Notes under the pieces: model-generated
What the model was told of the DNA's origin: nothing
The model's database searches: none
The model's input: the letters and a program-made list of their open reading frames with translations, nothing else
Shown here: piece after piece, positions 1-64,000 of the stretch
How positions within the stretch are numbered: position 1 is the first letter of the stretch
How the letters are laid out: each line of letters opens with the position of its first letter
Made by a program: the position numbers and the translations under genes
Assembly (NCBI GenBank): GCA_026392115.1
Contig: JAPLCQ010000032.1
Coordinates: forward strand, 1 to 64,000
Direction: 5' to 3'
Source: Armatimonadota bacterium
Lineage (GTDB): Bacteria; Armatimonadota; Chthonomonadetes; Chthonomonadales; CAJBBX01
Length of the DNA stretch: 64,000 nucleotides

Positions 1-1
1 C

Positions 2-172
2 ACCTACATGCTCACCTACCCCGGCCCCGCCGAGCGTGCCGCCGCGTGGGGCAAGTTCATCGCCGATCCGGAGTGGAAGACGCTGAGCAAAACGCCGGGC
101 CTCACGGACCCCGAGGTGGTCTCGAGGATCACCAGCGTCACGCTGCTGCCGGCCGCCTGCTCACAGATCTGA
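2..172 (+). CDS. NIPSNAP-family protein, C-terminal end only
   Basis: The frame is open from the left edge and ends in TGA at 170-172, leaving about 56 residues. The readable tail (TYMLTYPGPAERAAAWGKF, then DPEWK and a closing LLPAACSQI) has the usual C-terminal pattern of NIPSNAP proteins: a Trp-rich helix followed by WxxFxxDPEWK and a final beta strand. These are small ferredoxin-like-fold proteins of unclear enzymatic role. In GC-rich polysaccharide degraders they often lie beside sulfatases and ThuA-like genes, as here. The 5' part lies outside the window, so domain number and start cannot be judged. Confidence 0.6.
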   Translation, partial: TYMLTYPGPAERAAAWGKFIADPEWKTLSKTPGLTDPEVVSRITSVTLLPAACSQI

Positions 173-396
173 CGGCCGGCTTGAGCCACGCAATGGCGCC
201 GGTGGCGCGCCTATCGCCGTTCGTACGGCTGCCGCACCACTTTCCCGCCGGTCCCGACCGGCGCAAGCAGCCGCGCGTCATCTTCGACCACCTGCTCCTC
301 TACACGCGCGACGACGTGGTCGCCTGATGCAAAGCCGCATGGCGCTGGCATCGCCAGAATAGGGGCGCGTGGACCACCCCGCCGTCAGGAGAGATC

Positions 397-1044
397 ATGA
401 CCATCGCCACCGACCGTGCGCCGCTCCAAGTTGCCGTGGTGACCGGTAGCCATCCGTTCGACGCACCCAACTTCCAGCGCCTCTTCCGGGGCATGACCGG
501 CATCGAAGCCGTCGTGCAGGACTTCGAGAACTGGGTGCATGACTGGGGCCGGGTGCGCCGCCGCACCGACGCCGTCGTCTTCTACCACTTCCACCAGGCG
601 ACGCCGGAGGGAGCCTTCGCCGAGGCCGTCGAGGAGCTCGGCGCGACCGGCCAGGGCGTCGTCGTGCTGCATCACGCCGTGCTGGCATGGCCGCATTGGT
701 CCGAGTGGTCGGCCGTCTGCGGTATCGAGGACCGGTCTTTCGGCTACCACGTCGGTCAGCGGGTCCGCGTCGAGGTCGCCGATCCCGGCCATGCCATCAC
801 GCAGGGCCTGACGGACTGGAAGATGGTCGACGAGACCTACACCATGGCCGGCCCCGGGCCGGACAGTGCGGTGCTGCTCACCATCGACCATCCGCTCAGC
901 ATGCGCCCGGTGGCCTGGAGCCGGATGCACAGGGAGGCGCGCGTCTTCTGCCTCCAGTGCGGGCATGACCAGGCTGCCTGGGCCGTGCCGGGCGTCAAGA
1001 CGGTGCTGCAACGCGGCATCCTCTGGGCGGCCGGACAGATTTGA
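397..1044 (+). CDS. ThuA-like domain protein
   Basis: 215 residues with a good Shine-Dalgarno (AGGAGA, 4 bases before ATG). The protein starts with a flavodoxin/GATase-like strand (VAVVTGSHPFD), continues through DAVVFYHF and GVVVLHHAVLAW, and has the late HPLSMRPVAWSR and RVFCLQCGHD segments seen in ThuA (trehalose-utilisation-like, PF06283) proteins. The family has a class I glutamine-amidotransferase-like fold but usually no catalytic Cys nucleophile, and none is obvious here. The biochemical role is unknown; it is commonly linked with sugar oxidoreductases. No signal peptide, so cytosolic. It sits 30 bases before an MDR dehydrogenase and probably shares its transcript. Confidence 0.75.
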   Translation: MTIATDRAPLQVAVVTGSHPFDAPNFQRLFRGMTGIEAVVQDFENWVHDWGRVRRRTDAVVFYHFHQATPEGAFAEAVEELGATGQGVVVLHHAVLAWPHWSEWSAVCGIEDRSFGYHVGQRVRVEVADPGHAITQGLTDWKMVDETYTMAGPGPDSAVLLTIDHPLSMRPVAWSRMHREARVFCLQCGHDQAAWAVPGVKTVLQRGILWAAGQI

Positions 1045-1074
1045 CAACATAGAACCACTGATCGGAGAAAGACC

Positions 1075-2021
1075 ATGCGGGCACTCGTAACGCGACTCCT
1101 GCCGGACGGGCGCAGGGAGAAGCTCCTCGTGACCGACTGGCCGGACCCTCCGGCGCCTGTGGCGAACCAGGTGCGGACCCGCACGCTCACCAGCGGCATC
1201 ACCAACGGCACCGAGCGCAACGACCTGATCGGCGGGAACTACGCCACGCCCGACGACCGGTTGCCGGCTGGCTGGGGATACCAGAACGTCGGCGAGGTCG
1301 TGGAGTGCGGCCCGGAGTGCAGGCTCCTCGCGGTCGGGGATGTGATCTACTCCAGCGCCGGGCACGACGAGTTCACCACGGTGGCCGAGGACTGGCTGCT
1401 GGTGAAGCTGCCGCCCGAGATCGACCGCCGGGAGGCCGCGCTCTTCGGCATGGCAAGCGTGGCCATGCGCACCTGCCGCAACGCCGACCTGCGCATGGGC
1501 GAGCGGGCGCTCGTGGTCGGCGCCGGGTTCATCGGTCAAATGGCGGCGCAGATCGCCGCCGCCATGGGCGCTCGCGTCAGCCTCTGCGACGTCGACGAGC
1601 ATCGGCTGGAACAGGCTCGCGAGATCGGCGCCGCCGAGTGCGCCTTCAACAGCGGCGGCGAGGGCTGGGCCGCCAACGTGCCGCCGGCATCCTTCGACGC
1701 GGTGATCGACCTCGCCGGCGTGCCCGGCATGGAGGACCGGCTCATCGAGGCGGTACTATGCGCGGCCGGGTGCTTCTCATCGCCGGCCGCCGCAAGGTCG
1801 AGTACACCTTCAACACGGGCCAGGGTCGCGAGATCGTCATCAAGCAGAACAGCCACTTCGACAGCAGCGACCTGGCCATGCTCTGCGGGCTCGTGGCCAA
1901 GGGAGCGGTGCAGATCAAGCCGCTGCTGCGGCGCGTGGCGCCCGTGGCCGAGGCCGCCCGCGTCTACGACACGCTGCGCGACGCCCCGAACCAGCTCGGC
2001 GGCACCGTGTTCGAGTGGTAG
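1075..2021 (+). pseudogene. Medium-chain (zinc-type) dehydrogenase, frameshifted
   Basis: The first frame (from ATG 1075) encodes a GroES-like half and a Rossmann half with VVGAGFIGQMAAQIAAAMGA, typical of MDR sugar/alcohol dehydrogenases. After about 1755 that frame becomes low-complexity Arg/Ser/Ala. The expected C-terminus (RGRVLLIAGRRKVEYTF, then QIKPLLRRVAPVAEAARVYD and GTVFEW) continues in another frame ending at 2021. A single-base indel near 1750-1762 explains this. It could be a true mutation or a consensus error. Joined, the product would be about 315 residues, normal for the family. The classical catalytic-zinc Cys/His set is not clear. Neighbours (ThuA, sulfatase) suggest sugar oxidation. 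Confidence 0.75.
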
Positions 2022-2045
2022 TCTGACGGCTGAGGGGGAGAAGCC

Positions 2046-3407
2046 ATGAACCGTCGAGACTTGCTGCTGGGAGCCGCCGCCACTGCCGCCGGGCTGGGTG
2101 CGCGCACGCCGCCGCGCCTCCCCAACGTCCTCTGGTTGGTGGCCGAGGACATGGGGCCCACATGCTTGGGATGCTATGGCCAGTCTGCGGCGCAGACGCC
2201 CAACATCGACCGCCTGGCTGGGCAGGGCCTGCGCTACGACCGGTTCTACACCACGGCGCCGGTCTGCTCGCCATCGCGCTCGGCGTTCATGACGGGCATG
2301 TACCAGACATCCATCGGCGTCCATCACCACCGTTCGCACCGGGACAAGCCCTTTCCCCTGCCCGACGGCGTGCGGCTGCTTACGGGCTGGCTACGCGATG
2401 CGGGTTACTCGTGTGGCAACCTCGTGGAGCTGCCCGACGCCTGCGGTTTCCGAGGCACGGGCAAAACCGACTGGAACTTTGCACCCGCCGACAAGCCCTT
2501 CGACTTCAGCGGCTGGTCCGGTATGCGCGGCGCGCGGCCCTTCTTCGCGCAACTCAACTTCTGGGAGACGCACCGCAAGTTCGCCGCGCCGAAGCGCATC
2601 GACCGGGCAGCCTTCGCCCTGCCTCCCATCTACCCCGAGCACCCGGTCGTGCGGGAGGACTATGCCCAGTACCTCGACTCCGCCGCGGAACTGGACCGCA
2701 AGGTCGGCCTCGTCCTGGCGCAGCTTGAGGCGGACGGCCTGGCCGACAGCACGGTCGTCCTCTTCATGGGCGACAACGGCGAGGCGCACATCCGCGGAAA
2801 GCAGTTCTGCTACGAGGAGGGGCTCCGCGTCCCCTTCATCGTCCGGTGGCCGAAGGGCCTGCCCGCGCCCAGGGGATACCGCCCCGGCGCCGTCGCGCGC
2901 CGGTTGACCGAGGCCATCGACGTGGCTCCCACGCTCATCAGCCTATCGGGCGCGCCCGTCCCGGTGAAGATGCAGGGCCGCGCGTTCCTCGGGCCCAAGG
3001 CCGCGCTGCCGCGGCGGTACGCGTTCGGCGCCCGCGACCGATGCGACGAGACCGCCATGCGGATCAGGGCCGTGCGCGACGACCGGTACCGCTACATCCG
3101 CAACTTCACGCCCGAGACGCCCTTCCTCTCGCCCAACGCCTACAAGGCCGCCGAGTACCCGCTCTGGACGCTCCTGCCCAAGCTCAATGCACAAGGGATG
3201 CTGACGCCCGCTCAAGCGGCCCTCTGCGCCACCGCCATGCCGCCGGAGGAGTTGTACGACATGCGGGCGGACCCCCACGAGATCCGCAACCTGGCCGCCG
3301 ATCCCCGGCATAGGGCGACCATGGCCCGCCTCCGCGCGGCGCTGGAGGAGTGGGTACGCACAACCGATGACCAGGGCAGGTTCCCGGAGGAGGCGGGGGC
3401 GGGATAG
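2046..3407 (+). CDS. Sulfatase (type I, formylglycine-dependent), exported
   Basis: 453 residues. The N-terminus MNRRDLLLGAAATAAGLGA is a Tat-like signal with an RRD motif. PNVLWLVAEDMG supplies a metal-binding Asp. CSPSR at residues 74-78 is the C-x-P-x-R signature in which Cys is converted to formylglycine by a separate activating enzyme. A further metal site, FMGDNGE, comes in the middle, and the C-terminal ELYDMRADPHEIRNLA is typical of family S1 sulfatases. It hydrolyses sulfate esters, probably on a sulfated polysaccharide, in the periplasm or outside the cell. It starts 24 bases after the dehydrogenase remnant and likely belongs to the same operon. Confidence 0.92.
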   Translation: MNRRDLLLGAAATAAGLGARTPPRLPNVLWLVAEDMGPTCLGCYGQSAAQTPNIDRLAGQGLRYDRFYTTAPVCSPSRSAFMTGMYQTSIGVHHHRSHRDKPFPLPDGVRLLTGWLRDAGYSCGNLVELPDACGFRGTGKTDWNFAPADKPFDFSGWSGMRGARPFFAQLNFWETHRKFAAPKRIDRAAFALPPIYPEHPVVREDYAQYLDSAAELDRKVGLVLAQLEADGLADSTVVLFMGDNGEAHIRGKQFCYEEGLRVPFIVRWPKGLPAPRGYRPGAVARRLTEAIDVAPTLISLSGAPVPVKMQGRAFLGPKAALPRRYAFGARDRCDETAMRIRAVRDDRYRYIRNFTPETPFLSPNAYKAAEYPLWTLLPKLNAQGMLTPAQAALCATAMPPEELYDMRADPHEIRNLAADPRHRATMARLRAALEEWVRTTDDQGRFPEEAGAG

Positions 3408-3430
3408 GCGCGAACCTTGCCGTCGCCTGC

Positions 3431-3907
3431 CTACGCGTTCATTTGCCATATCCGGAAGTTCAGCGCCGCCGCGAAGGTGACCCATGCCACGTAGGGAACC
3501 AGGAGCGCGCCCGCCAGGGGCCGGACGCTCCAGAACGCGATCGTGGTGGGGATCAGCACCAGCCACAGCGCCGTAATGTCCGCGAACGCCAGTCCCGGCC
3601 TGTGCGCTCCGAAGAACAGCGGGGTCCAGAGCGCGTTCAGGAGCAGCTGGCATCCAAACAGCCCGAGCGCAACCCGGTGGGCCGCGAAGCCGCCCTCGCG
3701 CCACACGAGCCACGCAGCGACGCCCATAGAAGCGTAGAGCACGGTCCAAACCGGCGCGAACACCCAGCCCGGCGGGTTCCATGGCGGCTTCCGCAGTCCC
3801 TGGAACCAGGCATCCGGCATGAACCGCGCGCCCAGTGCTGCCGCGGCAAACGGCACGACGAGCCAGAACGCCAGACCCGCTACCGTGACCGCCGCTGATC
3901 TGCCCAT
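3431..3907 (-). CDS. tspO: TspO/MBR family membrane protein
   Basis: 158 residues, almost entirely hydrophobic and consistent with the five helices of the family. Hallmarks are PPWNPPGWVFAPVWTVLY after helix 1, the central NALWTPLFFG, and a late PYVAWVTFAAALNFRIWQ. TspO proteins bind porphyrins and sterol-like ligands in the membrane and are linked to tetrapyrrole handling and oxidative stress. The start has a strong AGGAGGT six bases upstream. It lies downstream of vapBC on the same strand, separated by 86 bases; it converges with the sulfatase gene across 23 bases. Confidence 0.93.
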   Translation of the reverse strand: MGRSAAVTVAGLAFWLVVPFAAAALGARFMPDAWFQGLRKPPWNPPGWVFAPVWTVLYASMGVAAWLVWREGGFAAHRVALGLFGCQLLLNALWTPLFFGAHRPGLAFADITALWLVLIPTTIAFWSVRPLAGALLVPYVAWVTFAAALNFRIWQMNA

Positions 3908-3993
3908 TGCGGACCTCCTGAGCGCGACGCCGCGGGTGCTGCGGCCGTCTGGTAGTCGCTATGTGGACTGGGCGCCGACACTCGCGCCGTTGC

Positions 3994-4371
3994 TTACCGC
4001 AGCACCTCTACGGTGATGCCGATGTCCAGTTGGGCCCAGACGCGGTCGGCCGTTACCGCAGGCAGGCCGCGCGACTGGGCCAGCGCCAGACAGGCCCGGT
4101 CCTGGATGCCAAGCCCATGCGAGCGCACTGCACGCGTCAGTGTTGCCGCCGCCCTGGCTGCCGCCTCATCGAACGGAACGATCTGTACTCCCGTTCGCCG
4201 AATCTGCTCAGCCGCGGCGGCGACATCATGCCCATCGCGGGCCAGCCGAGAGAGTACCTCCGACAGGTTCACGCAGGACATAACCGCCTCGGGCAGGCGC
4301 GGCCCGACACTCGAGCAGCCCGGTTCGCCAAACATGAACCCCAGCAGGGCAGATGCATCGATCACGATCAC
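3994..4371 (-). CDS. vapC: VapC-family PIN-domain ribonuclease toxin
   Basis: 125 residues starting with GTG that overlaps the antitoxin stop as GTGA, so translation is coupled. The PIN-domain acidic residues are visible: Asp5 (VIDASALL), Glu38 (NLSEVLSRL), Asp91 (GIQDRACLALA) and Asp109 (TADRVW). Family members are Mg-dependent endoribonucleases, often cutting tRNA or rRNA, and are held inactive by the partner VapB. The length is normal and all key residues are present, so the toxin should be active. The GTG start rather than ATG fits low, antitoxin-led expression. Confidence 0.93.
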   Translation of the reverse strand: MIVIDASALLGFMFGEPGCSSVGPRLPEAVMSCVNLSEVLSRLARDGHDVAAAAEQIRRTGVQIVPFDEAAARAAATLTRAVRSHGLGIQDRACLALAQSRGLPAVTADRVWAQLDIGITVEVLR

Positions 4372-4619
4372 TCCCGCGCCGCCTCGCGTCGCCGTTCAGC
4401 GATCAGGTCATCGACTGCGCCGGCTGGAGGATGGCCGCCATAGAGCGATCGACACCATGCCTGAAGCTCGGCGCCGGTGATGGGTGCGTCGATCTGAGTG
4501 CAAGCCTCAGCGAGAATCGCCCTTGCCTCCGCTTCCATGCTGCGGTGCGCCTTTGCCGCGCGTACCCGCAACCCGCGATGGACGTCGTCGGGAATGTTGC
4601 GTACCGTAAGCACCGACAT
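4368..4619 (-). CDS. vapB: VapB/FitA-like antitoxin
   Basis: 83 residues from ATG at 4619, chosen because AAGGAGGT lies seven bases upstream; a longer in-frame extension is possible but has no ribosome site. The N-terminus SVLTVRNIPDDVHRGLRVRA is a ribbon-helix-helix DNA-binding segment of the FitA/VapB type, followed by HRSMEAEARAIL. The C-terminal half, with its Trp, is the toxin-binding tail. The last four bases overlap the toxin start. A 15-base palindrome covers the putative -35 region upstream (4661-4675), as expected for autorepression by the VapBC complex. Confidence 0.9.
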   Translation of the reverse strand: MSVLTVRNIPDDVHRGLRVRAAKAHRSMEAEARAILAEACTQIDAPITGAELQAWCRSLYGGHPPAGAVDDLIAERRREAARE

Positions 4620-4648
4620 GGGTTCCACCTCCTTGCGGCGAGCGCGAT

Positions 4649-4677
4649 ATTGTGGTGCATGACAGCATTGCTGTCTA
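4649..4677 (-). promoter_or_regulatory. vapBC promoter with overlapping palindromic operator
   Basis: Read on the minus strand there is TAGACA (4672-4677), a 17-base spacer and CACAAT (4649-4654), placing the transcript start about 20 bases before vapB. The palindrome GACAGCATTGCTGTC (4661-4675; 7-base arms, one central base) covers part of the -35 box and the spacer. RHH antitoxins normally bind such sites to repress their own operon. Promoter and operator are predicted from sequence only. Confidence 0.6.
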
Positions 4678-4752
4678 CCGCAGCAGGCGTTGGCGGGACT
4701 ACCTTGCCGGAGCCGCGAGCCCGGCAGGTTGGGCAATGAGCGCCGCTCTCGG

Positions 4753-6132
4753 TCACCTGCCTGAGCGCTTGCCTGCACGCGCCTTGCCCGCTGCCGCCGG
4801 CTTCGGCGTGGCGGGGAGCGTCTCGATCAGGTTGTCGGACACGACCTTGCGGCACTTGGGGCCAGCGTTGTCGCGGATCGGCGGCGCGCCGGAGAGCGTG
4901 TTCGACGTGACGAGGTACGACTCGACGCCGGGGTCCACGAGTATGGCCGGCCGCCCTTCGGCGCCGCGAAGCAGGCACCCGCGGATGTTGGCCCGCGTGG
5001 CGCCGGCCAGCAGGCGGATGGCCGGCGCGCCGCCCACCACGTGGCAGTCCGAGATCGTCAGGTTGTTGCGCAGGTCGGGTTGCCAGATATCGTGCTTGAT
5101 GCCGTACTCGATGCCGCGGAAGGGCTCGCCGAACCCGCGCACCGTGATGCCGCTGATGTACGCATTGTAGCCCAGGCAGTCGGCCGCCACGCCCACGCCG
5201 ATGCCGCCCTTGGTGACCAGGATGTTCGTGGACGAGAGCGCGATGCTGCAGTGCCCCTCGAACACGAAGCCCTCCTGCACGGCCTCGACCCAGCAGTTGC
5301 TGATGTGGTAGCCCAGCGAGATGGTCCACTTCTTCTGGCCGTCGGCGCGGTCCTCGAACGGAAGCTGCCGCAGGAAGGTCTGGCCGCCGATCATGAAGCA
5401 GTTGGTCATGATCACGCCGTCCTGACGGCCGAACTCGAACCCCACGCGGTTGGCGTTGAAGTACTCCGGCTCCGTGCCCGGCGTGGCCACGCGCGAGACG
5501 AACCAGTGGATATCCTCGAACCGGCTGACATCCATTCCGCCCGACAGGTGGAAGCCCATGTGGTGTACGAAGCCCGTGATGTCGCAGAACAGGCTCTGGC
5601 CCGTGTTCGAGCCGCCCGGCGCGCTGGAGATGCCAATCCACGCGCCGTCGAAAACGATGCTCTCGATGCCCACGTTGCTCCCGAGTAGCTCGATTGCCGC
5701 CGGATAGCGCTCGGGCTTCCGCGTGTTCAGGTTGTCCGGGTAGAGGATGGCCAGCCCCTTCAGGCCGCAGTAGCTGCGGAGCCGGAACGCCGGCCCGGAC
5801 TTGTGGCGGACCAGCACCTTGGTGACGCTGCCCTCCCAGGCCGCCCCTTCGCCCTGGATGCGCACGAAGTTCGGCGCCTCAATGGTGCCGGTCAGCACGT
5901 AGCTCCCCGCAGGCACGGTCACGAGGCCGCCGGCCGCGGGCAACGCCGCCACAGCCGCCCGGAAGGCCGCGGTGTCGTCTCGCGAACCGTCGCCCGAGGC
6001 GCCGAAGGCGGTCACCGACACGCTCCGCGCCGGTTCCAGCAGCTGTGCGGCGCCCCGGCGGCATGGCGCGGCTGACAGGGCCGCGACCACGGCCGACGCG
6101 GTCATCCAGGACATAGAGCGAGTGCGGCGCAT
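4753..6132 (-). CDS. Secreted right-handed beta-helix protein (pectate-lyase-3 fold)
   Basis: 459 residues, start supported by GGAGG upstream. A basic N-terminus plus the hydrophobic stretch SWMTASAVVAALSAAP looks like a signal peptide. The mature start (VSVTAFGASGDGSRDDTAAF) is the usual opening of pectate-lyase-3/polygalacturonase-like proteins (VxDFGAxGDGxTDDTxAF). It is followed by GGLVTVPAGSYVLTG and many short beta-helix rungs such as GIESIVFDGAWIGISS and NNLTISDCHVVGG. These proteins bind or cleave acidic polysaccharides; the catalytic residues are not identifiable by eye, so lyase versus hydrolase is open. The tail is rich in Lys, Ala and Arg. It is transcribed divergently from the next hydrolase gene. 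Confidence 0.78.
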   Translation of the reverse strand: MRRTRSMSWMTASAVVAALSAAPCRRGAAQLLEPARSVSVTAFGASGDGSRDDTAAFRAAVAALPAAGGLVTVPAGSYVLTGTIEAPNFVRIQGEGAAWEGSVTKVLVRHKSGPAFRLRSYCGLKGLAILYPDNLNTRKPERYPAAIELLGSNVGIESIVFDGAWIGISSAPGGSNTGQSLFCDITGFVHHMGFHLSGGMDVSRFEDIHWFVSRVATPGTEPEYFNANRVGFEFGRQDGVIMTNCFMIGGQTFLRQLPFEDRADGQKKWTISLGYHISNCWVEAVQEGFVFEGHCSIALSSTNILVTKGGIGVGVAADCLGYNAYISGITVRGFGEPFRGIEYGIKHDIWQPDLRNNLTISDCHVVGGAPAIRLLAGATRANIRGCLLRGAEGRPAILVDPGVESYLVTSNTLSGAPPIRDNAGPKCRKVVSDNLIETLPATPKPAAAGKARAGKRSGR

Positions 6133-6272
6133 GGCTGGGCCTCCTCCGGTCGCCGGGTCCGAGACACCAGCGCCACATGAACCATAGCATAAGCTGCGGT
6201 GCGGCGCCCCGCATCGGCCGCCAGGCCTGACCCCACGGAGGAACCGGGCGCTCCGGCGGGGAACAAGCGCCT

Positions 6273-8930
6273 ATGAACACTTGCATCCTCGCGGCGTTCG
6301 CCGCATGCCCGATCTGCCTGCCGGCACTGGCCCAGCAGGCGGTGGCGCCCTCGCCGGCCGCCATCCGCACCTACCCGATCCACGCCGACGGCGGGCTGGT
6401 CTACACCCCGCTTTCTGACGAGGCGGCCAGGACCGGGCAACTAACCCGCTACGACCGTGCGCCCCGACGCACGGTGAGCGTGAGGCTGGGCGGATGCACG
6501 CTCACGGCCTCCGTGCCTGCCGCGGCCCGGGCGTACGACGTGGTGCCCATCCCATACACGCTGAGCTGGCAGGGCGCGCCCGCCTTCCCGCTGGCCGCCG
6601 AGGCCGTGGCCTTCGAGGACGAGGGCCGCCGCAAGGGGCGCGACCTCTTCGACCTGGCCCTGCCGGGCCGGCTGGACCTGAGAGTGGAGTACCTGGGTTC
6701 GATCACCGCCCATATGAAGCCCGGCGGCCGCCACAACCTGAAGCCGGACAACAGCGACAAGCCCGCCGTCTACCCGCCCTTCACGCGCAACCCCATGGTC
6801 CGCTCCGGAGTGGTCGAGGCGGGCGATATCCTCTGGTTCCGCTTCCGGGTGACGAACACCGGTGACACCATCCTCGATCCCGAGGGCTTCGGCGGCTGGG
6901 GCCTCTACCCGGAGTTGCAGCGCCGCAAGGGCGGCAAGTACGAGGTCTACAGCCACCACTACAACCTGTACATCCGCGACAAGCAGGCCCTCTACCCCGG
7001 CGAGACGCGCGACTTCTGGGTGAACTTCACCTCGGACCGCAGCACGGACTCCTACCGGATCGAACCCGGCGACTACCGCATCGACTTCCGCTCATACTTC
7101 CGCTACTACCGCGACTGGAACGACTGGGTGAACAGCTGGGAGGGCGCCTGGATGACCATCGCCCAGATGCCCGTGACCCTGGCCGCCAGGCCGCGCCAGG
7201 CGCCGGTGGAGCCGCTGAAGGTGACGATGACCGACGCCGCCGTGCCGGACAAACTGACCCGCTATATCCATACCTTCCAGGAGTTCATGACCACCTTCGA
7301 CGCCTGGCAGAAGCCGCCTGCGGATGGGGCGAGCTCGGTCTGCGGCACGCTCTACCTCCAGGTCGCTCCATGGACCCGCCACGTGGTGCTGAAGCTTGTG
7401 GCGGTCGGGCCCGTGCGCTGCAAGACGCTGTCCGTGCCGATCCGCCTCGAGGGCGGCCTTCCGGCGCTCAAGCCCAACCTCAACGCCGCCAACTGCATGG
7501 TGCAGGAGCGGCGCCGGGTGCCGGTGGTCTACTCGCAACTGATGTCCGACATGCGCGCCAACATCCAGACGAGCCCCACGCCGGAGACGCAGATCATCGC
7601 CGACATCCGGCGCATGAAGGAGTGCGGCATCAACGTCTGCGCCACGACTGCCATGCCCTGGCTCTACGCCGACGCCGCCACCCCGCGCGAGAACCACCCC
7701 GGCGACGCCATGAAGTACTCGCTGGATGTGGCCCGGCGCGAAGGGATGAAGCTGGAGGCCTGGGGCAGTTATCCCTACGACCGCAGCACCGTGGCCGACA
7801 TCTACAACTGGGTCACGGGCTCGTCGTTGCAGATGAACACCTACATGACGGACGGCTACCCCGCCGTCAGCCATGCCGAACCGGCCATCGCCCGCGCCAA
7901 CGCGGCCATCTGGCTCTACCAGTTCCGGCGGTGGGGCGACGGCTACGCCCAGTTCGAGAACGGAGCCATACCATTCGGCACCGAGGACACGCGGGGCTGG
8001 ATGCGGCAGGACGTACATATCCGCTTCCCGGTCGGCGACCTGACCAAGGGCGCCTTCCGCGCATGGCTACGGGAGCGGTTCACGACCGTGGAGCGCATGA
8101 ACGCCGCCTGGGGCTGGCGCTTCGAGAGCTTCGACAGCGTAGACCCCGAGGCCGGCGCGGCCGTGAACGTGTTCGGCCACCGGTTTGAGTACCTGAACGC
8201 GGCCAATGTGTTCCACGACTGGAGCCCGGCCATGGCCGACTACGACGCATTCCGGACCTGGATGCGCTGCAAGAACTACGCCGAGTCGCGGGAGATCATA
8301 CGCCGGGAGGTGCCGCAGGCAGCCATGTTCCTCCGTACCGAAGGCGCCAACGCCATCGTGGAGGGGTTGAGCCCCGCCGATCCCAACCCGCACTTCCGCC
8401 ACGCCTACTTCAGCCAGCGGCGAGTGGGCGCCGAGGCGGAGATGATCCGCAAGTCCGGCGCCTTCGCCTACCACTCCGACTACACCACGCTCCCCTACAC
8501 GCCCAGCGAACTCCGCAAGCTCACCGGCATGGGCGTGAAGCAGGGCATCGTGCCGGCCTGGCTGCCGCAGTTCGACAACATGCGGGACATCGCCGTCAAC
8601 GGGAAGTACGGCACCGACTACACGGTGAACTTCAACACGGACCGCCCAGTGAAGGGCGCCATGATGCACGTGCTGACGGCTGTCTATCCCTGGTTTCAGG
8701 CGGTCTCCGAGGCGGGCGGCATCCCCGGCATCCTCTGGGACGACCTGCAGTGCGACGGCTTCGCCACCGAGACCCAGCAACGCGAGTTGCTGCTCTACAA
8801 GCAGGCCATGGGCCGCTACCTGGCCACCCCGGCGGGCCGCAAGGCGGCGACCAGGGGCGTCCGGACGCCCGACCGATCATGGCTGAAGAAGGTGACGCCC
8901 AGGCGGTGCTACGTGCTGCCCAACGGCTGA
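6273..8930 (+). CDS. Secreted glycoside-hydrolase-like protein with GH42-type barrel features
   Basis: 885 residues. MNTCILAAFAACPICLPALAQ is a signal peptide. Residues about 30-330 are beta-rich (immunoglobulin/CBM-like). The rest looks like a TIM barrel: MKECGINVCATTAMPWLYAD, then a LWAWGS-type strand (KLEAWGSYPYD), then FRAWLRERFTTVERMNAAWGW. That last segment closely resembles the GH42 beta-galactosidase FxxWLxxRYxTxxxLNxAWG motif. Near the C-terminus, GIPGILWDDLQCDGF is a plausible end of the barrel. The family call is uncertain because GH42 members are usually about 650-700 residues and the acid/base and nucleophile Glu were not pinned down. It is divergent from the beta-helix gene, sharing a 140-base upstream region. 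Confidence 0.65.
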   Translation: MNTCILAAFAACPICLPALAQQAVAPSPAAIRTYPIHADGGLVYTPLSDEAARTGQLTRYDRAPRRTVSVRLGGCTLTASVPAAARAYDVVPIPYTLSWQGAPAFPLAAEAVAFEDEGRRKGRDLFDLALPGRLDLRVEYLGSITAHMKPGGRHNLKPDNSDKPAVYPPFTRNPMVRSGVVEAGDILWFRFRVTNTGDTILDPEGFGGWGLYPELQRRKGGKYEVYSHHYNLYIRDKQALYPGETRDFWVNFTSDRSTDSYRIEPGDYRIDFRSYFRYYRDWNDWVNSWEGAWMTIAQMPVTLAARPRQAPVEPLKVTMTDAAVPDKLTRYIHTFQEFMTTFDAWQKPPADGASSVCGTLYLQVAPWTRHVVLKLVAVGPVRCKTLSVPIRLEGGLPALKPNLNAANCMVQERRRVPVVYSQLMSDMRANIQTSPTPETQIIADIRRMKECGINVCATTAMPWLYADAATPRENHPGDAMKYSLDVARREGMKLEAWGSYPYDRSTVADIYNWVTGSSLQMNTYMTDGYPAVSHAEPAIARANAAIWLYQFRRWGDGYAQFENGAIPFGTEDTRGWMRQDVHIRFPVGDLTKGAFRAWLRERFTTVERMNAAWGWRFESFDSVDPEAGAAVNVFGHRFEYLNAANVFHDWSPAMADYDAFRTWMRCKNYAESREIIRREVPQAAMFLRTEGANAIVEGLSPADPNPHFRHAYFSQRRVGAEAEMIRKSGAFAYHSDYTTLPYTPSELRKLTGMGVKQGIVPAWLPQFDNMRDIAVNGKYGTDYTVNFNTDRPVKGAMMHVLTAVYPWFQAVSEAGGIPGILWDDLQCDGFATETQQRELLLYKQAMGRYLATPAGRKAATRGVRTPDRSWLKKVTPRRCYVLPNG

Positions 8931-8947
8931 GTGGAGGGCGGAAGCCG

Positions 8948-9067
8948 ATGGGCGAGGCGACGGCGTACCTGCATGTGCATGCCGTCCTGGCGACCAAGCG
9001 GCGGCCGCCTCTCCTGTCCGGCGAGGGGGAGCCGGGGGGCTCCCCCGCCGTCTGCCCTACTTCGTGA
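8948..9067 (+). pseudogene. IS200/IS605-like Y1 transposase remnant (N-terminus only)
   Basis: A 39-codon frame, with a GGAGGG-type ribosome site, starts 18 bases after the previous stop. Its first 24 residues, MGEATAYLHVHAVLATKRRP followed by PLLS, match the start of Y1-type transposases (pattern M-x-x-x-x-x-Y-x-H-x-V-F-x-T-K-x-R-x-P-x-L). The similarity stops there; the HUH motif and catalytic Tyr are absent, so it is a decayed fragment. It runs into a perfect hairpin (9025-9046) and 11 bases into the opposing hydrolase gene. The match is by eye and short, so coincidence is not excluded. Confidence 0.45.
9025..9046. terminator. GC hairpin between convergent genes
   Basis: GGGGGAGCC and GGCTCCCCC form a perfect 9-bp stem with a GGGG loop. 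It sits between the converging hydrolase genes ending at 8930 (+) and 9057 (-), so it could stop transcription from both sides. There is no T run. IS200-type elements carry subterminal hairpins, so it may instead be the end of the decayed element beside it. Confidence 0.5.
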
Positions 9068-11792
9068 TCGCGATCTTCGAGATCTGGATCTTCACCTCCG
9101 GCTTGTTGCAGGCGTCGATGCGCAGGCTCGTGATGACGCCGCGCCACCGCTGGTTCTTGCCTACGGGCAGGACGTAGGTGTGCCACTGGCCGTCGATCCT
9201 GGATGGCGCGCGGACGCTGGCCTCTTCGCTGGTTCCCGCCGAGCGGGTGGTCCAGAAGACCTGCAGCGTGTCGTCGGATTGGGTGCCGGCCTTGCCCGTG
9301 AGCTTCATGCGGAGGGTCACCGTCCGCCGCGTGGAGGCCCGCACCTGAACCGGCGGTCCGAAGAAGGCCGGGTCGCGTCCGGTCGAGCGGACCGTGAGCG
9401 CGCCGTCCGTCAGTGTGGCCTTCGTGATGTCCATGCCGCTCTCCCAGCCGCCGATGTCCTTGGAGAGGTCCCACACACCGCCGGTGCCGGCAAGCACGTC
9501 GACCTCGGGGGTCACTGCGCCGACGTCGGCCGGGGTCAGGTCGGTGTGCTTCTCGGGCGCGTCGGTGAAGACGCGGCGGATGGCGTCCAGGTAGCCGAAG
9601 CCGAACTCCTGTTGCGGCTCGACGTAGGAGCCCTCGCCGAGTTCGTTCCAGGCTTCGATCAGCGTCACGGGAAGCGCCTTCTTCGGGTTGGCCTCGATGA
9701 ACGCCCTGGCGTCGCGCAGGTGCCGCTCGAAGTTGGCCGGGTTGCGACCGTAGCGCACCAGCGCCGCGTCGCCGTGCCACGGACGCGAGTCCCAGCCGCC
9801 GGAGACGGGCGTCATGATGGGGATGGAGCATTGCGAGACGGCCACTTCCCATTGCTTCCGGTAGGGCTCCAGCAGGTCGTCGAAGGAGGCCCACTTCTCC
9901 GAGCCGCGGAGGCCCAGGCCGGGCCAGTTGTACGCGGTGACTGCGTCGTAGCCCTCCTCCTCGGCCACCCTCGCCTCGCCGGGGCTACCGCCCACGCAGG
10001 CGATCATGTAGAGGCCCTTGAGCCCCGCCGCCACGCACATGCGGCGCATCTCCGTGAAGGCGCGCTTGACCTCGGGGCTGCCGATATCGGCGCGGAACCG
10101 GTGCGGTGTAAAGATGATCATCACCGGCTTGCCGTCGATGGTGTAGTGCTCGGGCCGCTTGAAGTAGTGGTCGATCCAGTAGCGCGTCACGTTCTGCATG
10201 TCGGCGTAGGACGACGTGCCGTCGGCATTGTGATTGGCCCAGAGCAGGCAGAACTTGATCTGCTTGCCGTACTTCGACTTGAAGAGACCGTCGTGCAGGC
10301 CGTGCTCCAGCGACCGGGAGCCCTGGCTCCAGTACCAGTCATAGGCGAAGAAGGTGACACCGTGCTCGACGGCCCACTTCACCTGCCAGTCGGCCACCGA
10401 CGGGTCGCCCTCGCGGTACCAGCCCAGTACGGGCCGACGCTCGGGGTAGCGCATGATGGGCGCCCACTGCCCGGCCGATCGCCAACCAGGGAAGTAGTAG
10501 ATGCCTACGTCGATCTTATTCGGACGGACAGGCGTCGGCGCCGGCATGATGCCGGTGCGCGCCACGGTAGGAGCCGCGGTCACCTTGACCTGCGTGGCCG
10601 TGGTGACGGCCGGCCCGCCGGACCCGCCCACGGTGAGGACCACGCGATAGGAGCCCGGCTTCGGGAAGCGGAGGCTCCAGCGCCACGTGGCGTCCTCGTC
10701 GAAGCCGATGGCCTGCTTCGGGGCGACCGCGGTCCGCGAGGCCGTAACGCCTGCCGGCAGCGTGAGCCGTGCGCTGACGCCCTTCGCCTCGGCCCCGCCG
10801 GCGTTGCCCACCCGTGCGGTCACGGGTACGTCGCGCCCCGCCCGCGGAAGGGCCTGCTCGGAGCCGAACCAGGCGATCCGCAGGTCGGCGGCGCCGGCAG
10901 GGAGGGCAGCCGGGGCGATGGAGTGGACCGTCACCGCGTCGCCGACCACCGTGCCGGGGCGCACCCCCAGGCCTACGATACGGCCCGCCCAGCCCGGCTG
11001 CGACATGACGTCGACGTTGTAGACGTGGGGCTTGCCGTCGGGCGTCAGCTTCACAGAGACCTCGCGGAGGCCATTCACCTTGTCCGATGCGTAGACGAGG
11101 GCCGCCCTCGCGGTTTTGCTCGATGTCAGGCGGAGACAGACGTAGGGCAGCGTCTCGGAGTCGGCGGGCGTGATGGGCGCCAGCGCGAACGCCTCGGGTT
11201 CGGTCACCCGGAGCGTCGCACCGATCGGGCCTGCCTCAGCCTCAACGCCCTGCCGCAGCGTCCAGACGGCGCCGGCTCCGACGCCCGGTCCGGCGGATGC
11301 GCCCATGGGCAACTGAACGATGCGCACGGCGCCCATCTCGAACCGTGCGGCGTCGTACGGGTCCAGTCGCATCTGGATGATCCGGCCCTCGGCCTGCCAG
11401 AAGGGATGGATTCGGTAGGTGCGCCACTTGCCGTCGCCGATGATGCCCAGCGAAGTCGATTTCGCGCCGGAGAAGCCGCCGTAGGCGCCCTCCTTGGTGC
11501 CGGACCAGAAGATCTCCATCAGACCGTCGCGATCAGCCTTCATCGGTATCTCGATCACCTGCCACGCATTGGCCTCGACCTCGAATGCCGGCTTGTAGAC
11601 AAGGATCGGATCTCCGCCTACGGTGCGGAAGCGAAGCCGGTCGCCGATGGCCTCCAGGTCGGCCATGTCCTGGTTGACGGTCCACTCTGCGGCCGCGCGG
11701 CTGACAGCCAGTTCGACGAGAGGCGTGGACCCGGGCGGTTGCGCCTGTAGCCCGGCGGCGAGCCAGACGAGTGCGGCGGCGAATGCGAGCAT
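9057..11792 (-). CDS. Secreted GH99/WbsX-like glycoside hydrolase
   Basis: 911 residues from the ATG at 11792. That start is chosen over a longer frame because MLAFAAALVWLAAGLQAQ is a clear signal peptide and AGAGGG precedes it. Residues about 20-400 hold CBM-like beta domains, including an NEW3/CARDB-like segment (DVPVTARVGNAGGAEAKGVS). The barrel begins at VGIYYFPGWRSAGQW and runs through GVTFFAYDWYWSQG, KFCLLWANHN and DGKPVMIIFTPHRF to LIEAWNELGEGSYVEP. This is the WbsX (PF14307)/GH71-GH99-like arrangement. A further beta domain closes the protein. It probably acts on alpha-mannan or similar glycans outside the cytoplasm. The ordering within a polysaccharide region supports this. Confidence 0.82.
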   Translation of the reverse strand: MLAFAAALVWLAAGLQAQPPGSTPLVELAVSRAAAEWTVNQDMADLEAIGDRLRFRTVGGDPILVYKPAFEVEANAWQVIEIPMKADRDGLMEIFWSGTKEGAYGGFSGAKSTSLGIIGDGKWRTYRIHPFWQAEGRIIQMRLDPYDAARFEMGAVRIVQLPMGASAGPGVGAGAVWTLRQGVEAEAGPIGATLRVTEPEAFALAPITPADSETLPYVCLRLTSSKTARAALVYASDKVNGLREVSVKLTPDGKPHVYNVDVMSQPGWAGRIVGLGVRPGTVVGDAVTVHSIAPAALPAGAADLRIAWFGSEQALPRAGRDVPVTARVGNAGGAEAKGVSARLTLPAGVTASRTAVAPKQAIGFDEDATWRWSLRFPKPGSYRVVLTVGGSGGPAVTTATQVKVTAAPTVARTGIMPAPTPVRPNKIDVGIYYFPGWRSAGQWAPIMRYPERRPVLGWYREGDPSVADWQVKWAVEHGVTFFAYDWYWSQGSRSLEHGLHDGLFKSKYGKQIKFCLLWANHNADGTSSYADMQNVTRYWIDHYFKRPEHYTIDGKPVMIIFTPHRFRADIGSPEVKRAFTEMRRMCVAAGLKGLYMIACVGGSPGEARVAEEEGYDAVTAYNWPGLGLRGSEKWASFDDLLEPYRKQWEVAVSQCSIPIMTPVSGGWDSRPWHGDAALVRYGRNPANFERHLRDARAFIEANPKKALPVTLIEAWNELGEGSYVEPQQEFGFGYLDAIRRVFTDAPEKHTDLTPADVGAVTPEVDVLAGTGGVWDLSKDIGGWESGMDITKATLTDGALTVRSTGRDPAFFGPPVQVRASTRRTVTLRMKLTGKAGTQSDDTLQVFWTTRSAGTSEEASVRAPSRIDGQWHTYVLPVGKNQRWRGVITSLRIDACNKPEVKIQISKIAITK

Positions 11793-12002
11793 GGTGGTTC
11801 CCTCTTGCGGTGGCGATTCGTGCGGTATCACGTTACCCGAGAGGCGGGGCAAGCGGGGCGTCGGAGGTGCGGGTAGCCTAATGGGGCTGCCGCGGTCTGG
11901 GGATCGGCACGGATCGACCGCCCGTAGGATGCGCTCCAACTATCTCACGCGCGTACGCTTCCGCGCACGACAGGCGGCGATCGCGCCCGGAGGCTAATGG
12001 CA

Positions 12003-15000
12003 ATGGCAAGGTGGTGGTCGGTTCCGCTCCTGGCGGCGCTTGGTGTGGCGGCGCTGGGCGATGTTCGCATCGCCAATCCCGGCTTCGAGCAGGACGGCGC
12101 CTCCATCCAGGGCGTCGGGTACGTTGGGCAAGGCAACAAGCTCACGGGTTGGCGCGCCAGCTTTGCCATGGGTGTGGGGCGCAACGCGGCTTCGTCAGCC
12201 TTCTTTGACAACGGCCTGCTGCCCGAGGGTCGTTGCGTGGCGGTGCTGCAGAATCCCAACTGGATCGAGCAGGTCGCCCCCGGAGCCGAGGCCGGTCGCA
12301 TCTACCGCCTCTCGGTCCGCGCCAACGGCCGCGCCGCCGATGGTGCGAAGCGGGCGGCGTTGCGCGTCGAGGTGAACGGCACGGCGCTGATCAACGAGAC
12401 TGCCGTGGCTCCCGTGGGCGCCGGCAAGCCCTACCACACCTATTCGGCCTGGTTCCGCGCCGGTTCGGGTTCGCTGCACCTGCGCTTGAGCCAGACGTCC
12501 GCGGAGGAGGGCGTCTCCGTTCTCGTCGATGACATTCGCATCGAGGCCGTTCCTGCGGGTGAACCGTCGCCCGCCGTAGTCGACGTGAACTCGGCGCTGG
12601 TCGTCTCCGAGCCAGTGATCCGCCCCGATTCCGACCTGACCGATGTGTCCTGGATCTGGACCTCCGAGGTCCGCACCGCCCAGGATAACGCGCCCGTCGG
12701 CGTCCGCTACTTCCGCAAGCCCTTCGCTGTGCCCGCAGGCGCCCGGGTGCGGCGGGCTACCCTGACCTTCACATCGGACAACTCCGGTCAGGCCTTCGTC
12801 AACGGCTCCCGATGCGCCTGGAATGACGACCACAGCCGCCTCTTCCGGGCGGATGTGACGCATCTTGTCCGCCCCGGCGTCAACGCCCTCTCCTTCCGCG
12901 TGGCCAACCTGGGCGACAAGCCCAGCCCGGCGGGCCTGGTGGCAGTGCTCCGGGTGGAGACGGCCTCTGGCCGCCCCCTTCGCATCACGACCGGCGCCGA
13001 CTGGCTCTGTTCCGCCGCCGCCCCCTCCGACTGGGCGTCTGCCGGCTTCCGTGCGGCGGGCTGGCGACGCGCAACGCCCCTCGGCGAGTTCGGTGGCGCG
13101 CCCTGGGGCTGGGTGGGGCCGCCATCGCCGCGCGTGCCGCGTGCTTTCCCCGACTTCATCGTCCCCGGCCACGAGCGCGAGATGGGCCTTTTGCGGCGCC
13201 TCTTCGCGCTCCATCTACCCGGGGCGCGGCCCGTCTCGACGCTCTGGGACATCTGGCTCCCCATGTCGTCGCTATGGGCGGCGGCGGAGGCCGACCTGAG
13301 CCAGTCCCGCTCACCGGAGCAGTGGAGCCGCGCCCTTGAGAACGGTCGCCGTATCTCCGCGGAGGGCTATGTCTCCACGCACCAGCACCGCGGGTACGGC
13401 CACAGTGAGGGCTGGCCCATTCCGCTGTACATGCAGACCGGCGGCGTGGGCTTCCACTTCTCGACAGCGGGCGATGTCTTCGCCACCTGGGTTCCCCTAA
13501 AGGCCAGGCCCGAGGATTGGCAGACGGAGGGCGTCCGCCGCGGCGCCCTGGAGCCCGATCGGGGATGGAACCTCGAACTGGATGCCGCCCTCGGCAGTGC
13601 GACCTCGCCCGCCTTCGACATCCCCATGGCCGCGGCGCCCATGGCCCGCCTGCAGTGGGCGCCGGGACGCGTTCGATCGGGCACGGTCCAGTGGGCCACC
13701 GCCGACCGGCCCGAGTTCGACGAGGCCCGGAGCATGGCCTTCGAGGCCCCGGTTGAGGCGCCCGGCATGGGCTACACCAACGTGCTGCTCTACCGCTGCC
13801 CGGCATGGAGGGACCAGGGCCGGATGACGCGCCTGCGGGTCACGTTCAAGGGCGAGCCGGGCGACCGGATCGTGCTGAAGGAGCTCATCACGCCGGCCGA
13901 CACGCGCCACAATGTGAACAACGCGGCCTACCTCATCGGCTGCGCCGACTACGTGGAGTGGACCGGCGACGACGCCTTCCTCAAGCGCAACATCGAGCGG
14001 ATGCGCCTTGCCATGCGGTTCGCCATCTCGGAGTTCCGCCTCCGAGAGAGCTGCTGCGTCGACATGTCCTGGTACGGCCACGACGGCCGCGGCGGAACAA
14101 CGCGCGACGCCTCGGGCAAGAAGCTCCCGCGCTACGCCGGCGGAGTGGGATGCAACTACTGGGACCTGCTCCCCTCCGGCGGCAAGGACACGCTGGCCAC
14201 TGTCTATTGCCACGAGGCCCTGCGCCGCATGGCCGGGCTGGAGCGGGCCGCGGCGGCGCACCCGGAGTGGGCAGTGCCCGCGACCGGCGCGCTGGACCCG
14301 GCCGACCTCGAATCCCTCGCCGCCTCCATGAAGGCCGAGATGAACGCCTCGCTCTGGAACGCCGAGACGGGCCGCTTCCCTGCCTCCGTGGACTGCGACG
14401 GTGTATTCCACGACTACGGCTACACCTACGTCAACTGCGAGGCGGTGGCCTACGGCGTGGCCTCTCCGCAGCGCGCCCGATCGGTCTACGAGTGGCTCGA
14501 CGGCAAGCGCACGGTTCCAGGCGACACATCGCAAGGGGCCGACATCTACCATTGGCGATTCGGGCCGCGGGCCAGCACCCGGCGCAACCTGGACTGGTAC
14601 AGCGGCATGTGGGACCCCGAAAATGTGCCCTTCGGTGATCAGGTGCAGGACGGCGGCGCCGTGCTGGGCTTCGCCTACCACGACCTGCTGGCTCGCCTGA
14701 GAACGCTGGGCCCCGACAACGCCTGGCGCCGCCTCCAGCAGCTGCTGGCCTGGTTCGCGGATGTGCAGGCCGAGGGCGGCTACAGGGCCTACTACGGCAA
14801 GGGCAGCCGGGGCACGATGCAGGGCGGAGGACCTCCCGGCGGCCTCGGAATGGATAACGAGTTCTTTGAGAGCGTCCTTGTGCCGCAGATCATGCTCTAC
14901 GGCTTCATGGGCGCCCGACCGAGCCTCGCCGGGCTTGCGCTGAACCCAACGCTGCCCGCCTCGTGGCCGTCTCTGACCATCACTCGGGTCCGGTGCCACG

Positions 15001-15179
15001 GCGTAACAATCAGCATCAGCGCCACGCGGACGCGCATCCGGGTGACGGTGTTGGGCGGCGCCGGGCCCGCGCCGCTGCGCATATTGCCGGGATCGGCCGC
15101 GTGGCGCGTTGCGGGCGGTCACGGAGCAGTGCGCCGCCCCGGCGACGTAGTGGAGCTTGTACGGACCGGCAACCGCTAG
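12003..15179 (+). CDS. Secreted six-hairpin-type glycosidase with two N-terminal carbohydrate-binding domains
   Basis: About 1058 residues. The second of two ATGs (12003) is chosen because GGAGG at 11989-11993 lies nine bases before it but only three before the first (11997). A short signal peptide (ARWWSVPLLAALGVAALG) precedes a choice-of-anchor/CBM-like domain starting IANPGFEQDG. Next comes a rhamnosidase-N-like beta domain (RRATLTFTSDNSGQAFVNG). From residue about 390 an alpha/alpha barrel follows: WDIWLPMSSLWAAAEADLS, YLIGCADYVEWTGDDAFL, VNCEAVAYGVASPQRAR and FGDQVQDGGAVLGFAYHDL. It resembles GH78/GH94/GH95-like enzymes; the exact family and substrate are not clear. It diverges from the WbsX-like gene across 210 bases. 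Confidence 0.72.
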   Translation: MARWWSVPLLAALGVAALGDVRIANPGFEQDGASIQGVGYVGQGNKLTGWRASFAMGVGRNAASSAFFDNGLLPEGRCVAVLQNPNWIEQVAPGAEAGRIYRLSVRANGRAADGAKRAALRVEVNGTALINETAVAPVGAGKPYHTYSAWFRAGSGSLHLRLSQTSAEEGVSVLVDDIRIEAVPAGEPSPAVVDVNSALVVSEPVIRPDSDLTDVSWIWTSEVRTAQDNAPVGVRYFRKPFAVPAGARVRRATLTFTSDNSGQAFVNGSRCAWNDDHSRLFRADVTHLVRPGVNALSFRVANLGDKPSPAGLVAVLRVETASGRPLRITTGADWLCSAAAPSDWASAGFRAAGWRRATPLGEFGGAPWGWVGPPSPRVPRAFPDFIVPGHEREMGLLRRLFALHLPGARPVSTLWDIWLPMSSLWAAAEADLSQSRSPEQWSRALENGRRISAEGYVSTHQHRGYGHSEGWPIPLYMQTGGVGFHFSTAGDVFATWVPLKARPEDWQTEGVRRGALEPDRGWNLELDAALGSATSPAFDIPMAAAPMARLQWAPGRVRSGTVQWATADRPEFDEARSMAFEAPVEAPGMGYTNVLLYRCPAWRDQGRMTRLRVTFKGEPGDRIVLKELITPADTRHNVNNAAYLIGCADYVEWTGDDAFLKRNIERMRLAMRFAISEFRLRESCCVDMSWYGHDGRGGTTRDASGKKLPRYAGGVGCNYWDLLPSGGKDTLATVYCHEALRRMAGLERAAAAHPEWAVPATGALDPADLESLAASMKAEMNASLWNAETGRFPASVDCDGVFHDYGYTYVNCEAVAYGVASPQRARSVYEWLDGKRTVPGDTSQGADIYHWRFGPRASTRRNLDWYSGMWDPENVPFGDQVQDGGAVLGFAYHDLLARLRTLGPDNAWRRLQQLLAWFADVQAEGGYRAYYGKGSRGTMQGGGPPGGLGMDNEFFESVLVPQIMLYGFMGARPSLAGLALNPTLPASWPSLTITRVRCHGVTISISATRTRIRVTVLGGAGPAPLRILPGSAAWRVAGGHGAVRRPGDVVELVRTGNR

Positions 15180-15614
15180 GTGTTGGCGCAGGTCTCTCTC
15201 TCTCGGGCGAGGGGAAAGAAGGGAGGGCGGTTCGACTGCCCTCCTGCCGATAGTAGTTCGGAGCGCCCAAAGGTGCGCGGCGCGCTCACGTGAGAGAGAG
15301 AGAAATGGAGAGCCGGCGCGGTCCCCGGTTGGTGAGCCCGGACACCGCGGCGTCGCCATCCCGGATAGTCGGCACGCCAGGCCTCAGCGGGCGGTAGCTC
15401 GCCGGGCCGGGACCGTGCACTCCACTCCGGTATAGAGATGTTACTCGAAGCGCCGCGCGATTTCCGTCGCTCGTAGGTCCGCGGTCACGTCTGCTATGCT
15501 GTTGGGTCCACGAAGTCTCACCTGCAGATGTCGTTTTCATTCCAGAGGTCCAGAGGGTACCGATGCAGGGGCTGATCTGTCTGTCGTGGCGCGCCGGCGA
15601 CGCGCGTCCCGCCG
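15180..15614. other. 435-base intergenic stretch without a credible gene
   Basis: No frame here reads like protein. It begins with a terminator-like hairpin (15222-15244). A CT-repeat tract at about 15193-15204 and a GA-repeat tract at about 15291-15304 are complementary and could pair around 90 bases of sequence. CGGTCCC near 15319 and GGGACCG near 15411 are a second complementary pair. The GC composition matches the surroundings. It may contain the promoter of the following gene (TATGCT at about 15494) or a structured RNA, but nothing matches a known RNA family by eye. Confidence 0.4.
15222..15244 (+). terminator. Hairpin after the six-hairpin glycosidase gene
   Basis: GGAGGGC and GCCCTCC form a perfect 7-bp stem around a 9-base loop, 42 bases after the stop codon. 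No T tract follows, so it is a weak or factor-assisted terminator candidate. Confidence 0.4.
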
Positions 15615-16664
15615 TTGCTATCGTTCACCAGGCACAAGGCGCCGCCCGTGGCTAGGCCGCGCGCCGGCGAGCGTCGTGCGGGCTGCGGTCCGCGCGCATT
15701 GGGGTGGCTCGCCGTCATCTACTCGGTTGCCCTTGTGGCGCTGGGCATCCTCGGCATGGGCGTCGCGGAACGGTGGTGGCTGGGCACGCTGGCGGCCTAC
15801 CTGCCGCAGTGGCCTTTTGCGGCGTGCGGACTGGCGTTGGCGGCGCTCTGTGCGTTGCTGCGGACCTGGCGGCCGTCGGTGGCTGTAGCCTTGAGCTCTG
15901 CTATCTTCTACGCTGTCTGCTGCGGCTTCGCGGTGGGTTCTCCCCAGCCCTCCGAGCCCGGCGCGCTGCGTGTCCTGACCTACAACGTCCACGGCGGTCG
16001 AGGAGGCCTAGACGCGCTGGCGGAGACGATCCTTCGGGAGCGCCCGCACATCGCCTGCCTCCAGGAGGCCGACTGGCCCGAGAAGGTGCGGGCTTTCCCG
16101 CAGGAGATGGCGGGCCGCCTGAAGGGCTACCGGTGCTTCAGTTCCCGGGGGCTTATGGTCGCGTCGCGCATCCCAATGCTACGGACCCGAACCGAGCTGC
16201 TCTCCAAGCAGTCGGAGTTCCGCCCCGCGCTGGTCGTCACGGCCAGGCTGGGCGATGCCGAGGTCACGGTCGTCTGCGTTCACTTCGCCAACGGTCGGGC
16301 CAACCAGACGCTGTTTCAGCACACGAACGGCCTTGAGGAGTACTTCGACGCGGCGGCCGACATTCGCGAGGCCCAGGCGGTCAGCATCACCAACCTCGTC
16401 GGCAGGATCGACGGGCCGCTGGTGGTCTGTGGCGACTTCAACACGCCGCCGCGTGGCCAGGTATACGATCAGCTTGCGGCGGTCCTGACCGACAGCTACC
16501 GCGAGGCGGCGATCGGCCTGGGCTGCACCTACCCGAGCAACCTGCCCATGCTGCGCATCGACTACATCTGGCACAACCGCCATGCCGAGGCGCTGCAGTC
16601 CAGGGTCATCAACACGCGGGCGTCCGATCACCGGCCCGTGGTCGCCGAGATCGCCCTGGACTGA
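15615..16664 (+). CDS. Membrane-anchored endonuclease/exonuclease/phosphatase (EEP) family protein
   Basis: 349 residues. The N-terminus is basic, then three hydrophobic segments (about 28-50, 55-72 and 80-105) anchor it in the membrane. The catalytic domain starts at RVLTYNVHGGRGG and has the EEP landmarks in order: ACLQEADWPE (metal Glu), a central HFANG, VVCGDFNTPP (Asp/Asn), DYIW, and ASDHRPVVAEI at the end (Asp-His pair). The layout with the domain outside the membrane matches the bacterial YafD/VanZ-neighbour type; the substrate could be nucleic acid or phospholipid. The start is uncertain: TTG at 15615 has no clear ribosome site and GTG at 15648 is an alternative. Confidence 0.82.
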   Translation: MLSFTRHKAPPVARPRAGERRAGCGPRALGWLAVIYSVALVALGILGMGVAERWWLGTLAAYLPQWPFAACGLALAALCALLRTWRPSVAVALSSAIFYAVCCGFAVGSPQPSEPGALRVLTYNVHGGRGGLDALAETILRERPHIACLQEADWPEKVRAFPQEMAGRLKGYRCFSSRGLMVASRIPMLRTRTELLSKQSEFRPALVVTARLGDAEVTVVCVHFANGRANQTLFQHTNGLEEYFDAAADIREAQAVSITNLVGRIDGPLVVCGDFNTPPRGQVYDQLAAVLTDSYREAAIGLGCTYPSNLPMLRIDYIWHNRHAEALQSRVINTRASDHRPVVAEIALD

Positions 16665-16695
16665 GCCCCGCCGGAGGCGCGTTGGGGTAGTCTGA

Positions 16696-16710
16696 GGCCT
16701 GCGGCAGGCC
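16696..16710. repeat. Small perfect palindrome in the 5' leader of the S10 peptidase gene
   Basis: GGCCTGC, one base, GCAGGCC lies between the EEP gene stop and the S10 peptidase start. It could end EEP transcription or act as an operator. Nothing in the sequence decides between these. Confidence 0.35.
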
Positions 16711-16747
16711 CGCGCCCGCCGCCGAACCCGACTGAGGAGAGACCGCC

Positions 16748-18253
16748 ATGCCGCAGACCGATCGCCGCCAGAACCGCGCCGAGAAGCCCGAGAAGGAGAC
16801 CCCGGCGTCGCCCAAGCCGGTGAGCCCATTCGACAAGGCGCCCGTCGTCAGCCGCAGCACGGTGACCGTGGGCGGCAAGCAGGTCCGCTACGCCGTGCAT
16901 ACGGGCGTCATGCCCATGCGCGACGACCAGGGCGAGGATGAGGCGGGCATCTTCTACATGGCCTACATCCGCGAGGACGCAGCCAAGGGCGCCGACCGGC
17001 CCCTCATGTTCTCCTTCAACGGCGGCCCCGGCTCGGCCTCGCTCTGGCTCCACCTGGGCGCCCTGGGTCCCCGCCGCGTCGAGACGCTGGAGGACAGCCT
17101 GTCGCCGCCGCCCTACAAGGTGATCGACAACGAGTACACCTGGCTCGACGACACCGACCTGGTCTTCATCGATCCCGTGGGCACCGGCTTCAGCAAGCCG
17201 AAGACGGCCGAGGTCGGCAAGAAGTACTGGGGCCTGGAGGGCGATGTCCGCTCTATCGGGGAGTTCATCCGGCTCTTCCTGACGCGGTTCCAGCGCTGGT
17301 CGTCGCCCCTCTTCATCGTCGGTGAGAGCTACGGCACGACCCGCGCGGCCGGGCTGGCGGGGCGCCTCATCGACCGGGGCATCGCGCTTAACGGCATCGT
17401 CCTGGTCTCCTCCATCCTGAACTTCCAGACCGCCCGCTTCTGCCGGGGCAACGACCTGCCCTACGTCCTCTTCCTGCCCACCTACGCCGCCACCGCCTGG
17501 TACCACGGCAAGCTCGCCCCGGAACTGCAGGCCGACCTCAAGGCCGCGCTGGCCGAGGCCGAGGCCTTCGCCGCCGGGCCCTACAGCGAGGCGCTTGCCA
17601 GGGGAGACCGGCTCACTGCGGACGAGCGCGCCGACATGGTGCGCCGCGTGGCCCGCTACACCGGCCTCAGCGAGGAGTACATCGACGAGACCGACCTCCG
17701 CGTGCAAATCCACCGCTTCTGCAAGGAGCTCCTCCGGCGCGAAAAGCGCTCCGTCGGCCGCCTCGACAGCCGGTTCAAGGGGATCGACGCCCTGGCCGCC
17801 ACGGAGTACCCCGACCACGACCCCGCCATGACGGTCATCATGCCGCCCTACACCTCGGCCTTCAACGCCTACGTTCGCGGCGAGCTGAAGTACGAAACGG
17901 ACGAGGTATACAACGTCCTCGGAACCGGCATCAAGAGCCCGTGGGACTGGGGCTCGGCCGGCAACGGCTACCCGGACACCAGCGAGGCGCTCCGCTCGGC
18001 GTTCAGCAAGAACCCGCACATGAAGGTGTTCGTCGCCAGCGGCTACTACGATCTGGCGACCCCCTACTTCGCCACCGAGTACACGCTCAGCCACATGGGT
18101 CTCGACCCCGAGGTGCGCGGCAACATCAGCACCGGCGAGTACCGCGCGGGCCACATGATGTACGTCCACGCCGACTCCCTGGCCGCCCTCAAGGCCGATG
18201 TGAGCCGCTTCCTGCGGGAGGCCCTCCCCGCCGCCTCAAAGCAGGAGGGTTGA
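16748..18253 (+). CDS. Serine carboxypeptidase-like protein (peptidase S10)
   Basis: 501 residues preceded by GAGGAGAGACC. FSFNGGPGSASLWLHLG is the S10 oxyanion/substrate-binding signature. GESYG holds the nucleophile Ser194, SGYYDLATPY the Asp435 and GHMMYVH the His469, so the catalytic triad is complete. No signal peptide is visible; the N-terminus is a charged Lys/Glu/Pro-rich arm, so it may be cytosolic, which is unusual for carboxypeptidases. Bacterial members of this clade are annotated as peptidases but few have been tested. It is the first gene of a three-gene operon with a sugar isomerase-like and a DUF1080 gene. Confidence 0.88.
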   Translation: MPQTDRRQNRAEKPEKETPASPKPVSPFDKAPVVSRSTVTVGGKQVRYAVHTGVMPMRDDQGEDEAGIFYMAYIREDAAKGADRPLMFSFNGGPGSASLWLHLGALGPRRVETLEDSLSPPPYKVIDNEYTWLDDTDLVFIDPVGTGFSKPKTAEVGKKYWGLEGDVRSIGEFIRLFLTRFQRWSSPLFIVGESYGTTRAAGLAGRLIDRGIALNGIVLVSSILNFQTARFCRGNDLPYVLFLPTYAATAWYHGKLAPELQADLKAALAEAEAFAAGPYSEALARGDRLTADERADMVRRVARYTGLSEEYIDETDLRVQIHRFCKELLRREKRSVGRLDSRFKGIDALAATEYPDHDPAMTVIMPPYTSAFNAYVRGELKYETDEVYNVLGTGIKSPWDWGSAGNGYPDTSEALRSAFSKNPHMKVFVASGYYDLATPYFATEYTLSHMGLDPEVRGNISTGEYRAGHMMYVHADSLAALKADVSRFLREALPAASKQEG

Positions 18254-18257
18254 CCCG

Positions 18258-19079
18258 GTGCGCTACTCCTTCATGAGCTTCTCGACCCCCACGCTGGACC
18301 TCCACGCCACCCTGGAAACCGCCGCGACGCTGGGCTACCAGGGCATCGAGCCCCGGGCCCAGGCAGGCCACGCACACGGCATCGAACGAACCCTCAGCGC
18401 CGCGGGACGTATCGGGGTGCGCCGTCTTTGCGAGGGCGCCGGCGTGGAGATCGCCTGCCTGGCCGTCTCGTGCCGCTTCGCGAACCCGACCGACGCCCAG
18501 GCGCACATGGACGACGCCGAGGCCTTTATCCACCTCGCCGCCGACATCGGCTGTAGCCGCCTGCGCATTTTCGGCGGCGCTCTGCCCGGCGGCATGGCCC
18601 GCGCCGAGGCCGTGGCGCAGTTGGCCGGCTGTCTGTCGCGGCTCGCTCCGTCGGCCGAGCGGGAAGGCGTGACGATCTGCCTGGAGACGCACGACGACTG
18701 GTGCAACCCCGACGATGTCGTGGCCGTCATGCAGGCTGTGGGCCGGCCCTCGGTCGCCGTGAACTGGGACATCATGCATACCCAGCGGCAGGGCCGCCAC
18801 GGCATGTCTGAAGCCTACGCCAAGCTGCGCCCATGGGTCCGCCACCTGCACGTGCATGACGGCGTGGACAGCCTCGGCGACCTGAAGGTGCTGCCCACCG
18901 GAACCGGCGACTTCGACCACCGCGAGGTGATGCGCCTGCTGCTTGCCGATGGGTACGATGGATACCTGAGCGGCGAGTGGATCGAAGGAACCAGCGACCC
19001 CGACTTCCAGGCCGGCCACCTGTCCGGCGAGCTGGCCACGCTCAAGTCGTACGAGGCGGATTTGCGCCGCGAGGCGTAG
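18258..19079 (+). CDS. Sugar phosphate isomerase/epimerase-like TIM-barrel protein
   Basis: 273 residues from a GTG start, with AGGAGGG overlapping the end of the S10 gene four bases before, implying coupled translation. The features are those of xylose-isomerase-like (AP endonuclease 2 fold) proteins: TLGYQGIEPRAQ, CSRLRIFGGALPGG, EGVTICLETHDDW (metal Glu), VAVNWDIMHTQRQG (metal Asp/His), HLHVHDGV and DGYLSGEWIEG (metal Glu). It isomerises or epimerises sugars or keto-sugars, or cleaves inositol-like compounds; the substrate is unknown. The following DUF1080 gene favours a role in 3-keto-sugar or disaccharide degradation. Confidence 0.85.
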   Translation: MRYSFMSFSTPTLDLHATLETAATLGYQGIEPRAQAGHAHGIERTLSAAGRIGVRRLCEGAGVEIACLAVSCRFANPTDAQAHMDDAEAFIHLAADIGCSRLRIFGGALPGGMARAEAVAQLAGCLSRLAPSAEREGVTICLETHDDWCNPDDVVAVMQAVGRPSVAVNWDIMHTQRQGRHGMSEAYAKLRPWVRHLHVHDGVDSLGDLKVLPTGTGDFDHREVMRLLLADGYDGYLSGEWIEGTSDPDFQAGHLSGELATLKSYEADLRREA

Positions 19080-19133
19080 CAACCCAACACACTTCCGGCG
19101 CCCGCGCAGCCGAGCGCCGACCGAGGAGGACGC

Positions 19134-19856
19134 ATGTTCCGATCAAGTTTCGCCCTGCTGGCCGCGACGGCCGCCGTGGGCGCTGGCGCCCAGGCGCCCG
19201 TAGCCCAGATCGAGCCCGTGCCGGCGCCGAAGGTCGCAGGCCTGGTGCAGCTCTTCGACGGCACGGCGCCGACGCTCGCGGCAAACTGGGTCAAGCGCGG
19301 CGCCGACAAGCCCGCCGAGTGGAAGCTCGACGGTGGAGCCATGCTTGCCCTCGGCGGCGACATCCAGACGAAGGCCGAGTACGCCGACTTCCAGCTCCAC
19401 GTCGAGTTCCGCACCCCCAACATGCCCGACGCCAAGGGGCAGGGCAAGGGCAACAGCGGCATCGGCCTCCAGGGGCGCTATGAGGTGCAGGTGCTCGACT
19501 CGTACGGCATCGAGACCCCCGGCAAGGGCGACTGCGGCGCGTTGTACAACAACTGCGCCCCGCTCATCAACGCCTGCCGCCCGCCGACGGTCTGGCAGAC
19601 CTACGACATCGTCTTCCGGGCAGGCCGGTTCGACGCCGCTGGCGCCATGACCGCCAAGCCGGTCCTCACCGTCATCCAGAACGGCGCCGTGGTGCAGAAC
19701 AACGTGGAAGTCCCGGACATGACGGGCATCCAGTACCAGCAGTTCAAGGGCCCGGCCAAGTCAGGCCCCATCGTGCTGCAGGACCACGGCAACAAGGTCG
19801 AGTACCGCAACATCTGGATCATCCCGCTGCCCGAGAAGGGCTCCGACAAGTACTGA
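19134..19856 (+). CDS. DUF1080 (3-keto-disaccharide hydrolase-like) exported protein
   Basis: 240 residues with signal peptide MFRSSFALLAATAAVGAGAQ and GAGGA eight bases before ATG. The concanavalin-like domain shows the DUF1080 marks: LFDGTAPTLAANWV near the start, the GNSGIGLQGRYEVQVLDSYG core, a DCGALYN loop, and a terminal PIVLQDHGNKVEYRNIWI strand pair. Members cleave 3-keto-glycosides or bind sugars. The catalytic residues were not assigned. It lies 54 bases after the isomerase gene and ends the operon before a strong hairpin. Confidence 0.9.
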   Translation: MFRSSFALLAATAAVGAGAQAPVAQIEPVPAPKVAGLVQLFDGTAPTLAANWVKRGADKPAEWKLDGGAMLALGGDIQTKAEYADFQLHVEFRTPNMPDAKGQGKGNSGIGLQGRYEVQVLDSYGIETPGKGDCGALYNNCAPLINACRPPTVWQTYDIVFRAGRFDAAGAMTAKPVLTVIQNGAVVQNNVEVPDMTGIQYQQFKGPAKSGPIVLQDHGNKVEYRNIWIIPLPEKGSDKY

Positions 19857-19864
19857 GGGACGCG

Positions 19865-19907
19865 GGCTCCGCCCAGCGCTTGCGCTCCTGCAAGCCTGGG
19901 CGGAGCC
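19865..19907. terminator. Long hairpin terminator between convergent transcripts
   Basis: GGCTCCGCCCAG pairs with CTGGGCGGAGCC (12 bp) and, after one unpaired C, GCTTGC pairs with GCAAGC (6 bp) around a 6-base loop. It begins 9 bases after the DUF1080 stop and lies before the end of the opposing GH2-type gene (19996). The symmetry lets it act on both transcripts. Confidence 0.7.
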
Positions 19908-19995
19908 TGACGCGAGTCGGTTGAGCCCCGCCCGACCGCGCCGTCGCTTTCGACTTTCGCCGTTTCCCTTTTCCCCTATTCGACTGCCTCTCGCG

Positions 19996-22900
19996 CTATC
20001 GCCTCCGCGCCGCCGTCAGAGCCAGCAGGGCGGGCACGCCGCGCCGGTCGGGGCCAGCCTCCAGGTCCACCGAGGCGATCGCCACGTCGGGCCTGGGGTT
20101 GTTCCACTGCTTGCTGTAGGCCACCGCGTTGCCCCCGCCGGCGGCGAAGGGCTTGATCCATGCGAGTTGCGCGCCGGGGATCGCCTGTGGGTAGGCCTGC
20201 CGGTAGTCGGCGGCATCGATCTCCACGCAGAGCGGGATCGTCGCCGTCTGGCCGTCTGCGTAGTGGACGACGTAGCGCGCGAACTCGTATCGCTTGCCCT
20301 CGCGGCGCTCGCGGTCGTCGCGGCCCTGATCGATCCTGGCAGCCTGCAAGAAGAAGAGCGCATCGGCCTTGCGGTTCACCGCGACGCCCCGCACGGCGTC
20401 CGGCAGATTGCCCGGCACGCCGCCGCCGCCCAGTATGACGATGGTCGGCACAGGGGATGTGGCGAAGCTGTAGACGTTGTACGGTACGCCGGCGAAGGTG
20501 TTCTTGCCGTTGGGCAGGTCGGCCAGTGTGCGGTCGCGGTCGCCGAAGCAACCCCGGGCGTCCTTGTACTGGTTGGCGGCCTTGGAGAGGTCGATGGGCT
20601 CGTAGTCAAGGTTCTCGCCGGCGATCACCGCGGCCGAGCCGGAGAAGGGCGCCCGCAGGTTCCGAAGCAGGGCGGAAAGAATGCGCAGCTTCTTCGTTGC
20701 GTTGTCCGGAACCTGCTCGCGCTCCTTGATGAGCAGGTTGCAGAGGACGATGCCGCCCTTGCCCATGTCGTACTGCATGAGCCCGCCGTTGTTCAGCAGC
20801 GGGTGGACGCGGGCGAGGAACTCCGGCGAGCGCCTGGCGGTCAGGCGGATGTTGTCGACGCCTACCACGTTCGCGGTCGTGCTCACCTTGGCCCAGTCGG
20901 TGATCTTGAACGTGATGCGCGAACCCTTGACCGCGGGCTTGATCTCCAGGCTCTGCGGCTCGTTGCCGGGCTTCACGGCCAGCGACGCCGTGCTGGTCCC
21001 GTCGCTCAGCTCGATGCGCGTGACCAGATGGTAGAAGGCGTTGCCGATCCACTCGATGCCGGTCAGTTCCTGCGGCTTGGGGAACTCCATGGTGAACTCG
21101 GGCTTGTCGCGGGTCAGGTCGAATGAGAAGATGTACTTCCACGCGTCGGCCGAGACCATGCCGTTGACCATGTTGTAGTGGTAGTCGGAGGGTAGCTTGG
21201 CGAAGGGCGCCACCTCGTCGTAGTCCACGCAGGCGCTGAAGATGTCCGATGCCACAAACTCGTCGGCGGTCCATCCGAAGATGCGCTCGCCGCTGTACAT
21301 CACGACATCGCTGTTGGTGAGGCCGGCGGTGAGCGGATGGCGCACGGCCGGGAAGGTGACGCGCTCCTGGCGGAACGGGCGGATCATGTGGTCAACGCCG
21401 ACAACCTTGTTGTAGTCGGCCAGCCCCTCGGCCGTGAGGCCGTGGAAGAAGAGCCAGCCGCCGCCCGCAGTGAACCGCCGCACGGAGTCCGGTGCGCCGG
21501 CCAGCGCCTTCAGGTTCTGCGGAGCAGCCTCGATGACGGCGATCTTCGCGCCCGGCGTCGCCAGGGCCTGCAGCGGGCCCTGCGCCCTGGTGTGCTTCAG
21601 GCCGATCTTCTCCAGCGCGCTCGCGAAGAGCTTGTCGCCCACCACTGCGGTCGCCACGGGCCGGTACTCGAGCCTGTACTCCAGCGCGTAGCGGAGCATG
21701 TTGGCCAGCAGACGGCCCGCCACGGCGTTGGTGGAGGCGTTGCGTCCCACGGCCATCTGGCAGAGGAGCATGAGGCCGGAACCCACCGGCGCCTCGGCGA
21801 GGGCGGTGTTGGCCAGCCGCATATGGCACTGGATGAGCGACTTGGCGCCTCGGCTCGGCTTGGCGTAGGCGTCGCGGTAGACGGGCAGGTCGATGCCCCA
21901 GGTCCAGAGGTCCTTCTGCTTCAGGCCCGCGGCGACCGGGTGCGTCATATCCTCGAAGTAGGCGGTGCGGCCTTCGTTCTGAGCCGTCTCCATCTCGGCG
22001 GGCAGGCCCTGATACCGGAGCGGGTGTTTCTGCTCCAGCACGATGAGCCTCCGTCCGCCCGCCACGGTCGCGGCCAACCGGCTCGACGTGGCCTCCGCCG
22101 CCGTGAGCGCGTCGGGACCGATGACGAGGACCCTGCAAGCCGCGGGCGTCGACGGTAGCGATGTGACGCGCGTGAACGATACGCCGAGGCCGGTGAGGGC
22201 GCCGACAGCCGCGCCGGACGGGTCGTAGACGCAGACCGCGCCCGCCGGCTGCGGGGTGATCGGCTCCGGAGCGCCCAGCGCGGAGACGGCCTTGGTGTCG
22301 CGGAAGACTTCCTTGCCCGCCGCGGCCAGGGTCAGGAGCAGCGTGTACTCCTTGCGGCCGGCAGAGGAGGGGATCGGCACGTCGATCGTGAAGCGCTGCG
22401 AGGCGCCCGGCGCGGGAGTGCAGACGCGCGAGGCGCGCCATGTCGCCTTGCCCGCGGCCATCAGTTGCGCAGTGAAGGTGAGGGGGTCGCTGAAGCGACT
22501 GTCGTTGAAGACGCCGATGGCGCGCTTCACGGTCGATCCGGCCTTGAAGGTCCAGTTCCACTCGCGGCAGAAGGCGGCCCGCTCGGCCTGCGAGACGTAC
22601 TGGCCGGTGGCGTCGCCCTGGCCCATCCAGAAGTGCCAGGCGCTCTGTCCAGCCCACCGGTAGCCCTCGGTGAGCATGCGGTAGATGATTCCCGCCGCCC
22701 GCCGCGACTGCGCCTTGCCCTGGAAGGTCTCCTCGCCGCCGTAGTAGGCGTAGTCGAACGGGTTGATGCCCGTGGCGAAGAAGTCCTCGCCCATGAAGCG
22801 CGGCCGCTTCTCGTCCCAGACCCACCGGTCGCGCCCGCCGCCCTTGGCGTTGGTCTCGTAGGCGAGGTCGGGGTAGCGGCCGTCGGCGGGATCGAAGACG

Positions 22901-24978
22901 TAGTGGTTGCCGTGGACCGGCATCGACTGGTCCTTGTTCGCGCCGCCGCCGTCGGTCATCAACGGGCGCGTTGGGTCGACGGCCATGACGGCGTCGGCCA
23001 CGCTCTTCACCTCGCGCTCGAAGGCGTCCATCATGCCGCCGTAGAGGTTGATGCAGTTGATGTAGAGCCACTCGTTCTCGATGGACCAGATCATCACGGA
23101 GGGGTGGTTTCGCTCGCCGCGGACCTGCGCGGTCACCTGGTCCTTCCAGTTCCGCATCAGGTCCATCTTCACGTCGGAGCCGCCGAGCTTCTTCAGTTCG
23201 GGGTCCTCTTCGATGGCAGTGTAACCGATGGCCTCGCCGTCGAGCATGCCTGAACGCCGGACGACGACGCCGTTCTGGTCGAAGGCGTCCAGAGCCTTCT
23301 CGGGCGACAACCCCATCCAAGTCGTGCCCCAGAAGCGCATCATCCTGTGGCCGTCGGCGCGGTGGTCGGCGAGCCACTCGGCGGGCGTGGCGGCGGTGTG
23401 GCAGTCGGTCCAGAGGCGCCAGGGGATGCCGTTCAGGCGGAAGTCACGGCCCACCCAGCTCCACTCGCGGAAGCCGAACGGCGTGTCGCAGATGTCGGGG
23501 CTGCCGCCGTCGGTCTCTACTGTGGCGCGAAGCAGGTAGAGGTGAGGGGCGTCGGGCCACCAGAGCTTCGGATCGGCCCAGGGCGCTGCCACGGTGAGCG
23601 TCAGCTCGGCGCCGGGCTGCAGCGCGGTCTCCTTGCCGGGCAGCTCCAGGGCGACCTTGCCGGTGGCCCGGTCCAGCACAGAGACCTTCACACGGGCGGT
23701 CACGGCCTCGGCGCCGGGATTGCTCAGCGTGATATCTGCCGCCAGCTCCTTGCGCGCCACGGAGGGCCGGACAAAGACATCGGCTGCGCGGGCACGGCCG
23801 GCCACCCAGAACTCGGGCGTCTGCAACAGGCCCGACTCGGCATGGTTCCAGATCGGATAGGCCAGCCGCTGGAAACCGTCGCCGAGGAACTTGGGCGGCA
23901 GGTTGAACTGCCTGCGGAGCCTCGACGGGTCGCTGGGCGGGTAGGAGTAGGCGTACCAGGCGTCGCGGATGCCCACCAGCACCTCGTTCACGCCCGGCCG
24001 GATGGCCTTCGTGACGTCGATATCGAACAGCACGAACGGGTTCTTGTTGAAGCCGCAGGGGATGCCGTTCACCACCACGGTTGTGTTCAGGTTGTTCTGC
24101 GGGAAGCGGAGGAAGCAGGAGCGGCCGGCAGCGCCGGCCGGCAGGTTTACGCGGGTGCGGTACCAGATCCGGTGGGCCATGAGCAGGTCGGGGCGCAGCG
24201 TGTTCTTGTCGCCGGGCACCTGGATGCCCGTCCAAACGCCTTCGGCGGGCAGGTCGCGGATTGGCTCTGCAACGGGCGCGGGTGTCTGCTCATCGGCGCG
24301 GCAGATCTCCCAGGCGCCCTTCATCGCGACCATGGTGCGGCCCTGCTTGTCCAGTTCGGGAACCTGGAACGTCTGCCTGGCGGCCTCGGCGTCCAGGGCG
24401 TCGCCGCGCGCCTCGCCGGGCTTGAGGCGTCCGTTGGGCCGGAATGGGGTCGGCGAGAGGCAGAGAGCGTCGGACGCGTAGAGCATGCGCTCACGCTGCC
24501 CCTTGGCGTCGGCGGTGCGGGGCAGGCGCACCTCCAGCGTGTGGCTCCCTGCCGTGAGCGTGGCGTCGCCCAGCTTCAGCCATGCGACCTCGCACCAGAA
24601 GTCCACCTCCATCAGGTCGCAGGTGAGCTGGTCGGGGAGGACGCGTTGCCATGCCCCGTTGTCGATGCGCCACTCGAAGGGCGTGCGGGCGAACTCGAAG
24701 CCGATGCGGTCCCGGACCTCGTAGGGGCCGGCCGCCGCGGCCTGAAAGGCATAGGCCATGAGGACGCCGTCGACCGGGGTTTGGCTGTCGACCTTGTCGG
24801 CGTCGATGGCGATATGGAGCCACTGCTCGCCGGAGAGGAACTCCTTGTGCCCCCAGCCCGCGATGTTCGGCTTGACGTTGCACCGGGCGGCCTCGCCCTC
24901 GATCCAGATCACCGGCGCCGCCCATGCCGTCGGTACCATCGTCAGGACGGCCGCGGCCGCCCACCAAGCCCATCGCAT
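19996..24978 (-). CDS. Very large exported GH2-type glycosidase with extra C-terminal domains
   Basis: 1660 residues, about twice a normal GH2 enzyme. A signal peptide (WAWWAAAAVLTMVPTAWA) precedes a CBM-like domain beginning IWIEGEAARCN. A sugar-binding domain (RFPQNNLNTTVVVNGIPCGF) and Ig-like domain lead to the barrel at about 510-800, where NHPSVMIWSIENEW puts the acid/base at Glu636. PRFMGEDFFATG may hold the nucleophile. Beyond about 930 there are two GATase/ThuA-like regions (RVLVIGPDALTAAEATSS; KIAVIEAAPQNLKALAG), a discoidin-like segment and a final domain. Start is supported by GGAGG. The exact substrate is unknown. Confidence 0.82.
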   Translation of the reverse strand: MRWAWWAAAAVLTMVPTAWAAPVIWIEGEAARCNVKPNIAGWGHKEFLSGEQWLHIAIDADKVDSQTPVDGVLMAYAFQAAAAGPYEVRDRIGFEFARTPFEWRIDNGAWQRVLPDQLTCDLMEVDFWCEVAWLKLGDATLTAGSHTLEVRLPRTADAKGQRERMLYASDALCLSPTPFRPNGRLKPGEARGDALDAEAARQTFQVPELDKQGRTMVAMKGAWEICRADEQTPAPVAEPIRDLPAEGVWTGIQVPGDKNTLRPDLLMAHRIWYRTRVNLPAGAAGRSCFLRFPQNNLNTTVVVNGIPCGFNKNPFVLFDIDVTKAIRPGVNEVLVGIRDAWYAYSYPPSDPSRLRRQFNLPPKFLGDGFQRLAYPIWNHAESGLLQTPEFWVAGRARAADVFVRPSVARKELAADITLSNPGAEAVTARVKVSVLDRATGKVALELPGKETALQPGAELTLTVAAPWADPKLWWPDAPHLYLLRATVETDGGSPDICDTPFGFREWSWVGRDFRLNGIPWRLWTDCHTAATPAEWLADHRADGHRMMRFWGTTWMGLSPEKALDAFDQNGVVVRRSGMLDGEAIGYTAIEEDPELKKLGGSDVKMDLMRNWKDQVTAQVRGERNHPSVMIWSIENEWLYINCINLYGGMMDAFEREVKSVADAVMAVDPTRPLMTDGGGANKDQSMPVHGNHYVFDPADGRYPDLAYETNAKGGGRDRWVWDEKRPRFMGEDFFATGINPFDYAYYGGEETFQGKAQSRRAAGIIYRMLTEGYRWAGQSAWHFWMGQGDATGQYVSQAERAAFCREWNWTFKAGSTVKRAIGVFNDSRFSDPLTFTAQLMAAGKATWRASRVCTPAPGASQRFTIDVPIPSSAGRKEYTLLLTLAAAGKEVFRDTKAVSALGAPEPITPQPAGAVCVYDPSGAAVGALTGLGVSFTRVTSLPSTPAACRVLVIGPDALTAAEATSSRLAATVAGGRRLIVLEQKHPLRYQGLPAEMETAQNEGRTAYFEDMTHPVAAGLKQKDLWTWGIDLPVYRDAYAKPSRGAKSLIQCHMRLANTALAEAPVGSGLMLLCQMAVGRNASTNAVAGRLLANMLRYALEYRLEYRPVATAVVGDKLFASALEKIGLKHTRAQGPLQALATPGAKIAVIEAAPQNLKALAGAPDSVRRFTAGGGWLFFHGLTAEGLADYNKVVGVDHMIRPFRQERVTFPAVRHPLTAGLTNSDVVMYSGERIFGWTADEFVASDIFSACVDYDEVAPFAKLPSDYHYNMVNGMVSADAWKYIFSFDLTRDKPEFTMEFPKPQELTGIEWIGNAFYHLVTRIELSDGTSTASLAVKPGNEPQSLEIKPAVKGSRITFKITDWAKVSTTANVVGVDNIRLTARRSPEFLARVHPLLNNGGLMQYDMGKGGIVLCNLLIKEREQVPDNATKKLRILSALLRNLRAPFSGSAAVIAGENLDYEPIDLSKAANQYKDARGCFGDRDRTLADLPNGKNTFAGVPYNVYSFATSPVPTIVILGGGGVPGNLPDAVRGVAVNRKADALFFLQAARIDQGRDDRERREGKRYEFARYVVHYADGQTATIPLCVEIDAADYRQAYPQAIPGAQLAWIKPFAAGGGNAVAYSKQWNNPRPDVAIASVDLEAGPDRRGVPALLALTAARRR

Positions 24979-25041
24979 AGCTCTCCTCCTTCAACCGGCG
25001 CACCTGCAATGGGCTCTAGGTTCGCCACGAGGCGACGAACT

Positions 25042-25060
25042 CCCTGCCCGAGAGGCAGGG
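25042..25060 (-). terminator. Hairpin between the rpn gene and the GH2-type gene
   Basis: CCCTGCC, CGAGA loop, GGCAGGG, nested inside weaker CTCCC/GGGAG pairing, lies just after the rpn stop (25092) and before the GH2-type start. It fits termination of rpn. Confidence 0.45.
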
Positions 25061-25091
25061 GCGCTGGGCGCCGGGAGCAGCAACCCTCCGG

Positions 25092-25382
25092 TCAGGTGAG
25101 GTAGAGGCGACGAAGCTCCTCGGGCGCGCCAACCACCTTGATGGCGTTCTTGATCTGCTCCAGTACCTCAATGTCGGCAACCTGCCGTATCGCGTCCATT
25201 TGCGCCAGGGCTGCATCCCCGAACCGCAGTTCAAGCCCTAGCTCGATCGCCTCGAGGAGCCCCCGGTGCATGCCCTGCCGCATCCCCTGGCGCACTCCCT
25301 GCTGCATGCCCTGCTGCATTCCCTGCTGCATGCCCTGCTGCATGCCTTTCCGGATGCCGGCTTCCTCATAGATGTTGACCAT
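25092..25382 (-). CDS. Predicted intragenic short form of the Rpn protein (RpnS-like)
   Basis: In frame with the nuclease, ATG at 25382 is preceded by a full AAGGAGGT (25390-25397) with seven bases between. This is a better ribosome site than that of the full-length gene. The 96-residue product starts MVNIYEEAG, contains the whole repeat run and ends with the same C-terminal domain, and lacks the nuclease. Such short internal products block the full-length toxin in characterised Rpn loci of Escherichia coli. Whether this one is made is inference. Confidence 0.55.
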   Translation of the reverse strand: MVNIYEEAGIRKGMQQGMQQGMQQGMQQGVRQGMRQGMHRGLLEAIELGLELRFGDAALAQMDAIRQVADIEVLEQIKNAIKVVGAPEELRRLYLT

Positions 25383-26063
25383 ATCCGTGACCTCCTTGGC
25401 GCCGGTCTGCTCGATCAGCCTGGCCAGGTCCTGCTCCTCGGTTGGCGACAGCTTGAGATATGTGCCTACCACATGCACCAGCAGGCTCCTGCGGGCCTCG
25501 TCGATGCCGGCCAGTGCAAGCCTGTGCAGCGCCCGAAGCTTGTGCCGGACCGGCCCACCTCGGCCTGACTGCATCAGGGCGCTCACTGCTGGCCCAAGGG
25601 CGCTCTCCGCCCTGAGGAAGCGCGCCGCACTGAAGCTAGGGATCGCTATGGCCCAGTATCGGAACGTTAGGTGAGTGGCCCCGAACAGCCGCTCATCGTA
25701 GCGCTGCCGCGTTAGCCCCGCACTTCCCTTGCTCAGGTAGACGACGATGGGCAGCACCGGCGCCCTATGCCGCGACCGGAGCAGGTGGTAGTACGTCCAC
25801 ATACGGTGCGGCATGGAGGCATCGTGCCGCTTCTGCACCTCAACGTGCACCAGCGGAATCTGAGGATCGCCCCCGGCTCCACCGACCCTGGCGACGAGGT
25901 CCGCTTCGCGCCTCTTGCCGTCCGGCAGGTCTGTGAAGACCTCCCGATCCAGAAACGCCATGCCACTAAAATCGATCTGCTCGGCCACAGCCGGAAGGAA
26001 TAGCCCCATGAAATCCGGCAGGAACTCGCGCAGCAGCTCCTTCCACAACTGGTCATGCCGCAT
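25092..26063 (-). CDS. Rpn-family (PD-(D/E)XK) nuclease with hypervariable repeat
   Basis: 323 residues from ATG at 26063; a 24-residue longer frame exists but gives no family-like sequence. The N-terminus HDQLWKELLREFLPDFMGLF and the nuclease core (DREVFTDLPDGKRREADLV, then LVHVEVQKRHD) match Rpn/transposase-31 proteins; Asp55, Glu75 and Gln77 are the likely metal-site residues. TYYHLLRSRHRAPVLPIVVYL is the conserved strand-turn after it. Near the end is a run of GMQQ-type four-residue repeats, then a C-terminal domain. Family members cut DNA, can be toxic, and have been linked to phage defence. An internal start inside the gene (see next entry) looks like an antitoxin. Confidence 0.88.
   Translation of the reverse strand: MRHDQLWKELLREFLPDFMGLFLPAVAEQIDFSGMAFLDREVFTDLPDGKRREADLVARVGGAGGDPQIPLVHVEVQKRHDASMPHRMWTYYHLLRSRHRAPVLPIVVYLSKGSAGLTRQRYDERLFGATHLTFRYWAIAIPSFSAARFLRAESALGPAVSALMQSGRGGPVRHKLRALHRLALAGIDEARRSLLVHVVGTYLKLSPTEEQDLARLIEQTGAKEVTDMVNIYEEAGIRKGMQQGMQQGMQQGMQQGVRQGMRQGMHRGLLEAIELGLELRFGDAALAQMDAIRQVADIEVLEQIKNAIKVVGAPEELRRLYLT
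25272..25343 (-). repeat. Six 12-bp tandem repeats inside the rpn gene
   Basis: Six units of NCCCTGCTGCAT (plus strand), the four on the right differing only at the first base and the two on the left being more diverged. They encode GMQQ x4, GVRQ and GMRQ. The unit length is a multiple of three, so copy-number change keeps the frame. Rpn proteins are known for such variable tracts. Confidence 0.9.
25390..25397 (-). promoter_or_regulatory. Internal Shine-Dalgarno site in rpn
   Basis: AAGGAGGT on the minus strand, seven bases before the in-frame ATG of the predicted short form. It is encoded by codons for GAKEVT, where synonymous alternatives without a Shine-Dalgarno were available. Confidence 0.6.
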
Positions 26064-26105
26064 GACGCGCCCCACCCCTGCATCTTGACCAAGCGCCGCA
26101 GGCCC

Positions 26106-26135
26106 ATTGTACCGGCCACATAGGCCCGCGGGCAA
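26106..26135 (-). promoter_or_regulatory. Predicted rpn promoter
   Basis: Minus strand TTGCCC (26130-26135), 18-base spacer, TACAAT (26106-26111). Transcription would start about 35 bases before the chosen ATG, supporting the shorter start of the nuclease, because the longer frame's start codon at 26135 would lie upstream of the transcript. Confidence 0.5.
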
Positions 26136-26149
26136 CGACCGCCGGCCCC

Positions 26150-26178
26150 TTGACCGCCTACGCCTCCTCGGCTATACT
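26150..26178 (+). promoter_or_regulatory. Sigma70-type promoter of the bPH/Gfo/GH38/UroD operon
   Basis: TTGACC (26150-26155), exactly 17 bases, TATACT (26173-26178), about 34 bases before the ATG of the first gene. It is the best-matching -35/-10 pair noticed in the window. Confidence 0.7.
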
Positions 26179-26211
26179 CCGCCACAGACCCGAACCGGCA
26201 GGAGGTGCGAC

Positions 26212-26847
26212 ATGACCATGCCTGAAGCCGAGATGCAGAGGACCGTGCTGGCCGAACTTGCGCCGGGCGAGAAGATCAAGTGGCTGGGGAAGCCCGACCC
26301 CGCGCAGTATGCCCGTCAGGCCCTGCCGATGGTCATCTTCGGCGTTCCGTGGACCCTCTTCGCCCTCTTCTGGGAGGGCGGCGCCATTCAGCCCGCACTC
26401 CAGGGGATCGACCGCGCCGGCGGGCCGGGCATGGCCTTCTCAATCATGTTCCCGCTCTTCGGCCTGCCCTTCATCGGCATCGGCGTCGGCATGCTCACGT
26501 CGCCTATCTGGTACCGGCGTAAGGCCGCCAACACGATCTACGCCGTCACCGATCGCCGAGCCCTCATGATCTCCGGCTCGGGCACGCGGACGGTGCAGAG
26601 CTACGACCGTAACGCCATCGGCACGCTGACGCGCAAGGAGCGAGCCGACGGCTCCGGCGACCTGCTCTTCGGCGGCGACACGCCCGCGGTCCAGTGGGGC
26701 GGCTCCCGCCGCTCCTCATCATCCAACCAGACCACACCGGGCTTCTACGGCATCCGGACCGTGCGCCAGGTGGAGCAGCTCCTGCGCGAGACGCTGGATA
26801 CCCGGCCCGCACTTGAGCGCGACAACGACGGCCTCACCGCACCCTGA
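26212..26847 (+). CDS. Membrane protein with bacterial PH-like domain
   Basis: 211 residues from ATG 26212 (GGAGG six bases upstream). The order is an acidic N-terminus with LAPGEKIKWLGKPDPAQYA, two membrane helices (about 35-55 and 73-100), then the PH-like stretch NTIYAVTDRRALMISGSG. That phrase (YxVTDRRxLxxxG) marks bPH domains found in many small membrane proteins of unknown function. The C-terminus (TPGFYGIRTVRQVEQLLRE) is typical of the same group. It heads a catabolic operon although its own role is not metabolic by sequence. Confidence 0.8.
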   Translation: MTMPEAEMQRTVLAELAPGEKIKWLGKPDPAQYARQALPMVIFGVPWTLFALFWEGGAIQPALQGIDRAGGPGMAFSIMFPLFGLPFIGIGVGMLTSPIWYRRKAANTIYAVTDRRALMISGSGTRTVQSYDRNAIGTLTRKERADGSGDLLFGGDTPAVQWGGSRRSSSSNQTTPGFYGIRTVRQVEQLLRETLDTRPALERDNDGLTAP

Positions 26848-26864
26848 CCTACTGGAGGTTCCCA

Positions 26865-28001
26865 ATGCGGACGTACCGGATCGGCGTGATCGGCGCTGGC
26901 ATGATGGGCAAGACGCACTCATGGTGCTGGCAATCGCTGCCCTTCTTCTATGAGAAGCTGCCCTACCGCTGCGTCCTGCACGGTGTGGCCACCTCGCGCA
27001 TTGCTAGCGCCGAGGCTGCCCGCGACGCCCTGGGATTCGCTCGGGCATTCGAGACGCCGGAGGCGCTCATCGCCGACCCGGAGATCGACCTCGTCGACAT
27101 CGCGTCACCGAATGACGCCCACGCTGACCAGCTGTTGGCCGCTGCGGCGGTCGGCAAGAAGCTCTACTGCGACAAGCCCCTCACCGGCCGGCTCGACGAG
27201 GCCGAACGGCTCGCCGCGGCCCTATCCGATCCCGCTTCCGCGGGGCAGATGGTCTTCCACAACCGATGCCTGCCAGCCACCATCCTGGCTCGCCGCATGT
27301 GTGAGGAGGGTCGCCTGGGTGAGATCATCGGATTCCGCGGCGCATACCTCCACGCGGGCAACGTGCCCGAGGGCAAGCCCCTGGCATGGAAGGACAGCCG
27401 CGCCATGGGCGCCGGGGTGCTATACGACCTGGGCTCGCACCTGGTCGATCTGGTCACCTGGGTCTGCGGCTCGCCGCTGGCCGAGGTACAGGCCCGGCAG
27501 GTGACGCTGAACCCGCGCCGGCCCTCCCGCGAGGATCCCTCGCGTTGGGTCGAGCAGGACTCCGATGACATGACCCTCATGTCGGCCCGGCTCGCCTGCG
27601 GCGCCGTGGGCTCGCTGGAGTGCTCCAAGATCGCCACCGGCGCCATGGACGAACTCCGCTTCGAGATTCACGGTCGGAAGGGCGCCCTGCGGTTCAACCT
27701 GATGGATGCCAACTGGCTGGAGCACTTCGACGCCGCCGATCCGGAGATGCCCTACGGCGGCTCGTCCGGCTTCAAGCGCATCGATTGTGTCCGGCGCTAC
27801 CCCTCGCCGGCGGGCTTCCCCTCGCCGAAGGCCACTGTCGGCTGGCTCCGTGCACACCTCCATAGCGTCTACACCTTCATCGACGCGGTGCACATGGGCG
27901 CGCCGTTCGAGCCTTCCATCCAGCGCGGCATCGATCTCGAGCGCATGCTCGCCGCCGTCGAGCGCGCAGCCCGGTCCGGCGCCTCGGAGCGTCTTGCATG
28001 A
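26865..28001 (+). CDS. Gfo/Idh/MocA-family NAD(P)-dependent oxidoreductase
   Basis: 378 residues with TGGAGG upstream. GVIGAGMMGKTHSWCW is the N-terminal dinucleotide-binding turn. DIASPNDAHADQLLAA and GKKLYCDKPLTG (the DKP variant of the EKP catalytic-lysine motif) follow, then VFHNRCLPATILARRM and the C-terminal beta-sheet domain with LYDLGSHLVDLVTWVCG, where the His is often catalytic. The family oxidises or reduces sugars, inositols and derivatives in the cytoplasm. The stop overlaps the next ATG as ATGA, so translation is coupled to the GNAT-mannosidase fusion. Confidence 0.93.
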   Translation: MRTYRIGVIGAGMMGKTHSWCWQSLPFFYEKLPYRCVLHGVATSRIASAEAARDALGFARAFETPEALIADPEIDLVDIASPNDAHADQLLAAAAVGKKLYCDKPLTGRLDEAERLAAALSDPASAGQMVFHNRCLPATILARRMCEEGRLGEIIGFRGAYLHAGNVPEGKPLAWKDSRAMGAGVLYDLGSHLVDLVTWVCGSPLAEVQARQVTLNPRRPSREDPSRWVEQDSDDMTLMSARLACGAVGSLECSKIATGAMDELRFEIHGRKGALRFNLMDANWLEHFDAADPEMPYGGSSGFKRIDCVRRYPSPAGFPSPKATVGWLRAHLHSVYTFIDAVHMGAPFEPSIQRGIDLERMLAAVERAARSGASERLA

Positions 28002-31000
28002 CGGCGCCGCACGCCGCGCGCCGCCAGCCCGCAGTCGCACTGGAGCCCCTCACCGCCCGCAATGCCGAGGAGATGTCCGCCTACCTCGACGCCCAGGACG
28101 GCGGCACGCTCAAGTACTTCCATCCCAAGCGCACCGACGTCGCTTACATACGGCGCCTCCTCTCCGGCGACACGGACGGCTTTGTGGTGGCCTTTGGCGC
28201 CTGGGCCGACGCCAAGCCCGATGACCCGTCCGGCCAGGCGCCGATTGTCGATGGGCGGCGCCTCGTGGGATACGTCTGGCTCTTCGAGATGCAGACTGAT
28301 AGCCCGCTCCTGGGCATCTGCGTGGACCCGGCCTGGCGACGGCAGGGGATCGGGACTTGCTTGCTGGAGCGGGCGATCGAGTCGGTCTTCCTCTGGGGCA
28401 AGCGGGAGCTCCGCCTGAGCGTCGATACCGGCAACTCCGGCGCCATCGAGCTCTACAAGAAGCTCGGCTTCGTGATCACCGAGCTCGGCGGCGTGGGACG
28501 CCCAGGCTACCACTCCATGGTTCTGGACCTGGCCGCCAGGCACGCTCAGCGCGTCCAGGCAATCCGCCGCCGTTGCGCCCGGACCCGCATCGCGCTGGTG
28601 CCCTACACCCACTGCGACTGGGCCTGGGTCCATACGCGGGCCTGGCACGAGCGCCGCTACGCCCTGATCTTCGCTGAGACGCTGGAGATCATGCGGCGTG
28701 AGCCCGACTACCGGTGGTACATCGACAACTGGGCCTGCCAGCTCGCCCCGCTGCTCGACCTTCGGCCCGACCTGCTGCCGGAGCTGCGCAGCCGCATCGC
28801 CGAGGGGCGCATCGCGGTCTGCGGCGGCTACTCCAACGTCCGCCCGCACATGGTCGGCGATGAGACCTACGTCCGAAGCCTCCTCATCGGTCGCCGCCTC
28901 TTCGGCGAGGCGTTCCCCGGCGCCGACCTGAGCGTTCAGGCCGACTCCGTCGATGTCGCCACCGGGCACCCGCAGTTGCCGCAACTGCTCCGCCAGGCCG
29001 GGTACGCATCGCTCCGCTTCTGGCGGCCCTTCTCGTCGCTCAGCATCAAGGGCATCCCCGTCGACTTTCGGTGGTCGGGGCTCGACGGCTCGCAGGTTCT
29101 CGCCTCGCGCGGCGGCTACGGCGGCCTCTTCGCCCCGGCCGAGGCGCACCGGCCCCTCCTGCAGCCCGAAGCGCTCGACGCCGATGCCATGGCAGAGATG
29201 CTCTGGGACGCGGAACTGCGCGAGCGCGCCTGGCTGGCCCCCACCGAGATGCTCTGGCTCTCGCTCGGCTGCGACGACACCCGCCCGCTGCGCACCATCG
29301 ACGACGCACCGGTCGACGCGCCGGCGCTGATCGCCCGGTGGCGCGAACTGGGCCTGGGCCAAATCGGTTTCGCCACGCCGGTGGACTACTTCGCCGAACT
29401 CCGAGCCCGCGCCGACCGCCTGCCGCTCATCGCCGGCACGCTCGACCCCTGCGATGTGGCCTACAACGCCGCGTGGAACGGCGAGCGTGGCCTGGCCGTC
29501 CAGCGCGTGGCCAACGATGCCCTCCTAACGCAGGCCGAGTCCGCCGAGGCCCTGGCGTCGCTGGCCCCAGGCGCCCAAACGCCTGCGGAGGACCTCGTGC
29601 CGCACGAGGCGCTCTGGCGCGATCACCTCCTCACCTGCGCACACGCCACGCAGTGGCTCTTCACCGAGGACTTCGCCGAGCTCAAGGAGACGGCCGACCG
29701 CGTGGGTCTCGAGGCCAACCGCCTCCGCACCGAGGCCCTGCGCGGCCTGGCGCGCGGCGTCCGCCTCCCGCAGGATACGCTGTGCGTCGTCTGGAACCCG
29801 CTTCCGTGGCGCCGCACCGTGGCCGTGCCGGTACAGGTGGCGCGTTACGGTGATGACTGGCCGCTGGCGCTGGTCGACCGCGCCGGATGCCCGCTGCTGG
29901 AACAGACCCTGGGCGCCAAAACCGGCCAGGGCGGCTACCCCGAGGAGACGCGGCTTGTCTCGCTGGAGTTGCCTCCCATGGGCGTGGCCCTGGTGTGCGA
30001 GTGGCCCCGCGATGCGACCGACGCCATCCTGTTGGCGGATGACGGGTTCGGGCCGCCCGAAGGCGTCGAACTGCTTGACCTCGTCCTCCACGACGTGGAC
30101 TGCCCCGGCGGCCCGCTCCATGTGGGTCCCATCACCGCGTCGCACACCCCTGTCTGGGGCGGCTGGGCGCAGCTTGAAAGCGGCCCGGTGCGCCGGCGGA
30201 CCCATCGCGCCGGCGAGATCGACGGCCTGCCCGTGACGATGACGCTGGACCAGCACGCCGGGTCGCCCAGGATCGACGCCGAGGTGCGGATCGACTGGCC
30301 GGGCCGCGACGGCTTTCTGGCGGCCCGCGCTCCGTTGCCGCCCGGCGCTCGCCTCTTCGGCGACATCCCGTTTGGCGTGGAGCTGAAGGACATCGAGAAC
30401 GAGCCCTACCTCAAGGACGCTTGGCCAGCCTGCAACAGCATGGAGCGGTGCCGCGAGGGCCTCTTCTATGCCCGGAGCTTCGTGGCCTGTCAGGGCGATG
30501 GGGGAGGGTACGCGCTGATCGGTCGAAACACCGATCGCTACTACCGCCGCAGCCCGGATGGCGCTTGGCTGGAGCACCTTCTCCTCAATAGCGTGGTCTC
30601 GCTGGACGAATGGGAGCATCACGTCGAGCCCTCCACCATTGGCGGCAGGGGACCGCACACGCTCCGTTTCAGCCTGCTGCCCTACATCGGCACATGGCAG
30701 GAGGCGTGTGTGCCGCACTTGGCAGCCGAGGCGCGGGCCGGAGCACCGGTAGGCCGCCCGGTGCGCTCGGCAGGCGCAACGCTCGCCGATTCGGCCCCCG
30801 AGCTCTCGGTGGAGCCCGGCTCGGTCCTCGCCACAGCCGTATGGCGCAGCGCTGGCTTCTTCCACGTCCGGCTCCACGAAGCCCACGGCGCCCCGGCCGA
30901 GTGCATGGTGCGCCTGCCCTTCGCACCGGCCTCCGTGGAGTGCCTGGACCTGGGCGGCGCGCCGTCGGAGGGTGTCGTGCCGGTCCTGCGCGGTTCGGAG

Positions 31001-31063
31001 GTCCGCTTCGTGCTGCCGCCGTGGAAGATCGTAACCGTGAAGGCGCATTTGGCTCAACCCTGA
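27998..31063 (+). CDS. Fusion of GNAT acetyltransferase and GH38 alpha-mannosidase
   Basis: 1021 residues in one uninterrupted frame. Residues 1-180 are a GNAT domain: LVGYVWLFEMQTDSPLLGIC, the acetyl-CoA loop WRRQGIGTCLLERAI (113-127), and NSGAIELYKKLGFVIT. From 195 on it is a GH38 protein: RIALVPYTHCDWAWVHTRAW holds the zinc His205/Asp207, and SVQADSVDVATGHPQLPQLL places the likely nucleophile at Asp316. The C-terminal beta domains extend to the end (VEPGSVLATAVW). The linker (RHAQRVQAIRRRCARTR) has no good internal start, so it looks like a true fusion. No signal peptide, so it would act on imported mannosides. Confidence 0.88.
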   Translation: MTAPHAARRQPAVALEPLTARNAEEMSAYLDAQDGGTLKYFHPKRTDVAYIRRLLSGDTDGFVVAFGAWADAKPDDPSGQAPIVDGRRLVGYVWLFEMQTDSPLLGICVDPAWRRQGIGTCLLERAIESVFLWGKRELRLSVDTGNSGAIELYKKLGFVITELGGVGRPGYHSMVLDLAARHAQRVQAIRRRCARTRIALVPYTHCDWAWVHTRAWHERRYALIFAETLEIMRREPDYRWYIDNWACQLAPLLDLRPDLLPELRSRIAEGRIAVCGGYSNVRPHMVGDETYVRSLLIGRRLFGEAFPGADLSVQADSVDVATGHPQLPQLLRQAGYASLRFWRPFSSLSIKGIPVDFRWSGLDGSQVLASRGGYGGLFAPAEAHRPLLQPEALDADAMAEMLWDAELRERAWLAPTEMLWLSLGCDDTRPLRTIDDAPVDAPALIARWRELGLGQIGFATPVDYFAELRARADRLPLIAGTLDPCDVAYNAAWNGERGLAVQRVANDALLTQAESAEALASLAPGAQTPAEDLVPHEALWRDHLLTCAHATQWLFTEDFAELKETADRVGLEANRLRTEALRGLARGVRLPQDTLCVVWNPLPWRRTVAVPVQVARYGDDWPLALVDRAGCPLLEQTLGAKTGQGGYPEETRLVSLELPPMGVALVCEWPRDATDAILLADDGFGPPEGVELLDLVLHDVDCPGGPLHVGPITASHTPVWGGWAQLESGPVRRRTHRAGEIDGLPVTMTLDQHAGSPRIDAEVRIDWPGRDGFLAARAPLPPGARLFGDIPFGVELKDIENEPYLKDAWPACNSMERCREGLFYARSFVACQGDGGGYALIGRNTDRYYRRSPDGAWLEHLLLNSVVSLDEWEHHVEPSTIGGRGPHTLRFSLLPYIGTWQEACVPHLAAEARAGAPVGRPVRSAGATLADSAPELSVEPGSVLATAVWRSAGFFHVRLHEAHGAPAECMVRLPFAPASVECLDLGGAPSEGVVPVLRGSEVRFVLPPWKIVTVKAHLAQP

Positions 31064-31074
31064 GGAGGCCGACC

Positions 31075-32199
31075 ATGACCGAGCGCGAGCGTTGGCTGGA
31101 GACGATGCTGTTCGGCAAGCCCGACCGCGTGCCCTGGTCGCCGGGCGGACCCCGCGAGTCGACGCTGCGGGCCTGGCGCACACAGGGCCTGGCCGAGGGG
31201 GAGGACTGGTACGCCCGGCTTCGTGGCGAGGTCGGGTTGCCGCCGCTGGTGCAGTCCCCGCGCCCCGCCGTCTGGATCAAGCACACCATGGAGCCCATCT
31301 TTCCCGAGGTCGTCCTCGAGGAGCGGGGCGACAGTCGCGTCGTCCAGGACTGGAAGGGCAACGTCTGCGAGATATCCAACGCCTTCGACGTGAGCTACCT
31401 GCGCTCGGCCAGGGACTTCGTCACGCGCCGCTGGATCCGCTGCCCGGTGGAGGGTTGTGCCGACTGGGAGGCGATGAAGCCACGATATGACCCGCAGGAC
31501 CCCTCCCGCGTTCCCGCTGATCTCGCGCAGAACGTCGACGCCCTGCGCACACGCGACCACGTCGTCGGCCTCCACGTCCACGGCCCCTTCTGGCAGATGC
31601 GCGAGTGGATGGGTTTCGAGGGGCTCTGCATGGCCTTCATCGAGCAGCCCGAGCTGATCGAGGATATGGTGCGATTCTGGACCGAGTACGTGGCCGCGTT
31701 GCTCGTGCGCGTGGTCCCGCTGGTGCGGCTCGACTACTTCCACATCTCCGAGGACATGGCCTACAAGGTCAAGCCCATGATCGGCCCGGCCATGTGCCGC
31801 CGCTTTCTCTTGCCCTGCTGGGCCGCCTGGGGCGAGATTATCCGCGCTCACGGGTGTCCGGTCTACCAGGTCGACTCGGACGGCTTTGTGGGCGACCTGA
31901 TCCCGGTCTGGATGGAGGCCGGCATCAACGCCACCGACCCGCTGGAGGTGGCCGCCGGCAACGACCTGCCCGCACTGCGCGGGGTGTTCGGCCACCGGAT
32001 CGCCTACTGCGGCGGCGTCGACAAGTGCTGCATGGCCAGGGGAGGGGAGAGCCTGCGCGAGGAGTTGGCCCGCCTGACGCCCGTGGTCCACGACGGCGGC
32101 TACATCCCCAGCTGCGACCACGGCGTCCCGCCGGACATCAGCTGGCCCAACTTCGTGGACTACGCCCGGCAACTGGCCATGATCACCGGCTGGCTGTAA
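31075..32199 (+). CDS. Uroporphyrinogen-decarboxylase-like (UroD superfamily) protein
   Basis: 374 residues, start set by GAGGAGG six bases before ATG 31075. RERWLETMLFGKPDRVPWS is the opening of UroD/MtaA-like proteins; HVHGPFWQMREWMGFEGLCM and DYFHISEDMAYKVKPMIGP follow, and IAYCGGVDKCCMARGG and GGYIPSCDHGVPPDISW close the barrel. True HemE enzymes have conserved Arg/Asp loops not seen here, and heme genes are absent nearby. Relatives in sugar clusters of this kind are uncharacterised, and methyltransferase-type roles (MtaA/CmuA) are known for other branches. It ends the operon that starts with the PH-like gene. Confidence 0.82.
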   Translation: MTERERWLETMLFGKPDRVPWSPGGPRESTLRAWRTQGLAEGEDWYARLRGEVGLPPLVQSPRPAVWIKHTMEPIFPEVVLEERGDSRVVQDWKGNVCEISNAFDVSYLRSARDFVTRRWIRCPVEGCADWEAMKPRYDPQDPSRVPADLAQNVDALRTRDHVVGLHVHGPFWQMREWMGFEGLCMAFIEQPELIEDMVRFWTEYVAALLVRVVPLVRLDYFHISEDMAYKVKPMIGPAMCRRFLLPCWAAWGEIIRAHGCPVYQVDSDGFVGDLIPVWMEAGINATDPLEVAAGNDLPALRGVFGHRIAYCGGVDKCCMARGGESLREELARLTPVVHDGGYIPSCDHGVPPDISWPNFVDYARQLAMITGWL

Positions 32200-32262
32200 C
32201 CGCCTTCGGTCGACAACCACGTCAACCCCGTCACGACCAGACCACCTACGCACACGCATGAA

Positions 32263-32293
32263 ACGGCCCCGGAGCGCCATGCACCGGGGCCGT
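32263..32293. terminator. Bidirectional hairpin terminator
   Basis: ACGGCCCCGG, 11-base loop, CCGGGGCCGT: a perfect 10-bp stem between convergent genes ending at 32199 (+) and 32321 (-). On the minus strand it is followed by TTT. It nearly matches the hairpin at 63582-63617. Confidence 0.75.
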
Positions 32294-32320
32294 CTGTGAG
32301 CGTCGCCGCCCTCGCCCGGC

Positions 32321-35300
32321 TTACGGCACGACGTTGAACGCCGTGCTTGCCGCCGTTGCCACGTACCAGCTGTCGCCGGCGAACTCGGCAGCGGCTGTAT
32401 GGGAGCCGGTGGGCTCGCCCGCGGGGATCGACCAGTTGACCGTCGCCCAGCCATCCGCGGCCACATTGGCCGAGCCGATGACCGAGCCGTTGACCTTGAA
32501 CATGATGGACTTGCCGGGCTGGATCGCGTAGTCCGGCAGGCTCCGCACGTAAGCCTTGAGCGGGTGGGTCGCGCCTCGTTTGCCGGAGCGGATGTAGGGC
32601 CACAGGTACAGGTTGCCCTGCAGCACGCTCAGCTTGCCTGTGTTGGACGACGCAGGGTAGCCCGCGTTGCCGGCCCAGCTTGCGCCGATGACGCGGTTGC
32701 CTGCGCCCGTCCCTTCCGGCACCGTGTAGCCGAAGGAGATGTAGCCGCTTGAGTTGGTCGCCTGCGACCCCAGCGAAGTGCCGTCCACGGCCATCGACAT
32801 CGTCTTCCCCGTGATGATCGCGTTGGCCAGGGTGTAGAGGTAGGCCTTCAGCACGGTGTAGGCCTTGATCTTCACGTTCAGCCGGTCGACCACATAGACC
32901 TTGGTGGCCACGCTGGTGGAGGTAAGCGTGGCGGAGCCCTCGCACGGGTTGTAGGTGGTGTCGCCGCCGAACCGCGCCGTGATGGTCCGGCTCGCGGCGC
33001 CGTCGGTGATGGCCCAGCTCAGCGCCGCCTCGCCGGCCGCCGACGTCGTCGCCGAACCCACTGTCGTGCCCGCGACGGCGAAGCTCACCGTGCGTCCGGA
33101 GAGCCAGGCGTTGTCGCTGGTCCGCTTCAGGTAGCCCTTCAGTGCGACGGTGGTCGTGTAGATGCCGGACCTATCGACGGCGAACATCGATGTCGGCGCG
33201 CCGACGGCCGTCAGGGTCGCGGTTCCGCTGCTCGCCGCGTAGCCGCCCCCGCCCGCGAATGCGGCGTCGATGGCATGCGTGCCTGCCGCAACCGCGATCG
33301 TGTAGCTGTACGCCGCCACTCCCGCCGCGTCCGTGACGCCCGAGCCGACGCTCGTGCCCGCCACCTTGAAGCCCACCGTCTGCCCGGCTACGGCCGCGCC
33401 GTTGGACGTCCTGGTCAGCGTGGCGCTCAGGCTCACCGCGGCGCCGGTATTGCCCGTCCGGTCAGGCACGGTCAGCTTGGAGGCCGTCTGCGGCATGGTC
33501 AGCGTGCCTGTGCCGCTCGAGGCCAGGAAGATGCCCTCGCCCAAGAAGTCAGCCCTGATCGGATGCGAGGCCACACCCGCGGGCATGACGTAGATGACCG
33601 TGGCAACGCCGATCGCGTTGGTGTAGGCGCTGCCGATGACGCTGCCGTCCACGAGGAACTGGATGGGTTCGTAGTCGACGATGGCGCTGGTATCGGCCCT
33701 GCGCAGCGCGGCGGTCAGGCGCGCATTGGTGCCGGCGCCCGCTGTCACGTCGGGTACCGTCACCGTCGTGGCCACGCCGAGGATGTTGAAGTCGATGCCG
33801 GGCAGGTCGCAACCGGCTGTCACGGGCAACGACAGGATGGTCTGGCTGTCGCCCTGGAACGTCGCCCGCACCGTGTAGGTGCCCGGAGGTATGTTGGTGA
33901 ACCGGTAGCCGCCGTCGGACCGCGTGCTGGTGGTCTGGATGGCTCCCACGGCCGGGATCGCCTTCACCGTGGCGTTGGCCGCCGGCGAGCCCTTGTACTG
34001 GACCATGCCTACCAGCCCGCCCACCGTGTCGGCGCGCGGATTGGGGTTGCTTGCCAGATTCATCGTGTTGTACACGTGCATCAGGCCGTAGCCGTAGTAC
34101 TGGTTCCATCCGCCGCTGAAGTCGGCCGCGCGCTGCAACGCCTGCCATGTCTGGATGATGGTGGCGGGCGTCCGCGGCAACCCCTTCTGCCCGATGTACA
34201 GCGCCGCCAGCCCCGCTATCTGCGGCGACGCCATGGAGGTGCCCATCAGATACTCGTAGTTCATGGCGGCTTCGGCATCGTCGTTCAGGGTGCAGTGGTA
34301 GGTGGGCATGGTGCTGTAGACGCCCAGCAGCCACATGATGTCGTAGTCGAAGTCGCCGCCGGGCGCGGTGATGGCCACCTGTTCGCCGTAGTTCGAATAG
34401 GACGCGAGGCTGGTTCGCGAGCAGGCGGAGACCGCGAAGACGCGGCTCAGGCAGGCCGGGTAGTTGGGCGTGCTGAAAGTGCCGTCGTTGCCGATGGCCG
34501 CCACGCACATCATGCCCCTGTACCAGGCGTAGTTGATGGCGTCCTGTTCGGCCTGCGAGTACATGTAGCCGCCCAGCGAGAGGTTGCAGACCTGGGCGCC
34601 GGCGTCGGCCGCGTAGACGATGCCGGCGGCGATATCGGTCTCGTAACCCATCCCGTCGGCGGTGACCACCTTCACGGACATGACGTTGGCGTTGTAGCCG
34701 ACGCCTACGGTGCCGACGGCGTTGTTCGTGGCCGCCGCGGCGATGCCCGTGACGTGGGTGCCGTGGCCGTACTCGTCCCATGCGTCGGTATCCACCACGC
34801 CGGTGATGATGGAGCGGTCCAGCGGCCGCATCAACTGCCCGCCGTCCGCCACCGCCGAGCCGGAGCCCCCTGCGTTGATGAAGTCCGGATGGTAGTAGTC
34901 GACGCCGGAGTCCACCACGGCCAGCAGCACGGCATTGGAGCCCTTGGGCACGGAGGGGCTGTAGTACTTGTTCGGCCAGACGCTCCACCCCGCCACGTTC
35001 TCGGTCATGTGGGAGTCCCACTTGTACCACGTGTATATCTCGGGGTCGGTGGTGATGTTGTGGTCGTAGTCGGTGTAGGCCGGGTCGTTCGGATCGACCA
35101 CCAGAGGGTAGCGGATGGCTATCGGCTCTACATAGAGCACGTCCGAGCTGTGACGCAGCGCCTCGACGGCGGCCGGGTCCTCGATGCGCAGGCGTTGGAT
35201 ATGGAGCTGCGGTATCGCGGAGATTACCCGCGTCTGCGGGCCCTGCACCATGGCGACGCGACCGGTCTGCCACGCCTTGGCGCTGAACCGCACGGCGTAC

Positions 35301-35521
35301 TCGTTCGGCACATATGCGGGCCGGTGAGCGGCCAGTCGCAGGGGCTCTCGGAAGTACCGCGTGCCGCCAGCGGCAAGCCGGGCCAGTTCGCGGCGTGCGG
35401 CTTGCGCCTCCGGCGAAAGGGGCGTCGGCATCTGTAGCCGTTGTGCGTTGGACAGGGAGCAGATGCTCGCGAACAGGACGGCGACCGCCGCCTGAGTGAA
35501 TGGTCGGTTGCGCAACACCAT
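32321..35521 (-). CDS. Secreted subtilisin-like protease (S8) with Ig-like repeats
   Basis: 1066 residues from ATG 35521, preferred over the ATG 18 bases earlier because GGAGGG lies seven bases before it. The signal peptide (MVLRNRPFTQAAVAVLFAS) is followed by a propeptide-like region to about 195. The triad is Asp204 (AVVDSGVDYYHPD), His253 (EYGHGTHVTGIAAA) and Ser429 (MGTSMASPQIAGLAALY), with Asn345 as oxyanion residue. After 510 there is a carboxypeptidase-regulatory-like domain (RSDGGYRFTNIPPGTYTVRA) and then at least five repeated Ig-like/bacterial adhesion-type units with a G-T-(x)-T-V-G-S pattern. It likely works at or outside the cell surface. Confidence 0.92.
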   Translation of the reverse strand: MVLRNRPFTQAAVAVLFASICSLSNAQRLQMPTPLSPEAQAARRELARLAAGGTRYFREPLRLAAHRPAYVPNEYAVRFSAKAWQTGRVAMVQGPQTRVISAIPQLHIQRLRIEDPAAVEALRHSSDVLYVEPIAIRYPLVVDPNDPAYTDYDHNITTDPEIYTWYKWDSHMTENVAGWSVWPNKYYSPSVPKGSNAVLLAVVDSGVDYYHPDFINAGGSGSAVADGGQLMRPLDRSIITGVVDTDAWDEYGHGTHVTGIAAAATNNAVGTVGVGYNANVMSVKVVTADGMGYETDIAAGIVYAADAGAQVCNLSLGGYMYSQAEQDAINYAWYRGMMCVAAIGNDGTFSTPNYPACLSRVFAVSACSRTSLASYSNYGEQVAITAPGGDFDYDIMWLLGVYSTMPTYHCTLNDDAEAAMNYEYLMGTSMASPQIAGLAALYIGQKGLPRTPATIIQTWQALQRAADFSGGWNQYYGYGLMHVYNTMNLASNPNPRADTVGGLVGMVQYKGSPAANATVKAIPAVGAIQTTSTRSDGGYRFTNIPPGTYTVRATFQGDSQTILSLPVTAGCDLPGIDFNILGVATTVTVPDVTAGAGTNARLTAALRRADTSAIVDYEPIQFLVDGSVIGSAYTNAIGVATVIYVMPAGVASHPIRADFLGEGIFLASSGTGTLTMPQTASKLTVPDRTGNTGAAVSLSATLTRTSNGAAVAGQTVGFKVAGTSVGSGVTDAAGVAAYSYTIAVAAGTHAIDAAFAGGGGYAASSGTATLTAVGAPTSMFAVDRSGIYTTTVALKGYLKRTSDNAWLSGRTVSFAVAGTTVGSATTSAAGEAALSWAITDGAASRTITARFGGDTTYNPCEGSATLTSTSVATKVYVVDRLNVKIKAYTVLKAYLYTLANAIITGKTMSMAVDGTSLGSQATNSSGYISFGYTVPEGTGAGNRVIGASWAGNAGYPASSNTGKLSVLQGNLYLWPYIRSGKRGATHPLKAYVRSLPDYAIQPGKSIMFKVNGSVIGSANVAADGWATVNWSIPAGEPTGSHTAAAEFAGDSWYVATAASTAFNVVP

Positions 35522-35647
35522 CGAAAGGCCCTCCGGCATGTCGTTACCTATGCAGCGGCAAGGCGCCCCTGTATGACTCTCAAGACGGGACGTCGCGCGG
35601 CGTTGTTCCCGGCCGATGGCTGTCGCTCGCGCCCTGTTGGCACGGCA

Positions 35648-35683
35648 AAGGGCGCCGACCCCATCGCTGGGATCGGCGCCCTT
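35648..35683 (-). terminator. Terminator of the aldolase gene
   Basis: AAGGGCGCCGA and TCGGCGCCCTT form an 11-bp stem with a 14-base loop, 28 bases past the aldolase stop on the minus strand; TTT follows the stem in that direction. Confidence 0.75.
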
Positions 35684-35710
35684 GGTTTCGTCGACCGGTT
35701 TCGGCCGGGC

Positions 35711-36664
35711 CTACTTGCTCTTGACGAGCGCCGTGGCCGCCTCGAGCTGCCCCGCCGAGCCCAGAAGCTCGTTGCGGCTGGCGATGAAGTCCGCGTAGGC
35801 AGGCATGAAGAGCTTGCCGGGGTCGCGCAGGTCGAACTTCTCGGGCTTGTCGCGGAAGAACTCGCGGTGGACGCGGCACCAGACCAGGCGGCCGTCGGTA
35901 TCGATGTTGATCTTGCAGACGCCCTTCTGGGCGGCGGGCAGGTACTCGGCCGGGTTGACGCCCTTGGCGCCCCGCATGGCTCCGCCGGCGGCGCTGATCC
36001 GCTCGACTTCGTCCTGCGGCACCGACGACGAGCCGTGCATGACCAGCGGGAAGCCCGGGCAGAGGCGCTGAATCTCCTCGATCACCTCGAAGTGGAGGCC
36101 CTGGCTGCCGGAGAACTTGAACGCGCCGTGGCTCGTGCCGATGGCGCAGGCCAGGCTGTCGCAGCCGGAACGCTCGATGAACTCCTTGGCCTCGGTCGGG
36201 TTCGTCAGCTTGGCGTCGGCCTCGGCCACGGAGACATGCTCCTCGACGCCGCCCAGCTGGCCCAACTCCGCCTCAACGGTGATGCCCTTCGGGTGGGCCG
36301 CATCGGCCACGCGCTTGGTCACCGCGATGTTCTCCTCGAAGGAGAGGTGTGATCCGTCGATCATCACGGAGCTGTAGAAGCCGCTCTCGATGCAGTCGTA
36401 GCAGGTCTGCTCGTCGCCATGGTCCAGATGCACGGCGAAGAGGGCATCCGGCCAAATCTGGTCGGCCGCGCGGATGATCGCCTCGAGCATCAACTTGTTG
36501 GTGTACGAGCGGGCGCCCTTGCTGATCTGGATGATGAACGGCGCCTGGGACGCCATGTTGCCCTGGAAGAGGCCCATGGCCTGCTCCAGGTTGTTGATGT
36601 TGTATGCCCCGAGCGCGTACTTTCCGTACGCATGCTCGAATAGCGCCTGTGTTGAAACGATCAC
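35711..36664 (-). CDS. fba: Class II fructose-bisphosphate aldolase family protein
   Basis: 317 residues from GTG (GGGAGG six bases upstream). LGAYNINNLEQAMGLF opens the barrel; AVHLDHGDEQTCYDCIESGF carries the zinc-binding His82 and substrate Asp81; further zinc His lie in GTSHGAFKF and VMHGSSSVP; the cation loop follows in the NIDTDGR segment. Class II enzymes cleave fructose 1,6-bisphosphate (or tagatose analogues) into dihydroxyacetone phosphate and an aldehyde. The length and motifs fit fructose-bisphosphate more than the shorter tagatose enzymes, but this is not decisive. It has its own upstream gap of 145 bases and a clear terminator. Confidence 0.92.
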   Translation of the reverse strand: MIVSTQALFEHAYGKYALGAYNINNLEQAMGLFQGNMASQAPFIIQISKGARSYTNKLMLEAIIRAADQIWPDALFAVHLDHGDEQTCYDCIESGFYSSVMIDGSHLSFEENIAVTKRVADAAHPKGITVEAELGQLGGVEEHVSVAEADAKLTNPTEAKEFIERSGCDSLACAIGTSHGAFKFSGSQGLHFEVIEEIQRLCPGFPLVMHGSSSVPQDEVERISAAGGAMRGAKGVNPAEYLPAAQKGVCKINIDTDGRLVWCRVHREFFRDKPEKFDLRDPGKLFMPAYADFIASRNELLGSAGQLEAATALVKSK

Positions 36665-36809
36665 TGAATGCCTCCCTTGCTGTGGCTCACCGGCCGGTTG
36701 CGCCGGCCCGGCTCCGCACGCCGACTATCGTGTCACGCGGCCCGATGGGTATCCGCGCGCGTGCTAACGGTTACGTCTTAGTCTACCTCGGGGCGCCCCG
36801 CAAACCGGA

Positions 36810-37685
36810 TCAGGGAGCCTCGCCGGCGGTCACCTTGAGCTTGGTCTTGGTGCCGTCGCGCCGTGCCACTTCGACGGATACCTGCTGCCGGATACTCAGC
36901 TTCCGCTCGAGTTCCTTGACCTGCTCGCCGCTGGTGACCGCTTGGCCGTCGATCGCCACGATCACGTCGCCGGCCTCCAACCCGCTCTCGATGGCTGGGC
37001 CGTCCTGGAAGAGCCGCATGATGACGGCTCCCTCGACCGATGCCACGCCGTAGCGTCGAACGTAGGCGTCGTTGTTGGTATCGGTGATCAGTCCCAGCCA
37101 CGGCCGCTTCACCTTGCCGAAGCGCTTCAGCTCGTCTGCCACGCGCAGGGCCGTGTCGATGGGGATGGCGAATCCGATGCCCTGGGCGTCGGGCCGCACC
37201 AGCGAGTTGATGCCGATCACCTTGCCCTGCAGGTTGACCAGGGCGCCGCCGGAGTTGCCTGGGTTGATCAACGCGTCGTGCTGGATCATGTCCGCGTAGA
37301 TGCGGTCGTCCACCTGGATCGGCCGGTTGAGCGCACTGATCACGCCGTGGCTCACGGTGAAGCGAAGCTCCAGCGGGTTGCCCAGCGCCACCACGATCTG
37401 TCCCGGCGCCACGCCCCGCACCGTCCCGACCTGCGCGGCGGGCAGATCCTTGGCGTCGACCTTCACCAGCGCCACGTCGGTGGTGTGGTCGGCGCCGACC
37501 ACGGCGCCCTGGAACTTGCGCCCGTCCAGCAGGGAGACGCTGATCTTGCGGTTTACGGCGTTGGCCGCGCCAACCACGTGCTCGTTGGTCAGGATGTACC
37601 CGTCCCGGGTGATGATGACCCCGGAGCCGTGGCTGGCCATGTCGCGGGTGACGGTCCGGTTGTCGCCGAAGAAGTCATCGAACAT
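36810..37685 (-). CDS. HtrA/DegP-like serine protease with PDZ domain (anchor frameshifted off)
   Basis: 291 residues. SGVIITRDGYILTNEHVV carries His36, HTTDVALVKV Asp70, and NPGNSGGALVN Ser145, so the trypsin-like triad is complete. IGFAIPIDTALRVADEL precedes a C-terminal PDZ domain (about 190-285) with LFQDGPAIESGLEAGDVIVAIDG. HtrA family proteins normally carry an N-terminal anchor or signal peptide; this frame has none. The anchor is encoded just upstream in another frame, shifted by a 7-bp tandem duplication, so as read the protease would be cytosolic or made by re-initiation. It lies 34 bases after lepA on the same strand. Confidence 0.9.
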   Translation of the reverse strand: MFDDFFGDNRTVTRDMASHGSGVIITRDGYILTNEHVVGAANAVNRKISVSLLDGRKFQGAVVGADHTTDVALVKVDAKDLPAAQVGTVRGVAPGQIVVALGNPLELRFTVSHGVISALNRPIQVDDRIYADMIQHDALINPGNSGGALVNLQGKVIGINSLVRPDAQGIGFAIPIDTALRVADELKRFGKVKRPWLGLITDTNNDAYVRRYGVASVEGAVIMRLFQDGPAIESGLEAGDVIVAIDGQAVTSGEQVKELERKLSIRQQVSVEVARRDGTKTKLKVTAGEAP

Positions 37686-37782
37686 CGAAGGGCATCTGCC
37701 ACGCCACGCGGAGACCGGAGACCACCAGCCCCGCGGCGAAGAGAGCGATGCCCCCTATGATCATGGTTGCCGATCTACCCAT
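37675..37782 (-). CDS. Membrane anchor segment belonging to the HtrA-like gene
   Basis: 35 codons from ATG 37782 (GAGGTG upstream). The reading is MGRSATMIIGGIALFAAGLV followed by VSGLRVAWQMPF: one transmembrane helix with a short basic N-terminus, exactly what precedes HtrA catalytic domains. It stops at TGA 37675-37677 and overlaps the protease frame by 11 bases. Removing one copy of the TTCGATG duplication joins both frames to give a normal anchored protease (QMPFDDFFGDNR). A genuine overlapping small membrane protein is less likely. Confidence 0.65.
   Translation of the reverse strand: MGRSATMIIGGIALFAAGLVVSGLRVAWQMPFDVR
37676..37689 (-). repeat. 7-bp tandem duplication at the HtrA anchor junction
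   Basis: CATCGAA occurs twice in a row on the plus strand (TTCGATG twice on the coding strand). Because 7 is not divisible by three, it shifts the frame between the anchor and the protease domain. Confidence 0.9.
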
Positions 37783-37816
37783 GCGTCACCTCACACCATG
37801 CCTGTCGGCGGAACCG

Positions 37817-39628
37817 TCACGATTCGCCGATCTTCAGGACGCTCAGGAACGCCTCCTGCGGAATCTCCACGGCGCCGATCTGCTTCATCCGTTTCTTGCC
37901 CTCTTTCTGCTTCTCCAGCAGCTTCCGCTTACGGGTGATATCGCCGCCATAGCACTTGGCCGTGACGTTCTTGCGGAAGGGCTTCACCGTCTCTGCGGCG
38001 ATGATCTTGCCGCCGATCGCCGCCTGGATGCGCACCTCGTACTGCTGGCGCGGCACCACTTCCTTCATCTTCTCGGCAAGGGCCTTGGCCCGCGGGAAGG
38101 CCTTCTCGCGATGCGTGATGAAGGAGAGAGCGTCCACCGGGTCGCCGTTCAGCAGGATGTCCAGCTTGATGAGCTTCGACTCGCGGTAACCGCTCGGCTC
38201 GTAGTCGAACGAGGCGTATCCCCGCGTGCGGCTCTTCAACTGGTCGAAGAAGTCCATCAGAATCTCGCCCAGCGGCATCTGGTAGTGGAGCACCACCCGA
38301 TCCGGGCCGGGATGGTCCATCTTCACGAACTCGCCGCGGCGGTCCCTGGCCAGGTCCATCACGGTGCCGACGTAGGTCGATGGGATGAAGACCGTCGCCT
38401 CCACGTAGGGTTCCTCGATGGAGAGGATGGTCGTGGGTTCGGGCATGTGGGCCGGGTTGTCGACCTCGATCATCGTGCCGTCGGCCCTGTTGACGTGGAA
38501 GACCACCGAGGGCGACGTGGCGATCAGCTCCAGCCCGAACTCGCGCTCCAGCCGTTCCTGGATGATCTCCAGGTGCAGCAGGCCGAGGAAGCCGCAACGG
38601 TACCCGAACCCCAGCGCCGCCGACGTCTCCGGCTCGAATGAGAGGGCGGCATCGTTCATCTGGAGCTTCTCAAGCGCCTCGCGAAGGTCCGGGAAGTCCT
38701 TGCTGTCGATGGGGTAGAGGCCGCAGAAGACCATGGGCTTGGCCTTGCGGTAGCCCGGAAGCGCCTCCGTTGCGGGGCGCTCGGCCTCGGTGACGGTGTC
38801 GCCCACGTTGGCCTCGCCGATGGTCTTGATCGACGCGGTGAAGAACCCTACCTCGCCGGTGAGCAGCGCCTCGCTGTTCTCCATCTTCGGTCGGAAGACG
38901 CCCACTGTACCGACCTCGAACTCCTTGCCGTTGGCCATGAAGCGGATCGGCATGCCCGGCTGCATCCTCCCGTCGATGATCCGCACATAGCAGACCACGC
39001 CCAGGTAGGGGTCGAAGTGGCTGTCGAACACCAGGGCCCGCAGCGGCGCCAGCGGGTCGCCGGAGGGCGGCGGGATGAGCCGCACGATCCGGTCCAGGAT
39101 GTCGGCGGTGCCGATGCCCTGCTTGGCGCTGGCCAGCACCGCCTCGTGCGCCTCCAGCGAGAGGACGTTCTCGATCTCGTCGCGCACGCGCTCGGGCTCG
39201 GCCGCCGGCAGGTCAATCTTGTTGATGACCGGGATGATCGCCAGGTCGTGCGCCATGGCCAGGTTCACGTTCGCCATGGTCTGCGCTTCGACGCCCTGGG
39301 CCGCGTCCACCACCAGCAGTGCGCCCTCGCAGGCCGCCAACGACCGCGAGACCTCGTAGGTGAAGTCCACATGGCCGGGCGTGTCGATGAGGTTGAGCTC
39401 GTAGCCCTCGCCGCCGGGCGTTGTGTGGCGGAGCCGAACGGCCGTCATCTTGATGGTGATGCCGCGCTCGCGCTCAATGTCCATGGTGTCCAGCGCCTGG
39501 GCCTGCATGTCACGACCGGTGATGGCTCCGGTGTGCTCCAGGATGCGGTCGGCCAGTGTGGACTTGCCGTGGTCGATGTGCGCGATAATGCAGAAGTTTC
39601 TGATATGGTCTTGGGAGTATGTATTCAT
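37817..39628 (-). CDS. lepA: Elongation factor 4 (LepA)
   Basis: 603 residues from ATG 39628; the longer frame upstream is not translated-like and the predicted promoter lies inside it. [20 protein letters not shown] is the G1 loop, RERGITIKM the switch region, DTPGHVDF G3 and NKIDLP G4, followed by EF-G-like domains and the LepA-specific C-terminus ([20 protein letters not shown], then [18 protein letters not shown]). LepA is a ribosome-binding GTPase acting in translation initiation/elongation quality and is near universal in bacteria. The gene is followed closely by the HtrA-like protease. Confidence 0.98.
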
Positions 39629-39667
39629 AGGTTGAAGAGGGGCGTTGGTCGACTCTGCGCCGCTTGC

Positions 39668-39676
39668 ATTATAGCA
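39668..39676 (-). promoter_or_regulatory. Extended -10 promoter of lepA
   Basis: On the minus strand TGCTATAAT: a perfect TATAAT (39668-39673) with the TG extension one base upstream; no good -35. It is about 40 bases before the lepA ATG and after the end of the glycosyltransferase gene. Confidence 0.6.
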
Positions 39677-39701
39677 CCCGCCTGCTCGCCGCTCGGGAAG
39701 C

Positions 39702-40787
39702 CTATCGGCAGAGCTCGACGATGCGCTCGGCGGCCAGCGCCGCGCCGCCGCCCGGCACGGACCTGGGGCCGGCCTCCCGCAGGCGCGCGGCGACGTCGGG
39801 GCCAAGGAGCGTCGCGACCGCGTCGGTGACTTCCGCCGCCTCAAGCGACCGTAGCCGGAGCGCCGCGCCCGCCTGGGCGAGCCTGTCGGCGCGGGCCTCC
39901 TGGTCATCCACCTGCCGGGCGAAGGGGTAGAGAGCCGTGGGCACGCCGTGATGAAGCAGTTCCATGGTGGAGTTGTAGCCCGCCGCGCTGACGGCCGCGT
40001 CGAAGGCGCCGTAGAGGTCCGCCATAGGGTAGTAGCGCACGGGTGTCACGCTGGCCTGGCGCGGGCACGCTCCGCGGTAGAGGGGCGCCGCCGCTATCGC
40101 CACGTGCGCCGGGCCGCCGGCCAGCGCGCCCACGGTCTGCTGCAGCGCGGCGTCCATGTCCCTATCCCCGCCGCCGCCGAACGTGACGTAGACCACCGGC
40201 CCCTGCTCGGGCAGCCCCAGCAGGGAGCGGGCCTCGGCGCGGGGCAGCGCCTCGTCCGCCTCGCGGAGCAGGATCGGCCCGGTCCACGCGGTCTCCAGCC
40301 CGTCGGGCACGGGCGCCTCCTCCTCGCCGGGCATGTGCGGCACGATGGCAAGGTCGTAGAGCGCCAGCGTGTTCTGCATCAGCGCCGTCCGGGCCGCCTC
40401 CATCCGCTGCGCGCGAAAGACGAAGACGCGCCGGCTGTCCCATCGCAGCACGGGCAGCAGCTCCTGCATCGCGCCAGCCGGGAAGGTGTCCACCACCAGC
40501 ACGTGCGGATGGAAAGATGCCATCAGGTTCAGCGTCACCGTCTGTAGCATCCGCGAGTAGGTGCCCGGTCGTAGCCCGGCCTGTGCGCGGAGGCTCTTGG
40601 AGGGTACCTTGAAGGCCGCGAAGCCCTCCCGGTAGATCACATCCTCGGCCTCGGAGGAGGTGAAGTAGACGATCTCGGCCTCGGGCAGCAGGCTCCTCAC
40701 CCTTCGGCCGATGGCCAGGAGCCGGGAGACATGCCCCAGCCCCAGGCCGTTCACGGCGTAGAAGAGAATGCGCGGACAGCGGACCAC
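39702..40787 (-). CDS. MurG-like (GT28-type) glycosyltransferase
   Basis: 361 residues from [23 protein letters not shown] is the N-terminal glycine-rich loop of GT-B enzymes like MurG and MGD synthase (GxGLGHxxR). The second domain has [33 protein letters not shown], and [19 protein letters not shown], the nucleotide-sugar binding region. It lacks a signal or membrane helix, so it is peripheral. The donor is probably a UDP- or GDP-sugar and the acceptor is unknown. The gene starts 12 bases after the TPM-domain gene and is likely co-transcribed with it. Confidence 0.85.
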
Positions 40788-40799
40788 GTGTGCTCCGCG

Positions 40800-42563
40800 T
40801 TAGGACTGGTCGGAGCCCAGGAAGTCGGCGCCGCCCGAGTCCCTGTCGCCGCCCACGTTGGAACCCGAGGAGAGGAAGTCGGCTCCAGCCGCGTCGGACG
40901 TGTTGTCCAGCGACGATGCAGCCCGCTCCGACGAGTAGTCGGAGTAGTACTGGTGGTCCGGGTAGAAGGTGTAGCCGCCGTACCCCATGCCGTAGCCGCC
41001 GCCCCAGCCCCAGCCCCACGCTGGCCGGTGCCAGCTCCAGAACATATGGTCGATAACCGACAGCGTCACCATGTCGCTCAGCAGCGACCCGCCGCCGTAG
41101 CCCCTTCCGTAGTAGTCGTTGTACGGGTTGTAGTCGGGGTACGCGTACCAGGGCACCGTCCGCCCTTGGTGCTCGAAAGCGCGAATCTGCGGCATGGCGC
41201 CGGTCTTGATGGTCGCCAGGTCGGCCGAGCATGCCAGCACCTTCTGCTTCTCGCCCTCCAGCTTCACGGTCACGGGTGTCAGTTCATCGAGATAGCTGGG
41301 CCGCGAACAGAAGAAGCAGACGCCCTTCTCAGCCTCGGGCACCGACGACCAGTCCGTACCCTCCGCCGAGGCCCCCGGGGTCGATGCATAGACGGGCGGA
41401 GTGGCCCCGGCGGCTCCCGTGGAGCCGCCGGGGCCACGATCAGGGCGGGATGCCACCGTACGCGCGCCCTCGATATCGCCTTGCGCCGATGCCAGCAAGG
41501 CCTCGGCGCGCTGCAACTCGGAGTCCTTCCGGGCGTGTACCACGATGCGCGCGGCCTCGTCCAGCTTGGTTCCCGCGCTCAACCGGTACTCGCGCACCCG
41601 GGCGGCGGCCGTCGGAGACAACGACGCCTCCAGGCTGTCAAGACTGGACATTGCCGCGATGATGTCGGTCTTCTTGCGCTCAATGGAGGCGCGCCGGGCC
41701 CGCATCGAGCGCCGGTTGGCCGCCGACCGCAGGGCCACCACGGCCACGACGATGCCGCCGCCGACCAGCAGGACCGTAAACCAGACCATGCCTGCACCCC
41801 TTGTCTGCGCCGCGCGTGCGGCCACCAATGACCGCGCCAGTTGCTCGAGCCCTTCCGTGTAGCGCCCCGTCTCCATCATGGGCGCCACCTGCTTCACGGC
41901 GTCTCGCAGCTTGGTCTTGGACAACTGCTTGCTTGACGCCGACACGCCCGCGCGGCTCGCCGTAATGACGTAGCCGGAGCCGAGGTTCAGGTAGTCGCGA
42001 ATGCGGGAGGCCTCCCTCCCCAGTGTGGCGCTGCCGGAGCGCGAGTTGAAGACGGCGAACTTCACCACGGCGGGCTTCAGCGAGTCGGCCACGCGCTGTA
42101 GCCGCGCCGCATCCACGTTCATGCCGGGCGCCACGTAGACATCGCCCGAAGTGAGGGCCGCCGTGATGCCGCCCGAGCCGGCCGAAGATGGCTGCGATCC
42201 TCGCCGACCGCCTTCATTGCCGCCGGATGTATGCGGTCCGGCCTTGGCTTCCAGCCGCTTCAGTGTCTCGTCCACCTTGGCCGGGTCGCTGGCGAAGCTC
42301 TTGCTGGGGTCGACCTTGACGGCCTGTTGCACAGCCTGCAGCGCATCGCCGGGCCGGTTCAACTTGTTGTAGGCAAAGTTCAGCTGCCACCAGGCCTTGG
42401 CGTTGCCGGGCTCCTGCCGGGTGGCCTGCTCCAGCCGCTTGGCCGATTCGGCGTACTTGCCCGCCTTGTAGAGAGCTCGTCCTTCGTCCAGTGGCCCGGC
42501 CCATGCCGCGCATGCGGCGGCCAACAGCGCCAGGCCCAGCATGGCCGGTCGTAAGCGTCCCAT
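40800..42563 (-). CDS. TPR and TPM-domain membrane protein with Cys-rich segment
   Basis: 587 residues from ATG 42563 (AAGGAG eight bases upstream). Signal peptide (LRPAMLGLALLAAACAAWA); TPR-like repeats about 25-95 (GRALYKAGKYAESAKRLEQA, NAKAWWQLNFAYNKLN); a low-complexity linker; a TPM-like domain (VYVAPGMNVDAARLQRVADS, then GYVITASRAG); a transmembrane helix at about 245-265 (MVWFTVLLVGGGIVVAVVAL); an Arg-rich then helical stretch; a CFFC motif with a later single Cys; and a Gly/Tyr-rich tail. TPM proteins assist photosystem or membrane complex repair in other organisms; the role here is unknown. A 17-bp perfect hairpin lies in the coding sequence. Confidence 0.7.
   Translation of the reverse strand: MGRLRPAMLGLALLAAACAAWAGPLDEGRALYKAGKYAESAKRLEQATRQEPGNAKAWWQLNFAYNKLNRPGDALQAVQQAVKVDPSKSFASDPAKVDETLKRLEAKAGPHTSGGNEGGRRGSQPSSAGSGGITAALTSGDVYVAPGMNVDAARLQRVADSLKPAVVKFAVFNSRSGSATLGREASRIRDYLNLGSGYVITASRAGVSASSKQLSKTKLRDAVKQVAPMMETGRYTEGLEQLARSLVAARAAQTRGAGMVWFTVLLVGGGIVVAVVALRSAANRRSMRARRASIERKKTDIIAAMSSLDSLEASLSPTAAARVREYRLSAGTKLDEAARIVVHARKDSELQRAEALLASAQGDIEGARTVASRPDRGPGGSTGAAGATPPVYASTPGASAEGTDWSSVPEAEKGVCFFCSRPSYLDELTPVTVKLEGEKQKVLACSADLATIKTGAMPQIRAFEHQGRTVPWYAYPDYNPYNDYYGRGYGGGSLLSDMVTLSVIDHMFWSWHRPAWGWGWGGGYGMGYGGYTFYPDHQYYSDYSSERAASSLDNTSDAAGADFLSSGSNVGGDRDSGGADFLGSDQS
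41401..41437. repeat. 17-bp perfect inverted repeat inside the TPM gene
   Basis: GTGGCCCCGGCGGCTCC, CGT, GGAGCCGCCGGGGCCAC: a 17-bp stem with a three-base loop. It encodes the Gly/Ala/Pro linker (GPGGSTGAAGATP) before the CFFC motif. It contains the same GGCCCCGG core as the two hairpin terminators at 32263 and 63582. Confidence 0.9.
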
Positions 42564-42615
42564 TCGTTCGGCTCCTTGGTCGGGTACTGTGGCGCCTTGG
42601 CGGGCGCTCGACACA

Positions 42616-44211
42616 CTATGGATGATACGCCCCTCCGCCGGGGCGGGTTTCGGTCGGATCGGCTTGGCGGCCCCGAATAGCGCGCCCGGGCCTTGCTCCC
42701 GTATGCTTCCCGTTGCGCACCACGATCTCGCCGTTGACCACGACCCAGGGGATGCCGGTCGGGAAGGCGTGGGGCTGCACGAAGGTGGCGGTGTCCGCCA
42801 CGCTGCTCGGGTCGAAAACTACCACGTCTGCCGCCATGCCCGCCGCCAGCCGCCCGCGCTCGGCGATCCCGAACGTATTGGCGGGGAGCGACGTCATCCT
42901 GCGGACCGCCTCCTCCAGCGTCAGCAGGCCCATCTCGCGCACGTAGCGTGCCAGTACGCGGGCGTTGTTGCCGTAGCCGCGCGGGTGCGGCACGCTCTTG
43001 CCCGCGCGACGCACACCGGAGTCGGAGCCGACCATGGTGTGCGGGTCCCGCATGAAGGCCTGTAGGTCCTCCTCGCACATCCCGTGGAACACGGCCCCGG
43101 CCCCGCCCTTGGCCTCGATCTCGAGGATCAGGTCGATCTGGCTCGCCAGGTCGGCGTTGCCCTTCACCGTTCGGGTGGCTTCCGGCAGGTCCATTCCGTT
43201 CAGCCTCCGGTTGCATCGGCAGTCGGCCAGCGTCACCCAGTTGAAGTCCGGTCGCTTGCGTCGCGCGGGCGTCTCGGCCATCTCCGCCTCCATCCGGGCG
43301 CGCTCGGTTGGATTGGCCAGCCTCTTGCGGAACGCTCCGGAGCCGCCCTCCAGCGCCCACGCCGGGATCAGTTGTCCCAGACCCGTGCTCGAGGCGGTGT
43401 AGGCGTACTGGTCGTGCGTCACGCGAAGCCCCTCCGCACGGGCGGCGTCCAGCACCCCGAGCGCCTCCTCGTGGCGACCCCAGTTGTTGTCGCCGGAGAG
43501 TTTGATGTGCGAGACCTGCACGGGGATGCCCGCGCCTCGGCCCACGGCCAGGGTCTCCTCCAGCGCAGCCCGGATACCGTTGCCCTCCGAGCGCATGTGG
43601 CTGGTGTAGATGCCCCCGAACCGCGCCGCCACACGGGCGAGGTCGATGATCTCATCGGTCTTCGCGAAGACGCCGGGCAGATAGATCAGCCCCGTGGAAA
43701 GGCCAAGGGCGCCCTGCCGCATGGCCGCCTCCACCATGCCGCGCATGGCCTGCATCTCCTCGAATGCGGGCGGCCGGTCGAAGCTGCCGCCCATGGCCTT
43801 CTCGCGCACGGAGCCGTGGCCCACCAGCATGCCGATGTTCAGCGAGACGCGCTTCCGCTCGGCCTCCGCCAGGAACGCGCCGATGTCGTCCGGCGACTCG
43901 CCGCAGTTGCCCGCGATCACCGTGGTCACGCCGTCCCGGACGAAGTTGGCGGCCCGGGGCAGGACCAGCACGTTCTCGGCGTGCGTATGCACATCGATGA
44001 ACCCCGGCGCCACCGTAAGTCCCGAGGCGTCGATCTCGCGCCGTCCCTTGCCCAGGCCCGGCTCCACCGCGACAATGCGCCCGGCCCGGATGCCCACGTC
44101 GGCCAGGCGCGCGGGCGACCCGGCGCCGTCGATGACGGAGCCGCCCCGGATCACCAGATCGAACCGCGCTGGCGACTCGGCTACAGAGTGCGGCAATGAC
44201 AGCATGAACAT
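42616..44211 (-). CDS. N-acyl-D-amino-acid deacylase (D-aminoacylase) family amidohydrolase
   Basis: 531 residues from ATG 44211, with GGAGGAG seven bases upstream. FDLVIRGGSVIDGAGSPARL and APGFIDVHTHAENV (metal His pair) open the amidohydrolase fold. AGNCGES, LVGHGSVREKAMG, THMRSEGNG-type (TSHMRSEGNGI) and VQVSHIKLSG give the other metal and substrate residues; MVGSDSGVR holds the catalytic Asp. The end (AAGMAADVVVFDP) closes the small beta domain. Enzymes of this family remove the acyl group from N-acyl-D-amino acids or open related rings such as N-acyl-D-glutamate. It starts a likely three-gene run (with the TPM and glycosyltransferase genes). Confidence 0.92.
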   Translation of the reverse strand: MFMLSLPHSVAESPARFDLVIRGGSVIDGAGSPARLADVGIRAGRIVAVEPGLGKGRREIDASGLTVAPGFIDVHTHAENVLVLPRAANFVRDGVTTVIAGNCGESPDDIGAFLAEAERKRVSLNIGMLVGHGSVREKAMGGSFDRPPAFEEMQAMRGMVEAAMRQGALGLSTGLIYLPGVFAKTDEIIDLARVAARFGGIYTSHMRSEGNGIRAALEETLAVGRGAGIPVQVSHIKLSGDNNWGRHEEALGVLDAARAEGLRVTHDQYAYTASSTGLGQLIPAWALEGGSGAFRKRLANPTERARMEAEMAETPARRKRPDFNWVTLADCRCNRRLNGMDLPEATRTVKGNADLASQIDLILEIEAKGGAGAVFHGMCEEDLQAFMRDPHTMVGSDSGVRRAGKSVPHPRGYGNNARVLARYVREMGLLTLEEAVRRMTSLPANTFGIAERGRLAAGMAADVVVFDPSSVADTATFVQPHAFPTGIPWVVVNGEIVVRNGKHTGARPGRAIRGRQADPTETRPGGGAYHP

Positions 44212-44422
44212 GGGTGTGCTCCTCCGGTTGCGTGGCCGGCCCGCCGGTTGTCCGTCGAGCCTCCCTTCGGTATACACGATGGGTCAAGGCGGCGGTCTTG
44301 CCCCCACGGGCCATCCCTGCTAACCCCGCCAACGCCGTCAACTCGGTCGACCTCGTCCCAAAACACCGGCGCGCCGTCTGCGGTACCATGGCTTGCTGTG
44401 ATCGCACGGGAGGGGACAACCA

Positions 44423-47308
44423 ATGACGGACTGGACAGGCCTGGGAGCCCTCTGGGATCCCTCCGAGTTGGGCTACCACAGGGCCGTGGTGCGTCTGGAA
44501 GCCCCTGCCGACTGGGCCATCGCTCGCCTGCCCTGGCGGCGGCGCGACGACCATGCCGCCGACGGCCTGCTCATCGCCGAGGGGCCAGACGGCGCCCGCG
44601 TACCTTGCCGCGCCCACACGGGTACGTCCGCCGCCGAGGGCGTGGTGGGCTTCGGCCCCTGCCCGGCGGCGGGCGTCTACCACGTCTACTTCAGGCCCAC
44701 GGTGCAGGAGGGCGTCTACTACCCCACGGCCCACTACACGCTGGCCGACGAGCCACCGGCTCCGTCACGCGCCGCCGCCGCCGCCGACTTCGTCCGCTTC
44801 GAGGCAGCCCTGCCGCACCACGAGCGCACCGACATGGACCTGGCGGCGACCGAATCCGAGGAGGCCGCCCTCCACGGGCGTTTCGGCTCTCCGCCCTTCG
44901 TGGCGTTCGTCGAAGACCACGCCCACCCGATCCGCCTCTTCGACCGCCTGCCCGTCCGATGGCTGGATCGCGGACCGGGCTGGCGGGTCGCTCTCTCGGC
45001 GCAACCGGGCCAGTACCTGGTCTTCCAGGTAGGCGTCTGGGCGGCGTCCGAGCCGGTGGAGGGCGTCTCCGTGGCCTGGGCGGGCGACCAGCCGCCGGGC
45101 CTTGGCACGATCCGTTGTTTCAACACCTGTTGCGTGAGCCAGGCCGGCGTCGCCTCCGATCTGACGGTGCGCGCCGACAAGGGCAGCTTGCTGGCGCTCT
45201 GGTGCGGCGTGCAGGTGGATTCCAGTGTTGTCGTGACCTCGGTCGAGGGCGCCGTCGCCGTGGTAGTCGCGGGGCGCCGCGTGGAGCTTCACGTTGAGGT
45301 GGACGTCAGCGGCCCGCCGCTCCCCGACTGCGGCGATAGCAGCCCGGAGTTGCTCAGCCGCCTCCGCTGGCTCGACAGCCGCATCGCCGACGACGGCACG
45401 GTGCCGCCCCCCTTCACCCCGGTGCAGGTCGATAGGCGCGATGTGTCGATCCTGGGCCGCACCATCTCGCTGGGACCCGATGGCCTGCCGCGGCAGATCT
45501 GTAGCGCCTTCACGCCCGACGTGACATCCCCGGATGGTGAACCGCAACCGATGCTTGCCGCAGGCCTCCTCTTCGCGGTGGTACGCTCGCCCCTCAGCCA
45601 TGCCTTGTTCGATGGCGAGGCCCGCGCTCCGGCGCCGCGCACCGATGCCGAGGTTGACGTGGCATGGTCGGGCGCGGCCGGCGACATGGACCTGCGTGTG
45701 GACGCCGTGATCGAGTTCGACGGCACGCTGGAGTACCGCCTTCGGTTGCGTGCGCACGAGGCCGTGAACCTCGCCGGCGCCGACCTCTCGTTCGAGATGC
45801 GGCCGTGGTGCTCCACGCACATGATGGGCCTCGGCGTCCGCGGCGGACTGCGGCCCGAGGCGCTGGAGTGGCGCTGGGATCGAACGCGAAACCAGGACGC
45901 CCTCTGGATCGGCGCGCCCAACGGCGGCCTGCAGCTCACGCTGAAGGACGAGGCCTACGTTCGGCCGCTGAACACCAACTTCTACCAGCAGCAGCCCCTG
46001 GTCCTGCCCCGCTCTTGGCACAACGAGGGCAAGGGCACGGTCACCGTGCAGACCGGGCCCGCAGGCGGCGCCCGCGTGGTCTGCGCCTCCGGTCCGCTCC
46101 AGATGGCGGCCGGCGAAGAGCTCCGCTTCGACTTCCGCCTGGCGGTCACGCCCTTCAAGCCGCTGGACACCGCCGCACACTGCGGCGCACGGTACCACCA
46201 CGCCCTGCGCCCTGCGCCCGAGATCGCCGCCAAGGGCGCCAACGTGGTCAACGTCCACCACGCGACCGAGATCAACCCCTACATCAACTACCCCTTCCTG
46301 CGCCCCGAGGCCATGAAGGCGTACATCGATGAGGCCCACGCCGCGGGTATTCGCGTGAAAATCTACTACACCGTGCGCGAGCTGACGACCCGTGCGCCGG
46401 AGCTATGGGCCCTCCGCAGCCTCGGCAACGAGGTTCTCACCCCCGGCCCCGGCGGCGGCTACGCCTGGCTGCGGGAGCATCTGGAGCCGACCTACCTCTC
46501 CGGCTGGTTCGCGCCCAACGTGGAGGACTGCAGCCTCATCCTGGGCGGCATGAGCCGCTGGCAGAACCACTACCTGGAGGGGCTCGACTGGCTGGCGCGA
46601 AACGTGGGCATCGACGGCCTCTACCTCGATGACGTGGCCTTCGACCGCCAGACGATGAAGCGCATCCGGCGCATCCTGGCGGCGCATCGCCCTGATCCGA
46701 TCATCGACCTCCACTCGGCCAACCAGTTCAACGAGCGCGACGGCTTCGCCTCCAGCGCCAACCTCTACATGGAGCACCTGCCCTACATCGACCGGCTCTG
46801 GTTCGGGGAGTACTTCGACTACGACGCGCCGCCGGACCAGTGGCTCGTGGAGATGAGCGGCATCCCCTTCGGCCTTCTTGGCGAGATGCTGGAGAAGGGC
46901 GGCAACCCATGGCGCGGCATGCTCTTCGGCATGACGAACCGCCTGGGCTGGTCGGCCGATGCCGACCCGAGGCCGGTATGGGCCTTGCTGGACCGCTTCG
47001 GCATGGAGGGCGCGGCCATGCGCGGCTGGTGGAGCGACCGACCGCCGGCGCGCACCGACCGCGGCGACGTCCTCTGCACCGCGTACCTTAAGCCGGGCGG
47101 CGCCCTGCTGGCGGTGGCATCCTGGGCCCCGGAGGCGGTGGAGGTGCGGCTGACGCTGGATCGGGCGGCGCTGGGCCTGGGTGATGGCCCCATCGCATGG
47201 TGCGCGACTGCCTCCGAGGGATTTCAGGCGACGGCTCGCTTCGCCGACGGTGAGCCGATCCCGGTGGCTCCGGGCCGCGGTTGGCTGCTGGAGGCCGAAC
47301 CCGGCTAG
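44423..47308 (+). CDS. DUF6067/GH123-like glycoside hydrolase domain protein
   Basis: 961 residues with GGAGGGG seven bases before ATG. No signal peptide. The first half is beta-rich. From about 585 on, GARYHHALRPAPEIAAKGAN begins the barrel; INPYINYPFLRPEAMKAYID, GIRVKIYYTVRELTTRAPE and GIDGLYLDDVAFDRQTMKR are features of DUF6067 proteins, which sit near GH123 in fold. The acidic pair in YLDDVAF is a likely catalytic site. These proteins are common in Armatimonadota and Planctomycetota and mostly untested. The stop codon overlaps that of the convergent oxidoreductase in CTAG. Confidence 0.75.
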   Translation: MTDWTGLGALWDPSELGYHRAVVRLEAPADWAIARLPWRRRDDHAADGLLIAEGPDGARVPCRAHTGTSAAEGVVGFGPCPAAGVYHVYFRPTVQEGVYYPTAHYTLADEPPAPSRAAAAADFVRFEAALPHHERTDMDLAATESEEAALHGRFGSPPFVAFVEDHAHPIRLFDRLPVRWLDRGPGWRVALSAQPGQYLVFQVGVWAASEPVEGVSVAWAGDQPPGLGTIRCFNTCCVSQAGVASDLTVRADKGSLLALWCGVQVDSSVVVTSVEGAVAVVVAGRRVELHVEVDVSGPPLPDCGDSSPELLSRLRWLDSRIADDGTVPPPFTPVQVDRRDVSILGRTISLGPDGLPRQICSAFTPDVTSPDGEPQPMLAAGLLFAVVRSPLSHALFDGEARAPAPRTDAEVDVAWSGAAGDMDLRVDAVIEFDGTLEYRLRLRAHEAVNLAGADLSFEMRPWCSTHMMGLGVRGGLRPEALEWRWDRTRNQDALWIGAPNGGLQLTLKDEAYVRPLNTNFYQQQPLVLPRSWHNEGKGTVTVQTGPAGGARVVCASGPLQMAAGEELRFDFRLAVTPFKPLDTAAHCGARYHHALRPAPEIAAKGANVVNVHHATEINPYINYPFLRPEAMKAYIDEAHAAGIRVKIYYTVRELTTRAPELWALRSLGNEVLTPGPGGGYAWLREHLEPTYLSGWFAPNVEDCSLILGGMSRWQNHYLEGLDWLARNVGIDGLYLDDVAFDRQTMKRIRRILAAHRPDPIIDLHSANQFNERDGFASSANLYMEHLPYIDRLWFGEYFDYDAPPDQWLVEMSGIPFGLLGEMLEKGGNPWRGMLFGMTNRLGWSADADPRPVWALLDRFGMEGAAMRGWWSDRPPARTDRGDVLCTAYLKPGGALLAVASWAPEAVEVRLTLDRAALGLGDGPIAWCATASEGFQATARFADGEPIPVAPGRGWLLEAEPG

Positions 47309-49050
47309 TCCGAGCCTGACCACGGTCGCTCCGCGGCCCAGACCGCGCCCGTGTTCACCATGCCCTGCACGATCCGGAGCCCGCCGTACCACTCCATGGG
47401 CACGCCGCTCCGGTTCAGCAGGTAGAGGTTCGGTACGGCCGATCGCAGGCTCGACCCGCGGCACGCCCAGACGTAGCGGCCCGCGCCGCGCGACCAAGCC
47501 TTGCGGATCATGTCGGCATCCCAGGTGTCCCTCGGCGTCAGGTTCCGGTAGTCCATCTGGTACGTCATCCAGAGGCCGTCGGGCTTCTCGGGCACGAAAT
47601 CGGCGGGGCCGTAGGGCGCATCCGTGGCGAACGCCGCCGAGGCGCGCCGCACGTAGAATTGCGCCGGCAGCCGCACACGCAACGCCGGGTTGCCCGCCAC
47701 CCATCGCAGGTAGGCCTCCAACTGAGGCCCCTCCGTGGCCCGGATCGGCGCGAACTCGGCGTCCCGCGCCAGGTCATGGTCGTGTTGCAGCACGGTTCGG
47801 TCCAGCCTGTAGCTGAGGCTGTTGAACGTGGCGTGGTCGATGGGCGCCGTCACGTTGAAGCCGCTGCTGCATCGGCGTGCATTGAGCCAGGTGACGTCGG
47901 CGCCGGGCTTGCGCACGGCGAGGCAGTGCATCCAGAGGTCGAACCCCTGTGCCAGCGCCTGGTAGCCCAACTGGTACACCTGGTTCGCCATCACATGGTC
48001 CTGGCGCATGGCTCGGCGCATCCGCCGCAGCGCCTCGCGCCCGTCCGCCGACGCCGCCAACCTAGCTTCTGTGACGCCCGCGGCGCCGAGGATGCGCTCG
48101 GGCGCGTAGCGGCGCCGGTCGCGCAGGGCGGGCCAGTCGCCCGGTCGAATGCCGTTCACGTCAAAGACCAGCCCGTAGGCCAGGTTCGGCACGTCGATGC
48201 TCATCGGAAGGCCCGCCTTCTCGGCTACGATACCCTCCGGCTCGGCGTCGAGCACGGCTGCGCCGATGAGCCGCATCCCCTCCTCGGTGGTGATGGAACT
48301 GACGCCCGCGGCGCCTTTGCGGATCTGCAGGCTGTTGTAGCTCCGTGTCCCAAGCGCCGTGATGCCCGCGTAGCGCCGCCGCAGGAAGGCGCGGATCTTG
48401 CCGTCGGTGTCGGCGGGGATGCAGACCCAGTCGCCTGTCCGCATGCCCAGGCCCTGCCGGAAGAGCGCCGCCTGCTGCCGCGGATGCGGTGTGCCGGGGA
48501 TGCAGTCGAAGTAGCGCAGGTTGCCGCCCGTGTCGGCCGTGAGCCCGCCCAGCGGACCAGCGTGGACCAGAGCGACGGTGGCCCCGGCGTCGGCCGCGGC
48601 CATGGCGGTGACGATGGACTCGATCTCGCCGCCTACCACCACCACATCGGCTCGCACGGTTCGTGTGTCGCGGACCGGCTTCGGCGACCAGTCCAGCGGG
48701 GTCAGCGACAGACCGCCCCGTCCTGCGCGGACGGCGAACCGGACGCAACCCGGCGCCTGCGCTCGCGCCCGGTCGATGAGCGCCACCGTGGCGGCGACGC
48801 GCGAGGCCACGGCGCCCGGCTTTCCGGCGGCGAGCGCCCGCAGGAGCCGATCACGCCTGAAGGCGAGGTCCCGGGCGTAGGGACGCGCGCCGTCGGTCAG
48901 GATGATCGCGTCGGTGATCGGCACAACGGCCGTGACGGCGCGGCCGGCGGGTCCAAATGGGCTCACGCGCCGGGGCGCCGCACACCCGGCGGCGGACAGG
49001 AGTGACGCGCCGGCAGCCGCGGCCGTCGCCCAACGGCGACAGCGCGTCAC
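47305..49050 (-). CDS. FAD-dependent oxidoreductase (PF12831-like), putative lipoprotein
   Basis: About 581 residues from GTG at 49050, which overlaps the upstream gene's stop as GTGA with AAGGAG 11 bases before it; a longer frame (ATG 49092) would overlap by 46 bases. A signal-like stretch WATAAAAGASLLSAAGCAAP ends in a possible lipobox (SAAGC). After an unknown region of about 100 residues, ADVVVVGGEIESIVTAMAAA and AGPLGGLTADTGGNLRYFD follow the FAD-binding pattern of the PF12831 group. The C-terminus (GSSLRSAVPNLYLLNRSG, GMVNTGAVWAAERPW) also fits it. The dinucleotide loop has GGEIES rather than GxGxxG. Confidence 0.78.
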   Translation of the reverse strand: MTRCRRWATAAAAGASLLSAAGCAAPRRVSPFGPAGRAVTAVVPITDAIILTDGARPYARDLAFRRDRLLRALAAGKPGAVASRVAATVALIDRARAQAPGCVRFAVRAGRGGLSLTPLDWSPKPVRDTRTVRADVVVVGGEIESIVTAMAAADAGATVALVHAGPLGGLTADTGGNLRYFDCIPGTPHPRQQAALFRQGLGMRTGDWVCIPADTDGKIRAFLRRRYAGITALGTRSYNSLQIRKGAAGVSSITTEEGMRLIGAAVLDAEPEGIVAEKAGLPMSIDVPNLAYGLVFDVNGIRPGDWPALRDRRRYAPERILGAAGVTEARLAASADGREALRRMRRAMRQDHVMANQVYQLGYQALAQGFDLWMHCLAVRKPGADVTWLNARRCSSGFNVTAPIDHATFNSLSYRLDRTVLQHDHDLARDAEFAPIRATEGPQLEAYLRWVAGNPALRVRLPAQFYVRRASAAFATDAPYGPADFVPEKPDGLWMTYQMDYRNLTPRDTWDADMIRKAWSRGAGRYVWACRGSSLRSAVPNLYLLNRSGVPMEWYGGLRIVQGMVNTGAVWAAERPWSGSD

Positions 49051-50114
49051 AGGCAGAGGAGCTCCTTGGGGAAGCGGGTCAGTACCTCGCAACCGTCGGT
49101 CGTCACCAGAACGTCGTCCTCGATCCGGACGCCGCCCAGCCCCTCGATGTAGACGCCGGGCTCTACCGTCATCACCTGGCCGGTCTCCAGCGTCCAGTCG
49201 ATGGTGGGGGAGAGCCGACCCGCGTCGTGTACCAGTGCGCCGAGCCCATGGCCCAGTCCGTGCCCGAAGTGCTGTGCCAGCCCGGCCCGCTCAAGGGAGG
49301 CTCGTGCGATGCCGTCTACGGCCTTGCCTGATGCGCCCGGGGCGATGGCGGACAGCGCGGCCATCTGCGCCTTCAGGACCTCGGCGTAAATCTCCCGCTG
49401 CCTTTCGCTGGGGCTCCCCAACACGACTGTCCGCGTGATGTCGCTGTAGTAGCCCTCCACGCTGGCGCCGAAGTCGAACGTGATGAAGTCTCCCGCCTGC
49501 AACTGCTTGTCGCTGGGCGCGCCGTGCGGCCGGGCGCTCCGCTCGCCGCTGACCACGATGGCCGGGAACGCCATTCCCGCGCCCTGGCTGTGGAAGAAGA
49601 CCTCGATCTCCCAGGCAAGCTCCTTCTCCGTCACTCCCGCTCGGATGCGCCCGAGGAGCCGCTCCATGCACTGGTCGGCCAGGCGGCAGGCGCGGCGGAT
49701 CAGCGCGACCTCGTCCGCGTCCTTGACGGCGCGGAGTCGCCCGATGGGGTCGTCAGCCGCGCTAAGCGTCACGCCGGTGAGCTTGGCCTCCCAGCGCTGG
49801 AGCGCGCCCATGGTCACGTTGGCCTTGTCGAACGCGAGCCGGTCGATGCACGCCGCCCGCAGCTCCTCCAGAAGCACGTCCGCGCCGTCCACCGGGTTGG
49901 CGAAGGTCCGCACCGCGAAGTCACGCGCCTGCTCCTCTGCCTGCAGCGTGTACCGGCTGTCGGAGATGAACACCGCCGCGGTGGCCGACACGACCGCCTG
50001 CCCGAAGGAGCCCGTAAAGCCGGTGAGCCAGCGCAGGTTGGCCAGATCGGTGACGATGAACGCCGGTGTGCCCGAGGCCGCCAGAGCCGAGCGCATCTGA
50101 TCGAGGTGAGACAT
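49047..50114 (-). CDS. Xaa-Pro peptidase (M24, aminopeptidase P/prolidase-like)
   Basis: 355 residues, the usual size for cytosolic Xaa-Pro dipeptidases. The creatinase-like N-domain (ANLRWLTGFTGSFGQAVV) is followed by the pita-bread domain. All five metal ligands are visible: Asp214 (ITFDFG), Asp225 (GYYSDITR), His289 (HGLGHGLGALVHDAGR), Glu318 (VEPGVYI) and Glu332 (RIEDDVLVT). It hydrolyses peptides with Pro in second position, using Mn or Co. It starts 18 bases after the aldo/keto reductase gene and its stop overlaps the FAD oxidoreductase start, so these three are one operon. Confidence 0.95.
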   Translation of the reverse strand: MSHLDQMRSALAASGTPAFIVTDLANLRWLTGFTGSFGQAVVSATAAVFISDSRYTLQAEEQARDFAVRTFANPVDGADVLLEELRAACIDRLAFDKANVTMGALQRWEAKLTGVTLSAADDPIGRLRAVKDADEVALIRRACRLADQCMERLLGRIRAGVTEKELAWEIEVFFHSQGAGMAFPAIVVSGERSARPHGAPSDKQLQAGDFITFDFGASVEGYYSDITRTVVLGSPSERQREIYAEVLKAQMAALSAIAPGASGKAVDGIARASLERAGLAQHFGHGLGHGLGALVHDAGRLSPTIDWTLETGQVMTVEPGVYIEGLGGVRIEDDVLVTTDGCEVLTRFPKELLCL

Positions 50115-50132
50115 GGGACTCTCCTGGCCGCC

Positions 50133-51257
50133 CTAAGCGCCGGCCGCGCCGAAGGCTTCGGCGCACTCCTTCAGCTGCTCGCGGATGGCGATCTTCTGCG
50201 GGCAGTGCTCCTCGCACTCGCCGCACTCCTGGCACCAGTCGGCCTTCTTGCCCTTCACCCACTGGCCGCCGATGGCGTCGTACATGCCCTGCGCGTGGGC
50301 CTTCAAGCCGTAGACGCGGTACATGTTCATCGCCTGGAAGATCTGAGGGATGTTGACCTCCTGCTTGCAGTGGTCGAGGCAGTACTTGCATCCCGTGCAG
50401 TAGAGATCTGCCAGCCGCTTGTTCTCCTCCATGGCCGCGTTGATGCCCGCCACCTCGGCGTCCGACAGCGGAGCGGCGTTGGATGCCGTCGCTGCGTTCT
50501 CCTCGACCATCTGCGGGGCGCTCATGCCGGAGAGGGCGCAGTCCACGTTCGGGTTCGCGAACACGAAGCGCAGCGCGAGCTCGGCGCTGCTGGCGGCGTG
50601 AATCCCGGCCTTCTCCGCCACGTCCGGCGGCAGCCCGGCGATGCGCCCGCCGCCCACTGGGCCCATCACCACCGTGCCCAGCCCCTTGGCCTTGGCGTTG
50701 GCCAGCGCGGGCTCGTTGGCGCGGTCCAGCAGGTTGTACTGGCAGAGCACCGAGGAGAAGATGCCCAGCTCGATGATGTCGGCCATCACCTCGGGCTTGT
50801 CGTGGAATGAGAAGGAGATGTTCCGGATCAGGCCCTCCTCCTTGGCGCGGATGGCCTCGGCGATCAGATCGTCGCGCTGCTCATGCTCGAGGAACCACTT
50901 GCCGATGCCGTGGAAATGGTAGAAGTCCAGGTACTCCATGTCCAGCCGGCCGAGCTGCTCCTCCAGCGTCGCGCGGTACGAGCGGCCGGGTGAGACGGGG
51001 AACTTCGAGGAGACGCAAACGCGGTCGCGGCGGCCCTTGACGGCCCGGCCCACGGTGGCCTCGCTCAACCCGTCGCAGTACATGTAGGCCGTGTCGATGT
51101 AGTTCACGCCGAGTTCGAACGCCCGGTGGATCATGGGGATGGCTACATCCTCGTCCACCGCGTTCTTGCCGTCGATCTCGCGCATGGGCAGGCGCATGGC
51201 ACCGAAGCCCAACCGCGAGATGCCGAAGCCGGTCGTGCCGAAGGGCGTGTATCTCAT
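50133..51257 (-). CDS. Aldo/keto reductase with C-terminal 2x[4Fe-4S] ferredoxin domain
   Basis: 374 residues with GAGGAG six bases before ATG. The AKR barrel begins MRYTPFGTTGFGISRLGFGA. The Asp/Tyr of the active site are in NYIDTAYMYCDG, Lys in CVSSKFPV and His in YHFHGIG. After about residue 300, CTGCKYCLDHC and CQECGECEEHCP bind two [4Fe-4S] clusters. This fused type is known in anaerobes and bacteria with low-potential electron pathways; the barrel can accept electrons from clusters instead of NADPH. The substrate is unknown. It leads the operon with the M24 and FAD genes. Confidence 0.93.
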   Translation of the reverse strand: MRYTPFGTTGFGISRLGFGAMRLPMREIDGKNAVDEDVAIPMIHRAFELGVNYIDTAYMYCDGLSEATVGRAVKGRRDRVCVSSKFPVSPGRSYRATLEEQLGRLDMEYLDFYHFHGIGKWFLEHEQRDDLIAEAIRAKEEGLIRNISFSFHDKPEVMADIIELGIFSSVLCQYNLLDRANEPALANAKAKGLGTVVMGPVGGGRIAGLPPDVAEKAGIHAASSAELALRFVFANPNVDCALSGMSAPQMVEENAATASNAAPLSDAEVAGINAAMEENKRLADLYCTGCKYCLDHCKQEVNIPQIFQAMNMYRVYGLKAHAQGMYDAIGGQWVKGKKADWCQECGECEEHCPQKIAIREQLKECAEAFGAAGA

Positions 51258-51301
51258 TTGCTGCTCCTCAACGTGGGTTTGGGGACCCGGCGTGGCCGGA
51301 A

Positions 51302-52759
51302 TCAGGTCTCGGCGCGGTTGGCGGGCGCCTCGGGGAAAGTCAGCTCGACATCCACGCCGGGGCCGTCCGCCCTGTTGTGCATGGTGACCGCGCCGCCGAC
51401 GCTCCAGGTGATGTTGGCAACCAGCGGCAGGCCCAGGCCCATGCCAGGCACTTCGCCGGTCCAGAGCTTCTCGGCCTGGAAACCGGGCAGCCAGACCCGC
51501 TCCATCTGTGCGGCGGGTATGTGCGCGCCGTCGTCGCTGATGCTGATGCGAATCTTGCCGTCGCCCGGCGAGGTGACCCGGATCGTGACGGTCGGCATAT
51601 GCTCGGGGTGGAACTTGCGGCAGTTCTCCAGCACCTCGCGCAGAATCTGCTCGGCGGCGGCCCTGTTGATGGGCAGGTACCGGTCGCGCACGGTGGTGGC
51701 GATCATCGTGGAGGCCGGTGCGATGGTGATCGATCGGCACAGTCCCGCCACCAGCGCCGTGATATCCTGCACGCGGCACGAGCCGACCCAGATGCCGGTC
51801 GTCGACTCCAGGTGCTTCAGGATATCCTCGACCTGCTCGTGCAGCCGCTGCGCCGAAAGGTAGGCGTCGTCGAGCGTCTCCCGAACCACGTCCGCGGGCA
51901 GCCCCGCCAGATCGTTGACGATGAGGTCCAGACCTCCGATCACCGCGTTCAGCGGGGTCCGGAACTTGTGCGCCACCGAGGCGTGCAGGAACGAGGAACC
52001 CGCTGCCAGCGCCTGCTCCACGGTGATGTCGCGCAGGTGCAGTGTGGCGCTGGGAGCGGCCCTGCTGGCCATGGGCAGGTACTCCACCAGTAGCCAGAGG
52101 CTCCCGGAATCCGGCGTCTCGGGACGCACCAGGAACTGCGCCGCCGGGCTCTGGGGCAGTTGCGGCCAGTTCAGCCAGGAGGTCTCGGGGAAGCAGTTGA
52201 ACTGCTTGTGGGCCAACTCAAGGAAGTCGGGGCCGGCCTCGATCTCCTCGTCGCGCGCCATGAGCAGGCGCCGGCCCGCCGGGTTGGCGTATCGGATGCG
52301 CCCGTCGTTGTCGACGACGACGTAGCCGTCCACGGCGTGCTCTACGATCCAGTCGAAGCGCCGGTGCTCTTCGCGGAGCCGGCTGAACCGGTCGAGCCGC
52401 GTGATCATGCGGACGCGGCTACGCAGCAGCACGGTATCCAGCGGCTTGGTCAGGAAGTCGTCGGCTCCGGCGTCGACCCCCTTGATGCGCGAATCGTGGT
52501 CCTCAAGCGCCGTGGCCATGACGACGGGGACTTCGCGGAGGTTCGGGTCGCTTCTGAGCCGCCTGCATACCTCGTACCCGTCCATGCGGGGCATCAGAAT
52601 GTCGAGCAGAACCACATCGGGCGCTACGCGAGCTGCCTGCCGTAGCGCCTCCTCGCCATCACCGGCATGCACCAGCTCGTACTCATCCGAGCCCAGCGCG
52701 TTGGCAATGAGATGGCGCGAGATCACATCATCATCGACGATCAGGACAACTGGCTTCAC
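51302..52759 (-). CDS. Response-regulator/PAS/histidine kinase hybrid (REC first)
   Basis: 485 residues from GTG 52759 (AGGAG nine bases upstream). The receiver domain is first, with acidic pocket IVDDD (9-11), phospho-acceptor Asp53 in LLDILMP and Lys105 in LTKPLD. A PAS domain spans about 135-250 (FDWIVEHAVDGYVVVDNDGR). The HisKA helix has His264 in SVAHKFRTPLNAVIGG, not the usual S-HELR. The ATP-binding part has Asn378 and a GMGLGLPL lid. There is no DNA-binding output. It probably receives phosphate from another kinase, such as its neighbour, and passes signal on. It is cytosolic. Confidence 0.9.
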   Translation of the reverse strand: MKPVVLIVDDDVISRHLIANALGSDEYELVHAGDGEEALRQAARVAPDVVLLDILMPRMDGYEVCRRLRSDPNLREVPVVMATALEDHDSRIKGVDAGADDFLTKPLDTVLLRSRVRMITRLDRFSRLREEHRRFDWIVEHAVDGYVVVDNDGRIRYANPAGRRLLMARDEEIEAGPDFLELAHKQFNCFPETSWLNWPQLPQSPAAQFLVRPETPDSGSLWLLVEYLPMASRAAPSATLHLRDITVEQALAAGSSFLHASVAHKFRTPLNAVIGGLDLIVNDLAGLPADVVRETLDDAYLSAQRLHEQVEDILKHLESTTGIWVGSCRVQDITALVAGLCRSITIAPASTMIATTVRDRYLPINRAAAEQILREVLENCRKFHPEHMPTVTIRVTSPGDGKIRISISDDGAHIPAAQMERVWLPGFQAEKLWTGEVPGMGLGLPLVANITWSVGGAVTMHNRADGPGVDVELTFPEAPANRAET

Positions 52760-52825
52760 TGGAGGCGGCTCCTGCACTCGGTATGCACATAACGGGCGGC
52801 GGGCGCATTCCACCGTGACCGGCCC

Positions 52826-52874
52826 GGGGCACGATTACCATCATCCATTGTGCCCCAAATGGCGGCTATGCCAA
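52826..52874 (-). promoter_or_regulatory. Promoter and inverted-repeat operator before the REC-kinase gene
   Basis: Minus strand TTGGCA (52869-52874), 16-base spacer, CACAAT (52847-52852). An inverted repeat GGGGCAC / GTGCCCC (52826-52832 and 52850-52856, 17 bases apart) straddles the -10 box and the expected start of transcription, a natural place for a repressor. Confidence 0.45.
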
Positions 52875-52933
52875 TCGATGGCGCGCGACTCTGCCGTCTA
52901 GTTGCGGGGTTTCTGTCGTTTCGACGCGACCGC

Positions 52934-55900
52934 TCAGGTCCGGTAGCCCGCCTGGATCGCGTTGATGGCCGCGTGGGACTCCTCCACGTCGGCCTGCAAC
53001 CGCCGCAGAAGCGGTGCAAAATCGGCGCCCGAATCGGCGCTCCCGTGCTCCAGCAGCCTTGACCGATGGGCCACGCGCTTGGCGCTCACCTGCCCCGCGG
53101 TGCCCTTCAGAGTGTGGGCGGCCGTCTTGAGCGCGGCCATGTCGGACGACTCCACGGCGTTGATGGCTTCCGACAGCCTCGTGAGCGACTCTGACCGGTA
53201 CAACTCCAGCAGTTCCATGGCGAAGGCCTCGTTACCTTCGACGCGGCGCAGGAGATCCTCCATGTCTATGGCGCTGCCGTCGGGCTCCGCCGCGTCGGGG
53301 TCCTGCGCCGTCGAGGGGCGCGCCTGGGCGCCGGAGATGGCGGCCAGGAGTTCCCGGGCGCTGAAGGGCTTGGCCAGGAACGCATCCATGCCGCTGTCGG
53401 CCACCTTCTCGCGGACTCCGGGCTGGACATAGGCCGTCATGGCCACGATGCGGCTTCGGTGCGTTCCTCCCGCCTCGCGCCGACGGATGGCCCGCGCGGC
53501 GGCGAGGCCGTCCATGTCGGCCATCTGGATATCCATCATTATAACGTTGTACGCCGTCCGTTCGGCCGCGGCGACGGCCATGAGCCCGCCGTCAGCCTCA
53601 TCGACGATGATGCCGTGGCTCTCCAGCGCTCGCCGGGCCAGCGCGCGGTTCACGTCGATGTCGTCCACCACCAGCGCGCGCACGGTACCCGCGGGGACCA
53701 CGGTCGGCCGGGGCGCGCCGGCTGCCGGGGAGACGGCCTCCTGCCGGCGGGGTTCGGTGAGCCAGTCGCAGTCACGCAAGGCCAGTGAGACCGTGTGCAC
53801 CGCGCCGCCGCCCGGGTGTCCGGTTACCGCCACGGTCCCACCCAGGACTTCCGCCCATCGCCGCACGATCTCAAGCCCGCCATCAGCCGTCGGCTCGCCC
53901 GCGCCGGCCGGTCTGGCCGCCATGCCCGTGTCCGTCACCCGGAGGACCACGCGCACCAAACCCTCGGCGAGGGCTTCGGCCTCGGCCCATAGCTCCACCC
54001 GACCGGTCTCTGTGCACTCCACCGCGTTGCCGACGAGATTGGCCAGAATCTGGGCGATCTTCGCGCGGTCGCCGTAGAGCAACTCCGGTAGTGACGGATC
54101 GGCCTCGGAGATCAGCTCGAGCCCCTTCAGCCGGGCGCTGGCCCGAAGGAGATCGACGGTCTCCGCCATCAGCTGGCGCACATGGCAAGGCTGCCACGCC
54201 ACGGCGTCGTCGCTGCTGTCGGAAGCGGCAACGGTGAGCAGGTCGTCAATTGGGCGCATCATGGAGTGTGCCGACGTATCCACCAACGCGAGCATCTCCC
54301 GCTGCTGTTCGTTCAGCTCCGTGTCGCGCAGGGCGGCCACCCAGCCCAGCACGCCGTGCATCGGTGTCCGCAGCTCGTGGCTCATGTTGCCGATCAGGCG
54401 GGCCCGGGCGCTCAGGGTGCTCCGGAGCAGCGCCGTCTGCTCGGCGACACGGGCCTCCAGCTCTTCGGCATGGCGCAGCCGCTCGGCCAGGAACCGCGTC
54501 CGCTCCAGTTCATGGCTGGCTCGGACCGCCACAATCTCCAATACGGCCTGCACGATCTCCGGTTCCTCGATCTCGGTGCGGCTGTATAGACCGATTAGAC
54601 CCAGCACGCCTCGTTCGGTCGACCAGAGCGGCGCGCCCGCGAATCCCTCGGCGCCGATCCGCTGCAGCAGGGCGTCCTTCGGGTACTTCCGCCAGACGCC
54701 GGTCGAATGGACCGCCAGGTAGCCGGTCACCACCTCGCCTGCCGCCGTGGCATCGACGCTCAGGCTGTTGTCGGTCAGTTCGGCCACGTCGGGCGACCCG
54801 GCGACGACGCTGATGGACCGGGCGTCGGCGTTCCACTCGCCGACCACAACGGCATCCACACGTAGCTCGCGGCCGAGAAAGTGCACCATAGCGTCGAGAT
54901 AGGTGGGCCCGTCGTCGTCCCAGCCCAGGCGGGCGGCGAACTCGAGCGTGCGCGCCACGGCCTGCGCGTAGGCCACGTTCCGCGCCACCGCCAGGATCAG
55001 CCGTTCGGTTCCCACGTCGATGGCCCGCAGCGTTACCTCCACCGCGTGCTCGGAGCCGTTCTTCTTGCGGTGCGACGTGGTGACGGTCGTCGATCCGCCA
55101 TGGTCCGCCAGTCGGGCCAGATGGCTGGTTACGGCATCGGCGCCGGTCGAGGCGTCGATCTGCCGCAGGTTCATTCCCGTCAACTCGGCCAGCGTGAAGC
55201 CCAGCGCCTTGCATGCTCGGCTGTTGGCCATCGTGATGGCGCCGCTGCGGGATATCACGAAGACCTCGTCCGTCGACTGCTCGAACAGCGCCTTGAACCG
55301 GTCCTCGCTCAGCCTCAGCCTGGCTTCGCTCCGCTCTCGGTCGGTCACGTCCGTGAAGATGACGCCCAGGTGGTCCATCTCCGTCTGGAAGGCGTACACC
55401 TCGTAGGTGACGGTGTCGAGGCCCCGCCGTGCCGCGTAGAGAGCGGGCTCCGCTCGACCTCCCGCCGCCGCCGCCTTGCGCAGGTTGCCCAGCGCCTCCT
55501 TGCCGCCCAGCGCCGGAAAGATCGCCTCGATGGGCTGGCCCAGGATGTCCGCGGCGGCTCGGCCCAGCAGGTTCCGGGCCGCCTCGTTGGCGCTCTGCAC
55601 CAGCAGCGCGCCCTCGGCGTCCAGTTCGCAGGTCAGCGTCCCGAACGGGGCGTTGTCCAGAATCTCGCGCAGGAGGCTGCTGCCGTCGTCCGTTCCGCGG
55701 CGGTTCGGCGCCTGGCCGCTGATATCGGTGAAGAACGCCGTCGAACGGCGGGAGCCGGTATGCACGATCTGCAGCTTCAGGCTGAACTGCTTGCCGTTGG
55801 GCCTGTACTGGAAGTTGGGCACCGTCACGGGGCCGCCGCCGGTGGCGACGCGTCGGTGCAGAGCCGGCAGCACGGTGCCGACCAGGCCGGGGAACGCCTC

Positions 55901-56179
55901 CTCGATCGGCATTCCGACCATGCGGGAGTGATCCGTGTGCAGGATCGAGTCGGCCATGGGATTGTACGCATCGAAGATCAGCCGGCCGCTGGGATCTACA
56001 ATGTAGGAGTGGATGCCGAACGGCGCCCTGTCCAGCAGCGCTCGCAGGTAGGTCTCGGAGTTCTGCGCATGGGCCCGCGCCGCCGCCTCATCGAGAAGCG
56101 CGTCGCGTAGGCGCTCAGGCGCAATCGCGCGCGGCTTGCGATTGCTGGAGGCGTCCGATTGCTGCTTTGGTGCGCTCAT
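52934..56179 (-). CDS. Hybrid sensor kinase: PAS-PAS-PAS-GAF-HisKA-HATPase-REC-Hpt
   Basis: 1081 residues from the ATG at 56179, which has AGAGGG seven bases upstream (another ATG lies six bases earlier). No membrane helix, so soluble. Three PAS-type domains (about 40-155, 170-280, 290-405), a GAF-like domain (410-560), the H-box at His601 (IGNMSHELRTPMHGVLGW), Asn718 in NLVGNAVE, a somewhat degenerate ATP lid (ADGGLEIVRRW), a receiver with Asp883 (IMMDIQMADMDG) and Lys937, and a Hpt domain with His1022 (AHTLKGTAGQVS). All phosphorelay residues are present. Together with the REC kinase downstream it forms a phosphorelay with no DNA-binding partner in view. Confidence 0.92.
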   Translation of the reverse strand: MSAPKQQSDASSNRKPRAIAPERLRDALLDEAAARAHAQNSETYLRALLDRAPFGIHSYIVDPSGRLIFDAYNPMADSILHTDHSRMVGMPIEEAFPGLVGTVLPALHRRVATGGGPVTVPNFQYRPNGKQFSLKLQIVHTGSRRSTAFFTDISGQAPNRRGTDDGSSLLREILDNAPFGTLTCELDAEGALLVQSANEAARNLLGRAAADILGQPIEAIFPALGGKEALGNLRKAAAAGGRAEPALYAARRGLDTVTYEVYAFQTEMDHLGVIFTDVTDRERSEARLRLSEDRFKALFEQSTDEVFVISRSGAITMANSRACKALGFTLAELTGMNLRQIDASTGADAVTSHLARLADHGGSTTVTTSHRKKNGSEHAVEVTLRAIDVGTERLILAVARNVAYAQAVARTLEFAARLGWDDDGPTYLDAMVHFLGRELRVDAVVVGEWNADARSISVVAGSPDVAELTDNSLSVDATAAGEVVTGYLAVHSTGVWRKYPKDALLQRIGAEGFAGAPLWSTERGVLGLIGLYSRTEIEEPEIVQAVLEIVAVRASHELERTRFLAERLRHAEELEARVAEQTALLRSTLSARARLIGNMSHELRTPMHGVLGWVAALRDTELNEQQREMLALVDTSAHSMMRPIDDLLTVAASDSSDDAVAWQPCHVRQLMAETVDLLRASARLKGLELISEADPSLPELLYGDRAKIAQILANLVGNAVECTETGRVELWAEAEALAEGLVRVVLRVTDTGMAARPAGAGEPTADGGLEIVRRWAEVLGGTVAVTGHPGGGAVHTVSLALRDCDWLTEPRRQEAVSPAAGAPRPTVVPAGTVRALVVDDIDVNRALARRALESHGIIVDEADGGLMAVAAAERTAYNVIMMDIQMADMDGLAAARAIRRREAGGTHRSRIVAMTAYVQPGVREKVADSGMDAFLAKPFSARELLAAISGAQARPSTAQDPDAAEPDGSAIDMEDLLRRVEGNEAFAMELLELYRSESLTRLSEAINAVESSDMAALKTAAHTLKGTAGQVSAKRVAHRSRLLEHGSADSGADFAPLLRRLQADVEESHAAINAIQAGYRT

Positions 56180-56358
56180 TGCCATGCCCTCTCGTATCCG
56201 CTGCGCCCATGAGGTGCACCGGCGCTCTATGTAGAGTGCCGCAGGCCCACGCCTGATGTCCTGCCCGTTGTCCGGGCCGACCATTCGCCTAACTATACCG
56301 GGCAAGCTTCCCGGCGTGTGCCCGAAACGGCGGCGCTGGGTCATCCGTCAACTGAAGC

Positions 56359-57102
56359 ATGATCCAGGTGAACGGACTATCGAAGTCGTTTGTCGATCCG
56401 AAGGGCGGAGCGGTTGATGCCGTGGCGGATGTCTCGTTTGCCTGCCGCGCAGGCGAGGTCCTCGGCCTCCTCGGGCCGAACGGAGCGGGCAAGACGACAC
56501 TGCTCCGGATGGTTTCCACACTGCTCACCGCTACCTCGGGAACCGCGGCGGTGGCGGGCTGGGATATCCGGGCCAATCCTGCCGAGGTGCGCGCTCGGAT
56601 CGGCTACCTTACCGGCGCCGCCGCGCCGTACGACAAGCTGACTCCGCGCGAGATGCTGGCCTACTTCGGCGCGCTCCACGGCATGACGAGCTCGGCCGTG
56701 CGGACCCGGACCGAGGAGCTGTTCGAGCGCCTCGATATGGCCTCATTCGCCGATCGCCGGTGCGAGCGCCTCTCCACCGGGCAGCGCCAACGGGTGAACA
56801 TCGCCCGTGCGGTCGTGCATGATCCGCCTGTGCTTCTGCTCGACGAGCCCACCGCGGGTCTCGATGTCCTTGCGGCCCGCACGGTCATGGGCTTCATCCG
56901 CGATGGTCGCTCCGGCGGCCGCGCCGTGCTCTTCTCGACACATATCATGAGCGAGGTCGAGACCATCTGCGACCGCGTGGCGGTGATCCACAAGGGCCGT
57001 CTGGCCGCCGTGGGCACGACCGAAGAGCTGCGCGCCCGAACCGGTCGCACTGCATTCGAGCAGGTGTTCCTGAGCCTGATCGGCGAGGAGGAATCGGCTT
57101 GA
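56359..57102 (+). CDS. ABC transporter ATP-binding protein (NatA-like, ABC-2 type)
   Basis: 247 residues. GLLGPNGAGKTTLLRMV is the Walker A, LSTGQRQRVNIARAVVHDPP the signature (S-T-G-Q), LLLDEPTAGLD the Walker B, and FSTHIMSEVETICDRVAVI the switch His region. The short length and the C-terminal segment are those of ABC-2 exporters such as NatA and drug or sodium exporters. The last bases overlap the permease start. It is the first gene of a four-gene run with the permease and two SPFH genes. Confidence 0.95.
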   Translation: MIQVNGLSKSFVDPKGGAVDAVADVSFACRAGEVLGLLGPNGAGKTTLLRMVSTLLTATSGTAAVAGWDIRANPAEVRARIGYLTGAAAPYDKLTPREMLAYFGALHGMTSSAVRTRTEELFERLDMASFADRRCERLSTGQRQRVNIARAVVHDPPVLLLDEPTAGLDVLAARTVMGFIRDGRSGGRAVLFSTHIMSEVETICDRVAVIHKGRLAAVGTTEELRARTGRTAFEQVFLSLIGEEESA

Positions 57103-58316
57103 GACGCTCGAACCCCGCCGGCGTTCACCGTGGCGCCATGATCGTCTTCCTCAAGGAGATACGCGAGATCTTCCGCGACAAGCGGACGGTCTTCGGCGTC
57201 GTGGTCTCGCCTCTGCTGCTCACGCCCGGACTGCTCGCCCTGACCGGCTCCTTCCTGAACGGCGAGATGAGGCGCGCGCGCACCGAGGTTCTGCGGGTAG
57301 GCATGGTCCAGCCGATCGGCGCCGACGGAGTGGCCCGGGCGCTGAAGGCCACGCCCAACGTGCGCTGGACGCCGGTGACCGCCGCCGAGGCCGAGCGCCG
57401 GGTCCGCGAGCGAGGCCTTGCCGCGGCGATCATACTGCCTGAGCGTGCCGACGCGCTGCTGGTGGGCGACCGCTCGGTGCGCGTGCGTGTGATCTACGAC
57501 TCAGGCAGCGACAAGTCCAACGGCGCCTTCATGCGTCTGCGGCTCGCCGTCGAGGCCGCCGGCCAGGCGGTGGCGAGGCTTCGGCTCCAACAGAAGGGCC
57601 TCGCGCCCGACTTCGCCGCGCCCTTCTCCGTGGTGGACGGCGCCCTCAAGACGGGGGCCGGGCCGGGAGCGCGTATGGTGGCCGTCCTGCTCCCCTATAT
57701 GCTGGCCCTGGCCTGCTTCTCCAGCGGCATCCATGCGGCCAACGACAGCGTGGCTGGCGAGAAGGAGCGCGGCACCCTGGAGACCCTCCTGGCGACGCCG
57801 ATCACGCGCTCCGAGCTCGTGGCCGGCAAGTTTGCCGCGGTCACCTGCGTCTGCCTCACCGGCGCCCTGCTCTCCATCGCGGGCCTGCTCGTCCCGTTCT
57901 TCAGCGGTCTCAAGGCGTTTGAGTGGCTCGTGAAGGGCGGCCTTTCCGTCACGCCGCTGACCATCCTCGTGGTCTTGGCGATGCAGGCGCCGTTGGCCGT
58001 GCTCTTCTCGGGCCTGCTCCTCACGCTCTCCACCTTCGCCCGAAACCAGAAGGAGGCGCAGACCTACCTGGGGCCGCTGATGATGCTCATTCTCGTGCCG
58101 AGCATGATGTCGATGTTCCAGGGGGCTGAGGCGCCGAAAACGATGGCGCTGATCCCGGTTCTCAACGCATCGCTTATCATTAAGCAGGCGCTCATGCAGA
58201 GCTACGACATCGCATTCATCGGCTTGGCCCTGGCGGCGTCGATCGCCTACGCGGCTGTCTCGATGATCGGTTGCGCTCGAATGTTCGGGCGCGAGACGGT
58301 TCTACTGCGCACCTAG
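57099..58316 (+). CDS. ABC-2 type permease (NatB-like)
   Basis: 405 residues from TTG 57099, which overlaps the upstream stop (TTGA) with GGAGG seven bases before. ATG 57138 is an alternative but has no ribosome site. MIVFLKEIREIFRDKRTVFG opens the first helix. A large extracytoplasmic loop of about 120 residues follows (RVRVIYDSGSDKSNGAF), then at least five helices, with SVAGEKERGTLETLLATPIT in the conserved cytoplasmic loop typical of NatB/ABC-2 permeases. The product likely exports sodium or hydrophobic compounds; the substrate is not readable from sequence. Confidence 0.9.
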   Translation: MRRSNPAGVHRGAMIVFLKEIREIFRDKRTVFGVVVSPLLLTPGLLALTGSFLNGEMRRARTEVLRVGMVQPIGADGVARALKATPNVRWTPVTAAEAERRVRERGLAAAIILPERADALLVGDRSVRVRVIYDSGSDKSNGAFMRLRLAVEAAGQAVARLRLQQKGLAPDFAAPFSVVDGALKTGAGPGARMVAVLLPYMLALACFSSGIHAANDSVAGEKERGTLETLLATPITRSELVAGKFAAVTCVCLTGALLSIAGLLVPFFSGLKAFEWLVKGGLSVTPLTILVVLAMQAPLAVLFSGLLLTLSTFARNQKEAQTYLGPLMMLILVPSMMSMFQGAEAPKTMALIPVLNASLIIKQALMQSYDIAFIGLALAASIAYAAVSMIGCARMFGRETVLLRT

Positions 58317-58336
58317 CGCCGACCTTGGAGGTGACT

Positions 58337-59326
58337 ATGGACGTACCTGCCGGCATCATCATCGGCTTCGCGGTCTGGTTCTTCGTCCGGTACGGTCTGG
58401 GCGGGTTCTACACCGTGGGCCAGAACGAGCGCGCCGTCAAGACGCGTTTCGGCCGTGCCGAGCGGATTCCCGGTCGTTCGACGCTGAACGACCCCATCTC
58501 CGATTCGCTCAGCGACGAGGAGAAGCCGCGCTACGACTACCCCGTCGTGCGGGTCATCCCGCCCGGCGGTCCTTACTTCCGCTGGCCTTGGGAACGCATT
58601 TACAAGGTCTCCGTGGCCACGCAGACCATGAACATGGCCATGGATCTGGACGATCCCGGCGCCAACGCCGCGGGCACCACGCTTGAGGCCGTCACCAAGG
58701 ACCAGCTCAACACCGGCCTCACAGGGCAAATCCGCTATCGCGTGGCCGAAGCGAACCTCTACGCCTACCTCTTTGGTGTCAAGCGCCCCATCGTCCACGT
58801 CATGGGCTACTTCGTCTCCATCCTGCGCGAGCGCATCGCCAACTTCTGTGCGCCGGAAGACAAGAACCTGGCGCCGACGGACGGCCCTTCAAGCGAGCAG
58901 ATCGGCGTCTCCATCAACGACCTGCGCAAGAACCTCCGCGACCTGAACGACCGCATGGAGCGCGAGTGCCAGTCGTCGGTCTCGCGCTACGGCATCGTGC
59001 TGGAGGCGTCGCTCATCACCGGCATTGATCCGCCGCCCGACGTGGAGTCGGCCCTCGCGGCGATCAACACCGCGCACAACCAGGTCTCCAGCGAGGTAAG
59101 CCTCGCCCAGGCCAGCGCCGACCAGCGCATCGTCCAGTCGCGGCGCGCCGTGGAGATCGAAACGCTGAAGGCCTACGCCGAGGCCGAGCCGCTGAAGGCC
59201 CTGGCCAACCAACTCGCCGAGCTCAAGCGGACGGGGCCTGAAGCCCTGGCCAACTACCTGCGCAATGTGCGGTTGCCGCTCTACGGCAAGACGCAGCGCG
59301 CCATCCTGGAGGCGGACAGGCGATGA
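58337..59326 (+). CDS. SPFH/Band 7-family membrane protein, first of a pair
   Basis: 329 residues from ATG 58337 (GGAGG seven bases upstream). An N-terminal helix (VPAGIIIGFAVWFFVRYGLG) precedes YTVGQNERAVKTRFGRAERI, the start of the SPFH domain. GGPYFRWPWERIYKVSVATQ and the late QASADQRIVQSRRAVEIETL, with alternating A/E-rich coiled coil, are features of flotillin/HflK-like proteins. Such proteins form large membrane rings that organise lipids or shield proteases. It begins 20 bases after the exporter permease and overlaps the second SPFH gene by ATGA, so the two are made together. Confidence 0.88.
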   Translation: MDVPAGIIIGFAVWFFVRYGLGGFYTVGQNERAVKTRFGRAERIPGRSTLNDPISDSLSDEEKPRYDYPVVRVIPPGGPYFRWPWERIYKVSVATQTMNMAMDLDDPGANAAGTTLEAVTKDQLNTGLTGQIRYRVAEANLYAYLFGVKRPIVHVMGYFVSILRERIANFCAPEDKNLAPTDGPSSEQIGVSINDLRKNLRDLNDRMERECQSSVSRYGIVLEASLITGIDPPPDVESALAAINTAHNQVSSEVSLAQASADQRIVQSRRAVEIETLKAYAEAEPLKALANQLAELKRTGPEALANYLRNVRLPLYGKTQRAILEADRR

Positions 59327-60270
59327 ACACATTCAGTGCGGCCTTCATGACCTTCATCGCATGCTTCATCGTTGTGCCCATGCTCGGCGGCATCGCCCGC
59401 CGGCTGGGCGCCTACGAGATCGTCCACGAGGCCACGCAACGCGTCTACGTCCTCTTCGGCAACGTGGTGGGGATCATCGAAGAGCCCGGCTTCCACTGCC
59501 TCTGGAAGGAGTTCGGCTGGCGCGGCCTGCTGGTCAACTGGCTTGGCAAGTGCCACGTGCTGGATATGCGCATGGACCAGGAGTACGTCCGTAGCCAGGC
59601 CGTCAACTCGGAAGAGGGCGCGCCCATGGGCATCGGCGTCTGGTACGAGATGTACGTCAGCGACCCGGTCGCGTTCCTCTTCCGCAATGCCGACCCCCGC
59701 GGCTCCCTGGCCGCCAACGTCAGCAGCGCCACGGTCCGCTGCCTCAGCAACATGCCGCTCGAGGAGATGCTGGAGGACCGCCACACCATGAGCCAGACGG
59801 TCCGCGCCGAGGTGTCGCCCAAGTCCAGCGAGTGGGGCTACCAGATCGGATCCGTCTACGTCCGCAAGGTCCACTTCCGCGACGCGGGCATGATCCGCCA
59901 GATCGAGGCCAAGGTGGTGAACCGCTTGCGCCAGGTGACCTCGGCCATCAAGCAGGCCGGCGCCAACCAGGTCTCGGTCATCACCAGCACCGCCGAGCGG
60001 GACGCGGCCACGGAGTTCGCCCGTGCCGCCGCCATGCGACCGGCGATCATCGGCGCCGCCCTCCACGAGATCGGGAAGGACCCCGAGATCGCCGACGGCC
60101 TCTTCCTCGTGCTGGAAACCCAGCAGCTGCTCGCCAGCTCGGCCACCGTCACGCTGATCCCGCAGGGCTCGGGCGCACTGGGCGGGCTGCTGGCGGCAGG
60201 CGACGCGCCTTTGGCTCTGCCGCCCGCGCGGCCCGCGCCTCCGCAGGCCAAGCACACTCCTGCTACTTAG
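59323..60270 (+). CDS. SPFH/Band 7-family membrane protein, second of a pair
   Basis: 315 residues. NTFSAAFMTFIACFIVVPML is the N-terminal membrane helix; YVLFGNVVGIIEEPGFHCLW begins the SPFH domain, followed by DMRMDQEYVRSQAVNSEEG and GYQIGSVYVRKVHFRDAGMI and the Ala-rich coil AERDAATEFARAAAMRP. The short tail (PARPAPPQAKHTPAT) is Pro-rich. The ATG overlaps the stop of the first SPFH gene, arguing for a hetero-oligomer as in HflK-HflC, though no FtsH protease gene is adjacent. The end overlaps the convergent M16 gene by eight bases. Confidence 0.88.
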   Translation: MNTFSAAFMTFIACFIVVPMLGGIARRLGAYEIVHEATQRVYVLFGNVVGIIEEPGFHCLWKEFGWRGLLVNWLGKCHVLDMRMDQEYVRSQAVNSEEGAPMGIGVWYEMYVSDPVAFLFRNADPRGSLAANVSSATVRCLSNMPLEEMLEDRHTMSQTVRAEVSPKSSEWGYQIGSVYVRKVHFRDAGMIRQIEAKVVNRLRQVTSAIKQAGANQVSVITSTAERDAATEFARAAAMRPAIIGAALHEIGKDPEIADGLFLVLETQQLLASSATVTLIPQGSGALGGLLAAGDAPLALPPARPAPPQAKHTPAT

Positions 60271-63013
60271 GGTTCTTCGGGCCGGGGACCGCCTTCAGGT
60301 CCCCGGCCACGAAGGTCGACCACCCGTCGGCCTTGACCACACGCCGGTAGGCCGCCGTCACCTCCGCCGCAGTCAACAGCCGTAGCCGCGCCTCGTACCG
60401 GGCATCCCAAGCGAAGGTTCTGCCGATCAACTCGTTGGCCGATAGGTCCGCTGCCAGAGCGCGGTCATCGGATCGCTGTACCTCGCGGCTGTCCAGCATT
60501 CCGCCCACCGCCTTGGCGACCTCCTCCCGCGTGAAGCCGTCGCGGTCGGCTCGCGCCAGCTCCTCGGCCGCGGCCTGCTTCAGCCGAGCCAGGTTCTGCG
60601 GCGCGCAGATGGCGTAGGCCGTGAGCCGCGCGCTGTCGTCCTCGGGCGGCGCCAGCAGGTAGGCGTAGACGCTGTAGCTGAGCCCCTCCTTCTCGCGGAT
60701 GCGCGCGCCGAGCCGCGAGTCGAGATCGCCGCCGCCGAGGATGTAGGCCGCGACCGACAGGGCGGGGAAGTCCGGCGAGGCGTCGGACATGCGGATCGGC
60801 TGGCAGACGAACGTGGCGGCGCTGGGCTTGTCCGCCAGGTCGCGCTCCTGCCGCGCGGGCTTCGTGTCGACATAGGGGCGGGCGATGCGCACCGCCGTCG
60901 TCGGTGTCCGCCATTCGCCCAGCTCCCTGGCGATGACCTGCGTGGCCGCGTCGGGCTCGAAGTCGCCCACCAGCGCCACCGAACATGTCTGGGCGCCCAG
61001 CAACGCCCGGTGCAGCGACCGCAGGCGCTCCGGCGTCGCCGCGCGCGTTGCCGCCAGCGCCTCGTCGACGGTGAGCTGGCGGCGCACGTCGCCCGCCGGG
61101 TAGGGCGCCAGAAACCGCCTGAGCATCAGCGTGGCCACGGCGTCGGGGTCGTCGCGCTGCTGCTGCAGCGTCGCGATCCGCTCCTGCTGCAGCGCCTTCA
61201 GCTCGGAGGGCGGGAACGACGGCCGACGGAGCGCCTCGGCCAGGAGCCGGATGCACCCCGCCAGGCGCTCGCGCGCGGTCTCCACGTTGGCCGTCAGCGT
61301 GCCCCCCGTCACGGAGACGCTCATCCGCGCCATGAGCAGGTCCTGCGCGTCCTCAATCTGCTGTCGGGTCCTGCCGGCGGCGCCCCGCAGCAGCAGTTCG
61401 CCCATGAGCGTCGCGTCGGTCTGCTTGCCCTGCAGCGCCTGCTGCGATCCGAAGCGCAGCGTCAGCGCCAGGTGAGCCCGGCGCCCGCGCGTCCGCTTGG
61501 GCAGCATGGCCAGCCGCACCAGACCCGCCTTGCGCCGTAAGGTATGGCTCTCGATGGCGTCGGGCGTCGGGTCGAATGTGTCGCCGTCGGAAGCCGCTGC
61601 GGAGGGCCGGAGCCCCTTCAGCTCGGTTTCCGGTTCGGGCCGCGCGGGAATGCTCACCTGTTCGACGCGCTTGCCCGGGACGTAGAGGCCCACGGTCCGG
61701 TTGGCGCGGCGCAGGTACCGGTCCGCCACCTCGGCAACGGAGCGCCGCGTCACGGCCCGCAGGCGGTCGCGATGCAGGAAGATGAGCCGCCAGTCGCCCA
61801 TGGCGATCCACTCGCTCAGCTCGAGGCCCACGTCCGTGGATGAGGCCAGCCGCAGTTCCATCTCCTTGAGCAGGCGCGCCTTGCCTCGCGCGACCTCGGC
61901 CTGCGTGGGAGGCGCCGCGCGGAGCCCCTCCAGGGCGGCCAGCATGGCGTGCCGCGCCTTCTCCAATCCCGCCTCGCTCCGGATCTCCGCCGAGAAGGTC
62001 AACGTGCCGGGATCGCGCATCTGGTAGGCGCCGCCACCTACCGACGCCGCCAGGCCGGTCGCCACCAGAGCCTTGTAGAGCCGCCCCGACGGCGTGTCCG
62101 CGAGGATCAGCGCGAGAACGTCGATGGAGGCATAGTCTCGGTGTGCGCCCGAGGGGACGTGGTAGGCCGCCGCCACGCCGGGCACCCCGCCGGCACGGCG
62201 CAGCGTCACGGTGCGCTCGCCGTCCTGCGGCGGCTCGGCGGTATAGTCCGGCCACAGGACCCGGCTGGGCCGCGGGATGGGGGCGAACGACTTCTGGACC
62301 AGCGCCAGCGCGCGTTCGGCAACGAACCGGCCTGTGACGAGCAGCACGGCGTTGCTGGGCTGGTAGTGCCGCTGGTAGAACTGCCGCAGCCGCTCAATGG
62401 GCACGTTCTCGATGTCCGACCGCGCCCCGATGGTGTCCTTGCCGTAGTTGTGCCACAGGTAGGCGGTGGAGAGCACCCGCTGCGACAGCACGCCCATGGG
62501 GTCGTTCTCGCCCATCTCGAACTCGTTTCGCACCACCGTCATCTCGGAGTCGAGGTCAGCCTTGGCCATGAAGGCGTTGACCATACGGTCGGCCTCCATG
62601 TCCAGCGCCCACTCCAGGTTGGCGTCGGTGGCCTTCAACGTCTCGTAGTAGTTGGTCCGGTCGTACCAGGTGGTCGCGTTGTTCTGCGCGCCCCGCGCCG
62701 TCATCTCGGGGGCCAGCTTCGGGTGCCGGGCGCTCCCCTTGAACATCAGGTGCTCAAGCAGGTGCGCCATGCCCGTTTCGCCGTACCCCTCGCTTCGCGA
62801 CCCCACCAGATAGGTGACGTTCACGGTCACCGTCGGCTGCGACCGGTCGGGGAAGAGCAGCACCCGCAGGCCATTGCGCAGCTCATACTCCGAGATGCCC
62901 TCCATCTGCCGCACGAAGCGGGGTTCGTCGGGCTGTGCCAAGATGGCCGCCGAGCACGTGAGCAGCGTCACTGCTCCGAATGCGGCGGCGAGGTTGCGGA
63001 TTAGCGACGGCAT
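60263..63013 (-). CDS. M16-family (insulinase-like) zinc peptidase, exported
   Basis: 916 residues, start with GGAGG upstream. The signal peptide is MPSLIRNLAAAFGAVTLLTC followed by SAAILAQ. GMAHLLEHLMF gives the inverted zinc motif HxxEH (His84, Glu87, His88), and the third ligand Glu lies in TVVRNEFEMGEND. It has two M16 halves of about 430 residues each, and the second has lost the HxxEH, as usual. R/Y pair at ARIREKEGLSYSVYAYL is the conserved substrate-binding segment. It probably degrades peptides outside the cytoplasm. Its last codons contain a hairpin that lies just past the convergent SPFH stop. Confidence 0.93.
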   Translation of the reverse strand: MPSLIRNLAAAFGAVTLLTCSAAILAQPDEPRFVRQMEGISEYELRNGLRVLLFPDRSQPTVTVNVTYLVGSRSEGYGETGMAHLLEHLMFKGSARHPKLAPEMTARGAQNNATTWYDRTNYYETLKATDANLEWALDMEADRMVNAFMAKADLDSEMTVVRNEFEMGENDPMGVLSQRVLSTAYLWHNYGKDTIGARSDIENVPIERLRQFYQRHYQPSNAVLLVTGRFVAERALALVQKSFAPIPRPSRVLWPDYTAEPPQDGERTVTLRRAGGVPGVAAAYHVPSGAHRDYASIDVLALILADTPSGRLYKALVATGLAASVGGGAYQMRDPGTLTFSAEIRSEAGLEKARHAMLAALEGLRAAPPTQAEVARGKARLLKEMELRLASSTDVGLELSEWIAMGDWRLIFLHRDRLRAVTRRSVAEVADRYLRRANRTVGLYVPGKRVEQVSIPARPEPETELKGLRPSAAASDGDTFDPTPDAIESHTLRRKAGLVRLAMLPKRTRGRRAHLALTLRFGSQQALQGKQTDATLMGELLLRGAAGRTRQQIEDAQDLLMARMSVSVTGGTLTANVETARERLAGCIRLLAEALRRPSFPPSELKALQQERIATLQQQRDDPDAVATLMLRRFLAPYPAGDVRRQLTVDEALAATRAATPERLRSLHRALLGAQTCSVALVGDFEPDAATQVIARELGEWRTPTTAVRIARPYVDTKPARQERDLADKPSAATFVCQPIRMSDASPDFPALSVAAYILGGGDLDSRLGARIREKEGLSYSVYAYLLAPPEDDSARLTAYAICAPQNLARLKQAAAEELARADRDGFTREEVAKAVGGMLDSREVQRSDDRALAADLSANELIGRTFAWDARYEARLRLLTAAEVTAAYRRVVKADGWSTFVAGDLKAVPGPKNPK
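60280..60308. terminator. Hairpin terminator embedded in the M16 coding sequence
   Basis: GGCCGGGGACC, GCCTTCA loop, GGTCCCCGGCC: a perfect 11-bp stem. It starts ten bases after the stop of the second SPFH gene, so it can stop that operon, while at the same time encoding the C-terminus of the M16 peptidase on the other strand (AGDLKAVPGPK). Confidence 0.7.
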
Positions 63014-63024
63014 GGGGGCGCCTC

Positions 63025-63540
63025 CTATGGGCGTGCTGAAGGCCAGTCGAGCCTCCGAACGGACTGGGCGGCGACGGACCCTCGCGATGCCGCCTGGGCT
63101 GGGGTGAGGCCGCCCGGCAGCCGCAGCCCCGGCGCGACCTCGGCCAGGGGGAGCAGCACGAAGGCGCGTTGGCCCATGCGGGGGTGCGGCAGCGTCAGCC
63201 GGTCGCCCTTGAGCCGTGTCCGGCCGAGCAGCAGCAGGTCGATGTCGATGGTGCGCGGAGCGTGGCGCGTGGGCCGATCACGTCCGCCGAGCCGCTCCAC
63301 CTGCGCGATGACGTCAAGGATGGCTGGTGCGGAAAGCTCCGTCGCCACCGCGGCCACGGCGTTCAGGTAGGCGGGCCGCTCCTCGCCGGGTGCGCCCACG
63401 TGCTCGGTCTCATACAGGCTGGAGACGGCCACCGGCTTCACGCCGCGCCGAGCCAGGCGTTCCAGCGCCAGGCACAGATGGGCCTGGCGGTCGCCCACGT
63501 TGGAGCCGAGAGAGATGTAGGCGGTGGCGGTGCGCTTCAT
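63025..63540 (-). CDS. folK: 2-amino-4-hydroxy-6-hydroxymethyldihydropteridine pyrophosphokinase
   Basis: 171 residues, normal for FolK. YISLGSNVGDRQAHL is the substrate/ATP loop, SSLYETEHVGAPGEERPAYL the family hallmark, and RHAPRTIDIDLLLLG (with the RDxDxD-like Asp pair binding Mg) the catalytic signature; LPHPRMGQRAFVLLPLAEVAP closes it. It transfers pyrophosphate from ATP to 6-hydroxymethyl-7,8-dihydropterin in folate synthesis. It lies 11 bases upstream of the M16 gene on the same strand; no other folate gene is in the window. Confidence 0.97.
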   Translation of the reverse strand: MKRTATAYISLGSNVGDRQAHLCLALERLARRGVKPVAVSSLYETEHVGAPGEERPAYLNAVAAVATELSAPAILDVIAQVERLGGRDRPTRHAPRTIDIDLLLLGRTRLKGDRLTLPHPRMGQRAFVLLPLAEVAPGLRLPGGLTPAQAASRGSVAAQSVRRLDWPSARP

Positions 63541-63581
63541 GGAAGGCCATTATGCAACCTTCTGGGCGCGGGCACAAGCAG

Positions 63582-63617
63582 AACGGCCCCCGGCGTTGCA
63601 GCGCACCGGGGGCCGTT
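63582..63617 (-). terminator. Hairpin terminator of the prepilin-like gene
   Basis: AACGGCCCCCGG and CCGGGGGCCGTT form a 12-bp stem around a 12-base loop, 15 bases past the stop at 63632. It belongs to the same sequence type as the hairpin at 32263-32293. Confidence 0.75.
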
Positions 63618-63631
63618 GAGCGGTTACGAGC

Positions 63632-64000
63632 TTACGGGAAGTCGATCAGGGCCGGATCCCAGCCGTTGCTGCAAGCATCCGCGTTCCATGCCCAGTGCAT
63701 GTCGACGTCGTTCGCCGCCGGGTTGCACTGAATCTGGCGATGGGCGCTCATGCGCATGAACTTCACGTGGCCGTCCACGAAGGAGGCGTTGTTCGCCGAG
63801 GTCTTGTGGAACGCCCACTGGCCGGAGCCGGAGTGCGGCGCGCCGGTCTGCCAGTTCTCGATCAGCATGACGCGGTTGACGGGCGCCTGGTACATGGCGA
63901 GGCCGCGCTTGCAGCGGGCCGCCAGGGCGTTGGCCAGCTTCCACTCGTAGCTGATGCCGTCAAACTTGTAGCCGAGGGCGGCCATGCGGGCCATCGACTG
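63632..64000 (-). CDS. Prepilin-like DUF1559 protein, C-terminal part
   Basis: The frame is open to the right edge; 122 codons are visible. The end has H-x10-DG in the segment FHKTSANNASFVDGHVKFMR, one residue longer than the usual H-X9-DG of DUF1559 proteins (prepilin-type processing-associated). These have an N-terminal cleavage/methylation helix, outside the window here. They form pilus-like or type II secretion-like fibres in Planctomycetota, Armatimonadota and relatives. TLIDFP-type ends (DPALIDFP) and Cys-containing loop are also usual. A good hairpin follows. Confidence 0.85.
   Translation of the reverse strand, partial: QSMARMAALGYKFDGISYEWKLANALAARCKRGLAMYQAPVNRVMLIENWQTGAPHSGSGQWAFHKTSANNASFVDGHVKFMRMSAHRQIQCNPAANDVDMHWAWNADACSNGWDPALIDFP

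Follow-up and report, generated by a model that had tools for sequence, protein, structure and literature searches.

The locus raises the question of why an acetyltransferase and a glycoside hydrolase should share one polypeptide, and whether their union is genuine. In the window, that is the whole stretch of 64,000 nucleotides of DNA that was analysed, from a bacterium of the Armatimonadota, a phylum that has received little study, both domains are encoded by one reading frame with the following parts:

27998..31063, forward strand: GNAT-GH38 fusion protein, 1021 aa (open reading frame; Pfam; conserved in 10 genomes)
28037..28531, forward strand: GNAT N-acetyltransferase domain, residues 14-178 (PF00583/PF13508; alignment; dN/dS)
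28337..28354, forward strand: acetyl-CoA loop RRQGIG, residues R114-G119 (G117 and G119 invariant in the alignment)
28532..28588, forward strand: junction, residues 179-197 (alignment; N-termini of GNAT-less sisters)
28589..29407, forward strand: GH38 catalytic barrel, residues 198-470 (PF01074; PDB profile match to 2wyh, 3lvt and 6lz1)
29768..31060, forward strand: GH38-type C-terminal beta domains, residues ~591-1021, boundary approximate (full-length profile match to 3lvt/5kbp)

The frame runs from ATG to TGA over 1021 codons with zero internal stops, and Pfam recovers both domains, in agreement with the initial annotation, which had described an uninterrupted fusion bearing the hallmark motifs of both families; the RRQGIG loop and H205-C-D207-W are indeed present. 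PF00583 matches residues 83-158 (E 1.4e-13, 51.6 bits against a cut-off of 20.7) and PF13508 matches with E 1e-11, so that matches above the curated cut-offs coincide with an R/Q-x-x-G-x-G/A acetyl-CoA loop, as expected for the GNAT superfamily. Glyco_hydro_38N (PF01074) covers residues 198-470 (E 1.3e-20, 74.3 bits against a cut-off of 25). The C-terminal GH38 match, PF17677 at residues 957-1014, is sub-threshold, and an AlphaFold2 run on three sequences only gave a mean pLDDT of 33. The protein begins with the GNAT domain, and no signal peptide is evident by eye.

The same architecture occurs in 10 of 291 Armatimonadota genomes, distributed over three families and spanning 91 to 34% identity, a recurrence which argues that the fusion is neither a chance event nor a misassembly. 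Although the genomes involved are draft assemblies of many contigs, the in-frame fusion is present in separate assemblies of ten species, and the probability that an assembly artefact or a missed stop has joined two genes is negligible. The initial annotation had named relatives with separate genes, together with a missing stop at this locus, as the finding that would speak against it; what the search for further fusions yielded were ten fused relatives, and those relatives that lack the GNAT domain have no GNAT at the locus. No relatives were found on viral contigs, and plasmid and phage records held distant ordinary GH38 proteins only; the contig scan beyond the phylum used patterns taken from the window protein and thus reaches close relatives only. 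A literature search for a fusion of GH38 with GNAT returned nothing.

Both domains are under purifying selection, with dN/dS values of 0.14-0.17 for the GNAT and 0.08-0.11 for the GH38 domain. The acetyl-CoA loop and N146 are present in all ten fused proteins and Y153 in nine, having been lost from the fused copy of genome G040. These observations bear on the idea that neighbouring genes were fused by accident and that one domain is a passenger devoid of any functional link. GNAT-less GH38 sister proteins exist, which makes the GNAT dispensable in the family, and the substrate link between the domains is a proposed one. The accident is nonetheless quite improbable, as the fusion has been kept from 91% down to 34% identity in three families, selection acts on the GNAT domain and the fusion has probably arisen repeatedly.

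Alignment with structurally characterized GH38 enzymes places the catalytic residues of the hydrolase domain as follows:

28610..28618, forward strand: H205-C206-D207, with predicted zinc ligands H205 and D207 (aligned with SpGH38 H13/D15 and SpAms1 H290/D292)
28952..28954, forward strand: D319, predicted nucleophile and zinc ligand (SpGH38 D125, SpAms1 D402)
29273..29275, forward strand: D426, predicted acid/base, followed by invariant D427 (SpGH38 D232)
29642..29647, forward strand: H549, predicted fourth zinc ligand (SpGH38 H351/SpAms1 H615), and A550 (SpGH38 D352/SpAms1 D616)

The His/Asp/Asp/His zinc site of GH38 enzymes thus has its counterpart in H205, D207, D319 and H549, and the Asp nucleophile and Asp acid/base in D319 and D426. 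The nucleophile had originally been assigned to Asp316, a residue that is not conserved across all GNAT-less sisters; profile alignment to solved GH38 structures moves it to Asp319 within VDVATGHPQ. The fourth zinc ligand was at one point suspected to be missing, since the position of the histidine in HRGTYT is occupied by Tyr/Phe, until profile alignment with Ams1 and the published work identified the true ligand as H549, which is kept. In a subfamily alignment of 19 rows, ten of them with an N-terminal GNAT, all four zinc ligands, acid/base D426 as well as W210, R343 and Y374 are invariant.

The sugar-binding pocket tells a different story. The family is homologous over the full length to the GH38 alpha-mannosidases (SpGH38 2wyh; 3lvt; Ams1 6lz1; MngB) and keeps zinc ligands, nucleophile, acid/base and the equivalents of W18 and R149, but it carries Ala550 in place of the -1-subsite Asp that follows the zinc-binding His and Ala321 (Gly in two sisters) in place of the DxF Phe two positions after the nucleophile. 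This canonical mannose-binding pair is absent from 19/19 members and retained in all seven ordinary GH38 proteins compared. An extra invariant D427, the motif HxDWAWxHTRxWH and, in ten members, the N-terminal GNAT further set the family apart. Homology to GH38 is unaffected by the pocket changes, and the domain belongs to a divergent GH38 subfamily. Because two sugar-contacting residues are replaced throughout the subfamily, the name alpha-mannosidase, as used in the initial annotation, is inadvisable until an assay supports it, and caution is warranted when GNAT-GH38 proteins are annotated under that name. Since the GNAT-less sisters share the altered pocket, the change is older than the acquisition of the GNAT and did not arise in adaptation to what the GNAT produces.

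Glycosidase-GNAT fusions as such are not without precedent, as fungal Ngs1 and animal O-GlcNAcase demonstrate. O-GlcNAcase joins a glycosidase to a GNAT-fold domain (PMC3814719, PMC3919268, PMC7988489), but it is a GH84 enzyme with a C-terminal pseudo acetyltransferase (pseudo-HAT), whereas the acetyl-CoA loop of the fusion protein is intact and no GH84 domain appears among its Pfam hits. Ngs1 of Candida albicans likewise combines a glycosidase-type domain and a GNAT in one polypeptide and links sugar binding with acetylation: the GNAT becomes active once the glycosidase-like domain has bound GlcNAc (PMC5063960). By analogy, the GH38 domain could be a sensor that binds a sugar and switches on the GNAT, which would then acetylate a protein or small molecule, hydrolysis being secondary or absent. 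The -1 pocket lacking two canonical residues would fit such a role, as would the fact that several of the best PDB matches of the GNAT are protein-type acetyltransferases, e.g. RimI and ARD1. Ngs1, however, is a GH3-type protein with a C-terminal GNAT that acts in eukaryotic histone acetylation, and its hydrolase dyad is broken, while the fusion protein is of GH38 type, carries its GNAT N-terminally and belongs to a family with an invariant set of zinc ligands, nucleophile and acid/base, which argues for real hydrolysis. As no linked regulator gene was seen either, a regulatory function appears unlikely.

Two genes adjoin the fusion gene:

26865..28001, forward strand: Gfo/Idh/MocA oxidoreductase, 378 aa (4-nt overlap with the fusion gene, ATGA, 27998-28001)
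31075..32199, forward strand: URO-D-superfamily protein, 374 aa (ATG 11 nt past the fusion stop codon)

The association with the oxidoreductase proposed at the outset holds beyond the window: its stop and the start of the fusion gene also abut in G002, and a relative (62-63% identical) lies two to three genes upstream of the fusion in G009 and G040. A URO-D-superfamily gene directly follows the fusion in G001 and G002 as well. Several neighbours point in the direction of sugar catabolism: Gfo/Idh/MocA proteins, an FGGY kinase and a xylose-isomerase-like TIM-barrel protein are found near fused copies, and GNAT-less sisters adjoin sulfatases with an N-sulphoglucosamine-sulphohydrolase C-terminal domain, or a sialidase-like BNR protein and a GDSL esterase. 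The neighbourhood is not constant, the f16 copies residing among unrelated genes.

The data establish the fusion and its conservation, the intact catalytic residues, selection on both domains and the changed pocket residues, whereas activity, substrate and order of steps are inferred. We tentatively favour, at somewhat less than an even chance, a bifunctional enzyme of glycan degradation in the cytosol, with a GH38 domain that releases an amino sugar and a GNAT that N-acetylates this sugar. With acetyl-CoA as donor, the N-terminal GNAT would acetylate a primary amine, most probably that of an amino-sugar residue of an oligosaccharide, and the zinc-dependent, retaining GH38-type domain would remove the acetylated residue, plain mannose not being an obvious substrate in view of the altered -1 pocket. 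The freed sugar would probably be handed to the co-encoded Gfo/Idh/MocA oxidoreductase. Conservation in ten genomes, purifying selection, invariant catalytic residues, sugar-catabolism neighbours and probable repeated fusion are in favour of this reading. It is weakened by the broad range of amines that GNATs acetylate, such that identity of the GNAT does not fix a sugar as target, and by the retained zinc site, which speaks for a -1 sugar with an intact 2-OH, a poor fit for a 2-acetamido sugar; loss of Y153 in G040, the inconstant neighbourhood and the altered pocket shared by the sisters likewise count against it.

Acetylation before or at cleavage is favoured over acetylation of the free product by comparison with the breakdown of heparan sulfate, in which NAGLU can cut off terminal glucosamine only after its N-acetylation. 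NAGLU is a GH89 enzyme, and HGSNAT, the acetylating enzyme, is not a GNAT. The analogy is therefore a functional one: HGSNAT performs acetyl-CoA-dependent N-acetylation of glucosamine during glycan degradation, but HGSNAT and NAGLU are separate proteins, the former a transmembrane enzyme (PMC5047683). If the GNAT does acetylate the substrate of its attached glycosidase, the fusion would be a soluble, single-polypeptide counterpart of this acetylate-then-cleave step and would help to find the substrate of this GH38 subfamily, the sugar pocket of which is unlike that of the ordinary members compared.

The steps might also proceed in the opposite order, as in the first of the two options given by the initial annotation, GH38 hydrolysing first and the GNAT acetylating the freed amino sugar, which then passes in N-acetylated form to the next enzyme. 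Domain and operon evidence support this sequence in the same way, and relatives of the same GNAT are fused to ceramidase-like hydrolases; the ceramidase family releases a free amine. Sequence cannot reveal the order of steps, GNAT-less relatives manage without a GNAT at the locus, and we regard capping of the product as rather improbable.

The history of the fusion, which ten species have retained and which probably arose on two occasions, suggests that both activities act on the same material. The GNAT and the GH38 tree each divide the fused proteins into two clades; a single GNAT clade is rejected by the AU test (p 0.032), one fusion is not rejected on the GH38 tree (p 0.366), and fusion junctions differ between the proteins. 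In the window protein, an RxxAIRRRCARTRI segment within the junction resembles the native N-terminus of GNAT-less GH38 sisters. Gene trees and junctions thus suggest, with modest statistics, two independent fusions of the same two partners, which would point to a process shared by GNAT and GH38.

Relatives of this GNAT are joined in Armatimonadota not only to ceramidase-like hydrolases but also to a TIM-barrel-like domain, and PDB searches with these two other partners gave weak matches. It is conceivable, though doubtful, that one armatimonadotal GNAT group is an acetylation module which has repeatedly, in separate events, been combined with different hydrolases (with GH38 probably on two occasions; with a TIM-barrel-like domain; with ceramidase-like enzymes, possibly in both domain orders), a ‘cap-and-cut’ arrangement in which acetyl-CoA would be spent either to open amino-sugar or amine substrates to cleavage or to bring their products into a usable form.

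The fusion is encoded by a single reading frame:

27998-31063, forward strand, GNAT-GH38 fusion gene, intact, 1021 codons

As the initial annotation had stated, GNAT and GH38 lie in one frame that is open throughout: Pfam places the acetyltransferase (PF00583) at residues 83-158 (1.4e-13) and the GH38 catalytic domain (PF01074) at residues 198-470 (1.3e-20) of the window protein, and a GH38 C-terminal match at residues 957-1014 stays below threshold. In a PDB profile search, the C-terminal 830 residues were GH38-homologous throughout (3lvt, 5kbp and, split in two pieces, 2wyh). An artefact as the origin of the fusion is ruled out by its in-frame recurrence in ten of the 291 Armatimonadota genomes searched. 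Three species belonging to the same genus as the window carry fused copies (91 and 87% identity), and so do G007, G009 and G011 of its family (48-50%), G040 of a different family (48%) and G043, G056 and G216 of a third (34-37%). The nearest public relatives, MAGs of uncultured Chthonomonas sp. with 91 and 87% identity, assign the window's genome to the Armatimonadota. Within the genus, Nei-Gojobori dN/dS amounts to 0.14-0.17 for the GNAT domain; for GH38 it is 0.08-0.11 in the catalytic part and 0.22-0.26 in the C-terminal part, so purifying selection acts on both GNAT and GH38. In the G040 copy (L064:7884-10940) the GNAT tyrosine (window Y153) is replaced by alanine, a loss which may impair its acetyltransferase.

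SpGH38 binds zinc through His13, Asp15, Asp125 and His351, with Asp125 as nucleophile and Asp232 as acid/base (PMC2815779); the SpAms1 counterparts of the ligands are H290, D292, D402 and H615 (PMC7609781). Alignment to both yields H205, D207, D319, H549 and D426 in the window protein, all invariant across the subfamily, as are W210 (SpGH38 W18), R343 (R149) and Y374, whose match to SpGH38 Y192 is tentative. The nucleophile is accordingly D319, three residues from the Asp316 originally named. Two sugar-pocket residues are not canonical: Ala550 replaces the Asp following the fourth zinc ligand (SpGH38 D352, SpAms1 D616), and Ala321, Gly in two sister proteins, replaces the Phe two positions past the nucleophile (SpGH38 F127). 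Asp and Phe are present in all seven ordinary GH38s compared, including five encoded in the same genome as the window protein. Judged by alignment, the hydrolytic machinery looks intact and the -1 pocket different, and since this pocket departs from that of ordinary GH38s, the earlier label 'alpha-mannosidase' is unsafe. The GH38 catalytic domain matches at 13 places in the 5.7 Mb window genome, which looks like many.

Sixteen further subfamily members in the tree begin directly at the GH38 domain, without GNAT. All nine of these sisters that were checked have Ala at the position of Ala550 and either Ala or Gly at that of Ala321; the pocket must therefore have changed before the GNAT was acquired. 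The genomes of four sisters (family f22) gave only weak or partial GNAT matches and no full relatives; other sister genomes hold relatives of the GNAT elsewhere.

The GH38 tree divides the fused proteins into two clades, the f16 trio and the seven of families f1 and f13, with GNAT-less proteins in between, although the AU test does not reject their union in one clade (p 0.366). In the GNAT tree the f16 domains join standalone GNATs from their own genus (97/92), apart from the other seven (100/99), and a single fused clade is rejected (p 0.032) in a test devised once the tree was known. The junctions are also unlike, as f1/f13 proteins retain an 'IRRRL' segment resembling the native N-terminus of sisters ('IRERL', 'VRERL') and f16 proteins lack those 14 junction residues. 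Because both trees split the fused proteins and the junctions differ, two independent fusions appear more likely than a single fusion that split later.

Relatives of this GNAT also stand alone in the phylum or are joined to other, weakly identified partners. At L116-L121 and L131, the last only partly seen, the GNAT forms the N-terminal part of a fusion with a TIM-barrel-like domain (genomes G045, G031, G058, G040, G263, G262 and G260); this partner of about 430 residues gave no confident Pfam or PDB match, with marginal GH42 in L117. Ceramidase-like partners occur at four loci:

L122:5140-6939, GNAT C-terminal to a ceramidase-like domain
L123:3751-5571, GNAT C-terminal to a ceramidase-like domain
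L124:4069-5913, GNAT C-terminal to a ceramidase-like domain
L125:3821-5737, GNAT N-terminal to a ceramidase-like protein, a partner read by eye and without Pfam match

In the window, the upstream Gfo/Idh/MocA gene runs into the fusion's start codon with a 4-nt overlap, and 11 nt past the fusion's stop codon a URO-D-superfamily gene begins. Apart from Gfo/Idh/MocA, the G040 fused gene is preceded, on the same strand, by genes for a xylose-isomerase-like TIM protein, glycerate kinase, FGGY kinase and a creatininase-family protein. Sisters in G273, G267 and G268 adjoin sialidase-like BNR and GDSL esterase proteins, the G255 sister an MTTB methyltransferase, and those of G265 and G255 sulfatases whose C-terminal domain is of the N-sulphoglucosamine sulphohydrolase type. 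Sulfatases of this kind immediately precede the GNAT-less GH38 gene:

L077:5690-7093, sulfatase
L071:6660-7850, sulfatase

These neighbourhoods fit the breakdown of a decorated glycan and do not name the sugar. Sugar-catabolism-type neighbours of these kinds are missing around the f16 fused copies.

In the model we favour, a cytosolic enzyme would N-acetylate an amino sugar of an oligosaccharide through its GNAT domain, the GH38-type domain would release that sugar, and the Gfo/Idh/MocA protein would act next. Since the zinc site is kept, the bound sugar probably retains its 2-hydroxyl, and the amine more likely sits at another position. In heparan sulfate breakdown, N-acetylation of glucosamine must come before NAGLU cleavage. 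The acetylation is carried out there by an acetyl-CoA-dependent enzyme (PMC5047683). Literature searches found no biochemical data on a GNAT-GH38 protein. Glycosidase-GNAT fusions are known from the fungal sensor Ngs1 (PMC5063960) and O-GlcNAcase (PMC3814719, PMC3919268); unlike the window protein with its N-terminal GNAT, both belong to non-GH38 glycoside hydrolase families and carry GNAT C-terminally.

Upstream of the fusion operon, on the opposite strand, 19996-24978 encodes a protein of 1660 aa that combines glycoside hydrolase family 2 domains with long additional stretches. A 347-aa protein without Pfam match is encoded at 25092-26135, and a 12-bp tandem repeat at 25267-25346 specifies GMQQ/GMRQ units near its C-terminus.
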